Origin: Phycisphaerae bacterium
GTDB lineage: Bacteria > Planctomycetota > Phycisphaerae > UBA1845 > PWPN01
Direction: 5' to 3'
Assembly (NCBI GenBank): GCA_012729395.1
Contig: JAAYDF010000326.1
Coordinates: 1 to 36,885 of the forward strand
Length of the DNA stretch: 36,885 nucleotides
Each line of letters starts with the position of its first letter. Position 1 is the first letter of the stretch. The notes beneath the pieces are model-generated. The model searched no databases and had not been told where the DNA came from. It worked only from the letters and a program-made list of their open reading frames with translations. This document shows positions 1 to 36,885 of this stretch, piece by piece. Made by a program: the position numbers and the translations under genes.

Positions 1-1667
1 CGATCGGCGATGATCGTGCCGTGGTTGGTGACCGCGGCATCGATGTAGCCGTTGCCATGGATAGTATGTCCCGCGGCCTGGGTCAGGGTGAATCCGTCGG
101 GGCTGTCGATGTGTCCGGGCCAGAGGGTCAGTGTGCCGGTGCCGTTGAGTTCCACATCGCTGGCGAGGCGGAAATGGCCCAATCCGGAGCCGCCGGTGTA
201 TCCGCCGACGGTGAAATTGCCGTGGTTGGTGAAGGTGGATCCGGCGGCGTTGGCCACGGCGCCGTTCTCGACGAGCCATGATCCCGTGTTGGTGAGGTCG
301 GTGAGGGTGGTGTTGACGCCGCCGCCGCTGAGTGCGAACTGTCCGTTGCCGGTGGTAGCGGTGGTTCCGCCGGTGATGGCGCTACCGGTGTAGAGTCGCA
401 CATTGGAGCCGGCCTCGGCGAGGATCTGCCCGCTGCCGGTCTGATCAATCGGGCAATACACGTCCAGATAACCGCCGTTGGATGCCTTCATGAGGGCATT
501 GTTGGTTTTGGCGTTTGTCTTGAGCGAGAGCGTCCAGTTGCTGTGATCGGCGTTGATTGTGCCGTTGTTGGTCATGCCGGCGTTGATTGTGGAGTTGCCG
601 CCCTTGATGGTGTGGCCTGCGGCCTGGGTGAAGTGGGTAGCGCCGGGGCTATTGTTGATGTAGGCTCCGGACAGGTCGAAGGCACCGCTTCCGTCGAGGA
701 TCGTGCCCTCGTCGAACTGCGCGGTGGATGGGCCGTAACCGCCGCTGTACAAGCCGATCTGGAACGTGCCGTCGTTGACCAGCGAGGTTCCGCCGACAGT
801 GAGGGTGGAGCCATCCTGGATCTGCCAGAGGCCAGTGTTGGTGATATCGGTGATGGTGCCGCTGTTGTGGCTCATCCAGAATTTGCCGGCTCCGGTGCTG
901 GCGGTGGTTCCGCCGGTGATGGATCCGCTGATGAGCCCGACGGTGCCGCCGTTGGCGATCAACTGGCCGGTGCCCGACTGATTGACGGTGGTATGGATAT
1001 TGAGGGTGCATCCGCCGCTGGCCTGCATGGTGGCGTTGTTGGTCTTTGTGCCGGTCTTGAGCCCCAGCGTGGCATTGGAGTACAATACATCCAGCAACCC
1101 GTTATTGACCAGCGAGGCGTTGAAGTCACCTGCGCCGGCGGCGATGGTGTGTTCTGCGGCGTTGGTCAGGGTACCGCCGCCGTTGATGTAACCTCCGTCG
1201 AAGCGAAGCTGGCCTTGGCCGGCTATCTCGACGGAGTTGCTGATCTGCAGGACCCCGTGACCGGCATATCCTCCGTGCTGAAGCAGGAGTGTGCCGTCGT
1301 TGTTGATGGCCGGGCCGACGATTCCGGAGCCGTTGACGGTCAAGGTGCTGCCGTTGTGGGCGTTGACCGTTGCCCCCAAGCCGATGGTCAGCGAGCGGAT
1401 GTCGGCGGTCTGGTAGCTCAGCACGGCCGGGCCGGTGACGACGGTGACATCATCGAGAGCGCCGGGGAAGACCGGCGGATTGCCGACGGTTCCCCAGTTG
1501 CTGATGTAGGCCGTAGGATCCGAGCCGGCGATGTGCTTCTTGTCGTACCAGCCATTGGTGCCGGCCTGGCCCGTCCAACTGAAGTCGCTCGCAGGACTGG
1601 CGACGGTCCCCAGGCAGAGAACCGCTGCCGACAAACCTACCACCGCAAATCTTGTGGACGTATTCAT
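1..1667 (-). CDS. Secreted repeat protein, beta-helix/autotransporter-like passenger (3' end off window)
   Basis: An uninterrupted minus-strand frame runs from ATG at 1667 to the left edge (about 555 codons, no stop), so the C-terminus is missing. AAGGAG lies 7 nt before the ATG. The protein begins MNTSTRFAVVGLSAAVLC and has a signal peptide ending near VASPAS. The rest is Gly/Asn/Thr/Ser-rich with many short strands such as TNNGTINAD, GTLTN and ITGGTT, typical of right-handed beta-helix surface proteins. A long unit recurs with a period of about 180 residues: VNNGLLDV (near 1109), TNNGTINA (572) and TNHGTIIA (29). Each unit contains an ITGGTTAsTG segment and an AAGHTI segment. Such proteins are exported and may anchor through a C-terminal autotransporter or PEP-CTERM domain, which cannot be seen here. 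A plus-strand reading of the same DNA is judged a shadow because it lacks a signal peptide and any recognisable pattern. The specific function is unknown. Confidence 0.85.
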   Translation of the reverse strand, partial: MNTSTRFAVVGLSAAVLCLGTVASPASDFSWTGQAGTNGWYDKKHIAGSDPTAYISNWGTVGNPPVFPGALDDVTVVTGPAVLSYQTADIRSLTIGLGATVNAHNGSTLTVNGSGIVGPAINNDGTLLLQHGGYAGHGVLQISNSVEIAGQGQLRFDGGYINGGGTLTNAAEHTIAAGAGDFNASLVNNGLLDVLYSNATLGLKTGTKTNNATMQASGGCTLNIHTTVNQSGTGQLIANGGTVGLISGSITGGTTASTGAGKFWMSHNSGTITDITNTGLWQIQDGSTLTVGGTSLVNDGTFQIGLYSGGYGPSTAQFDEGTILDGSGAFDLSGAYINNSPGATHFTQAAGHTIKGGNSTINAGMTNNGTINADHSNWTLSLKTNAKTNNALMKASNGGYLDVYCPIDQTGSGQILAEAGSNVRLYTGSAITGGTTATTGNGQFALSGGGVNTTLTDLTNTGSWLVENGAVANAAGSTFTNHGNFTVGGYTGGSGLGHFRLASDVELNGTGTLTLWPGHIDSPDGFTLTQAAGHTIHGNGYIDAAVTNHGTIIAD

Positions 1668-1674
1668 CTTCTCT

Positions 1675-1680
1675 CTCCTT
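1675..1680 (-). promoter_or_regulatory. Ribosome binding site of the repeat protein
   Basis: AAGGAG on the minus strand, 7 nt before the ATG at 1667. It fixes the start of a gene whose frame is open to the window edge. Confidence 0.75.
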
Positions 1681-1833
1681 GCCCTTGAGCCGATGGGGCT
1701 GCGCGCTTGCGCGGCCGTCGGCGTATTCTTGCGGACGAACCCGAAGAATCCGCGGGTGGCTGGGACGAAGCAGACCCACCGCGTGGTCAGGCCGATCACA
1801 CGATGGGGACAGAGATGGAAGTGTTCTGATAAC

Positions 1834-1921
1834 GCCTCAGCCTTTCCACTGGCATGTCAGTCTAACCTGCGGGGGTGACATTTTCAATCTCTCAGGCGAA
1901 AAAAGACAGTTGTGCTGAGGC
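1834..1921 (-). other. Candidate structured leader or hairpin element upstream of the repeat protein
   Basis: A perfect 7-bp stem (GCCTCAG at 1834-1840, CTGAGGC at 1915-1921) closes 74 nt in the spacer 167 nt upstream of the repeat-protein start. Internal short pairings are possible, for example ACTG with CAGT around 1848-1861. On the plus strand, the stretch at 1886-1908 (AATCTCTCAGGC followed by an A-rich run and GACAG) resembles the 3' half of a glycine riboswitch aptamer. The matching GGAGAG and CCGAAGG parts are absent, and no plus-strand gene follows. I therefore call only a possible folded element, not a riboswitch. Confidence 0.25.
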
Positions 1922-2144
1922 CGAGGCGTGTTCGGTTTGTATTAGGTTTTTGGGCAAAGCGGGGGGGTGGTGTGCTGCTCTTTCGTCGGCTTTCACGGCA
2001 GATTGAGGCTGGTCCGCGGGTTGCGGCACGGTAGAGGACGGGGGGCAGCAGATCGCAAAGGGAGCGGAGTTGGCGATCTGAGGTTCCCTGCGATCTCAGG
2101 TTACAGGGCAGATCGCAAAGACCGCCACGAAGCGCTGCCCCTTA

Positions 2145-2216
2145 ATCTGTGACCATCTGGGTCAGCCGTGGGCAGAAGAACACGAGTGCTCACAGATCAC
2201 CCAGATGGACACGGAT
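2145..2216. repeat. Inverted repeat of the ATCTGTG family, copy 1
   Basis: The left arm 2145-2170 (ATCTGTGACCATCTGGGT...) is an imperfect inverted match of the right arm 2191-2216, whose complement reads ATCCGTGTCCATCTGGGT and continues GATCTGTG. The same family occurs at 19866-19935. It lies in the 739-nt spacer 1668-2406, which also holds short direct repeats (CAGATCGCAAAG near 2048 and 2110). I see no gene in that spacer. Confidence 0.7.
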
Positions 2217-2406
2217 GAGCCGGGCGGGGTGTGGGCCTTTCGTCATGGGTCACCGTGCCCGCAGATGGCGAGTTGTGCCCAACGGGCGTGAACCAGAAAG
2301 GCAGCAAGTAGCGGAAACGGATGATTGTGTAGAACTTGGGCCGGCGCCACCTCTTCACCCCAGCGTCTATACAGTTGGGTGCCTTGGCGGGTTGGTGTGT
2401 GGACGG

Positions 2407-3462
2407 TTACGGCATCGGGATATCGAAGGCTTCCTCCAGGGTTGTCCACTGGGAGAGGAATCGCTTTACTTGCTCGAAGGCCGACGCGATTTCGAGTCGA
2501 ACCGCCGGCTCGACCTCGGCCAGCAATTGGGCGCAAATGTGGCTGAGCACTTCCTCTTTTCGTGCCGGGTCGTTACAGTCAGCAGGAGTGCCCGTCCCCA
2601 GGAAAACCAGCGAAACCGCAGCTATGGCGTTATCGAGTCGCGGATGAGGGATCTCGTTGTGGTCGGAGCACCATTGATGGGCTCGAGCGATCATCTGGGC
2701 CCGAACGGCATTGACGGTCCGCCGCATGTTGGCGAGGATGATCGGGTCCGGCTCTTCTTCATCGTCCCATGCATCGTCGTCGTCCGGGGCATCGTCGTCG
2801 TCCGGGGTGTCGTCGTCGTACTCATTGGGGTACTCGGGCTCTGCATCGCCGTCTTGGGCTTCGAACAACTCGTCCGGCGGGGGGCCCAGGATATACTGCA
2901 CGTCTGGTCGGGCGAGGAAATCTTCGACTCGGCAACCGATGAGCTTCTCGCGCAGGCCTTCGATGGTGCCGGTGTATCGCAGGCCGCCGTCGACGCCGAA
3001 ATCGCTGAGGTCGGCTGTTTCGGTATCGCCGACGCCGCCGATCACCTTGAGCCAGCGTTCGTAATGGGGCGGCAGGCGAAAGCCGTTTTGCCGAGCGAAG
3101 CGGATGCCTCCAGCGACGAGTCGCTTGACCAGGGCGAGATCCACGCGGTCGCGTTCAGGGCCCCGCTGCACCGCCTGTTCGAACTCGCTGCGTGACACGC
3201 CGATGCGTCCCCAGGCGTCCTTGAGTCCGATGCACCACAAGTCGACCAGGAAGGCGACCAGAACGCCCCCATCCGCGGGGGTTTCCTTGCGGGCCAGGAT
3301 CACAGCCATGCCTCCGGCCTGCCAGTCGTGAGTGATGTAGCATTCGACGGGACCGGCGGCCCGGCCGATCCGCTGATAGGGGCTGCCGGCCTGCTGACGA
3401 TGCTGCATCCGCTTACGTTCCTGGCGTTTGGCGCGGTGCTTCTTGCCTGAACTACGGCTCAT
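2407..3462 (-). CDS. Hypothetical protein with acidic low-complexity segment
   Basis: The frame encodes 351 residues from ATG at 3462, with GGAG 7 nt upstream. A longer open frame extends to 3597, but its extra N-terminus is Arg/Ser-rich and looks non-coding. The N-terminus (MSRSSGKKHRAKRQERKRM) is strongly basic. A globular part follows (VECYITHDWQAGGMAVILARK, then FLVDLWCIGLKDAWG). Near the middle is an Asp/Glu-rich stretch built of DDDDAPDDDDAWDDEEEP, which comes from an in-frame CGTCGTCGTC-rich DNA repeat at about 2765-2820. The C-terminal third is predicted helical (ARKEEVLSHICAQLLAEVEP). There is no signal peptide or membrane segment. I do not recognise the family. The basic head and acidic tract suggest interaction with nucleic acid or protein, but that is speculation. 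It is transcribed divergently from metG. Confidence 0.75.
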   Translation of the reverse strand: MSRSSGKKHRAKRQERKRMQHRQQAGSPYQRIGRAAGPVECYITHDWQAGGMAVILARKETPADGGVLVAFLVDLWCIGLKDAWGRIGVSRSEFEQAVQRGPERDRVDLALVKRLVAGGIRFARQNGFRLPPHYERWLKVIGGVGDTETADLSDFGVDGGLRYTGTIEGLREKLIGCRVEDFLARPDVQYILGPPPDELFEAQDGDAEPEYPNEYDDDTPDDDDAPDDDDAWDDEEEPDPIILANMRRTVNAVRAQMIARAHQWCSDHNEIPHPRLDNAIAAVSLVFLGTGTPADCNDPARKEEVLSHICAQLLAEVEPAVRLEIASAFEQVKRFLSQWTTLEEAFDIPMP

Positions 3463-3873
3463 GGCGTATCTCCGGAGTACGTTGGGTTTCGGGTGGTCGG
3501 CGTTCGCGGCAGGAGCGGTGCCTACGCTGGGCCTGCTGCGTACTGTACGAGACGCCCAACACGTGCGCAGGCTATGGCTGCGACGGGCAGGCGTCAATGC
3601 TCGCGAAGGGGTGGCGGCGACTGAGGGGTACGGCGTGGAAACATGGGCTTGAGACGGTAGGATGTTGTCCCGTGAGCGATCGGAATACGACAGCGGTGGG
3701 TGCCGATGGAACCCGGGGGGCGGCCGCCGCGGGGGGCGGCCGCTACGGCTTGCCCGCCACGGGGGATGCCGGCCGCCACGGGGGCGCCGGGCGGCGCGAC
3801 CGGAACGTATGGCCCATCGCAGTCATAGTGAGAAGGTAAGCCGGCCTATCCCGGCTCAGTGAGAGATTACCTC
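3463..3873. other. Divergent spacer between the hypothetical gene and metG
   Basis: About 410 nt must contain both divergent promoters. No convincing -35/-10 pair was found. A direct repeat of GGGGGGCGGCCGC occurs twice near 3715-3750 in a very GC-rich stretch. No RNA gene was recognised. Confidence 0.4.
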
Positions 3874-5577
3874 ATGGCTCAGCGACGATTTCTGGTCACG
3901 TCGGCCCTGCCGTACTCGAACGGTCGGCTGCACGTCGGGCACATCGCGGGTGCGTATTTGCCGGCCGACACGTATGTCCGCTTCCTGCGCGCCCGCGGCG
4001 AGGATGTCCGGTTCATCTGCGGCAGCGATGACAACGGCGTGGCCGCCCTGATGACCGCTCGCGAGCGAGGGCAGAGCGTCGAGGAGCTGACCGCGTTCTA
4101 CAACGCCCGGCAGAAGGCGGATTTCGAGGGGCTCGGGATCCGGTTCGACATCTACGGCGGTACGCACCAGCCGGACTTCGTGGAGCTGCACAACCGCATC
4201 AGCCAGGATTTCTTCAAGGCCATTTACGACAAGGGGCTTTTCGTCAAGCGGACGACGGAGCAGCTCTACGACACGCAGGCGGACCAGTTTCTGCCTGACC
4301 GTTACGTGAAGGGCACCTGCTACGAGTGCGGTGCGAAGGGAGCTTACGGCGACCAGTGTGAGGCTTGCGGCATCTCGATCGACCCCATGAAGCTGATCGA
4401 CCCGGTGAGCACGGTGACGAACACCCGGCCGGTGCCGCGCAAGACGACGCACTGGTACTTGCAGCTCCAGCGGCTGGAGGAACGTCTGCGCGCCTGGCTG
4501 GAGAGCAAGCGCGAGCCGACCGACGGCACGCCACCCTGGCGCGAGACGGTGCTCAACTTCTCGCTCGGGCAGATCAACACCGGTTTGCCGGAGCGGGCCA
4601 TGACCCGGGATCTGACCTGGGGCGTACCTGTGCCGCTCGATGACCCCGACGCCGCGGGCAAAGTGCTTTACGTCTGGTTCGACGCTCCGATCGGGTACGT
4701 CTCCTTCACCGCCCGGTTGTGCCAGGATGTGGACGGCGACTGGCGGACCTATGAACGCTGGTGGAAGGATCCCGATTGCCGCATCGTGCACTTCATCGGC
4801 GAGGACAACACCGTCTTTCATGCGTTGACCTGGCCGGCCATGCTGATGGCGGAGTCGACGTATCAACTGCCCTGGCAGGTGGTGGCCAACGCGTTCCTGA
4901 ATATCCGCTTCCCCGGCAAGGAAGAGGAGAAGATCAGCAAGAGCCGGGGCACGGCCATCTGGATCGAGGAATGGCTACAGACCTTCGAGGCGGACCCGTT
5001 ACGGTATTACCTGACGGCGATCGCACCCGAGTCGGCCCGGACGGCGTTCGACGTGAACGCGTTCATCACCCGCAACAACACCGAGCTGCTCAATGTGCTG
5101 GGCAACTTCGTCAACCGCACGCTGACCTTCGCGAACCGGTACTTCGACGGGCATGTGCCGCCCGCGGGCGAGCGGGCCGCGGAGGATCAGGCCCACCTGG
5201 CGAATGTGGCCGCGCACGCCGAGCGGGTGACGCAGCGGCTCGAGAACTTGCGTTTCAAGGCGGGCCTCGAAGAGATCATGAGCCTGGCCCGGGTGGCCAA
5301 TGTGTACTTTGATCTCAAGCAGCCCTGGAAGCAGCGCAAGGAAGACCTGGCGGCCTGCGGAACGACGATCAACGTATGCATTCAGACGGTGCGCACGCTG
5401 GGCACGCTGATGGCTCCGTACCTGCCGTTCTCCGCGGAGAAGGTGGCGGGCATGCTCAGGCTCGACGCGGCCGAGTTGCTCGTCTGGGACCGGGCGACGC
5501 ACGAGCTGCCGGCGGGGCACGCGCTCGGCGAGCCGGCCATTTTGTTCAAGAAGCTCGAGGCCACCGAGGCAAGCTGA
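3874..5577 (+). CDS. metG: Methionyl-tRNA synthetase
   Basis: This is a class I aminoacyl-tRNA synthetase that attaches methionine to initiator and elongator tRNA in the cytoplasm. The encoded protein has 567 residues. The HIGH-type signature is HVGH (residues 20-23) and the KMSKS loop is KISKS (residues 353-357). A single zinc knuckle, CX2C-X9-CX2C, occupies C149, C152, C162 and C165, as in the E. coli-like MetRS group. The alpha-helical anticodon-binding domain fills the C-terminal third (NNTELLNVLGNFVNRTL, then DLKQPWK). The optional C-terminal Trbp111-like tRNA-binding domain is absent, so the protein ends soon after the anticodon domain. I prefer ATG at 3874. A GTG at 3859 in the same frame would add five residues, and neither start has a strong Shine-Dalgarno sequence. 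It converges with the symporter gene. Confidence 0.95.
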   Translation: MAQRRFLVTSALPYSNGRLHVGHIAGAYLPADTYVRFLRARGEDVRFICGSDDNGVAALMTARERGQSVEELTAFYNARQKADFEGLGIRFDIYGGTHQPDFVELHNRISQDFFKAIYDKGLFVKRTTEQLYDTQADQFLPDRYVKGTCYECGAKGAYGDQCEACGISIDPMKLIDPVSTVTNTRPVPRKTTHWYLQLQRLEERLRAWLESKREPTDGTPPWRETVLNFSLGQINTGLPERAMTRDLTWGVPVPLDDPDAAGKVLYVWFDAPIGYVSFTARLCQDVDGDWRTYERWWKDPDCRIVHFIGEDNTVFHALTWPAMLMAESTYQLPWQVVANAFLNIRFPGKEEEKISKSRGTAIWIEEWLQTFEADPLRYYLTAIAPESARTAFDVNAFITRNNTELLNVLGNFVNRTLTFANRYFDGHVPPAGERAAEDQAHLANVAAHAERVTQRLENLRFKAGLEEIMSLARVANVYFDLKQPWKQRKEDLAACGTTINVCIQTVRTLGTLMAPYLPFSAEKVAGMLRLDAAELLVWDRATHELPAGHALGEPAILFKKLEATEAS

Positions 5578-5616
5578 GCCCCGAGATTTAGGGCGTGTCT
5601 CGCGATCCGCGGGCGA

Positions 5617-5666
5617 AATGACCAATGGCGAAGCCCCAATGACCAATGAAGTCCGAATGACCAATG
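5617..5666. repeat. Three copies of AATGACCAATG in the metG/symporter spacer
   Basis: AATGACCAATG occurs at 5617-5627, 5638-5648 and 5656-5666 (steps of 21 and 18 nt) between the two convergent genes. Further on, CGCTCGGTGC occurs twice (near 5738 and 5761). The spacer holds no gene. Its role is unknown, and no T-tract terminator was seen. Confidence 0.7.
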
Positions 5667-5811
5667 ACGAACGTCCCCGCTCGCGGTTGGCCTGAGTTCC
5701 GAATCGGGACACCCGACCAGCGGAGTTGAAACCCTGCGCTCGGTGCTTGCCAAAAGCCCACGCTCGGTGCCCGTTGGGACTTCGCGTTCACTGGTAGTCC
5801 TGGCGCCGTGC

Positions 5812-7656
5812 TTACCAGAAATACGCGTAGAGGATCAGGGTCGTCACCACAACGGCGATGCCGCACGCTTTTGCCCCGCGTGAGGACTGCAACTCGATCT
5901 TGGTATTCACCGGCAGCTCGACGGGCTTCGACAGCGGCATGATCAACGTAATCAGCCCCATGATGAGCAGCACGCCGGCAAACGACACCGCCATGCGATC
6001 GAGAAACGCCAGATTGGGCAACAGAACTTTCATCAGGCCGTAGACCGGCGGGTTGATCAGCAGACCGATCACGCCGCAGATCGGCGGGGCCTTGCGCACC
6101 AGGAAGCCGAAGACGAACACCGCGAGGATGCCCGGCGAGATGAAGCCCTGGAACTCCTGGATGTAGGTGAAGATGCCGCCGAACTTGGGGTCGTCCAGCA
6201 GCGGGGCAATGAGGCAGCCGATGACCATGAACACGGCCACACACAATCGCCCGACGAGCACGAGGTTCTTCTGCGTGGCTTGCCGGTTGACGTATTGCCG
6301 GTACAGGTCCATGGTGAAGATGGTAGACGCCGAGTTGAGCATCGCGGCCAGCGAGCTGACTACGGCTCCGAGGATGGCGGCCAGAATGAAGCCCTGCAAG
6401 CCCACGCCCGAGGGCACGAGCTTGCCGATCAGCAATCCGAAGGCCGTGTCGTATTTGTAGCCCACGAGCTTCTTGGCGGCGGTCACCTGGACGTTGGCCA
6501 CCTGGGCCTGGGCCTTGGTCTGCTCGCTGAAGTGGGCCAGTTCCTCGGCCTTCTCCGCGTTGCCCGCCTGCCAGTGGGCGTCAAACTCGAAGACCATGTA
6601 CCCCGGGTTTTCGCCGCTGGCCCGCAGCTCCTCGTACTGGGCCAGGATTTTGGTGTTATCCTCGCCGGCCTTGGCGGCCATGTCGGTGCTGAACAGGTTA
6701 AAGGCCATGATCCCCGGGAACACGATCACGAACGGGATGAGCAGCTTCAGAGCGGCGGCGAAGACCACGCCCTTCTGCCCCTCGGCCAGGGAGCGCGAGC
6801 CGAGCGTGCGTTGGGTGATGTACTGGTTGAGACCCCAGTAGTAGAAGTTGGGGATCCACAGGCCCACGACCAATGCCGTCCAGGGAAGGATCTGGTCGGT
6901 CCGGGGCAGCTTCATGTGCAGCTTGTCGCTGTTGAGGGCGAAGAACTTGGTCAGACCGCTGGCGTTATCGGCCAGGTCTCCGGCGGGCATGGTGCTGGCC
7001 AGGCTCTCGACCGGCGCCCGGCCGAGGGCCGAAAACGCCAGCCACATGATCACCGCCCCACCCACGATGAGGGCCGACCCTTGCAGCAGGTCCGCCCAGG
7101 CACAGGCCTTGAGACCACCGCTGGTGACGTACGCCGCCGCGATGATTCCGATGATCCACCCGCCGGTGGTCACGTTGATCGGCACGCCCAGGATCTCCTG
7201 CCCCTTGAACAGCGTGTCGATGGTCAGGGCCCCGGAGTAGACCACGGCGGCGATGGTCACGCCGACGTAGATGATCATGGTGAAGCCGGCCATGATCGAC
7301 CGCGAGGTCTCGTTGTAGCGATGACGCAGGAATTCGGGAATGGTGTAGATGCCTGTGCGCAGGAACGCGGGCAGGAAGAAGAAGGCGACGACGACGAGGG
7401 TGACAGCCGCCATCCACTCGTAGCTGGCGATGGCCAATCCGACGTAGTCTGCGGCCTGCCCGGACATACCCACGAACTGCTCGGTGGAGATGTTGGCGGC
7501 AATGAGGGAGAACCCGATCAGCCACCATTTGAGCCCGCGGCCGGCCAGGAAATAGGCCTCGCTGTCCTCCTCGTGTCGGCTCTTGTAGATCCCCAGCGAG
7601 ACCACCGCCACGATGAACCCGACAAAGACCACGATGTCCAGGGGACTGAGATGCAT
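5812..7656 (-). CDS. Sodium:solute symporter, SGLT-like (SSS family)
   Basis: This 614-residue inner-membrane protein has about 14 hydrophobic segments and belongs to the SSS family, which couples Na+ influx to uptake of sugars or related solutes. Hallmarks are the N-terminal segment LDIVVFVGFIVAVVSLGIY, SEAYFLAGRGLKWW, SLIAANISTEQFVGMSGQAA (Na+-site region of TM1), YTIPEFLRHRYN and a WGLNQYITQRTL segment typical of the sugar branch. A hydrophilic, helix-prone insertion of about 80 residues lies between two membrane segments after IMAFNLFSTDMAAKAGE (KILAQYEELRAS ... AKKLVGYKYD). It is rich in Glu, Lys and Ala. GAGG lies 8 nt before the ATG. The gene is 182 nt downstream of the URO-D-family gene in the same orientation, so co-transcription is possible. 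The substrate cannot be assigned from sequence alone. Confidence 0.9.
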   Translation of the reverse strand: MHLSPLDIVVFVGFIVAVVSLGIYKSRHEEDSEAYFLAGRGLKWWLIGFSLIAANISTEQFVGMSGQAADYVGLAIASYEWMAAVTLVVVAFFFLPAFLRTGIYTIPEFLRHRYNETSRSIMAGFTMIIYVGVTIAAVVYSGALTIDTLFKGQEILGVPINVTTGGWIIGIIAAAYVTSGGLKACAWADLLQGSALIVGGAVIMWLAFSALGRAPVESLASTMPAGDLADNASGLTKFFALNSDKLHMKLPRTDQILPWTALVVGLWIPNFYYWGLNQYITQRTLGSRSLAEGQKGVVFAAALKLLIPFVIVFPGIMAFNLFSTDMAAKAGEDNTKILAQYEELRASGENPGYMVFEFDAHWQAGNAEKAEELAHFSEQTKAQAQVANVQVTAAKKLVGYKYDTAFGLLIGKLVPSGVGLQGFILAAILGAVVSSLAAMLNSASTIFTMDLYRQYVNRQATQKNLVLVGRLCVAVFMVIGCLIAPLLDDPKFGGIFTYIQEFQGFISPGILAVFVFGFLVRKAPPICGVIGLLINPPVYGLMKVLLPNLAFLDRMAVSFAGVLLIMGLITLIMPLSKPVELPVNTKIELQSSRGAKACGIAVVVTTLILYAYFW

Positions 7657-7838
7657 GGGCTAATCCTCGGCTGTAATGTTTTTTGCAGCTTCGTTTTCCA
7701 TTCATGATTGGACCGACCGCGTATCGGCCCGGGCGTATTGTCCGGTTCCGGCGGGATCCGATCAAGTCCCATGGCCTGGGTGTGCATCGTGATCCGTAGT
7801 GACCAAGACGTGGGCTTCGGTGACGTGGGGGCTTGGGA

Positions 7839-9068
7839 TCAGCTCATGGCCGCCTCGTACATGGCGAGGATGTTCTCCGGCGGCACCTCGGACAGGATGT
7901 TGTGCACCTGGCAGAACACGAATCCGCCGCCCGGGGCGAAGATTTCGATGTTCTTGCGGACATGGTCACGGACCTGCTGGGGTGTGCCGCGGGGGAGGAT
8001 TTTCTGCGTATCGCAGCCGCCGCCCCAGAAGGTGATATCCCGGCCGAACTCCTTCTTGAGCCGGGTGGGGTCCATGTCGCGGGCGGCGATCTGGACGGGG
8101 TTGATGACCTGGAAGCCGGCCTCGATCAGGTCGGGGAGAAGAGCGTAGATCGAACCGCAACTGTGCAGGAAGATGCGAATGTTGGGAGCGAGTTTGCGGA
8201 TGTGGTCGGTGATGAGGCGATAGCGCGGTTTGAAGACCTCGCGGAACAGCTTAGGCGAGAAGAAGGGCCCGCTTTCCATACCGAGGTCGTCGCCGAGTTG
8301 GATGAGGTCGACGTAGTCCCGGACTACGGGCAAGAGGCGGTCGAGGCCGGCGAGGTGGACCTCGACGAGCTTATCGAGCAGGGTCTCGGCCGCGGGTCGG
8401 TCGCCGGCGAGATCGAGGAGGAAGTTATCCATCCGCCGCAGGAAGCTACCCCACTCGAAGAGATTCGCCCCGAAGGCGATCATGATCGCCCGGTCGCTGG
8501 CCGCCCGCAGGTGCCGCAGGTGCGTGGCGATGCGCCGCAGGTTCATATCGCCCAGACCGCCCGCGTAGAGCGGCTCGGCCAGCGAGGCCCAGCAGACGCG
8601 ATCCATCTCTTCGGGAAGCCGACCGAGGCGGGACATCCAGTCATCGTCTTTGAGCGGATGGCATGCCTGGCTGAAGTAGGTGGTTCCCGCAAGCATCCGA
8701 GCGACGACTTCGCCGGAGCTATTGAGCGCGACCCACTGATCCCCCTGCCGCTGAAGCCGGATCGAGCTGGGAATCTGACAGGGCGATCCGTCTGGCAGTT
8801 CCCAATCCTTCCAATGGATGGGGGCGAAGTCTCGACCCGCGTTGATCGCATCGATGCCGAACCGGTCGAGATAGAAGTCTTCGGGCTCAGCCAGTTGTTG
8901 AATCATGTCGAACGTGCGGGTGTGGCCTTGGTCGATGCCCAGATGTTTCTTGAGGCGGTTGTAGGCGATGGCCTGGATGCCGGTCGAGCGCATCGCTCCG
9001 CAGTCGATCGGCACGCGATCGGGCTCGAGGTGGTTTATCGCCGCAAGAACACGCTCGCGAGAAGTCAT
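7839..9068 (-). CDS. URO-D superfamily protein (uroporphyrinogen decarboxylase / corrinoid methyltransferase-like)
   Basis: The 409-residue cytosolic TIM-barrel protein starts MTSRERVLAAINHLEPDRVPID, the typical opening of the URO-D superfamily. Conserved blocks include VDLIQLGDDLGMESGPFFSP, LHSCGSIYALLPDLIEAG (near residue 300) and FWGGGCDTQKILPRGTPQQV. The HxCG and GGCD segments resemble zinc-ligand regions of MtaA/MtbA-type corrinoid methyltransferases rather than heme-pathway HemE, so I expect a methyl- or alkyl-transfer role. The substrate is unknown. GAGGAG lies about 9 nt before the ATG. The gene is followed by the sugar-type symporter and is separated by 245 nt from the glycan cluster upstream. 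Members of this family in similar genomes are often annotated simply as uroporphyrinogen decarboxylase; I would not infer heme synthesis from it. Confidence 0.85.
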   Translation of the reverse strand: MTSRERVLAAINHLEPDRVPIDCGAMRSTGIQAIAYNRLKKHLGIDQGHTRTFDMIQQLAEPEDFYLDRFGIDAINAGRDFAPIHWKDWELPDGSPCQIPSSIRLQRQGDQWVALNSSGEVVARMLAGTTYFSQACHPLKDDDWMSRLGRLPEEMDRVCWASLAEPLYAGGLGDMNLRRIATHLRHLRAASDRAIMIAFGANLFEWGSFLRRMDNFLLDLAGDRPAAETLLDKLVEVHLAGLDRLLPVVRDYVDLIQLGDDLGMESGPFFSPKLFREVFKPRYRLITDHIRKLAPNIRIFLHSCGSIYALLPDLIEAGFQVINPVQIAARDMDPTRLKKEFGRDITFWGGGCDTQKILPRGTPQQVRDHVRKNIEIFAPGGGFVFCQVHNILSEVPPENILAMYEAAMS

Positions 9069-9313
9069 GCCACCGTCTCCTCTCTGCGCTTGGCCATGTA
9101 TGAATCACCATCTACAGCCCGCCGGTCCCGGCCCCTGCATATTCATCTACTGGATCTTGGTCAGAAAGGCCAGGAAACGCATCCGTCAATCGGCCGGCTG
9201 GTCTCGGCCGGGCTCCGGGCGCACGGCGGGTCGTGCGGATCGTTGATCGGCGTCCTCGACACGGCAGAAAGTCGGGTTGTCGTCCGCGTCATACGATCCA
9301 TGCGGATGAGTGA

Positions 9314-12280
9314 TTAAGTGCGGCGGGTCGGTGCACGCAGGGCGCGGAGAGTGCGGTCGAGCGTCAGGTCGATGCTGAAGTGGTCGGTGACGGTTTGGCG
9401 GCCGGCCTGACCCATGCGGCGGCAACGCTGGGGATCGCGGATCAGCTTTTCGAGGGCGTCGGCGAGATCCGTGGGTGCGAAGCTGGGCAGCAGGCAGCCG
9501 TTGTGGCCGGGGATGATTTGCCGGGCGGCGCCGTCGGTGGGTGTGCCGACGACCGGGCGCTCGCACGCCATGGCCTCGGCGAGGGCCAGGCCGAAGGATT
9601 CCGTCAGGCTGCACAAGGCGAAAATGTCGAGCGCGCTGTAGAAGGCGGGCATATCGTCGACGAAGCCTGCGAAATGCACCGCGTCGGTGATGCCTCGCTG
9701 CTGGGCGAGGTTGGCCATGTCGGCTCGATCGGGGCCGTCGCCGGCGATGACGAGTGAGCAGGGCACGCGGCGCTGGCGGAGAATGCCGACCGCCTCGATG
9801 AGCAGGTCGATGCCTTTGCCGGCCACGAGCCGGCCGGCGGTGCCGATGACCGCGGGGGCGGCGTTGGCGGCGCCAGTGTTGGGCGAGTCGGTGTTGGCGG
9901 AGTCGGGCAACGACCATTGCCGACGCAGGGTTTGTCGGCCGGCCGGCGAGAAGCGGAACTCGTGCAGGTCCACGCCGTGCGGCACGACGTGGATGTGTGT
10001 CGGGTTCACCCCCTGCCAGCGGGTGATGCGCCGGCCGTCCTCCTCGTTGAGTACGATGACCGCGGTCGCGGCGGCGGCGGCGAGGCGGTGGCGCAGGGCT
10101 TGGGGGACGCGCCAGCTTTGCAGGCCCTCCATGCGTCCGCCGAACCATTGCGGCCGCTGGCGGCGGTGGTCGCGGGCCTCGACCATCTGGTGAACCCAGA
10201 CGACGGGGATGCCCGCCCAGCGAGCGAGCCAAGGATAGAGCCAGAACCGCGGTCGGCCGCAGGCGTTGATGACTACGCCGTCGGGTCGGTGTGTGGCCAG
10301 CATCTGGCGAAACGCCCGAATCATCCCACGTAGGCTGCGTGTCTGCTCGGGCGTCGCCAGAAAGGGTGTCAGGAACCTTTTCGCGTCTGAAGGCTGGGCG
10401 GTCAGCGCGAGCTGTGCGGCCGCCGCCTCGAAAAAGGTTCCTGACACCTTTTGTGGGGCCCAGTGGAGGTGGGCTTGCATGTCCCGGCGCTGAGCGGCGC
10501 GGATCATGGCCAGGATGTAGCGTTCCGCGCCACCGAAGCCGGGTGCATCGCTGACGAACGCCAGCCGAAAAATGGTGTCAGGATGATTTTTTAGGTGAAT
10601 AAACTCTCGGTTATTCACCTGAAAAATCATCCTGAGACCATTTTTCGACCCAGAGGGTGTCAGGAACCTTTTTGCGGGGCGCATCTCAACGCAACCGCCC
10701 AGCGGTGTAGTTCGGCCACTCTTGCCTGTACCCGCAAAAAGGTTCCTGACACCTTTAGGGCTGACAGCGTTTGTGAGCGTGTCGGCGAATTGGGCGGCGA
10801 GGGTTTGGCGGTCGTAGGCGTCGAGGCGAGGCCATGGTCGGGTGGGCCAGTGGTTGCCGCTCAGGTAGTTGGCGGCGATGCGTTCGATGGCGTTTTCGAC
10901 CTGGTGCGGGTCTTCCATGGGCACGACGGCGGAGGCGCCGGCGTTGGAGGCGAGGGCGGCGGTCTCCGTTTGCGGCGGTGCGAGCATAAGCAGATGGGTC
11001 GGCAAGGCCAGAAGCTCGAAGAGCTTGCCGGGGATGCACTGCCTGGTGTGCCGACAGTCGGGCACCAGGACCACGGAGCAGGCTGACTCGGCGATGAGCC
11101 GGATGACGGCGGCGTGATCGAGGTAGCCCGCCAGTCTCATCCAGGAGGGTTTGGCCTCCTTCCAATACCGCTGCTGCTTTGCGTCGAGCGTGCCGGCCAC
11201 AACAAGCCGCAGCCGCCCCTGCCATTGCGGGTGTTTGGCGAGCACGCGGCTGATGGGCTCGACGATGCGGCTCAGTTCTCGCCGTCCGTAGAATGCCCCA
11301 GCCGCCACGAAGACGCACTCGGATGGCTTGTTGACATATTGCCCGGCCAGCGCGGTCTGCACGTCGTCGCGATCGAAGCCATTGGTGATGGCCCGCACGT
11401 CTTGCGGTGTGCGATGGGGGTAGCGGGCCAGCAGATCCTCGACGAGTGCCTCGCAGGTGGTGACGACCATGGCCGCCCGTCGCATGACCTGGCGTTCGAG
11501 TCGGCGCATGATCTGGGCGTGATGACCGTTTCCGCTCGCCCAATCGAAATCGCTGACGAAGGGATCGCGTACGTCGGCGACCCAGGGTAGGCCGGTCGCG
11601 TGGGCGATGCGCAGGGCGACTTGGTGAGCGACGACCGGTGGGCCGGTGGAGACGATCACGTCGAAGGGCGTTGTGCGATGTCGTGCGAGAGCGGCCCGCA
11701 CCGCGGCGGCGATCCACAAGGACGAGCCATCGCCGAGGCCCAATCGCTCGGCCCAGCGTGCGAAGCGCCAGAAGAAGCGTTCCTCGATCCAGGCGGGCGA
11801 CCAGGCTGCTGTATGGCCGGCACCGGGCTTGGGTTCATCGCGGCGAAGCCATCGCAGGAAATCGCCGATTCGCCCGGCAAGGCAGGCTGGTTCGAGACCT
11901 CGCACTCGATGTACGCGGGTGTCGGTTGGGAGGTCGGCCATCAGCGAGGGATCGGACCAGGGGAATCGTTGGTGCCCGGCGGCCAGCACTTCGACCTGCC
12001 AACCGACGGCCGGCAGGTACTTGACGAGTTTCGCCGCCCGCTGAACGCCACTGCCGCCGGTTGGAGGGAAGGTGTAGCTAATAAGAAGCGCCCGGCCGCC
12101 ACCACCGCCGCCTGATGTGGTAACGGCCGGGGCATGTGCGATCCATTCCCCCCATGTGCCGGAAGGCGACCCGCCGACGGGAGCAGGCTCACTTGCTCCC
12201 TCCGGCGTCCACGGCCGCTCGTTCAGCGGTTTGGCCGTGCCCGGCAACCGGAATATCGGAACTTCAAGGCCGCAACTCAT
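9314..12280 (-). CDS. Tandem glycosyltransferase fusion (GT4-GT4) containing palindromic inserts
   Basis: A single 988-residue frame encodes two GT-B fold glycosyltransferases. Residues about 63-505 form the first (RALLISYTFPPTGGSGVQR ... PGKLFELLALPTHLLML). Residues about 572-985 form the second (RLAFVSDAPGFGGAERYIL, IGTAGRLVAGKGIDLLIEA, SLTESFGLALAEAMACERP with the GT4 EX7E region). Residues about 509-571 between them are encoded by two palindromic DNA elements, and residues about 611-639 by a third. The first 60 residues are low-complexity (including GGGGGGR) and precede the first beta strand. GAGG lies 7 nt before the ATG, which overlaps the TGA of the methyltransferase upstream (ATGA). 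The protein should act at the cytoplasmic face, transferring sugars onto a lipid-linked glycan; donor and acceptor are unknown. Independent re-initiation for the second domain cannot be excluded, but its internal ATG near 10630 has no good Shine-Dalgarno sequence. Confidence 0.88.
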   Translation of the reverse strand: MSCGLEVPIFRLPGTAKPLNERPWTPEGASEPAPVGGSPSGTWGEWIAHAPAVTTSGGGGGGRALLISYTFPPTGGSGVQRAAKLVKYLPAVGWQVEVLAAGHQRFPWSDPSLMADLPTDTRVHRVRGLEPACLAGRIGDFLRWLRRDEPKPGAGHTAAWSPAWIEERFFWRFARWAERLGLGDGSSLWIAAAVRAALARHRTTPFDVIVSTGPPVVAHQVALRIAHATGLPWVADVRDPFVSDFDWASGNGHHAQIMRRLERQVMRRAAMVVTTCEALVEDLLARYPHRTPQDVRAITNGFDRDDVQTALAGQYVNKPSECVFVAAGAFYGRRELSRIVEPISRVLAKHPQWQGRLRLVVAGTLDAKQQRYWKEAKPSWMRLAGYLDHAAVIRLIAESACSVVLVPDCRHTRQCIPGKLFELLALPTHLLMLAPPQTETAALASNAGASAVVPMEDPHQVENAIERIAANYLSGNHWPTRPWPRLDAYDRQTLAAQFADTLTNAVSPKGVRNLFAGTGKSGRTTPLGGCVEMRPAKRFLTPSGSKNGLRMIFQVNNREFIHLKNHPDTIFRLAFVSDAPGFGGAERYILAMIRAAQRRDMQAHLHWAPQKVSGTFFEAAAAQLALTAQPSDAKRFLTPFLATPEQTRSLRGMIRAFRQMLATHRPDGVVINACGRPRFWLYPWLARWAGIPVVWVHQMVEARDHRRQRPQWFGGRMEGLQSWRVPQALRHRLAAAAATAVIVLNEEDGRRITRWQGVNPTHIHVVPHGVDLHEFRFSPAGRQTLRRQWSLPDSANTDSPNTGAANAAPAVIGTAGRLVAGKGIDLLIEAVGILRQRRVPCSLVIAGDGPDRADMANLAQQRGITDAVHFAGFVDDMPAFYSALDIFALCSLTESFGLALAEAMACERPVVGTPTDGAARQIIPGHNGCLLPSFAPTDLADALEKLIRDPQRCRRMGQAGRQTVTDHFSIDLTLDRTLRALRAPTRRT
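10365..10448. repeat. Palindromic element C, inside the second GT4 domain
   Basis: The 17-nt arm GGTGTCAGGAACCTTTT (10365-10381) is perfectly complementary to AAAAGGTTCCTGACACC (10432-10448), with a 50-nt loop. In the gene's frame the arms read KVSGTFF and KRFLTPF, and the whole encodes about residues 611-639 in the variable N-terminal part of the second glycosyltransferase. It shares its arm sequence with element A. Confidence 0.9.
10567..10646. repeat. Palindromic element B, at the GT4-GT4 junction
   Basis: The arms 10567-10602 and 10611-10646 pair over 36 bp with two mismatches, around an 8-nt loop (ACTCTCGG). The arm begins GAAAAATGGTGTCAGGATGA, so its GGTGTCAGGA head is shared with elements A and C but the rest differs. 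It is read in frame as NGLRMIFQVNN ... HLKNHPDTIFR, immediately before the native start of the second glycosyltransferase domain. Confidence 0.92.
10656..10753. repeat. Palindromic element A, at the GT4-GT4 junction
   Basis: GGTGTCAGGAACC followed by TTTTTGCGGG (10656-10678) is perfectly complementary over 23 bp to 10731-10753, with a 52-nt loop. It lies 10 nt from element B and is read in frame as KGVRNLFAG ... RPAKRFLTPSG, immediately after the natural C-terminus of the first glycosyltransferase. Confidence 0.92.
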
Positions 12281-13314
12281 GTTAACGCCTCAGACAGACC
12301 GGTTTCGGACAACGAGCCGCGGGCTTCAGCCCGCGCGATGACCGCCAGATTGTCACCGTTGAGGCGGGTACTCACCTGTTTCTGGTGCTCGTTGGCCAGA
12401 AGCCGCTCCACTCGAGCGAGAGACTCATCCAGACTCCGAGGTGGTTTCTGGTGCAAATCCCTCGCCATGCTTCGCGGTGTTGCCCAGGACAGCAGCCTTC
12501 GCGACCGCCACTCAAGAGCCGGGGGCAAGGAGTCGCTGAGCGGCGCGAGTTCGGGTCGCCACGCCCAGTCGACACCGCCCGTACTGGTCAATGACATTTT
12601 CGCGGATACTGCCAAGCCGCACTCTTCGATCAGCCGGCTCAATGATCGCTCATCGAACAGGAACAAGTGGAAGCGATTCAGGCCCAGCCATCGCCGGCCA
12701 CCGAGCCGCCGCCACCACCCGCCCCAGTTGGGCGTCTCGATGATCGCCCAACCGCCGGGGGCCAAAACGCGCTTGACCGCCTGGACGAATCGTCGCGGCG
12801 AGGTGACATGTTCGATGACGTCGGTAGCGATAACCACGTCGAATGGGCCGATCTGCTCGGCATGGTCCTCGATGGTTCCTGTCCGGACCGTCAGGTCGAA
12901 CTCGGCAGACGCCAATGCGGCGGCCTCGCGGGCGAGTTCCACCCCCTCAACCCGCCACCCACGACCGCGAGCCAGCGCCAGCAGATGCCCGCGAGCACAG
13001 CCGACATCCAGGAGCCGACCGGCGGGACACCGGGTCTCCAATGGGCCGAGCAAGCTCACATAGGTCTGCACCGCCCGGCTCCAGCATCGCTCGGTGGGCG
13101 AGTTGAAGACGTAGTAGCTGCCGTCGTATTGATCGTGAACCGCCTCGGGTGGCAATCGCGGCCAATTGAAGACGACTTTGCAGAACTGACACTGCCAGAG
13201 GATGAACTCTCCGGGGTGGCCCTCGAAACTGAGGGACCAGAGTTGACGAGCGTCGGCTGTGCCGCAAAGCTCGCACGCCGGCGGGTGTTTGATGGTAGTG
13301 TGACTGGTCACCAT
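12277..13314 (-). CDS. Class I SAM-dependent methyltransferase with N-terminal zinc-ribbon-like motif
   Basis: The protein has 345 residues from ATG at 13314, 2 nt after the stop of the GT4/GT9-like fusion. The open frame extends further upstream, but that part overlaps the neighbouring gene and is not protein-like. Two CXXC pairs (C14/C17 in CELCG, C42/C45 in CQFC) suggest a small zinc ribbon, as in sugar-linked methyltransferases of O-antigen clusters. The Rossmann SAM motif I is LLDVGCARGH (residues 101-110), followed by VIATDVIEHV and LAPGGWAIIETPNWGG. It is cytosolic and probably methylates a sugar nucleotide or a glycan residue during assembly. The stop overlaps the start of the next glycosyltransferase (ATGA), implying translational coupling. 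The exact target cannot be told from sequence. Confidence 0.88.
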   Translation of the reverse strand: MVTSHTTIKHPPACELCGTADARQLWSLSFEGHPGEFILWQCQFCKVVFNWPRLPPEAVHDQYDGSYYVFNSPTERCWSRAVQTYVSLLGPLETRCPAGRLLDVGCARGHLLALARGRGWRVEGVELAREAAALASAEFDLTVRTGTIEDHAEQIGPFDVVIATDVIEHVTSPRRFVQAVKRVLAPGGWAIIETPNWGGWWRRLGGRRWLGLNRFHLFLFDERSLSRLIEECGLAVSAKMSLTSTGGVDWAWRPELAPLSDSLPPALEWRSRRLLSWATPRSMARDLHQKPPRSLDESLARVERLLANEHQKQVSTRLNGDNLAVIARAEARGSLSETGLSEALT

Positions 13315-13316
13315 GG

Positions 13317-15596
13317 CTACACCCACAGGAAGCGCACACGGCGCTGCACCGGCCAAGGCCAACGGCGAAACGACGGATGATGAGCCACCCGCCGCACGAG
13401 AAGATCCTTGAGATACCAGCGATGGCGGAACAGAGCGCGAGCGCTCGCCGTGCCGGTTCGCCTGCCGATCCGTTTCAAGCCGGTCAGAGCCCAACCTTCG
13501 ACCTCCTCGACCGTCGGCAATCGCGACAACCCGTGGTACTGCACCGGTGTGCCCAACGGGTTCCAGACCGTTTCGTAGCGTTGGCGGTTGGACATTTCGA
13601 GCGGCGTCCAGAGTCGATCGTCCTCATCCGCCCAGACCACATGCGGACAGCCGCACAGCGAAGCCAGATGCAACCCGCCGGTGGATTGCCCGATCGCCAG
13701 ATCGCAATGCGAGAGGAGTTCGATCGCCGCCTCGGCCTCGCAGGGGAACACGGAGGTGCGCACCCCGTGGGCGGCAAGTCGATCGGCAATCTCCGTCCAC
13801 TCGTCGCCCGTCCAGTTCCTGCTGCCGACCGCCCGAGTCCGACGCACCAAGGCGACCCAGGGGATGGTCGGCTGTTGGGCCGTAGGCCGATGGAATCGAA
13901 TGAAGCGCTGATGATCCTCGTCACAGGGCCAGAGCTGGCAGGAATAGGCCGGCCAAGCCGTCTCGGTCTCCCAGCCCGCCTGCTTGTACTCGTGCACGAC
14001 CGCGGTGACGGCCGGCTCGAACAGATCGCGGATCGCTTCCGGAGGCACGGGCTCCCCAGTGTCGCGGTGCAGCCTTCGATCCTCGCAGGCCGACCCCGGC
14101 GTCGCCGAGAGGTCGATCCTTCGATAGTCCAAGGGCATATCCGCGTAGAAGCCCGATTTGCCCTCCGCGCCGAGCACCACAAGCCGATCGAAGCGGCCAC
14201 AGTGGAAGAGCCATCGCACCCGCCCTTGCCAGGACATCAGCTCCCAACCGATCTCGCCGACGTAGGGTCCAACGATCAAGGCTGTCCTGTGACTATTCAC
14301 TCGAATCGCGCGGCGAGGGAAGTCCGGGATTGCCGGACGCTTGGCGGTCTCCGCGTTCCGTGGCGTGATTGAGCGAAGCGAGGCAAGCTCCGTGGCGGAA
14401 GGATCACTCCAGTCCGGAAGAGATCTTCTACCCGACTCTACACGAGACGAATCGCCCGATGTATGTCGGTTCAGCACTTGTTGATAGACGCGTTCGACAC
14501 GGGCCAAAACGCGGGGCCAAGTATGGTTGACCGCGTGTTGGCGGACGCGGGCGGGGTCGAAGCGCAGTTCGCCACTGAAGAACCGGTCCAATGCTTCGGC
14601 GATCGCCTCGGGGGATGCGTCTCGGGCAAATAGGCCGGAGACACCATCGGCCACCGCCTCGGACGCACCGCCGTAACGGCCGGCCAAGGAAGGCGTACCC
14701 AATGCCGCCGCTTCCATGTAGACGATGCCGAAACCCTCGATGTCGGCACGACTAGGCCGCGGCACGAGCACGAACATACTGCTGGAGGCATACGCTTGGG
14801 TCAGCTCGGCGTCACTGACCCGCCCGAGGAAGCGCACGCGGTCGGCAAGGCCCAACTCGGCGGCCAAGCTTTCGAGTTGCGGTCGCGCAGGCCCGTCGCC
14901 CACGATCCAATACTCGATGTTCGGCCGATCAGCGAGCATCGCGATCGCCCGCAGGCATCCGTCGACATTCTTGCGCTGGTTGGCGGTATCGAGATTGCAG
15001 ACGGTAAGCAGTCGGCCCGGATGGCGAAGCTCGGGCTCGTTCTCGTGATCGAGTGACAAGAATCGCGCATCGACACCGTTGGGCACCACGGTCAACGGGC
15101 CGGGCGAGGGATACTCGGCTCGGAACCGCCGGGCGGAGAACCGGCTGCAAGTGAGCACATGATCCACGCATCGCAGGGCGAACGGGTAGAGCGCTCGCCG
15201 CACCGACCGTCGCCCCATGAATCCTGACGCCCGCCAGAGCAGCGGCAGGCGGTCCATGGTGAATCGCACCCAGGGGTTGAGGAAATCGTTGCCGTGGACG
15301 GTCAGCACGAACGGCCTCTTGAGCAGGGCCAGCGGGGCATAGCCGAAGTTGACCGAATGCCAAAGATCGACATCGAAGCGGGCGAGCCGCGGCAAGTCAC
15401 GGGCCAAGTCGGTGGTCAAGATCGGATGGACGGTGATGCCGTCGTCGGTATTGTCGCTGTTCTCGTTGGCGAAGACGTGCACCTGCCAGCCTTGGTCGCG
15501 CATGTAGGCGGCCACCGCACGGGCATAGGTCGCCATCCCCCCGACGAGCGGCGGGTATTCGTAGGCGATCAGTCCCAATCGCGGCGGCGAGTTCAA
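13317..15596 (-). CDS. Bifunctional glycosyltransferase fusion: GT4 plus GT9-like domain
   Basis: The protein has 759 residues if it starts at the TTG at 15596. AGGAGG lies 9 nt before this TTG, and the TTG overlaps the TGA of the upstream methyltransferase (TTGA). The open frame reaches 15638, but the extra N-terminus is Arg-rich and precedes the first beta strand (PPRLGLIAYEYPPLVGG). The N-terminal GT4 domain covers about residues 1-380 (FVLTVHGNDFLNP, TVVPNGVDARFL, EGFGIVYMEAAALGTPSLAG). A Ser/Arg/Pro-rich linker of about 60 residues follows. The C-terminal domain (ALIVGPYVGEIGWELMSWQG, FYADMP, then DLAIGQSTGGLHLASLCGC) resembles GT9/heptosyltransferase-type GT-B folds, where a GxxxGxxHLA segment marks the donor site. 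The role is probably two sequential sugar transfers in glycan assembly. The GT9 assignment is only a resemblance. Confidence 0.85.
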   Translation of the reverse strand: MNSPPRLGLIAYEYPPLVGGMATYARAVAAYMRDQGWQVHVFANENSDNTDDGITVHPILTTDLARDLPRLARFDVDLWHSVNFGYAPLALLKRPFVLTVHGNDFLNPWVRFTMDRLPLLWRASGFMGRRSVRRALYPFALRCVDHVLTCSRFSARRFRAEYPSPGPLTVVPNGVDARFLSLDHENEPELRHPGRLLTVCNLDTANQRKNVDGCLRAIAMLADRPNIEYWIVGDGPARPQLESLAAELGLADRVRFLGRVSDAELTQAYASSSMFVLVPRPSRADIEGFGIVYMEAAALGTPSLAGRYGGASEAVADGVSGLFARDASPEAIAEALDRFFSGELRFDPARVRQHAVNHTWPRVLARVERVYQQVLNRHTSGDSSRVESGRRSLPDWSDPSATELASLRSITPRNAETAKRPAIPDFPRRAIRVNSHRTALIVGPYVGEIGWELMSWQGRVRWLFHCGRFDRLVVLGAEGKSGFYADMPLDYRRIDLSATPGSACEDRRLHRDTGEPVPPEAIRDLFEPAVTAVVHEYKQAGWETETAWPAYSCQLWPCDEDHQRFIRFHRPTAQQPTIPWVALVRRTRAVGSRNWTGDEWTEIADRLAAHGVRTSVFPCEAEAAIELLSHCDLAIGQSTGGLHLASLCGCPHVVWADEDDRLWTPLEMSNRQRYETVWNPLGTPVQYHGLSRLPTVEEVEGWALTGLKRIGRRTGTASARALFRHRWYLKDLLVRRVAHHPSFRRWPWPVQRRVRFLWV

Positions 15597-16408
15597 CGCG
15601 GCATACCTCCTGTTTGCCCGTGCACCGCGACGAAGCAATGGTTGGTTGTTCGTCGCCAGTTGCGAGTCGCGAAGAGGCGGTCAAAGGCGTACATGGCCCG
15701 GTAGGTGAGTCGCGGGTACCGGGCGAATCGCTCGGACCACGAGGTATAGACGTCGAAGCAGCAGTACATAGGCGTTGAGCGGGCGAGACTCAGCTCCCGC
15801 TTCGCGAGGATGCGACTGTAGTCGGCCGGCTCGCGGTATCGGCAATGCGTCGCGTTTTGTTCGGTTACTCGGCCCGGCGCGTCCGTCCAGAGCAGCATGC
15901 CTCCGTCCGGCCGACAGAGACTGCACAGGTTCTCCAGTGCCCGGGCGAAAAGGTTGTCATCGACAATGTGGTAGAGCACGTCAATGGCGGTGACGAGATC
16001 GAACGACCGGCCCACGAGACTGGGGGGCAGGGGTTGCGACAGGTCGGCGACCGCGTACTCGAACTCGGGCCGATCCGCCTGGAGTCGTTCGACGGCCGAT
16101 GCGACGAAATCGACACCCATGAGCTGCGAGGCACCGCAGGCGGCGAAGAACGGTTCGAAATATCCCCCGCCGCAACCGACGTTGAGCACGCTCGCTCCGC
16201 GTAGCCGGTCTCGCCATGGCCGAAGAGCGCGATGAATGGCCGCCTCTTTGAGCCGGTAGAGCCACTGCTGGTATCGGCCGTCGAAGGGCAGGGTGCCCGT
16301 CGCTTCGAGCGAAGCCGACCGGTGCAGTCGCTTTGCCCAGTACTTGGAAGCGTCGAACGGCTGTCCGTCGAGCCGGCCGGCCATGGATTCGCGCACTGTC
16401 GAACTCAA
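15593..16408 (-). CDS. Class I SAM-dependent methyltransferase
   Basis: The 271-residue cytosolic enzyme starts at TTG 16408, which overlaps the TGA of the AsnB-like gene (TTGA). GGAGG lies 7 nt upstream. The nearest in-frame ATG (16384) would remove eight residues and has no comparable site. SAM motif I is VLNVGCGGGYFEPF (residues 74-87), followed by GVDFVASAVERLQ, a DVLYHIVDDN segment and LLWTDAP. The C-terminus is aromatic- and Arg-rich. In this setting it may methylate a sugar hydroxyl or the glycan terminus; Wzm/Wzt systems often use a terminal methyl group as a length and export signal. That role is inferred from context only. Confidence 0.88.
   Translation of the reverse strand: MSSTVRESMAGRLDGQPFDASKYWAKRLHRSASLEATGTLPFDGRYQQWLYRLKEAAIHRALRPWRDRLRGASVLNVGCGGGYFEPFFAACGASQLMGVDFVASAVERLQADRPEFEYAVADLSQPLPPSLVGRSFDLVTAIDVLYHIVDDNLFARALENLCSLCRPDGGMLLWTDAPGRVTEQNATHCRYREPADYSRILAKRELSLARSTPMYCCFDVYTSWSERFARYPRLTYRAMYAFDRLFATRNWRRTTNHCFVAVHGQTGGMPR
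15606..15611 (-). promoter_or_regulatory. Strong Shine-Dalgarno deciding a TTG start
   Basis: AGGAGG, 9 nt before the TTG at 15596. It lies inside the last codons of the upstream methyltransferase gene and supports translational coupling. Confidence 0.75.
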
Positions 16409-18372
16409 AGAACCACCTCCCGTGGTATGGGTCTGGTCGTGGCCGGGGTTGTCGTCTGCGGCGAATCGACGCGGCGATAGCGAATGCCGGTCGGATAAGC
16501 GGAGCCGTTGATTCGCGGGCGGTTCTCGAGATCACGGAGCATGATCTCGATCGTGCCGAGCGTGAGCAGCGGGCGGACGGCCGAGGGATCCCGCGGGGCA
16601 CGCACCCAGCAATCGAGCAGAGCCGCCTGGTCCACATAGGGGCGGATTCGGGCGTCGGATTGGCGAATGAGGCCCAGGTCGCCGCGATGGGCCCAGGTAT
16701 CGAACAGCCAGGCGGCCATGAGATGTCCCGTCGATCGGAACCGACGGACCTCCGGATGGCGAAGCCAGGCCCACATGCGATGGAGCTTCTCGTTTTGCCA
16801 GTGATACTCGCGGAGCCAGCGATCGGCGGCGATGGGCAGGCCGCTGCAATCCGATCGCTGCACGCGGGCAAAGGCGGGGAAGCGTTCACGGAGCACGTGG
16901 ACGTAAAACTGCTTACCCCTTCGCCACGCGGGCGGGGTCGCGGCGTACCAATCGAGAAGCCGGCGGCCGGTGGCCGGGCTGCGGATCAACACGTCGTGAC
17001 GCAGCAGGCCCGGGCCCAGCACGTCGTTGCGGCCGTGACGCCCGTTGACCATGGCCTGCTCCGCACGCTGGAGCGGATCACCGCCGACCGTGCGAGCGTA
17101 GGCGTCGTCGATCCGCGTCCGCCAGCGGGCGAGGCTCTCTTGAGCCAGGTCCGCTCTCAGCAGATGGTTGACCAGGTCGATACTTCCGCCGGCGTGGGCG
17201 TGCTTGCGTGCCCAGGCGCACTGGTGCGGCGGGCGGTTCGCGGGGATGTCCTCGTCGGCGGGGACGCATCCGCCCCCAAGAATACCGTGGAGGTGACCTT
17301 CGAGCATGACCCCGCCCCGCCGCCCCGCCAGATAGCCCGGAAACGGCAGGCTGTTGACCAGGTGGAGCGCGCCGTGCAGGCCGTCGGTCTCGATGATGCT
17401 GGCGGTAAGCCCGTCGAGTACCAGGTCGGTGTGCATGGGAATGAAGGTGTGCGGGGCGCCGGCGACGCGGGCCAGCCGGCGCCCGTAGCGCACATCTTCG
17501 CTGAAGGGAAACCCGCAAGTGAAGCAGTCCGGCACGAGGCCCAGCTTGTGGCAGACGGCCAGGATCACCCGCGAGTCCATGCCGCCGCTGATACCGACGA
17601 GCAGTGGGTCGGCTCCGTCGGCCTGCTCGGCGACGGTACGTTGGAATGCGTCGAGGTAGGCGTCGGCGGCCTGGGCGGGAGTGGCAAACATCTCCGCCTG
17701 TTGGCGAAACTCCCAGTAGCGGCTCACCAGGCAACGACTTCGCTCCCCGGTCAGCCGTTCGCGGACCAGCGTGTGCCCACCGACGAGCCAATGCACGCCG
17801 CGAATCAACGTGCGGTCCTGCGTGACGTTCATGGCCCGCAGAACGTCAACGATGCCGTGCTCGTCGAAGGTCAGCTCCAGGCCGCTCAGTTGCCACGCCA
17901 GGGCCGCCGTCGTCGCAACCGCCAGTCGTTCGTCGCGGACGGCATAGAACACCGGCAGCAGGCCGAACCGATCATTGAAGACCACCCAACGGGCCGCCGG
18001 TGCGTCGTACCAGGCGCCGCAGAACGGCCCGTCGACTTGGGCGAGCACTTCCACGCCGCCCTTCATCAACCTTGCGAGGAGGATCTCGCCGGGATCGGGC
18101 GGGCACAGGCCGGTCGGATCGAAGGACCACTCCGCCGGCAGGATCATGTCGCCCGTCCAGATGAGGGCGCTTCCGCCACGCGTGGAGAGCCCCGCGCCGC
18201 CGCCGGCCGGGTTGCCCGGTGGTGCGATTGCCGCGGCGGCCCACCCCGTGCCGCAAGCGGCGGTGATCGACGCGGCCGACGACGAGGCGCCCAGCAGAGT
18301 GAGTGCCCGATCGACGTCCTGGGCCGCTTGCCCCGGCCGCGGATCCACAACCATGATGAGTCCCGGTTTCAC
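16405..18372 (-). CDS. Asparagine-synthetase-like protein of a glycan cluster
   Basis: The 655-residue protein has an N-terminal domain resembling the class II glutamine amidotransferase fold (about residues 80-205: VDGPFCGAWYDAP, FNDRFGLLPVFYA, IRGVHWLVGGHTLV) and a C-terminal adenylating domain with the PP-loop LVGISGGMDSRVI (SGGMDS at residues 262-267). The N-terminal catalytic cysteine of true amidotransferases (Met-Cys-Gly) is absent; the protein starts with GTG and reads MKPGLIMVVDPRPG. It may therefore use free ammonia or another amine, or form a different amide or ester. Members of this family in O-antigen and exopolysaccharide clusters (for example WbpS) are thought to amidate sugar carboxylates; that activity is inference here. 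A second possible start is ATG at 18354. The stop overlaps the next gene's TTG start. Confidence 0.85.
   Translation of the reverse strand: MKPGLIMVVDPRPGQAAQDVDRALTLLGASSSAASITAACGTGWAAAAIAPPGNPAGGGAGLSTRGGSALIWTGDMILPAEWSFDPTGLCPPDPGEILLARLMKGGVEVLAQVDGPFCGAWYDAPAARWVVFNDRFGLLPVFYAVRDERLAVATTAALAWQLSGLELTFDEHGIVDVLRAMNVTQDRTLIRGVHWLVGGHTLVRERLTGERSRCLVSRYWEFRQQAEMFATPAQAADAYLDAFQRTVAEQADGADPLLVGISGGMDSRVILAVCHKLGLVPDCFTCGFPFSEDVRYGRRLARVAGAPHTFIPMHTDLVLDGLTASIIETDGLHGALHLVNSLPFPGYLAGRRGGVMLEGHLHGILGGGCVPADEDIPANRPPHQCAWARKHAHAGGSIDLVNHLLRADLAQESLARWRTRIDDAYARTVGGDPLQRAEQAMVNGRHGRNDVLGPGLLRHDVLIRSPATGRRLLDWYAATPPAWRRGKQFYVHVLRERFPAFARVQRSDCSGLPIAADRWLREYHWQNEKLHRMWAWLRHPEVRRFRSTGHLMAAWLFDTWAHRGDLGLIRQSDARIRPYVDQAALLDCWVRAPRDPSAVRPLLTLGTIEIMLRDLENRPRINGSAYPTGIRYRRVDSPQTTTPATTRPIPREVVL
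16416..16420 (-). promoter_or_regulatory. Shine-Dalgarno deciding a TTG start
   Basis: GGAGG, 7 nt before the TTG at 16408, inside the 3' end of the AsnB-like gene. Confidence 0.7.
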
Positions 18373-18488
18373 TTGGTCACTCGTTGCGTTGTTGGTTCCC
18401 TATCTTGCGGTTTCACCGGAACCGCGAAGCGGCAAGCCGCGAGGCAAACCAATCTCGCTGTCCTGCCGACCTACCGCCTTGCCCACCG

Positions 18489-18545
18489 GCTCGCTCACAC
18501 ACTCACTTGCTCGCACACACTCACTCGCTCGGTCGCTCACTCCAG
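18489..18545. repeat. Degenerate CTCGCTCACACACTCACT repeat at a gene 3' end
   Basis: The plus strand shows imperfect repeats of the form CTCGCTCACACACTCACT (about 18489-18508, 18509-18527, then a shorter copy). The tail overlaps the stop codon and last codons of the GT4 gene ending at 18537. It is possibly a relative of the GCTCG-rich families at 22311 and 23618. Confidence 0.55.
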
Positions 18546-19847
18546 GACCGAATGGACCGGTTCGTAGCGTCTCTGTGCAGTGAATATCGGTCGTTGCGGG
18601 GACGATCTGTGGTTGAGAAGCGGGGATTCGGGCGTTTGACGTCCTGCTCGGGCGGCTTCGTGCAGGATGGCAAGCCAAGCGGCCCGGATGGTGCCCGGAT
18701 CGTGGCGTGTCAGGACGGCTGCCCGGGCCTTGGCTCCCAGGGCTTCCCGGCCGGCGCGATCCTCGATCAGCCGGGCCAGGGCCTCGGTCAGCGCGGGCAG
18801 ATCCAAGGGGGGCACGCAAACACCCCATTTGCCGTGCCCGACCAGTTCCGGTTGCCCACCGACGTTCGTGACCACAGCCGCCCGGCCAACGGACATCGCC
18901 TCGAGGACCATGTTGCTCGACGACTCTCGCGGCGAGCAAAGCACGACCAGGTCGCATTGCCGATAGGCGGACCACACATCGTCGGTGAGCCCGCACCATC
19001 GCACGCGGTCGGTCAGACCTAACTCGCCCGCCAGTCGGGTCAACTCCGTTCGGGCCGGTCCGTCGCCGTGGATCGCCAGCGTCACGCGTCGCGAGGTTCG
19101 CAGGTCGGCCAGCGCTCGCAGCAGAATGTCCAGCCGCTTCTCGGGCGCCACCCGACCGACGTAGCCGATGGTGATCTCGTCGGACTGATTCGGGCTTCGC
19201 GCCTCAGCCGCGGCGTCGAAGGCCGGGGCGGTCACCGCATTGAGAATGACGCGTCCCTTGTGCCGAGGGTAGCGGTACAGTCGCTCGTAGCCCTCACGCA
19301 CCGCATGACTGTTGAAGACGATGAAGCGAGCCAGTGCTCCGGTGATCCAGGTCTTGCGAACCAGGCGCCGACGATGAAGACCCAGTCCGCGAACCAGCCC
19401 GAAGAGATATCGGCCCGGCGGGCCGCTCTCGACCGGCCAGGCCATGGTGCGATGCGTAGTGACGATGGGCACACCGGCCAGGGCTGCGCCCAGTACCGAC
19501 GCCCGCATCGGCGTATTCGACGATTGCACGAACAGGGCCACGTCCGGCCGAACGCGCCGAAACCATGCCCGCCGATCCAGGATCCGCCGCCCGAGGTACT
19601 CGCGATCGCCCGCGAAGGTGCGGTCGAGCCAGTCGACGCGATCGACACGCAGTCGCGTGCAATCCGCGTTGCTGCGACCGCTGTAGATATCCTCGCCCGA
19701 GAGGGCCACCGTCAGACGCCAGCCCGCCGCTAGGACGGTGTCCGTCAGAAACCGGCAGAACTTCTCCATCCCACCGATGCCGCCGGGGTGCGCCGCCGCC
19801 AGGACCAAATGAGGAAGATCATCATGCACCCGCTGGTCCCAACTCAT
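18537..19847 (-). CDS. Glycosyltransferase family 4
   Basis: A 436-residue GT-B enzyme starts at ATG 19847 with AAGG 6 nt upstream. The open frame continues to 20315, but that extension overlaps the GT2 gene and reads as Arg/Pro-rich shadow sequence. The N-terminal domain shows LVLAAAHPGGIGGMEKFCRFL. The C-terminal donor domain begins ITIGYVGRVAPEKRLDILLRA and contains WCGLTDDVWSAYRQCDLVVL and ESSSNMVLEAMSVGRAAVVTN (the EX7E motif). It is a retaining sugar transferase of the cytoplasmic face; its specificity is unknown. The start is 68 nt after the GT2 stop, the largest gap between genes of this part of the cluster, and that gap is filled by an inverted repeat. An alternative ATG at 19877 lies inside this repeat and is less likely. 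Confidence 0.88.
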   Translation of the reverse strand: MSWDQRVHDDLPHLVLAAAHPGGIGGMEKFCRFLTDTVLAAGWRLTVALSGEDIYSGRSNADCTRLRVDRVDWLDRTFAGDREYLGRRILDRRAWFRRVRPDVALFVQSSNTPMRASVLGAALAGVPIVTTHRTMAWPVESGPPGRYLFGLVRGLGLHRRRLVRKTWITGALARFIVFNSHAVREGYERLYRYPRHKGRVILNAVTAPAFDAAAEARSPNQSDEITIGYVGRVAPEKRLDILLRALADLRTSRRVTLAIHGDGPARTELTRLAGELGLTDRVRWCGLTDDVWSAYRQCDLVVLCSPRESSSNMVLEAMSVGRAAVVTNVGGQPELVGHGKWGVCVPPLDLPALTEALARLIEDRAGREALGAKARAAVLTRHDPGTIRAAWLAILHEAARAGRQTPESPLLNHRSSPQRPIFTAQRRYEPVHSVLE

Positions 19848-19865
19848 CCCACGCCTTTCTCTCTT

Positions 19866-19935
19866 ATCTGCGTCCATCGGGGTAATCTGTGGGCCCGTTC
19901 CTGTGCGCGCACAGATCACACAGATTGACGCAGAT
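19866..19935. repeat. Inverted repeat of the ATCTGTG family, copy 2, overlapping a stop codon
   Basis: The arms 19866-19891 and 19910-19935 (ATCTGCGTCAATCTGTGTGA and onward on the minus strand) pair over 26 bp with four mismatches. The right arm encodes the last residues of the GT2 protein (HLRQSV) and its TGA stop at 19916-19918. It belongs to the same family as 2145-2216. Confidence 0.75.
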
Positions 19936-20887
19936 GTGTTTCTTGGGCCGGCTGCGTCCACATGGCCTGCACGCGATCCCACAATCGCAGGCTCCACAGC
20001 GGCCGACGGCGACGCTGCCAGAGCATGCGCACGCGGGGGTCGTCCGGGCTCAGGGACACCGCCAGCCGGAGCAGTTGCCGATAGCCTGTGCTCTCGCGTC
20101 GCCAGTAGGCTTCGGTGACCGTGCGGAGCACCGGCTCGATCATGTATTGCGAGATCGTCTCGGCCGGCAGTTGAGCGAAGCTCTCCGGGCATCGCTGCCG
20201 GAACTTCTCCTGGGCCAGCCAATGGTGGTAGGCCATGTGCGCCCGGCGGTTGGTCAGGTTGTGTGCGTGACGGCGAACGCGGTAAAGCGGCTCGGGCAGA
20301 TGCACAAACGTGCACCGCGTCGAGGCCACCAACGACATGGCGTAGTCCTCGGTGCCGAACACCTCCGCATCGTAGTTACCCAGTTCGAGGGCCACGCAGC
20401 GCCGCAGCATGGTCGACGCTCCGCAGACCGGGTTGCGTTCGAAGATAACCTGCGTGCACCGCCCGACCGCCAATCGGCCCACGTCTGTGCGCCGCGGCGG
20501 CGAGCTGCCGTCCTCCTGCACAATCAGGCTGTCGGTATGCACCAGCGTGTAGGTGTCCGACGATTCCAGCACCCGCAGTTGCCGCTCATGCTTGGTTGGA
20601 TCGAGCCAGTCGTCGGCGTCGACGAAGGCGATGAACTGGCCGCGGGCCTGCGACACACCGAGTCGCCGGGCGGCACCCGGGCCGCGCGACGGGTTCCGCA
20701 GCACCCGAACCTGCGGGCCGAACGACCTGGCGATGGCGACGCTGCGGTCCTGGCTGCCGTCGTCGATGAGCAGCACCTCGAATGGCGGCACCGTCTGGGC
20801 GAACACGGTCTCCAGAGCTTCGCCCAGCGTGCGCTGCCCGTTGCGGCAAGGTACGATCAACGATACCGGTGCGGTCGAGTCACGCAC
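19916..20887 (-). CDS. Glycosyltransferase family 2
   Basis: A 323-residue GT-A enzyme starts at GTG 20887. AGGAGG lies 6 nt upstream, and the GTG precedes the wzt stop so that the genes overlap by 8 nt (GTGCGTGA). A longer open frame to 21565 is out of frame with wzt and is Arg/Ser/Pro-rich shadow. Motifs are SLIVPCRNGQRTLGEAL, the nucleotide-binding LLIDDGSQD (D42, D43), FVDADDWLDP (DXD-type metal site, residues 90-93) and FGTEDYAMSL (the ED catalytic-base region, residues 180-181). It is an inverting transferase, probably adding one sugar of the exported glycan. The last residues and the stop codon come from an inverted repeat. Confidence 0.9.
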   Translation of the reverse strand: MRDSTAPVSLIVPCRNGQRTLGEALETVFAQTVPPFEVLLIDDGSQDRSVAIARSFGPQVRVLRNPSRGPGAARRLGVSQARGQFIAFVDADDWLDPTKHERQLRVLESSDTYTLVHTDSLIVQEDGSSPPRRTDVGRLAVGRCTQVIFERNPVCGASTMLRRCVALELGNYDAEVFGTEDYAMSLVASTRCTFVHLPEPLYRVRRHAHNLTNRRAHMAYHHWLAQEKFRQRCPESFAQLPAETISQYMIEPVLRTVTEAYWRRESTGYRQLLRLAVSLSPDDPRVRMLWQRRRRPLWSLRLWDRVQAMWTQPAQETHLRQSV

Positions 20888-22268
20888 GCAGAGCCTCCTG
20901 GCTGAGGACGGAGTCAACTTGTTGATGGACGTGTTCGGCCGTATCTGACGAACAGCAACAAGTTGCCTTGGTCCTGGCGTCGCAGCAGCAAGCTGCCTTG
21001 GTCTTGGTCTCATCGTCGGGCAGTGCCCGCCAGGTGCGCGACTGATGCACGGGGCCTTCGGTGCGTCCGTCGGCCAGAACCTGGATGCGGTACGCCCGAT
21101 CATGCCAGTCGTGCTCCGGCAAACCTTTCTCGTCCGCCAACGCCACGCCCACCTGGTAGATCCCTTCGCCCAGAGCCAGCCGGGGCAGTTCCACCGCCAG
21201 CGTGCCCGCGCCGACGCAGTGCCCAAGCGACAATCCGTCACGCCGCGACTCGAACTGGTAGAAAAGCCCCGCGCCGAACATGTGCACCGACAAGGCGATA
21301 TTGGGATTCTCGATCCCCCCGCAGGCGGGGTCGATCCAGTAATCCAGCTCGATGCGCACCGGCTGGCCCGAGGTGAAAGTCCGGCTGGGTCGCCCGTCGC
21401 CGTCAAGAATGCGAACGCCGGTGATGCGGGCCGCGCTGGGCTGGTCCGACCGACCGCCGATATGCGTGTTCTCGATCCCCGACGGGTTGGCATCCTCCAG
21501 ATCGCTGACCAGCCGGCTGTACTCGGCAATGGCGTCGTCCGGCGAGCCGGTGCAACGCACGCCACCGCGGTCCAGCAGCACCACGCGGTCGCAAAACCGC
21601 TTCACCGCCGCCAGGTTGTGCGAGACGAACAGGATCGAAGTCCCCGAACGAAGAAACTGCCGCATGGCATTCATGCACCGTGCCTTGAAGGACACGTCGC
21701 CGACACTGAGCACCTCGTCGACCAGCAGCACGTCGGGCTCCATGTGAGCCGCGATGGCGAAGCCCAGCCGCACATACATGCCCGACGAGTAGCGCTTCAC
21801 CGGCATATCCAGGAAATCGCGCAGGCCCGCGAACTCGACGATGCGGTCGAACTTCGCGTGGATCTCACGCCGGCTCATGCCCAGGATCGCGCCGTTGACA
21901 TAGATGTTCTCGCGGCCGCTGAGATCGCCGTGAAAACCCGCCCCCACCTCGATCAGCCCGCTCAGTCGGCCGTTGACCCGCACCTGGCCGCGGTCAGCCC
22001 GCAGAACCCGCGAGAGGATCTTGAGCAGCGTGCTCTTGCCCGCGCCGTTGGGGCCGATGATGCCCACCGCCTCGCCGCGACGAACATGCAGGCTCACGTC
22101 CTGCAACGCCCAGAACACGTCCTTCTGCGCCGATTGACCGCCCATCAACCGCCGGGCCGCCCGCGTCGCCGCCTCCCAGAGCAGCCCTTCCGTGCCGCCC
22201 TTGCGGAACCGCTTCCACACTTGGTCGATCTCAATAGCCGGCCCTTGCCGCTGTGTCGTCGTCACCAT
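20880..22268 (-). CDS. wzt: Polysaccharide ABC exporter ATP-binding protein with C-terminal cargo domain (Wzt type)
   Basis: The 462-residue peripheral ATPase pairs with the permease at 23771-24571 to export a lipid-linked polysaccharide. Numbered from ATG 22268, Walker A is GPNGAGKST (72-80), a DLSGRENIYVNG segment follows, then the ABC signature YSSGM (160-164), Walker B VLLVDE (180-185) and the H-loop SHN (216-218). A C-terminal beta-sandwich domain (about 265-405: RITGVRILDGDGRPSRTF, ALSVHMFGAGLFYQFES) is the type that in Wzt binds the modified glycan end. An upstream GTG at 22289 would add seven residues, but that stretch looks repeat-derived. The C-terminus carries an unusual Cys-rich tail, KTKAACCCDARTKATCCCSS, made by a 30-nt tandem duplication. 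Confidence 0.92.
   Translation of the reverse strand: MVTTTQRQGPAIEIDQVWKRFRKGGTEGLLWEAATRAARRLMGGQSAQKDVFWALQDVSLHVRRGEAVGIIGPNGAGKSTLLKILSRVLRADRGQVRVNGRLSGLIEVGAGFHGDLSGRENIYVNGAILGMSRREIHAKFDRIVEFAGLRDFLDMPVKRYSSGMYVRLGFAIAAHMEPDVLLVDEVLSVGDVSFKARCMNAMRQFLRSGTSILFVSHNLAAVKRFCDRVVLLDRGGVRCTGSPDDAIAEYSRLVSDLEDANPSGIENTHIGGRSDQPSAARITGVRILDGDGRPSRTFTSGQPVRIELDYWIDPACGGIENPNIALSVHMFGAGLFYQFESRRDGLSLGHCVGAGTLAVELPRLALGEGIYQVGVALADEKGLPEHDWHDRAYRIQVLADGRTEGPVHQSRTWRALPDDETKTKAACCCDARTKATCCCSSDTAEHVHQQVDSVLSQEALRA
20894..20899 (-). promoter_or_regulatory. Strong Shine-Dalgarno deciding a GTG start
   Basis: AGGAGG, 6 nt before the GTG at 20887, inside the 3' end of the wzt-like gene. Confidence 0.75.
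20952..21011. repeat. 30-nt tandem duplication encoding a CCC-containing tail
   Basis: Two imperfect 30-nt copies (20952-20981 and 20982-21011) share AGTTGCCTTGGTCCTGG versus AGCTGCCTTGGTCTTGG on the plus strand. In the wzt frame they give KTKAACCCDA and RTKATCCCSS, placing two Cys triplets near the C-terminus. Confidence 0.75.
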
Positions 22269-22310
22269 ATCGGGCTCGTTTGCTTCCACAGATTCCTAGA
22301 TCCCGCTGCT

Positions 22311-22445
22311 AACCCACTCGCTCGCTCGCGCTCGGGGCTCGTTCGCTCGCCCGCGCTCCAGGCTCGTTCGCTCGCCCGCGCTCCAGGCTCGTTCGCTCGC
22401 CCGCGCTCCAGGCTCGTTCGCTCGCTCGCGCTCCAGGTTCGTTTG
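22311..22445. repeat. 25-nt tandem repeat array between a methyltransferase gene and wzt
   Basis: Four near-identical 25-nt units (22336-22360, 22361-22385, 22386-22410, 22411-22435) start GGCTCGTTCGCTCGCCCGCG and end CTCCA. They are flanked by a degenerate unit at 22311-22335 and a partial one after 22435. The array fills most of the spacer 22269-22527. A related GGCTCGTTTGCTTCCA lies at 22273-22288, just before the wzt start. There are no unique spacers, so it is not a CRISPR array. Confidence 0.9.
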
Positions 22446-22527
22446 TACCTCACCTCTGCGCCACCGCTCTCCTACCCGTGTGGCACTGCTCTGCGAGCAG
22501 TGAGGACGCGTGCACGCCTCGCCCCCC

Positions 22528-23499
22528 CTAATCCGGGTTCGTCGCGATGCCGAAGACATTGCGGCACGCGGCCGATTTACCCCCAAAAAGCGCCCATGAC
22601 CACCACGTACGCATGCACCCTTCGTCCTTCTGTCCCGGATGGGCATGAACCGCATAAGTCACCACGTCCACCATGCCCGCGCCCTCCAGCAGACAACGCA
22701 GGTGGTCGTGATCCATGCAGTTGATGTGCCCGTACTCGTGCAAGTAGAACCGCTTGTGTTCGTTGCGCAGGTGGGCCAGCGGGCCGGCCTCCAGCCAACG
22801 CACGTAACTAGAGAAGGCCCGATCGGGCAGCCAGGCCATCGGAATCAGCAGGGCCATCAACTTCCAGCGGTGTGGCTCAAACCAGTAGTAAAACCGGCCC
22901 GGCGAAGTCTGAACCACGATCTTCCCGCCCGGCCGGAGCACACCGCGAAGACCCTCGAGTACCTCACGCAGCGCGTCGTCGTCCAGATGCTCGAAGATGT
23001 CGCACGCAATCACCGCGTCCAGCGATTCGGGTTCGAGGTACCAATCCAGGTGCCGCACGTCGCCGTCGATCAGGTGCACGCGGTCGGCCAGACCGAGTGA
23101 CCCCGCCAACTCCCGCCCGCGCTCGATCATGACCGGCAGCACGTCCACGCCCCAGGTCTCATGGCCCCGGCGGGCCAACTCGATCGCATGGCAGCCGATC
23201 GCGCAGCCCAAGTCCAGCACCCGTCGCGGCTCACTCAAGTCCAGGTGGGCCACCATCTGATCGTGAATCCGCGTCCAGAAGTTCTCCTGCCCCGCCAACC
23301 GCTCGGCGTACGGCCGAAGCATGTTCTCGACGAACGGCATCTTCTCCGCGAGGATCTCGTAGCCCTCACGGTAGTGCCCCGCACGCAGCAGCGAGACCAT
23401 CTGCCTCGACCAACTCAGCGGCTGGTCAGGATCGATGAACGCCTCGACGTTCACCTGTGCATTCTGCCGTTCCCGTTTCTCTGCCGTAGCGGTGGTCAT
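22528..23499 (-). CDS. Class I SAM-dependent methyltransferase
   Basis: The 323-residue protein starts at ATG 23499 with AAGGA about 9 nt upstream. A helical N-terminal part (DPDQPLSWSRQMVSLLRAG) precedes SAM motif I RVLDLGCAIGCHAIELA (DLGCAIG at 96-102), then WGVDVLPVMIERGREL, a DIFEHLDDDALREVL segment and LRPGGKIVVQTSPGRF. The C-terminal part has many His, Trp and Cys residues. It lies between the exporter permease and the exporter ATPase. In Wzm/Wzt systems with a cargo-binding Wzt domain, a methyl or phosphomethyl cap is a known chain terminator, so this enzyme is a candidate for making the cap; that is inference from position. Both flanking spacers are repetitive DNA. Confidence 0.88.
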   Translation of the reverse strand: MTTATAEKRERQNAQVNVEAFIDPDQPLSWSRQMVSLLRAGHYREGYEILAEKMPFVENMLRPYAERLAGQENFWTRIHDQMVAHLDLSEPRRVLDLGCAIGCHAIELARRGHETWGVDVLPVMIERGRELAGSLGLADRVHLIDGDVRHLDWYLEPESLDAVIACDIFEHLDDDALREVLEGLRGVLRPGGKIVVQTSPGRFYYWFEPHRWKLMALLIPMAWLPDRAFSSYVRWLEAGPLAHLRNEHKRFYLHEYGHINCMDHDHLRCLLEGAGMVDVVTYAVHAHPGQKDEGCMRTWWSWALFGGKSAACRNVFGIATNPD

Positions 23500-23617
23500 A
23501 TCACTTCATCCTTGATACTGTGCCCCGGCCTCGGTAGCGGCCGCCCTCTCCGCCACGGCGGACAGGCTGTGGCGGCCGGTGTATCAGCGAACGCGTGCAT
23601 GTCTCCGACGCCCCCCA

Positions 23618-23768
23618 CTCGCTTGCGCCCTGGGCTCGTGTCCCGCTCGCTTGCGCCCTGGGCTCGCTTTCCAACAACGAGCCCGAAGCGCAAGCGCCGG
23701 GATGTGGAGCGTCAGCGACGTACACTCCGCGAGCACCGCGTTTCTCGCTCGCTTGCGCTCGGGGCTCG
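23618..23768. repeat. Dispersed 21-nt repeats CTCGCTTGCGCyCkGGGCTCG, direct and inverted
   Basis: Two identical 21-nt copies start CTCGCTTGCGCCCTGGGCTC (23618-23638, 23646-23666), an inverted copy CGAGCCCGAAGCGCAAGCG lies at 23678-23696, and a variant CTCGCTTGCGCTCGGGGCTC begins at 23748-23768. They fill the 271-nt spacer between wzm and the methyltransferase gene; the last copy ends two bases before the wzm stop codon. The family resembles the array at 22311. Confidence 0.85.
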
Positions 23769-23770
23769 TT

Positions 23771-24571
23771 CTACACGCGCTCCGCAAAACGCCCCTCCAG
23801 TGCACGGTACGCCGCCCATCCCGACACCGTCAGGGCCGTCGCGACCCACAGCGGCGACACAATCGCCATTGCCGGCGGCAACTGCCCCTCGATCACAATC
23901 TGCCGGTACGCGCCGATGATCGGCACCATCGGGTTCAGCCATGTCAGCCAGCGCATCAGGCCCGTCCCATCCTGCGGCAGCGGATAGAGCACATTGGTCA
24001 GGAACATCCACATCTGGATGCCCACCGCAAACAAGTACTTCACGTCGCGGTACCACAGATTCGCCAACGCCAGCCACAGCCCCAACCCGATCATGAGCAG
24101 AAGCTGCACCACCAACACCACCGGCAAGAGCAGCAGGGCCGCGCTCGGCACGAACGCCCAGTCGGTCGTCAGGTGGTAATACGCGACCAGGCCCACCAGC
24201 ACCGTCGAGGCCACGCAGAAATCGAAGAACGCGCTGGTAATCGAAGCCAGCGGCAGGATCTGCTGGGGAAAGTAGACCTTGGTCACGAGATCGCGATGCG
24301 ATGCCAGGCTGGCCACGCTCCCGGTCAGTCCGGTGGCGAACAGCGTCCAAGGCAACACACCCAGATACACGAAAAGCGGGTACGGCACACCAAGCTGCTC
24401 GATCGCCCCGACCGACACCGCCCGCGTGAACACGAAGGTGAACAGGAGCATCAACCCCAACGGCTGCAGCAGCGCCCAGGACACGCCCAGCACCGTGTGC
24501 CGATAGCGGACCACGACCTCCCGCCGCACCAGTTGGATCCACAGATCACGGTATGGCCAGATTTCCCTCAT
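23771..24571 (-). CDS. wzm: Polysaccharide ABC-2 type exporter permease (Wzm type)
   Basis: The 266-residue inner-membrane protein has about six hydrophobic segments. The N-terminal amphipathic region is MREIWPYRDLWIQLVRREVVVRYRH. Other family features are TVLGVSWALLQPLGLMLLFTFVF, YPLFVYLGVLPWTLFATGL, and a C-terminal WLNPMVPIIGAYRQIVIEG segment, all typical of the ABC-2 O-antigen and teichoic acid exporters. I choose ATG 24571; a GTG at 24589 would add six residues, and GGGAG lies 11 nt before the ATG. It is the first gene of the co-oriented glycan cluster, so the promoter should lie in 24572-25011. Its partner ATPase is two genes downstream. Confidence 0.92.
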   Translation of the reverse strand: MREIWPYRDLWIQLVRREVVVRYRHTVLGVSWALLQPLGLMLLFTFVFTRAVSVGAIEQLGVPYPLFVYLGVLPWTLFATGLTGSVASLASHRDLVTKVYFPQQILPLASITSAFFDFCVASTVLVGLVAYYHLTTDWAFVPSAALLLLPVVLVVQLLLMIGLGLWLALANLWYRDVKYLFAVGIQMWMFLTNVLYPLPQDGTGLMRWLTWLNPMVPIIGAYRQIVIEGQLPPAMAIVSPLWVATALTVSGWAAYRALEGRFAERV

Positions 24572-25011
24572 GCCGATCGGGTCTCCCACGGGCCGGGGGT
24601 TCCATCCTCGCTTCCGAGCCGCAACCCGCGGGCGCAGCCGGAGATACGGCGGGCGGGTCCATACCGCCCCCGATGCGTTATCGGATGATCCGGGGTCCGA
24701 GGTAAGTTAGCCCTATAAGTCGGGCAGTTCCCTCAGCAAGACGGCTTGCGGGCAAAGCTCATCTCCACGGATATGACCCGCGGTCCAAGGAAGCAGCCTG
24801 GTGATGCAGAAGAGATGGGGTTTTGCGTGAAGTCCGATAACGTCGTACGCAAGGGCGGAAGGCCCGGCGTTGGCCCCTGTCAGGTTCGCGGCCAGATGGT
24901 TGCGGGTACGGAACACCGCTCGGCCCGTTTCGGAAGGCCGGAGCGCACAGACAGCGACGACCACGCGCTGGGTCGGGCGGAACGGTCACTCCGAACGGGT
25001 CGGGCGGCCGG
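24572..25011. other. Spacer between the oxidoreductase operon and the glycan cluster
   Basis: About 440 nt that should hold the glycan-cluster promoter and the end of the oxidoreductase transcript. Short open frames exist on both strands but none has a convincing ribosome site or recognisable product. I see no clear hairpin terminator. Confidence 0.4.
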
Positions 25012-26046
25012 TCAGTTGACTTCCCAGGTTTCCGGCCCGTACATCAGTTTCTGCATGTCCGGAGCCCCTCGCTCCTGGGTGAGCCGGCGGATTTGCTCCT
25101 CGATGAGATCGTTGTAAATCGGCGATTTGACCGCCCGGAAGACGCCGATCGGCTCGGGATAGTCGGGATGCCGCAACCGGCTGAGCAGGAACGCCAAGGC
25201 CGGCGACGACGCCCGTTCGTCGTGGATGAGTAGATCGTAGATGCTCATGCCGTTCTCGCCGAGCGTGACCACCTCGGGGCAGTAGTTGCGTCCGATGCGC
25301 AGACCCTTGGTCTGGTCCTTACCGAAGATGAGGGCTTTGCCATGTTCGAGTTCGACCACGTGATCCTCGCGGATCTCGCGGTCGGTGGAGTACTTGAACG
25401 CGCCGTCATTGAAGATGTTGCAGTTCTGGTAGACCTCGACGAAGGCGACCCCGCGATGGGCGGCGGCCCGTTCGAGGGTCTTCTGCAGGTGGGCGGGGAT
25501 CATATCGACGGTACGGGCGACGAAGGTGGCCTCGCACCCGATGGCAACCGAGCAGGGGTTGATCATCGCCCCGATGGATCCGTAGGGCGTCGAGATGGTC
25601 TTCTTGTTCATCTCGGACGTTGGCGAGACCTGCCCCTTGGTCAGGCCGTAGATTCGGTTATTGAACATGATGATCTTGATGTTCAGATTGCGTCGGAAGG
25701 CGTGCAGGAGGTGGTTGCCGCCGATCGACAAGCCGTCGCCGTCCCCAGTAATCACCCAGATTTCCAGATCGGGCCTGGCAAGCCGCAAACCGGTGGCCAG
25801 GGCGGGAGCCCGCCCGTGAATACTATGGACCCCGTATGTGCCCATGTAATACGGCAACCGACTCGAACAGCCGATGCCTGAGACGAAGACCAGCTTATCC
25901 GGATCTTTGCCCAGATTGCTGCACACTTTTTTGAGTTGAGTGAGGATCGAGTAGTTGCCGCAACCCGGGCACCAGCGGATCTCCTGGCTGCTGCCATAGT
26001 CCTTGGGCTGCAGGCTGACGGTCGGAGCTGATGTTGTCGCAGCCAC
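25012..26046 (-). CDS. korB: 2-oxoacid:ferredoxin oxidoreductase beta subunit (2-oxoglutarate type)
   Basis: The 344-residue cytosolic subunit binds thiamine pyrophosphate and decarboxylates a 2-oxoacid to an acyl-CoA, passing electrons to ferredoxin with its partner alpha subunit. Motifs are RWCPGCGNYSIL (C26, C29, part of the 4Fe-4S site), GIGCSSRLPYYMGTYGVHSIHGRA and the TPP-binding GDGDGLSIGGNH (101-112) closing with MFNNRIYGLTKGQ. It starts with GTG at 26046, and GGAGG lies 10 nt upstream, spanning the end of the alpha gene. The two genes are 3 nt apart and clearly form an operon. The 2-oxoglutarate preference is the usual one for this fused-gamma architecture, but pyruvate cannot be ruled out. 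Confidence 0.92.
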   Translation of the reverse strand: MAATTSAPTVSLQPKDYGSSQEIRWCPGCGNYSILTQLKKVCSNLGKDPDKLVFVSGIGCSSRLPYYMGTYGVHSIHGRAPALATGLRLARPDLEIWVITGDGDGLSIGGNHLLHAFRRNLNIKIIMFNNRIYGLTKGQVSPTSEMNKKTISTPYGSIGAMINPCSVAIGCEATFVARTVDMIPAHLQKTLERAAAHRGVAFVEVYQNCNIFNDGAFKYSTDREIREDHVVELEHGKALIFGKDQTKGLRIGRNYCPEVVTLGENGMSIYDLLIHDERASSPALAFLLSRLRHPDYPEPIGVFRAVKSPIYNDLIEEQIRRLTQERGAPDMQKLMYGPETWEVN

Positions 26047-26049
26047 GGG

Positions 26050-28116
26050 TTAATCACCTCCGTTCAGTATTTGATCGATACGAGCGGCGACTTCCGCCAC
26101 CGCGAAGGGTTTACCTTGCACTTTGTTGAAACCGATCGCGTCCACGAGATAACGCCCCCGAAGCAACAGGCACAACTGCCCCAGGTTCAGCTCGGGGACC
26201 AGGATCTTGCGGAAGCTTTTGAGGATCTTTCCGAGATTACGGGGCATGGGATGCATGTGCCGCAGGTGGCAATGCGAGACACTGCCTCCCTTATCACGAA
26301 CGCGTTCGACGGCGCTGCGGATCGTGCCATAGGTTCCGCCCCAACTGACCACCAGTAAATCGCCGCTCTCGTCGCCGATGAGCGTCTGCTCGGGGATCAT
26401 ATCCGCGACTTTGGCCACCTTGGCGTCACGGAGTCTGACCATGAAATCGTGGTTGGCGGGATCGTAAGAGACCTTGCCCGTGATGTGCTCTTTCTCCAAC
26501 CCGCCGATCCGATGGGCCAGCCCCGGGGTGCCCGGCAAAGCCCACGGGCGAGCGAGGTTCTCATCGCGGGCGTAAGGCTGGAAGGTCTCCGGTGGGAACT
26601 CATGATTGACGGCGATTCGCGGGAGATCTTCAATCCGCGGCACGCGCCAGGGCTCGGAGCCGTTGGCTACATACCCGTCGGTCAGGACGACGACGGGCGT
26701 CATATAGCGTACGGCGATCTGGAAGGCCTCGAAGGCGGTCGCGAAGCAATCGCCAGGCGATGAAGCCGCCAGCACCGGAAGCGGGCATTCGCCGTTGCGA
26801 CCCAGAACAGCCTGGAAGAGATCTGCCTGTTCGGTCTTGGTCGGCAGGCCTGTGCTCGGCCCGCCGCGCTGCACGTTGACAATCACCATGGGCAACTCAA
26901 GCATGACCGCCAGGCCGATAGCCTCCCCTTTAAGGGCCATGCCCGGACCGCTGGTTCCCGTCGCGGCGAACGCCCCGCCGTAGGCCGCCCCGATGGCCGC
27001 GCACATCGCCGCGATCTCGTCCTCCGCCTGAAAGACCTTTACCCCGAAGTTCTTGTGCTTCACCAGCTCGTGCAGGATGTCGCTGGCTGGGGTGATGGGA
27101 TAGCTTGCGTAGAACAGCTTCTGCCCCGCCTGCCAGGCGGCGGCCATCAGGCCCAGCGACGTGGCGTCGTTCCCTCGGATCTTGCGATAGGTGCCCGGAG
27201 GCACCCGGGCGGGCCTCACCCGGTAGTGGACCTGGAACATCTCCGTCGTATTGCCGTAGTTGAAGCCTGCGCGCAAGGCCAATTCGTTGGCTTGGCGGAT
27301 CTGCGGTCGGGCGCCGAACTTCTGGTCCAGCCACTTGAGCGTCGCGTCCAGCGGGCGATCGTAAAGCCAGAACGCCAGCCCCAAGGCGAAGAAGTTCTTG
27401 CAGCGCTCGGCCTCCTTGGGCTTAAGCCCTGCATCCTTCACCGCCTCGATGGTCAGCTTGGTCATGGGCACCTTGTGGACATGGTACCCTTGCAGTTCCT
27501 GGTCATCGGTGGGATCGGCTTCGTAACCCGCGTGCTTCAAGGCCGTGGGCGTGAAGGCATCGATATTGAGAATCAGGTGCCCGCCATGATCCAAGTCCGC
27601 CAGATTCACCTTCAGTGCCGCTGGATTCATCGCCACCAGCGTCTGCACCGTGTCGCCCGGTGTGTACACCTCCGTGCTGGCGAAGTTGATCTGGAAGCCG
27701 GACACGCCGGCGAGACTGCCGGCCGGGGCACGAATCTCTGCGGGGTAATCCGGCAACGTCACCAGGTCATTACCCACGATCGCCGTCGCGTCGGTGAACT
27801 GAGTGCCCACCAACTGCATGCCGTCTCCAGAATCACCAGCAAAACGAACAATCGCGCCAGGAAGTTCCTCCACTGTCTTCGTCGAAGGCACCGGATCCGT
27901 TCTGATATGCAATGTAGTCACGATGTGTCTTCGCCGGCGTCCCGTCCACCCACTGGGAGCGGCCCGAATCGCCTGGGCGTCCTCCTCTGTTTCTTGCACC
28001 TGCCAGCAGTCGGAAGGCAGGTTGTACGTGCTGAACGGTAGATGGTTTACGAGATATCGGATAACCTCCTTGACGGAGAGGATGTCTACCGGTCGGGGGT
28101 GTTGCGTTTGACGCAT
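26050..28116 (-). CDS. korA: 2-oxoacid:ferredoxin oxidoreductase alpha subunit, gamma-alpha fusion
   Basis: The gamma domain (IVRFAGDSGDGMQLVGTQF ... PGDTVQTLVAMNP, then LGLAFWLYDRPL) is fused to the alpha pyrimidine-binding domain (LMAAAWQAGQKLFYASYPIT, VFQAEDEIAAMCAAIGAAYG, GTSGPGMALKGEAIG, VNVQRGGPSTGLPTKTEQ). A domain II (DLLVVSWGGTYGTIRSAVER) follows near the C-terminus. This is the typical architecture of KorA-type enzymes that link the TCA cycle to ferredoxin. The full frame from ATG 28116 gives 688 residues, but the first 65 do not look like the family. A GTG at 27921 (VTTLHIRTDPVPSTK) gives a more usual length. Neither start has a strong Shine-Dalgarno sequence, so the 5' end is uncertain. 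Confidence 0.9.
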   Translation of the reverse strand: MRQTQHPRPVDILSVKEVIRYLVNHLPFSTYNLPSDCWQVQETEEDAQAIRAAPSGWTGRRRRHIVTTLHIRTDPVPSTKTVEELPGAIVRFAGDSGDGMQLVGTQFTDATAIVGNDLVTLPDYPAEIRAPAGSLAGVSGFQINFASTEVYTPGDTVQTLVAMNPAALKVNLADLDHGGHLILNIDAFTPTALKHAGYEADPTDDQELQGYHVHKVPMTKLTIEAVKDAGLKPKEAERCKNFFALGLAFWLYDRPLDATLKWLDQKFGARPQIRQANELALRAGFNYGNTTEMFQVHYRVRPARVPPGTYRKIRGNDATSLGLMAAAWQAGQKLFYASYPITPASDILHELVKHKNFGVKVFQAEDEIAAMCAAIGAAYGGAFAATGTSGPGMALKGEAIGLAVMLELPMVIVNVQRGGPSTGLPTKTEQADLFQAVLGRNGECPLPVLAASSPGDCFATAFEAFQIAVRYMTPVVVLTDGYVANGSEPWRVPRIEDLPRIAVNHEFPPETFQPYARDENLARPWALPGTPGLAHRIGGLEKEHITGKVSYDPANHDFMVRLRDAKVAKVADMIPEQTLIGDESGDLLVVSWGGTYGTIRSAVERVRDKGGSVSHCHLRHMHPMPRNLGKILKSFRKILVPELNLGQLCLLLRGRYLVDAIGFNKVQGKPFAVAEVAARIDQILNGGD

Positions 28117-28616
28117 GGTTCAGATCGCCCGCCCCAGAGGCTGGGCTTCGGCTAAGCGAGATCGCCGTGGGGATCTTTGTTTCGCGCTTATGAGTATGTG
28201 CCGCTGGACTACCCGCGAGAATGATCGCAAGCGGATCGCGATCGGTGGAACTTCCTACCAGGGATAATCTCGCTGGCGCTGGGACCCGGCGGGAGCATGT
28301 GTTGCGGATGGGCGTGACCGCTTGTCGCGACAGGCTCTCGGGATACACGGAGGGTGAGGGACGCATACTGGCATGCGCCACGCCATCCTTCCCGAGGTTC
28401 TCGCGCAGCCCCACGATCACACTCCGCCCTGGCCGGCTTCGGCAAGGGGGTTGGCCACAGAAATCCTTCAGTCAGCAGTATAGCCATATCCGGACCATTC
28501 GCCTACTACCCGGCGGGATTATGCGTTGAACCGCCCGGGCCTTCTGCCGACCGGCCGATTCTTGCTTCGATGCGAGGTCTGAGGATATGCTGCCGTGGGG
28601 TTGCCGCTGACGAACC
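28117..28616. other. Divergent spacer between korA and recJ
   Basis: About 500 nt must carry promoters for both divergent genes. Short open frames are present on both strands, none with a supported product. I see no RNA gene, no clear terminator and no recognisable repeat. Confidence 0.4.
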
Positions 28617-30380
28617 ATGAGTGCCACGCAAACAACTCGACACTGGGCGACGGCGCCGGCTTGGCCGGGGCGGGAGCAGGCGGCCCGCGCAATGGGCGTG
28701 TCCCAGCTCATGGCCCAGGTTCTCTTCAACCGGGGCTTGACCGATCCGGGTGACGCTCGCATCTTCCTGGATCCGCAGCTCAAAGCCCTGCCCGACCCTC
28801 GACTGCTGTCCGGGGCTGAACAGGCCGCGGAGCTGATTGCCCGGAAAGCACGCGATCGCCGTCGCATCGTCATCTACGGCGACTACGACGTGGACGGGAT
28901 CACGGGCACAGCCATCCTGTGGCATCTGCTGACCTTGGCGGGTGCCGACGTTGGGTATTACATCCCGCATCGGCTCGAGGAAGGGTATGGCCTGAACAGC
29001 GATGCGTTGCGACAACTGGCCCGAGAGGGGGCGGACACGGTCATCACCGTGGATTGTGGGATCACGGCGGTGGAGCCGGCCAAGGTGGCCCACGAGCTGG
29101 GGTTGACGCTGGTCATCACCGACCACCATGCACCGGGGAGCGGTTTACCGGAGTGCGATGGGATGGTGCACCCCCGGATCGGGGACGGCTATCCCAACCC
29201 GGATCTGGCCGGTGCGGGCGTAGCCTTCAAGCTTGCCTGGGCCGTGGCTCGGGCCCTGTGCGGGTCGGAGAAGGTGACCAGCCGGTATCGGGACTTCCTG
29301 GTAGACGCGACGGGGCTGGCGGCGTTGGGCACGATCGCGGATGTGGTGCCGCTGCGCGGCGAGAACCGCATTCTGACCCGATTCGGACTCCTGGGGCTGG
29401 CGGAGTCGAAGTTGCCGGGCTTGCGAGCCTTGATCGCGGTTTCGCGGTTGGCGGATCAGAAGCTCAGCAGCGAGCATGTGGGCTTCTGGCTGGCCCCGCG
29501 TTTGAACGCCGCGGGGCGGATGGGGCACGCCCATCAGGCCGTCGAGCTGCTCACCCACGCCGACGAAGCCCGGGCCGCTGAGGTTGCCGCCTTCCTTGAA
29601 CAGCAGAACCGGGACCGCCAAGCGACCGAGCGACGCCTCCTCGATGAGGCATGCGAGCAGATTGTCTCGCGGCGTCTGGCCTCGGACGCCCGTCGAGGTA
29701 TTGTGCTGGCCAGCGAGAATTGGCATGCGGGGGTGATTGGCATCGTGGCCTCGCGGATCGTGGAGCGGTTCGGCCGGCCAACGGTGCTGATTGCCCTGGA
29801 GGGCGAGGAAGGCCAGGGGTCCGGGCGGAGCATTCCGGGCTTCGACCTGCACCGCGCTCTGGGCGACTGCGCGTCCTACCTGACGACCTGCGGAGGCCAT
29901 GCGATGGCGGCGGGCTTGCGCATTGCCCGGGCTCAGGTCGAGGCTTTCACCGAAGCATTCGTTGCCCGAGCCAACAACCTGCTGACCGCCCGCGATCTCG
30001 AGCCCGCGTTACACCTGGACGCCGAGGTCAGCCTGGGCGAGCTGACCGAGCCGTTGGTGCATGACCTAGCCCGCCTTCGTCCGTTCGGGTGCGGCAACCC
30101 CAAGCCGAAGTTCGCTTCGGCGTGGCTCGATCTGGATGGCGAACCTCGCTTGGTGGGATCGGCAGGAACGCACTTGGCATTCTCTCTCCGCGACGGACAG
30201 ACCCGCCGGCGGGCCATCGCCTTCGGGCAGAAAGAACGTTTCGAGCCGCTGCTCGAACACCGGCGGTGCCGCGTCGCCTTCGAGCCGAAACTCAACACGT
30301 TCAATGGGCACACCAGTGTGGAGCTGTGCGTGGTAGATATGATGTTCCCGGGAAAAGGGGAAGGGGAGACTGAAGGCTAA
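28617..30380 (+). CDS. recJ: Single-stranded-DNA-specific exonuclease RecJ
   Basis: This is a 587-residue cytosolic 5'-3' ssDNA exonuclease of the DHH phosphoesterase family, acting in recombination and mismatch or base-excision repair. Metal-binding motifs are DYDVDG (89-94), VDCGIT (145-150) and DHH (169-171). The DHHA1 domain has CGGHAMAAGL, and a downstream APRLNAAGRMGHA segment and C-terminal OB-fold part (LRPFGCGNPKPKFAS) are typical. The length fits the family. The start is the ATG at 28617 with only a weak Shine-Dalgarno sequence. The last residues (KGEGETEG) and the TAA stop come from a purine-rich GAAGGCTAAAGGCTGAAGG repeat, so the C-terminus may have been reshaped by repeat insertion. 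It is transcribed with the following gene but separated by 217 nt. Confidence 0.95.
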   Translation: MSATQTTRHWATAPAWPGREQAARAMGVSQLMAQVLFNRGLTDPGDARIFLDPQLKALPDPRLLSGAEQAAELIARKARDRRRIVIYGDYDVDGITGTAILWHLLTLAGADVGYYIPHRLEEGYGLNSDALRQLAREGADTVITVDCGITAVEPAKVAHELGLTLVITDHHAPGSGLPECDGMVHPRIGDGYPNPDLAGAGVAFKLAWAVARALCGSEKVTSRYRDFLVDATGLAALGTIADVVPLRGENRILTRFGLLGLAESKLPGLRALIAVSRLADQKLSSEHVGFWLAPRLNAAGRMGHAHQAVELLTHADEARAAEVAAFLEQQNRDRQATERRLLDEACEQIVSRRLASDARRGIVLASENWHAGVIGIVASRIVERFGRPTVLIALEGEEGQGSGRSIPGFDLHRALGDCASYLTTCGGHAMAAGLRIARAQVEAFTEAFVARANNLLTARDLEPALHLDAEVSLGELTEPLVHDLARLRPFGCGNPKPKFASAWLDLDGEPRLVGSAGTHLAFSLRDGQTRRRAIAFGQKERFEPLLEHRRCRVAFEPKLNTFNGHTSVELCVVDMMFPGKGEGETEG

Positions 30381-30398
30381 AGGCTGAAGGCGGAAGGG
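30369..30398. repeat. Short repeat of AAGGCTRAAGG type overlapping the recJ stop
   Basis: GACTGAAGGCTAAAGGCTGA, followed by AGGCGGAAGG, contains three iterations of a 7- to 9-nt purine-rich motif. The TAA stop of recJ lies inside (30378-30380). Confidence 0.55.
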
Positions 30399-30597
30399 GT
30401 GAGGGGGGCGAATGCTTGCGAGGGGAATGGGGATACATCCGCCTCGTGGACAGAAGCGATGATCCGGCTTGCCGCTATGCGGAACCGGCGTATCCGATGC
30501 ACCCGCGGTGGATGCGGAAGGTACAAGACCGGAGAACAGGGCCAATTCGTCATCCGAAGATGAAATGGCCGGTTCGGGTAGATAAGGAGAACCCGTG

Positions 30598-31797
30598 ATG
30601 CACGATTCAACCAGACGTTCGTTCTTGCAGGCGATGGGTTTGGGTGCGGCCGCGCTGGGGCTGGGACAAACCGCCCGCGGCGAGGAGAAGGTCATCCAGG
30701 GCTTCGAGAAGGCCGAGACAGACACCGAGGCGTCCAAGCACTGGCGGCCGGTCTCCGACCGCAAACTCCGCGTGGGTATCGCCGGCTACGGAGTCTGCCG
30801 ATTCGGCCTGGCCTTTGGATTCCAGAACCATCCGAACGTGACCATCGCGGCGGTCACCGACCTCGACGCCGGCAATCGTGCGGAGCTGGCCAAGGCGTGC
30901 CAGTGCGAAGAAACTTACGCCTCCTGCGAGGAGATGATCAAGGACGATTCACTGGAGGCAATCTTTGTGGCAACGGACGCTCCGAGCCACGGTCGCCTGG
31001 CCATCGCGGCACTCAAAGCGGGCAAACATGTCGCCTCGGCGGTGCCGGCGGTGTTCGGCTCGCTCGAGGATGCCGATAAGCTGTTCGAAGCAGTGAAGAC
31101 CACCGGCCGCAAGTACATGATGTTCGAGACGTCGTACTTCCACGCTGAGTTGCACGACATGCGGGAGATGTACCGGGCCGGCGACCTGGGCGAGTTGGTC
31201 TATGCCGAAGGCGAGTACTACCACTACATGGATACGCCGATCCCATCGTACCGGGGCTGGCGTGTCGGCCTTCCGCCGCAGTACTATCCGACCCACTCGA
31301 ACGCGTACTTCGTGGGCGTGACCGGCGGCAGTTTCACCGAAGTCTCTTGCATGGGCATGCCCAGCATCGTGGAGCATCTGCGACCGGAGAACAACGGATA
31401 CAAGAACCCGTTCGGCACGGAGATCGCGCTCTTCCGCACGGACAAAGGCGGGATGGCCCGGATGGCCGTGAGTTGGGACACACCGGGCGACTCCGGCGAG
31501 CGCGGCCGTATTCGAGCCCAGAAGGGTAGTTACTACGGCAAGTTCCAGAGTGGCCATGGTGCACAACCTGACCGGCCGATGATCAGTCGCCCCCCCCTGC
31601 CGCCGGGTGTCGAGGCCGGCGGGCACGGCGGATCGCACGGGTACCTGATGAGCGAGTTCGTCGACGCTATCCTCGCGGACCGCACGCCGCTCGTCGACGT
31701 CGCCCAGTCGCTCAATATGACCGTCAGCGGTATCGTCGCTCACCAGTCCGCGATGAAGGACGGCGAACTGCTCAAGATCCCGCAGTACAAGCTGTGA
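30598..31797 (+). CDS. Tat-exported Gfo/Idh/MocA family protein lacking the catalytic lysine
   Basis: The 399-residue protein starts at ATG 30598, with AAGGAG 8 nt upstream; a GTG immediately before it (30595) is less well spaced. It has a Tat signal (STRRSFLQAMGLGAAALGLG), so it should be exported folded, with cofactor. The Rossmann nucleotide-binding segment is RVGIAGYGVCRFGLAFGF and the family continues with ESLEAIFVATDAPSHGRLAI-like blocks. At the usual EKP position it reads GKHVASAVPAVF (residues 142-153), so the lysine of typical NAD(P)-dependent oxidoreductases is missing. The C-terminal domain has MFETSYFHAELHDMREMY and GGSFTEVSCMGMPSIVEHL. The substrate is probably a sugar or sugar derivative; with the lysine lost, the chemistry may differ from classical dehydrogenases. 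Confidence 0.88.
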   Translation: MHDSTRRSFLQAMGLGAAALGLGQTARGEEKVIQGFEKAETDTEASKHWRPVSDRKLRVGIAGYGVCRFGLAFGFQNHPNVTIAAVTDLDAGNRAELAKACQCEETYASCEEMIKDDSLEAIFVATDAPSHGRLAIAALKAGKHVASAVPAVFGSLEDADKLFEAVKTTGRKYMMFETSYFHAELHDMREMYRAGDLGELVYAEGEYYHYMDTPIPSYRGWRVGLPPQYYPTHSNAYFVGVTGGSFTEVSCMGMPSIVEHLRPENNGYKNPFGTEIALFRTDKGGMARMAVSWDTPGDSGERGRIRAQKGSYYGKFQSGHGAQPDRPMISRPPLPPGVEAGGHGGSHGYLMSEFVDAILADRTPLVDVAQSLNMTVSGIVAHQSAMKDGELLKIPQYKL

Positions 31798-32179
31798 TCG
31801 GAGCCGCTGCGGCGATCGTGTCCCACCGGATCGTCGAAGCGCCCGAGTTCATGTGTTGACCGGACAGCGACCATGAGGGAGCGGGTGCTCGCGGCCGATA
31901 AGAACCGCTCCCTCACCGTCGCGGCTCTGCTGCGGTCGCCGCTCGGCTACGGTCGCGGCTTGGCTACGGTCGAGGCTCCGCAGCAGGGATATCTGAGAGT
32001 ATCAGCATCCTCGGATCCGGGTAAGTGCGGGCGCTGGGGCGGATCGCTCCGGCGCTCCCTGTCCCCACTTCGCCGCGCGGGAAGCGAATCGCGCCCCGGG
32101 CAACAGGACACAAAACCAACGTCGACATGGGGATATCGATCTACCTTATCGGCCCTTGGTTTTCGCCCCGCAGATATCC
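31798..32179. other. Spacer before the subtilisin gene
   Basis: It contains an 11-bp perfect hairpin stem (31874-31884 with 31905-31915) and an adjacent GTCGCGGCT/GGTCGCGGCT-rich stretch with inverted GGTCG copies to about 31990. No coding gene is supported. Confidence 0.45.
31874..31915. repeat. GAGGGAGCGG inverted repeat
   Basis: TGAGGGAGCGG (31874-31884) pairs with CCGCTCCCTCA (31905-31915), a perfect 11-bp stem with a 20-nt loop. It lies 77 nt after the oxidoreductase stop and has no T tract, so a repeat origin is as likely as a terminator. It is followed by CACCGTCGCGGCTCTG and two further ACGGTCG copies. Confidence 0.6.
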
Positions 32180-32208
32180 TTGGGAACCGGCCGTAGCAAT
32201 GGTAGAAT
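32180..32208 (+). promoter_or_regulatory. Candidate sigma70-like promoter of the subtilisin gene
   Basis: TTGGGA (32180-32185) and TAGAAT (32203-32208) are separated by 17 nt, about 119 nt upstream of the ATG at 32327. The -10 has one mismatch to TATAAT. The call rests on consensus only. Confidence 0.45.
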
Positions 32209-32225
32209 AGGAGGCAGGAATCGCG

Positions 32226-32281
32226 GAGTCGGGCGGCCCGTGCAGGCCGCCGGGGGACTCAAAACGCACGCCCTGTGGGCG
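32226..32281 (+). promoter_or_regulatory. Two-hairpin 5' leader of the subtilisin gene
   Basis: An outer GAGTC/GACTC stem (32226-32230, 32256-32260) encloses GGCGGCC/GGCCGCC (32232-32238, 32245-32251) with a six-base loop. A second hairpin CGCCC-TGT-GGGCG follows at 32269-32281. Both lie between the candidate promoter and the start codon. I do not recognise a riboswitch class. Confidence 0.4.
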
Positions 32282-32326
32282 ACTGCGGACCTTGGATCCC
32301 CTGTTTTCCTGTCAGGGAGTGGCCGC

Positions 32327-35300
32327 ATGCTGCGCAACCGGGTGTGGGTAGTATTGGGATTTGTTCTGTCTGGACTGGCTTGGTCGGCGGGTATCCAGGC
32401 GGCGGACGGTGATGGCAAACCCCGGCTGGCAGATGCGCGGATTCGTACCCAACGTGCCCGGCAAATGGAGATCCGCAGCGAATCCGCCAAGCGTCAAGCA
32501 TGGGACACGGCCAAGCGCCAGGGCTGGGCCGACAAGACGCGAACCGTCGACCCGGACGGGCGGGTCATCGAGCTGATGGCCATCGAGGACGGGCGAGTCT
32601 TCGTACTGTCCACAGACAACATCAATGCCGCGATCTCCACAGGCGCCAGCGAGATTCGCAATGTCTCACCGTATCACGTGAACGGCTCCGGCGTGACGAT
32701 GGGTATCTGGGACGGCGGTGCGGTTCGCTCGACGCACCAGGAGTTCGGCTCGCGAGTCACGATTCGCGACGGCGGCTCCGCCGATGACCATGCGACCCAC
32801 GTGGGCGGCACCATCGGGGCGGCGGGCGTGGACGCGAGCGCCTTGGGCATGGCCCCCGCGATCCTGATCGACTCCTATGAATGGACGAACGATGTCGGCG
32901 AGATGACGGCCCGGGCGATGGCTTTGCCCGGCGAGGCAGGCACGATCCAAGCGTCCAACCATTCTTACGGGTACATCGCCGGCTGGTACGGAACGCGGTG
33001 GTACGGAACCTACCCGGAACGCGAAGACCGAGGCTTCGGCCAGTACTCATCCTACGCCCGCGATTATGACATACTCTGTTACGATGCCCCCTACTTCCTG
33101 CCGTTCAAATCGGCGGGGAACGATCGCAGTGACACCGCCCCATCGTCGGGAACATCGTTCGAGTACTACAGCGGCAGTGCCTGGGTGACCAAGACCTACG
33201 ATCCCGCGACGGACCCCTACAACGACGGATGGGACAACGGCGGATTTGACACCGTCGGACACATCGGCAACGCCAAGAACATCATGACCGTCGGGGCGGT
33301 GAACGACGCGGTCTCCGGCGGGGTGCGGTCGCCGGCGGCGGCTACCATGAGCACGTTCAGTTGCTGGGGCCCGACCGACGACGGCCGGGTGAAGCCCGAT
33401 ATCGTCGCCAATGGTATGGGCCTCTACTCATCACTGTCCGGCAGCGACTCGTCCTATGGCACCTACTCAGGGACAAGCATGTCGTCGCCCAATGCCAGCG
33501 GATCCGCCATGCTGCTGGTCGATTACTACGGGCAGCGATTGCCAGGCCAGTATATGCGGGCCAGTATGCTCAAGGGTCTGATCATTCACACCGCCGACGA
33601 CCTGGACAACCCCGGCCCCGACTACCGCACCGGCTGGGGGCTGATGAACGTCAAGGCTGCTGCGGACCACATCGGTCGGCACGCGGACTCGCCGGGCACC
33701 CTGCACATGGTCGAGGGACGCTTGGCTACCGGCCAAACCAGCGACAGTTACGAGCTGACCTGGGACGGCGAGCAGCCCATCCGAGCGACGCTTTGCTGGA
33801 CCGATCCGCCGGCCACCGCCGTCAGCGAGCTAGACGACCCCTCCGCCCGCCTGATCAACGATCTCGATCTGCGAATCATCGGGCCGGACGGATCGACCAC
33901 CTACCTGCCGTTCGTGCTCGATCCTTCAAACCCGGCCGCGACGGCCACGTCCGGCGACAACGTCCGCGACAACGTCGAGCAGATACGCATCGCGTCGCCC
34001 GGACCCGGTAGTTACACTATCGTCGTCAATCACAAAGACGTTCTGACCAACGGCGAGCAGTATTACTCCCTGCTGCTCAGCGGGTTCAATGCGGGGCCGG
34101 CGGGCACCGTGCAATTGGACCGGTCCGTGTACAACTGCTCAGTCTCCGTGGCTGTCACCGTCGTCGATGGCGACCTGGTGGGCCAAGGCAACCAGACGGT
34201 GACGCTGGTGACCACCGGCGGGGATCAGGAATCGCTCGTGCTGACGGAGCAGCCGCCCGGGTCCGGCGCGTTCCACGGCACGATTCAGGCAGTGGCCGGC
34301 AATGCTCTCAGCGGCGATCAGCTACTGCAAGTCGGCCATGGACAGACCCTGACAGTCACATACCAGGATTTGGATGATGGTTCGGGGCAGCCAGCCACGG
34401 TCCAGGACACGGCAACGATCGACTGTGTCGCCCCGGTGATTTTCAACGTGGCGGTGACGGAGATCATGTCGCGACAGGCGACGATCACCTTCGAGACCAA
34501 TGAGCCGGCCGCGGGACTGGTCCGCTATGGAACGAGCTGCGGCAATCTTGTGCTCAGCCGAGGCACGTCAACACCGCAGACATTCCACCAGGTGGTGCTG
34601 ATCGGTTTGGATCACCAAACAGACTACTTCTTCCAAATCGAGGCAACCGACACGGGCGGCAACCTGACCATCGACAACCAGGGTGGCGCGTGCTACACGT
34701 TCACCACCCCGCCACAGCCGGACTACTTCAGCGAGCTGTTCACCAGCGAGGCGCCCAACGACCTCAGTTACAGAGAGGTGACCTTCGTGCCCGACGGCTC
34801 CTCCGACTACTACGCGGCCTGCGCGGGCGAAGCCACCGCCTTCCCGGTGGATCCGACCGGCGGCACCACGCTGTCGCTGACCGATGACTCTTACCAGCTT
34901 GTGTCGCTTTCGGGCGGAGCCCAGGTGCAGCTCTACGGCGTGGGTTACAGTTCTTTTTACGTGTGCAGCAACGGCTCGATCACCTTGGGAGCAGGCGATA
35001 CGACGTGGCAGGAATCGCCGAGCGCACATTTCAGCCAGCCTCGCATCTCCGGGTGGTTTGATGATTTCAACCCGGCCGCCAGCGGGACGATTTCTCACCA
35101 GCAACTGGCCGACCGGGCGGTCGTGACCTACCAGAACGTGCCCGAATGGGGTCAGACAACGCAAAACAGCTTTCAGATCGAGATGTTCTTCGACGGCGCG
35201 ATTCGGTTGACTTTCCTGGGCATGGCGGCGGTGGACGGAATGGTTGGGCTGTCGGCGGGTGCGGGCCTCCCCAACGATTACCTCGATAGCGACCTGAGCG

Positions 35301-35533
35301 ATTACGGATCGTGCTGGCACCCGGCCGATCTGGACCACGACGGCGACGTGGACCTCGACGATTACGCCATCCTGCAGACCTGCCGAAGCGGGTGGGGTAT
35401 CCCGCAGGAGGATCCCGCTTGCCAGAGCTCGGACTTGAACAGCGACCTGTGCGTCGATACCACTGATACCTGGTTGATTCGCGGCTGCATCAGCGGCGCG
35501 GACATCGCTCCCGATCCCGAGTGCCTGCCGTAG
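32327..35533 (+). CDS. Secreted multidomain subtilisin-like serine peptidase with C-terminal dockerin-like module
   Basis: The 1068-residue protein starts at ATG 32327, with AGGGAG 7 nt upstream; the open frame reaches back to 32156, but that part precedes the signal peptide (MLRNRVWVVLGFVLSGLAWS, cleavage near IQAADG). The peptidase S8 domain follows a short propeptide. Catalytic residues are Asp129 in TMGIWDGG, His155 in DDHATHVGGTIG and Ser384 in SGTSMSSPNASGSA. Then come a beta-sandwich domain of the type found after S8 domains (SYELTWDGEQPIRATLCW, PGSYTIVVNH), a strand-rich region, a fibronectin-III-like domain (PVIFNVAVTEIMSRQATITFET) and a beta-rich domain with YVCSNGSITLG. The C-terminus (about 1000-1055) carries two EF-hand-like calcium loops, DLDHDGDVDLDDY and DLNSDLCVDTTD, as in dockerins. 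It is probably an extracellular protease, anchored or assembled through the dockerin-like end. Confidence 0.93.
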   Translation: MLRNRVWVVLGFVLSGLAWSAGIQAADGDGKPRLADARIRTQRARQMEIRSESAKRQAWDTAKRQGWADKTRTVDPDGRVIELMAIEDGRVFVLSTDNINAAISTGASEIRNVSPYHVNGSGVTMGIWDGGAVRSTHQEFGSRVTIRDGGSADDHATHVGGTIGAAGVDASALGMAPAILIDSYEWTNDVGEMTARAMALPGEAGTIQASNHSYGYIAGWYGTRWYGTYPEREDRGFGQYSSYARDYDILCYDAPYFLPFKSAGNDRSDTAPSSGTSFEYYSGSAWVTKTYDPATDPYNDGWDNGGFDTVGHIGNAKNIMTVGAVNDAVSGGVRSPAAATMSTFSCWGPTDDGRVKPDIVANGMGLYSSLSGSDSSYGTYSGTSMSSPNASGSAMLLVDYYGQRLPGQYMRASMLKGLIIHTADDLDNPGPDYRTGWGLMNVKAAADHIGRHADSPGTLHMVEGRLATGQTSDSYELTWDGEQPIRATLCWTDPPATAVSELDDPSARLINDLDLRIIGPDGSTTYLPFVLDPSNPAATATSGDNVRDNVEQIRIASPGPGSYTIVVNHKDVLTNGEQYYSLLLSGFNAGPAGTVQLDRSVYNCSVSVAVTVVDGDLVGQGNQTVTLVTTGGDQESLVLTEQPPGSGAFHGTIQAVAGNALSGDQLLQVGHGQTLTVTYQDLDDGSGQPATVQDTATIDCVAPVIFNVAVTEIMSRQATITFETNEPAAGLVRYGTSCGNLVLSRGTSTPQTFHQVVLIGLDHQTDYFFQIEATDTGGNLTIDNQGGACYTFTTPPQPDYFSELFTSEAPNDLSYREVTFVPDGSSDYYAACAGEATAFPVDPTGGTTLSLTDDSYQLVSLSGGAQVQLYGVGYSSFYVCSNGSITLGAGDTTWQESPSAHFSQPRISGWFDDFNPAASGTISHQQLADRAVVTYQNVPEWGQTTQNSFQIEMFFDGAIRLTFLGMAAVDGMVGLSAGAGLPNDYLDSDLSDYGSCWHPADLDHDGDVDLDDYAILQTCRSGWGIPQEDPACQSSDLNSDLCVDTTDTWLIRGCISGADIAPDPECLP

Positions 35534-35567
35534 GTGGACAAGGCCTCGCTGCACGCGAAGCCATATT

Positions 35568-35597
35568 CAGGGGGCATGGCGGGTGGCGGTCCCCCTG
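35568..35597. terminator. Possible terminator hairpin between convergent genes
   Basis: CAGGGGG (35568-35574) pairs with CCCCCTG (35591-35597) around a 16-nt loop, 34 nt after the subtilisin stop. There is no T tract, so this is a weak call. Confidence 0.3.
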
Positions 35598-35654
35598 CGT
35601 CACTGGTTCCCGCATCCATGCTCATGGGCCCTTCGCAGAGATGGTATGCCCGTC

Positions 35655-36701
35655 TCACAGGGAGGGACTGCCTGACACGTCGAGGCCCGCTGTGACCTCA
35701 TCCAGTGTCTGGACGGCATTGCCCTCGAAGCGGTTATTCACGAATCCATACAACGTCCGGCCGGTGGGGACACACGCGTCGATCAGTTGCCGCAGGGCAT
35801 CACGGCCCGCGGGGTAGGGATCCTGCACGCGCTCGTAGGGTGCGAAGCGGTCCACCGCCTGCTGGTACGTTCTGCCCGGGCGAAGCAGGAAACGGGCAAC
35901 CGTATGCGGGGCGGTCAGGATATCGGGCACCGCGAGCTGCTCGCCTACCGTGGGCATGTGCGTCCAACTGTTGAGGCAGTGGGCCACACCGTGCGTCCGC
36001 AAGCAGGCCAGGTAGTCCTCGCGACCGGCGGAGGCCAGAAAGGCCGGGTTGCGCACCTCGACCGCGAAGGCGTAGTCTGCGGTCGGCAGGACGGTCAGGA
36101 GGCCATCCAGCTTCTCGGTGAACGCCTGCGGGTCGTTGAGCGGTGCGGCGCGGAATGTGCCGAACTGGAAGATGATCGCCCCAAGTTTTCCACTGTGTGG
36201 GGCCAGCGGGCCGAGCAACCGGTCCTTCAACACGAATGAATCCAGAAAATGCGGATTGGCTTGCCCGGCCCGGTTGCCATAGCGAGGCAAGTCCGGGTAC
36301 CGCTCAACGGTGATCTCCTCGGGAACCTTGAGGCTGAAGCGGAACCCGGCCGGCACCTGGGCGAAGATCCGCTCCCAGGTCTCGTTCGACGGAAACTGAT
36401 AAAACGCGAAGTCGCCGCAAACGGTCGGGAACACGTGGGCATACTCGCTGAGGCATTCGTCGTTGAACTTGCGTTCGGAGAATCGGCCGCGCACCTGGTA
36501 TCGCCCGGGGTCGTAGACCTGCCCCCGCCAGCCGGGGTACTTCCAGCTTGACGTGCCCAGGAAAACGCCGTGGTCGGCCAGCCGATGCAGCCGATCCGCC
36601 AGACCCGCCACGGCCGGCAACGGTGCCCCCGGTTGCGACGCGTCGTCATCAGGGGGCGTCCCCCAGTCGAAGGTCATTTGCCGGTCGGCCTGTCCGCTCA
36701 T
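35655..36701 (-). CDS. DUF72 family protein (YecE-like)
   Basis: The 348-residue cytosolic protein is predicted to form a TIM barrel. Family blocks are FLGTSSWKYPGWRGQVYDPG, ECLSEYAHVFPTVCGDFAFYQFPSNETW, FRFSLKVPEEIT, LGAIIFQFGTF, YAFAVEVRNPAFLA and, near the C-terminus, LYGFVNNRFEGNAVQT. DUF72 proteins are widespread in bacteria, and their biochemical function is not established. The N-terminal 40 residues before FLGTSSW are longer than usual and rich in Asp and Pro. It starts at ATG 36701 with a weak GGGGGT upstream. It converges with the subtilisin gene. Confidence 0.9.
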   Translation of the reverse strand: MSGQADRQMTFDWGTPPDDDASQPGAPLPAVAGLADRLHRLADHGVFLGTSSWKYPGWRGQVYDPGRYQVRGRFSERKFNDECLSEYAHVFPTVCGDFAFYQFPSNETWERIFAQVPAGFRFSLKVPEEITVERYPDLPRYGNRAGQANPHFLDSFVLKDRLLGPLAPHSGKLGAIIFQFGTFRAAPLNDPQAFTEKLDGLLTVLPTADYAFAVEVRNPAFLASAGREDYLACLRTHGVAHCLNSWTHMPTVGEQLAVPDILTAPHTVARFLLRPGRTYQQAVDRFAPYERVQDPYPAGRDALRQLIDACVPTGRTLYGFVNNRFEGNAVQTLDEVTAGLDVSGSPSL

Positions 36702-36782
36702 CGCGTTACCCCCGCCCTGGTGTATGCCGGCCCATTATAGCTCGCCCCACGGGTGCACCCGAATTTCAGGGGCACTGGGTGG

Positions 36783-36843
36783 CACTGGTCTGTACCCAGA
36801 CCAGTGGCTGTCCGCATTGGGCCACGGGTCGGAGTACCGACCC
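36783..36843. repeat. Pair of adjacent hairpin repeats in the right-end spacer
   Basis: Hairpin 1: CACTGGTCTG, loop TACC, CAGACCAGTG (36783-36806), a perfect 10-bp stem. Hairpin 2: GGGTCGG, loop AGTA, CCGACCC (36826-36843), a perfect 7-bp stem. They lie upstream of the DUF72 gene with no gene visible to the right edge, and the surrounding sequence repeats GGCACTGG (36771-36790). Confidence 0.7.
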
Positions 36844-36885
36844 ATGCCACCCTCGATACTTCGCCTTTGGCAACTTGCCACTGAA

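Follow-up and report, generated by a model that had tools for sequence, protein, structure and literature searches.

REP-like palindromes of a RAYT system at the seam of two fused glycosyltransferase genes in a Phycisphaerae bacterium

Neighbouring genes of an operon can fuse, in that adjacent co-directional genes of one pathway become one reading frame. The causes of gene fusions are usually inferred long afterwards, when the traces are gone. Short mobile palindromes are among the sequences known to be read in frame inside proteins. REP dimers and the classes of their RAYT transposases have been described (PMC3733652 and PMC6006769), and so have REPINs, including the covariation of the two sides of their spacer; REPINs are usually taken to move as a doublet plus spacer (PMC3116915). 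Intragenic REPs have been listed in many genes (PMC3733652), and in-frame REPs were reported inside tnpA-REP genes (PMC6006769). Frames of Rickettsia palindromic elements (RPEs) and of MITEs fused to genes have been reviewed (PMC2229807), and a passage of PMC4853749 mentions, via a citation, that MITEs are able to create gene fusions. In-frame REPs in single proteins are thus known (PMC3733652, PMC6006769). What appears to be new is that REPs join two enzymes: we found no report in the open-licence literature in which REPs link two separate enzymes, or in which one gene pair was joined twice by different REPs, and a search of papers for the REP sequence returned, among the matches listed, unrelated subjects only.

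We analyzed a 36,885-nucleotide stretch of DNA (the window), positions 1-36,885 of the forward strand of contig JAAYDF010000326.1 in the Phycisphaerae bacterium assembly GCA_012729395.1. It contains one long reading frame in which two glycosyltransferase domains are joined, with three inverted REP pairs (A, B and C) at or near the seam. The features are as follows.

9314..12280, minus strand: single open reading frame of 988 aa, an in-frame fusion of a GT4-like first half and a GT4 second half
10757..12280, minus strand: first glycosyltransferase part, residues 1-508; a gene of its own in eight relatives
10656-10756: element A, inverted REP pair of the AACC subtype, in frame between the GT4 domains
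10736..10756, minus strand: arm of A on the gene-upstream side, AACC subtype
10674..10735, minus strand: spacer of A, probable remnant of the original gene junction, unique in the genome
10686..10688, minus strand: TGA, probable relic stop of the first gene, now out of frame
10682..10684, minus strand: ATG, probable relic start of the second gene, whose frame it still shares
10656..10673, plus strand: arm of A on the gene-downstream side, 18 nt, AACC subtype
10568..10645, minus strand: element B, two ATGA-subtype REPs in inverted orientation around a palindromic spacer; its 78 nt, a multiple of three, are read in frame
9317..10567, minus strand: second glycosyltransferase part, residues 572-988, GT4 (PF13439/PF00534); a gene of its own in eight relatives
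10365..10451, minus strand: element C, a third pair of inverted REPs (AACC subtype), within the second GT4 domain
10382..10430, minus strand: spacer of C, found once in the genome; in length and predicted helix-strand it agrees with the host domain of homologues

The second half of the frame is a GT4 enzyme of the GT-B fold: PF13439 and PF00534 score above cut-off, and the best fold matches are GT4 structures. The first half is GT4-like, as judged from weaker stretches and from its match to a conserved gene of the relatives. RLAFVSDAPGFGG begins at residue 572. A preliminary description had placed two palindromes at this GT4-GT4 seam, encoding about residues 509-571, and inverted-repeat and open-reading-frame analysis finds both to be real and so located; the third element, C, had been missed. 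The arms found by the inverted-repeat search are 30 nt long and 90% complementary in A (10649-10678 / 10731-10760, containing a perfect 18-nt core at 10656-10673 / 10736-10753) and 37 nt long and 95% complementary, with two mismatches, in B (10566-10602 / 10611-10647). Those of C lie at 10365-10381 / 10431-10451. Seam residues 510-567 have pLDDT <50 in an AF2 model of the fused protein built on a shallow alignment, which is compatible with the behavior predicted of a flexible tether between two enzymes.

The palindromes belong to a high-copy family, as a search of the whole genome, suggested in the preliminary description, brought out. The core GGTGTCAGGAACC occurs in 58 copies (0 for the reversed control), GGTGTCAGGANNNTTTT with at most one mismatch in 194 (0 for reversed controls), and the element pattern with at most two mismatches in 212 (13 for controls). 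The conserved core is GGTGTCAGGA, accompanied by A/T tracts. There are two subtypes, AACC (A and C) and ATGA (B), found mostly as inverted pairs of 45-109 bp. Like a REP, the repeat is a high-copy palindrome of 20-40 bp that lies mostly outside genes, the great majority of the elements examined being extragenic or at the 3' ends of genes. Among elements spanned by long frames, no further fusion was found in this genome: the domains found sit to one side of the element. Several features are those of REPINs, since most copies are inverted pairs with complementary stems, and in each copy the bases that adjoin the arms on their inner and outer sides are complementary to a degree well above what the family consensus accounts for, giving copy-specific stems. 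On the other side, many spacers do not fold, one relative (G011) has mainly singlets, and spacers A and C look like host DNA. We had considered whether all REP pairs flank host hairpins, and dropped this reading because the spacers are a mix of folding and non-folding sequences; nor do copy-specific complementary spacers count as evidence of host hairpins, being already a REPIN feature (PMC3116915). Across about 60 pairs of the genome, roughly one spacer in three folds into a strong hairpin and the others do not. Where an ATGA-type REP stands at a 3' gene end, it gives the upstream gene its TGA stop (L073 1545, L081 1554, L084 1457, others).

The genome has eleven Y1_Tnp genes (Pfam Y1_Tnp above cut-off). 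Inverted ATGA-type REPs, about 745 bp apart, enclose one of them (L097); a second (L054) is preceded by an AACC REP, and around the other nine no comparable REP pair was found. The arrangement REP-gene-REP recurs at four loci (L227-L230) in three further genomes (G007, G009, G016), where the enclosed transposases are 53-76% identical to the RAYT of this genome; the AACC-type REP of G016 encloses a transposase that is nearer to the AACC-linked RAYT of this genome (57% versus 53%). A Y1 HuH transposase flanked by the same repeat, with HWH and Y motifs visible in translation, is found at L097 and at L227-L230, which bears out the suggestion of a Y1 REP-associated transposase. The sole NCBIfam family matched by the transposases is REP_Tyr_transpos (NF047646; E 2e-17 and 4e-15), at 56-63 bits against a cut-off of 80. 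Because they are high-copy and the same sequences flank Y1 transposase genes, the elements are REP-like and belong to a RAYT system, one outside the GTAG and CGTC superfamilies of PMC3733652.

As in REP/RAYT systems (REPtrons) and REPINs, then, we see short high-copy palindromes that are mostly extragenic, often in inverted pairs with covarying spacer sides, and that flank a Y1 HuH transposase. Unlike those systems, the repeats have no GTAG or CGTC foot (in about 60 pairs the flanks have a T/A tract as their consensus), their core is GGTGTCAGGA with A/T tracts, their unit lengths vary as widely as stated above, and the transposases fall below the NCBIfam cut-off. TIRYTs/TIRtrons (PMC3733652) likewise combine a Y1 transposase with flanking inverted repeats whose further copies make up a dispersed family, but their GGGGWSAS motif is not in the repeats that we saw. 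Intragenic REPs and RPEs are also read in frame inside proteins, and for RPEs the likeness seen is this in-frame behavior. However, those elements decorate or extend one protein, whereas the present elements join two enzymes, apparently twice independently. The difference from the ordinary fusion of operon genes is that the agent can be recognized here: it is a mobile repeat that occupies the seam, together with what are probably relics of the stop and start.

The state of the two genes in relatives was examined in a family sample of 13 genomes; some of these are congeners, and the genus of the present genome is represented by this genome alone. A contig scan for close relatives gave three, all of them already in the sample. 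Ten carry the first gene, and in all ten the second gene adjoins it. The preliminary description had pointed to split orthologues, and adjacent separate genes are present in all eight unfused carriers (G001, G002, G003, G007, G008, G009, G011, G012); the two fused carriers are the present genome and G006. At the split junctions, TGA is directly followed by ATG in G002 and G011, the genes overlap by ATGA or GTGA in G003 and G008, a short gap separates them in G012, and intergenic stretches of tens to about 400 bp do so in G009, G007 and G001. Three of the split loci (G002, G011, G012) had at first look seemed fused, with an open frame of about 1000 aa, until the DNA was seen to carry an in-frame stop in each. 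No REP of either of the two families concerned (that of the present genome and the one of G006 described below) was found in the eight split loci; REPs are at two of two fused and none of eight split seams (exact p about 0.02 for ten genomes, some of them congeners). Among the genomes examined, no close relative has an empty seam, and the order of events (REP before fusion or fusion before REP) must therefore be read from the relic stop and start.

These probable relics lie in spacer A, which contains TGA-G-ATG; a junction of the form stop-N0-3-ATG occurs in just 4 of 118 other spacer strands. If 20 nt of the left arm of A (gene-upstream, 10736..10756) are removed, the first enzyme ends ...AVSPCGYRQEWPNYTAGRLR-stop at the TGA. 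In-silico excision of the 18-nt right arm of A and of the 78-nt B gives M-R-P-A-S-G-S-R-L-A-F-V-S-D, with the ATG six codons ahead of RL, a spacing shared with G002 and G011; once REP sequence is taken out, MRPASGSRLAFVSDAP is restored. We consider it probable (roughly 0.72) that REP insertion into the junction of two adjacent co-directional glycosyltransferase genes made one frame of them. On this account, the first gene would once have ended in TGA, one base ahead of the ATG of the second gene. A REP arm of about 20 nt would then have inserted near the end of the first gene, shifting the frame past the stop and into the frame of the second, and further REP sequence (the right arm of A, 18 nt, and B, 78 nt, both multiples of three) would have kept the frame open. 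The preliminary description had proposed that palindromes inserted between once-separate genes and thereby removed the stop and the start. The insertion is supported. A TGA and an ATG still stand in spacer A, however, and the original stop and start were probably bypassed by the frame shift, not deleted.

Insertion could join genes because the AACC-type REP has no stop codon in the three forward frames and the REP of G006 none in any of six. At a tight stop-start junction, to judge from the sequences, insertion of a stop-free REP could carry the ribosome into the next gene. The ATGA subtype has a TGA in one forward frame and often ends genes. The predicted product of the fused frame is one bifunctional protein of 108 kDa, and the fusion would most likely be neutral in value, tethering two enzymes that act in the same pathway.

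Spacers A and C are probably host DNA. Neither occurs again in the genome. At C, the fused protein is just 11 residues longer than its homologues, compared with about 29 for the whole element; the C spacer aligns gap-free to a homologous helix and strand, and AF2 models of the fused protein and of one homologue, from shallow alignments and of modest confidence, both put a helix-strand there. No sequence likeness of the C spacer to the host was detected with a profile of nine homologues, which scores shuffled C spacers equally well, and hexamer coding scores of spacers A and C favor the expected frame by a difference that is not significant. What counts against a host origin, and against the explanation that we favor, is that REPINs are usually thought to move with their spacer (PMC3116915).

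The second fused carrier, G006, has one open frame of 920 aa through both enzymes. The preliminary description had named, as the finding that would speak against it, homologues that carry the same fused linker without palindromes; the only other fused relative has a REP of its own. Its seam holds the palindrome GGCGGGCAGGATGCCCGCC (G006:C66:24695-24713), which at up to two mismatches has 437 copies in G006, 0 in controls and 3 in the present genome, and which inspection of sixteen stretches identifies as a true dispersed repeat. This REP is also in frame inside two conserved enzymes of G006: an aldehyde dehydrogenase, as 42 residues absent from the solved relative 3rh9, and an HI0933-like flavoprotein. 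A maximum-likelihood tree keeps the two fused genes apart, and a forced sister grouping is rejected (AU p=0.037), so that the tree test weakly rejects a single shared fusion. The differing repeats and differing seams point the same way, and the two fusions would be two events.

Three other explanations were weighed. It is unlikely, in our estimate, that the continuous frame is accidental and unimportant and that the second enzyme is made separately from the retained ATG (10682-10684). Separate translation is possible because the old ATG is still usable: it is in frame with the second enzyme and, after REP excision, positioned like the starts of the split relatives. However, no in-frame stop separates the halves, which obliges ribosomes translating the first gene to continue into the second; the sequence ahead of the ATG shows no strong ribosome-binding site, and G006 has no start codon at that position.

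We regard as unlikely too, and slightly the less probable, that an ordinary stop-loss mutation fused the genes first and that REPs landed later in a tolerant linker, linkers and gene ends being the places where REPs survive. Most REPs of this genome are indeed intergenic or at 3' gene ends, which makes any seam a likely target, and the copies in G006 are so many that 8-10% of junctions would hold one (a rough upper bound). Against this, REPs are at both fused seams and at none of the eight split ones, the joint chance being about 0.002 at an occupancy of about 2% in this genome and 8% in G006 (a rough figure for which gene numbers were assumed), and in this genome the first gene regains its stop once 20 nt of the upstream arm are deleted.

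Very improbable is an artefact, in which assembly or sequencing of a draft genome went wrong at short repeats and so produced the seam. Some contigs here do end at REPs, to which an insertion-sequence-like end is joined, but the frame remains open across all three elements, the sequence on either side matches the adjacent orthologous genes in the correct order, the independent assembly of G006 has the same kind of fusion, and the seam is mid-contig in both genomes.

Returning to fusion by REP insertion, we put at about even the odds of a broader reading, in which stop-free RAYT-linked REPs are a recurrent agent of gene fusion and, within one bacterial family, two unrelated REP families independently joined the same adjacent pair at the same seam, by a shift or a bridging of the frame where stop and start lie close together. 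If true, REPs may be a general route from operon neighbors to multidomain enzymes. At this locus the likely cause has stayed in place: what are probably the former stop and start can still be read, the ancestral arrangement is preserved in the split relatives, and another genome appears to have repeated the event with a repeat of its own. Two questions become testable: whether RAYT/REP systems, usually viewed as passengers outside genes, give rise to new protein architectures, and whether it is the stop codons of a REP that determine if a gene is terminated or joined to its neighbor.

Some minor observations concern the repeats and the gene pair. In G006, the three in-frame REPs (L184 at the seam, L188 at aa 155, L219 at aa 335) are all read in one of the six frames, as the hydrophilic GGQDARPP. 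A single REP in G002 (L126) corresponds to a tandem pair of 30-bp units in its congener G011 (L127), a recent local duplication. In most relatives the first or the second gene is preceded by a 27-bp motif, CTCAACT-N14-CCGATA (L030 574-600; L036 1333-1359 and 3094-3120; L037 2815-2841; further loci), which may be a family promoter; it is absent from the window and from the G006 loci examined. In the present assembly, about ten contig ends (L140-L145 and L147, at the starts of C24, C49, C78, C133, C180, C211 and C53; L049, L077, L100) have a terminal sequence in common. It comes in two variants, which share a GAATGGTACTGCCGTGCGG end, and is joined to a REP at C^GTGTCAGGA; it looks like an insertion sequence that targets one REP site and breaks the assembly there.

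Follow-up and report, generated by a model that had tools for sequence, protein, structure and literature searches.

Element C, a palindrome that is read in frame within the second of two glycosyltransferases encoded by a 988-codon ORF, is probably a non-autonomous terminal-repeat dimer of a RAYT/TIRYT-type transposase, which would have entered the gene as a replacement of native sequence with the reading frame kept by chance. The window analysed was the whole of contig C307 (36,885 nucleotides), from a Phycisphaerae assembly of 5.74 Mb in 370 contigs, and the features concerned are listed in Table 1. C encodes residues 611-640 of the 988-residue product, and its two arms are inverted copies of one 17-mer, GGTGTCAGGAACCTTTT, which was found in 27 exact copies genome-wide, against 0 for the reversed sequence used as a control. 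As single-stranded DNA, C, B and A gave fold z-scores against shuffles of -7.7, -13.7 and -7.3, respectively. The first-pass annotation had described a palindrome read in frame within the glycosyltransferase and sharing its arm with A; both arms were located, the ORF was open throughout, and the 17-mer was present in C and A alike. That annotation had counted three palindromes with the same arms, which holds for C and A and fails for B, the arm of which is of another type. The proposed limits of the insert, KVSGTFF to KRFLTPF, were confirmed, with the correction that LATPEQ separates KRFLTPF from TRSLRG.

Table 1. Positions of the repeat elements, of the reading frames that contain them and of an arm-flanked transposase unit.
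Feature	Sequence	Coordinates	Strand	Description
ORF, 988 codons	Window	9314..12280	-	N-terminal GT-like part (residues ~43-513), linker of A and B, GT4 glycosyltransferase (residues ~571-988)
Second glycosyltransferase as modelled	Window	9317..10630	-	Taken from the ATG inside B (10630); predicted GT-B fold
Element C	Window	10365..10448		Inverted arm pair with 50-bp spacer; read as an in-frame part of the second glycosyltransferase
Left arm of C	Window	10365..10381	+	GGTGTCAGGAACCTTTT; minus-strand reading KRFLTPF
Spacer of C	Window	10382..10431		Encodes EAAAAQLALTAQPSDA; similarity to other spacers not above noise
Right arm of C	Window	10432..10448	-	Identical 17-mer; reading KVSGTFF
Element B	Window	10574..10639		TGATTTT arm type (GGTGTCAGGATGATTTT); near-perfect hairpin
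Element A	Window	10656..10753		AACCTTTT arm type, as in C
Transposase unit with inverted repeats	Locus L106	9351..10096		Y1_Tnp match over cut-off

The effect of C on the enzyme was assessed against nine relatives of the same family, none of the same genus, which possess the second glycosyltransferase. The span that runs from GGAE to the GR within NACGR was exactly 83 residues in the eight full-length relatives and apparently one residue fewer in the alignment of the ninth (L053), as compared with 94 residues here. Since C encodes 30 residues and yet the span has grown only from 83 to 94, about 17-19 native residues would have been lost, and C appears to have put its own 30 or so in their place, with breakpoints that are approximate. 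The earlier claim of about 29 added residues thus gives way to a net gain of 11 and to a replacement, as the fixed length in the relatives indicates. AlphaFold models, each built from only ten sequences and therefore weak in fine detail, were obtained for this protein and for an element-free relative (L048). In the latter the site was occupied by a helix (49-57) and a strand (61-64) with pLDDT ~85-88, while the model of the present enzyme had an element-coded helix (66-78) and no proper strand at pLDDT ~50, the strand at 61-64 of the element-free model being absent at the C site. Outside this site the modelled fold was GT-B, with HepE (4xsu) as the best PDB match. The segment replaced by C is predicted to be a helix plus a strand belonging to the N-terminal Rossmann domain. 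The suggested structure check for a surface loop thus placed C where a confidently modelled helix and strand are expected, and a simple 29-residue surface-loop insertion was rejected on the fixed 83-residue length together with both models.

The exchange of a structured helix-strand unit for a low-confidence segment raises the question of whether the gene is dead or impaired, in which case the open frame would be a transient state following a recent insertion. The insertion may indeed be recent, because the arms of C are still exact, and such a fate would be compatible with the dimer origin of C that we prefer. It is nevertheless somewhat unlikely, as the 988 codons contain neither stops nor frameshifts, the catalytic GT4 domain is intact and the catalytic region is conserved with the relatives.

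A further possibility was that the two arms had been inserted separately around native sequence, with the spacer representing the protein's original segment. At 11 residues (33 bp), the net gain is near the 14 residues coded by two arms, spacers vary between copies of the element, and FEAAAAQLALTAQP looks similar to FDSAKEAGVAVTCVP by eye, which made this bracketing idea appealing in an alignment. The spacer was therefore shuffled and its alignment to the relatives scored, with arms either kept or removed. No similarity of the spacer peptide to the nine palindrome-free relatives was detectable (p = 0.24 in the shuffle test when the arms were kept, 0.76 when they were removed), whereas a positive control in which arms were grafted into the relatives gave p < 0.05 for each of the nine at the best register and detected native sequence in nearly all cases. 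The spacer is thus not recognisably native, and the native strand was not formed at the C site in the model; we consider the bracketing idea improbable and have rejected it. The same test bears on the possibility, raised in the first-pass annotation, that the segment is conserved in homologues without the palindrome: the relatives' segments showed no similarity to the spacer, and the insertion was not refuted.

Genome-wide, C belongs to a large family. The degenerate arm GGTGTCAGGANNNTTTT occurs in 134 exact genomic copies (control 0), and at least 53 complete pairs, in which the 10-nt cores are 35-65 nt apart, are present in the genome, a looser definition giving 76 elements in the 1.28 Mb sampled. 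Three arm types were recognised, TGATTTT, AACCTTTT and AACCTTTG, with the common core TGTCAGGA. Per-position conservation of the arm core GGTGTCAGGA was 96-100% in the two ACC types and 88-100% in the TGAT type. The base immediately outside the arm depended on type, being T in 63 of 100 TGAT arms and A in 41 of 46 ACC arms, as would be expected if each arm were itself a small stem. The elements folded as hairpins with z between -7 and -14. Pairs with the exact AACCTTTT arm were also found across phyla, in Planctomycetota, Alpha- and Gammaproteobacteria and one Syntrophobacteria genome. Rfam returned only sub-threshold microRNA models, on the B hairpin, and among the matches listed in a literature search on the arm sequence there were only unrelated papers.

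The spacers, in turn, were mostly unrelated; shared sequence was seen in one group of eight, one group of four and two pairs, one of which is probably a single element that overlapping contigs share. About a third of the spacers were good hairpins alone (fold z < -3). As the arms are identical between copies, even across phyla, and most spacers are unrelated and many hairpin-forming, it could be envisaged that the transposase flanks local hairpins with arms, or picks up a new spacer with each move, instead of moving a fixed unit. We hold this to be highly doubtful, and element C itself lends it no support.

At contig ends of this genome (G000; loci L214-L233) we also observed a repeated sequence ending ...CCGCACGGCAGTACCATTC, probably an insertion sequence, with 34 exact copies. 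Of 20 junctions examined, 16 placed it within a repeat arm, to one side or the other of TGTCAGGA; it is apparently a target-specific element, and the assembly also breaks at its copies, its body being missing from the contigs. One copy (L224) adjoins GGGGACAGGCACTTTTTT, which fits the GGGGWSAS motif published for TIRYT repeats and perhaps represents a further repeat family.

A likely source of the elements is a transposase gene (745-757 bp) bounded by TGATTTT-type arms, which was found on contig C260 of G000 and in the relatives G007 and G009 (L106, L180, L181, L182). Its Y1_Tnp match scored 42.6 bits, and the best NCBIfam match was NF047646, REP-associated tyrosine transposase, with 56-63 bits where the cut-off is 80. 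For arms of the type found in C, a Kiloniellales genome (L197) has two AACCTTTT pairs flanking such a transposase gene; in the present genome a transposase gene with two intact arms of this type was not found, and contig C122 has a degenerate AACCTTTT-type arm on one side only. In all five copies examined (L106 9355-10053, L180, L181, L182 and L098) the transposase gene ends KSS-stop within its own terminal repeat. Because the same kind of arms flank the transposase, the elements are most plausibly interpreted as inverted, non-autonomous dimers that belong to it.

C would accordingly be named an inverted terminal-repeat dimer (REPIN-like; TIR dimer) of the RAYT/TIRYT-type HUH tyrosine transposase in the genome. 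From what is known of the family, the transposase would recognise single-stranded arm hairpins, and C is likely to have moved into the glycosyltransferase gene as one hairpin-forming unit, probably of single-stranded DNA. The swap of some 17-19 codons for about 30 element-coded ones may have been a single event, or an insertion and a separate deletion. Survival of the frame would be a matter of chance and survivorship, with no frame-sensing mechanism.

Elements A and B stand apart from C in their position. A starts at the point where the first glycosyltransferase of the relatives ends, and B directly precedes strand beta-1 of the second, the site of the start codon in the relatives, which indicates that the stop and start normally found there are covered by the two elements. 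Most relatives have the two glycosyltransferases as separate adjacent genes. A and B would then be intergenic copies of the ordinary sort, located where two tandem glycosyltransferase genes meet, and their arrival would have removed the stop and the start to leave one continuous ORF. The predicted product is either a fusion or the second enzyme from the predicted start ATG in B. In one relative (G006; L051) both glycosyltransferases lie in a single open frame without any element, so that fusion of the pair may have more than one origin.

The family as a whole avoids genes. Within the 1.28 Mb of stretches counted, nearly all of which were picked for elements or transposases and some of which may overlap, 8 of the 76 elements lay inside ORFs predicted by a simple gene finder, against a coding fraction of 0.82 (binomial p ~6e-42). 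These eight were A, B and C, and five others at ORF ends or in dubious extensions. Pfam analysis of other in-gene copies, from G000 and elsewhere (L124, L134, L169, L119, L198, L204, L205, L208) yielded no clear mid-domain case; L124, considered as a mid-domain copy, was rejected since Pfam domains flank the element on both sides. A histidine kinase of G011 (L087) was also set aside, its single arm-like match being without the outer A/T end and possibly due to chance. About 36% of the combinations of element, strand and phase were stop-free, so that, with a one-in-three chance of a frame-preserving length, an open frame would be kept in about 12% of random insertions.

Several predicted genes run into an element and cover its first 13 nt (L109 8856, L115 1441, L137 9565, L148 9458, L158 4390 and others), and the stop codon is apparently element-supplied, because the TGA in arms of the TGATTTT type falls within these 13 nt. 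Stop codons provided by REP ends have been described for GTAG REPs (PMC3733652).

Three in-frame elements in one gene had been taken to suggest selection for protein-compatible insertion. All three do lie in one open ORF of 988 codons with an unbroken GT4 catalytic domain, and elements kept for useful or tolerated linker peptides have been proposed for the Rickettsia palindromic elements, but such selection is very improbable here, given that the family is depleted in genes, that A and B lie at a gene junction which is fused without elements in G006, that C is the sole clear mid-domain case and has replaced a core helix and strand, and that openness by chance stands at about 12%.

Comparison with known systems places C in a published kind. 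REP dimers inside ORFs encode 20-30 residues, sometimes two to a gene, and TIRYT transposases with inverted repeats on both sides, repeats that are also found as dimers and clusters, have been named in genomes that include the planctomycete R. baltica (Di Nocera et al. 2013, PMC3733652). As in these TIRtron/TIRYT systems, a RAYT-like transposase gene is associated here with inverted repeats unrelated to GTAG REPs, and these repeats are also present at other sites in the form of dimers, here the 53 complete pairs. Many of the published repeats, however, carry GGGGWSAS, which is common and not universal, in place of which GGTGTCAG is found here. In REPINs the ends are conserved and the spacer less so, with compensatory changes (Bertels and Rainey 2011, PMC3116915). 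The present elements resemble them as mostly extragenic inverted doublets with a conserved ~16-mer and a variable, hairpin-forming spacer, with arms near 100% identical; their link to a RAYT is a putative one. In contrast to REPINs, a GTAG-type tetranucleotide was not seen beside the arms, where the flank consensus was AAAAWGGTGTCAGGA. Given the lack of such a foot and a transposase score under the family cut-off, C was not filed strictly as a REPIN.

The intragenic REPs (PMC3733652) and the Rickettsia palindromic elements likewise are palindromes read in frame in ORFs. Rickettsial REPs, however, carry a CGTC tag, none being present in the arm consensus here, and are often found in genes, whereas intragenic copies are rare in this family and C replaces native sequence. 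With IS200/IS605 the transposase shares the HUH single-tyrosine (Y1) core, the NHWH and CRYVEAN motifs being readable in its sequence; the element ends here are inverted repeats, in contrast to that family, and the REP-associated branch fits better. Within the TIRtron/TIRYT group, a C-terminal extension of the helix-turn-helix type marks subclass 2.1 (PMC6006769).

REP dimers within genes, like TIR dimers, have thus been published before, and C belongs to that kind. What it offers is a clear case of a hairpin element that replaces part of the core domain of an enzyme in frame, measurable against element-free relatives of fixed length, and with it an abundant non-GTAG arm family is documented in Planctomycetota, in Alpha- and Gammaproteobacteria and in a Syntrophobacteria genome.
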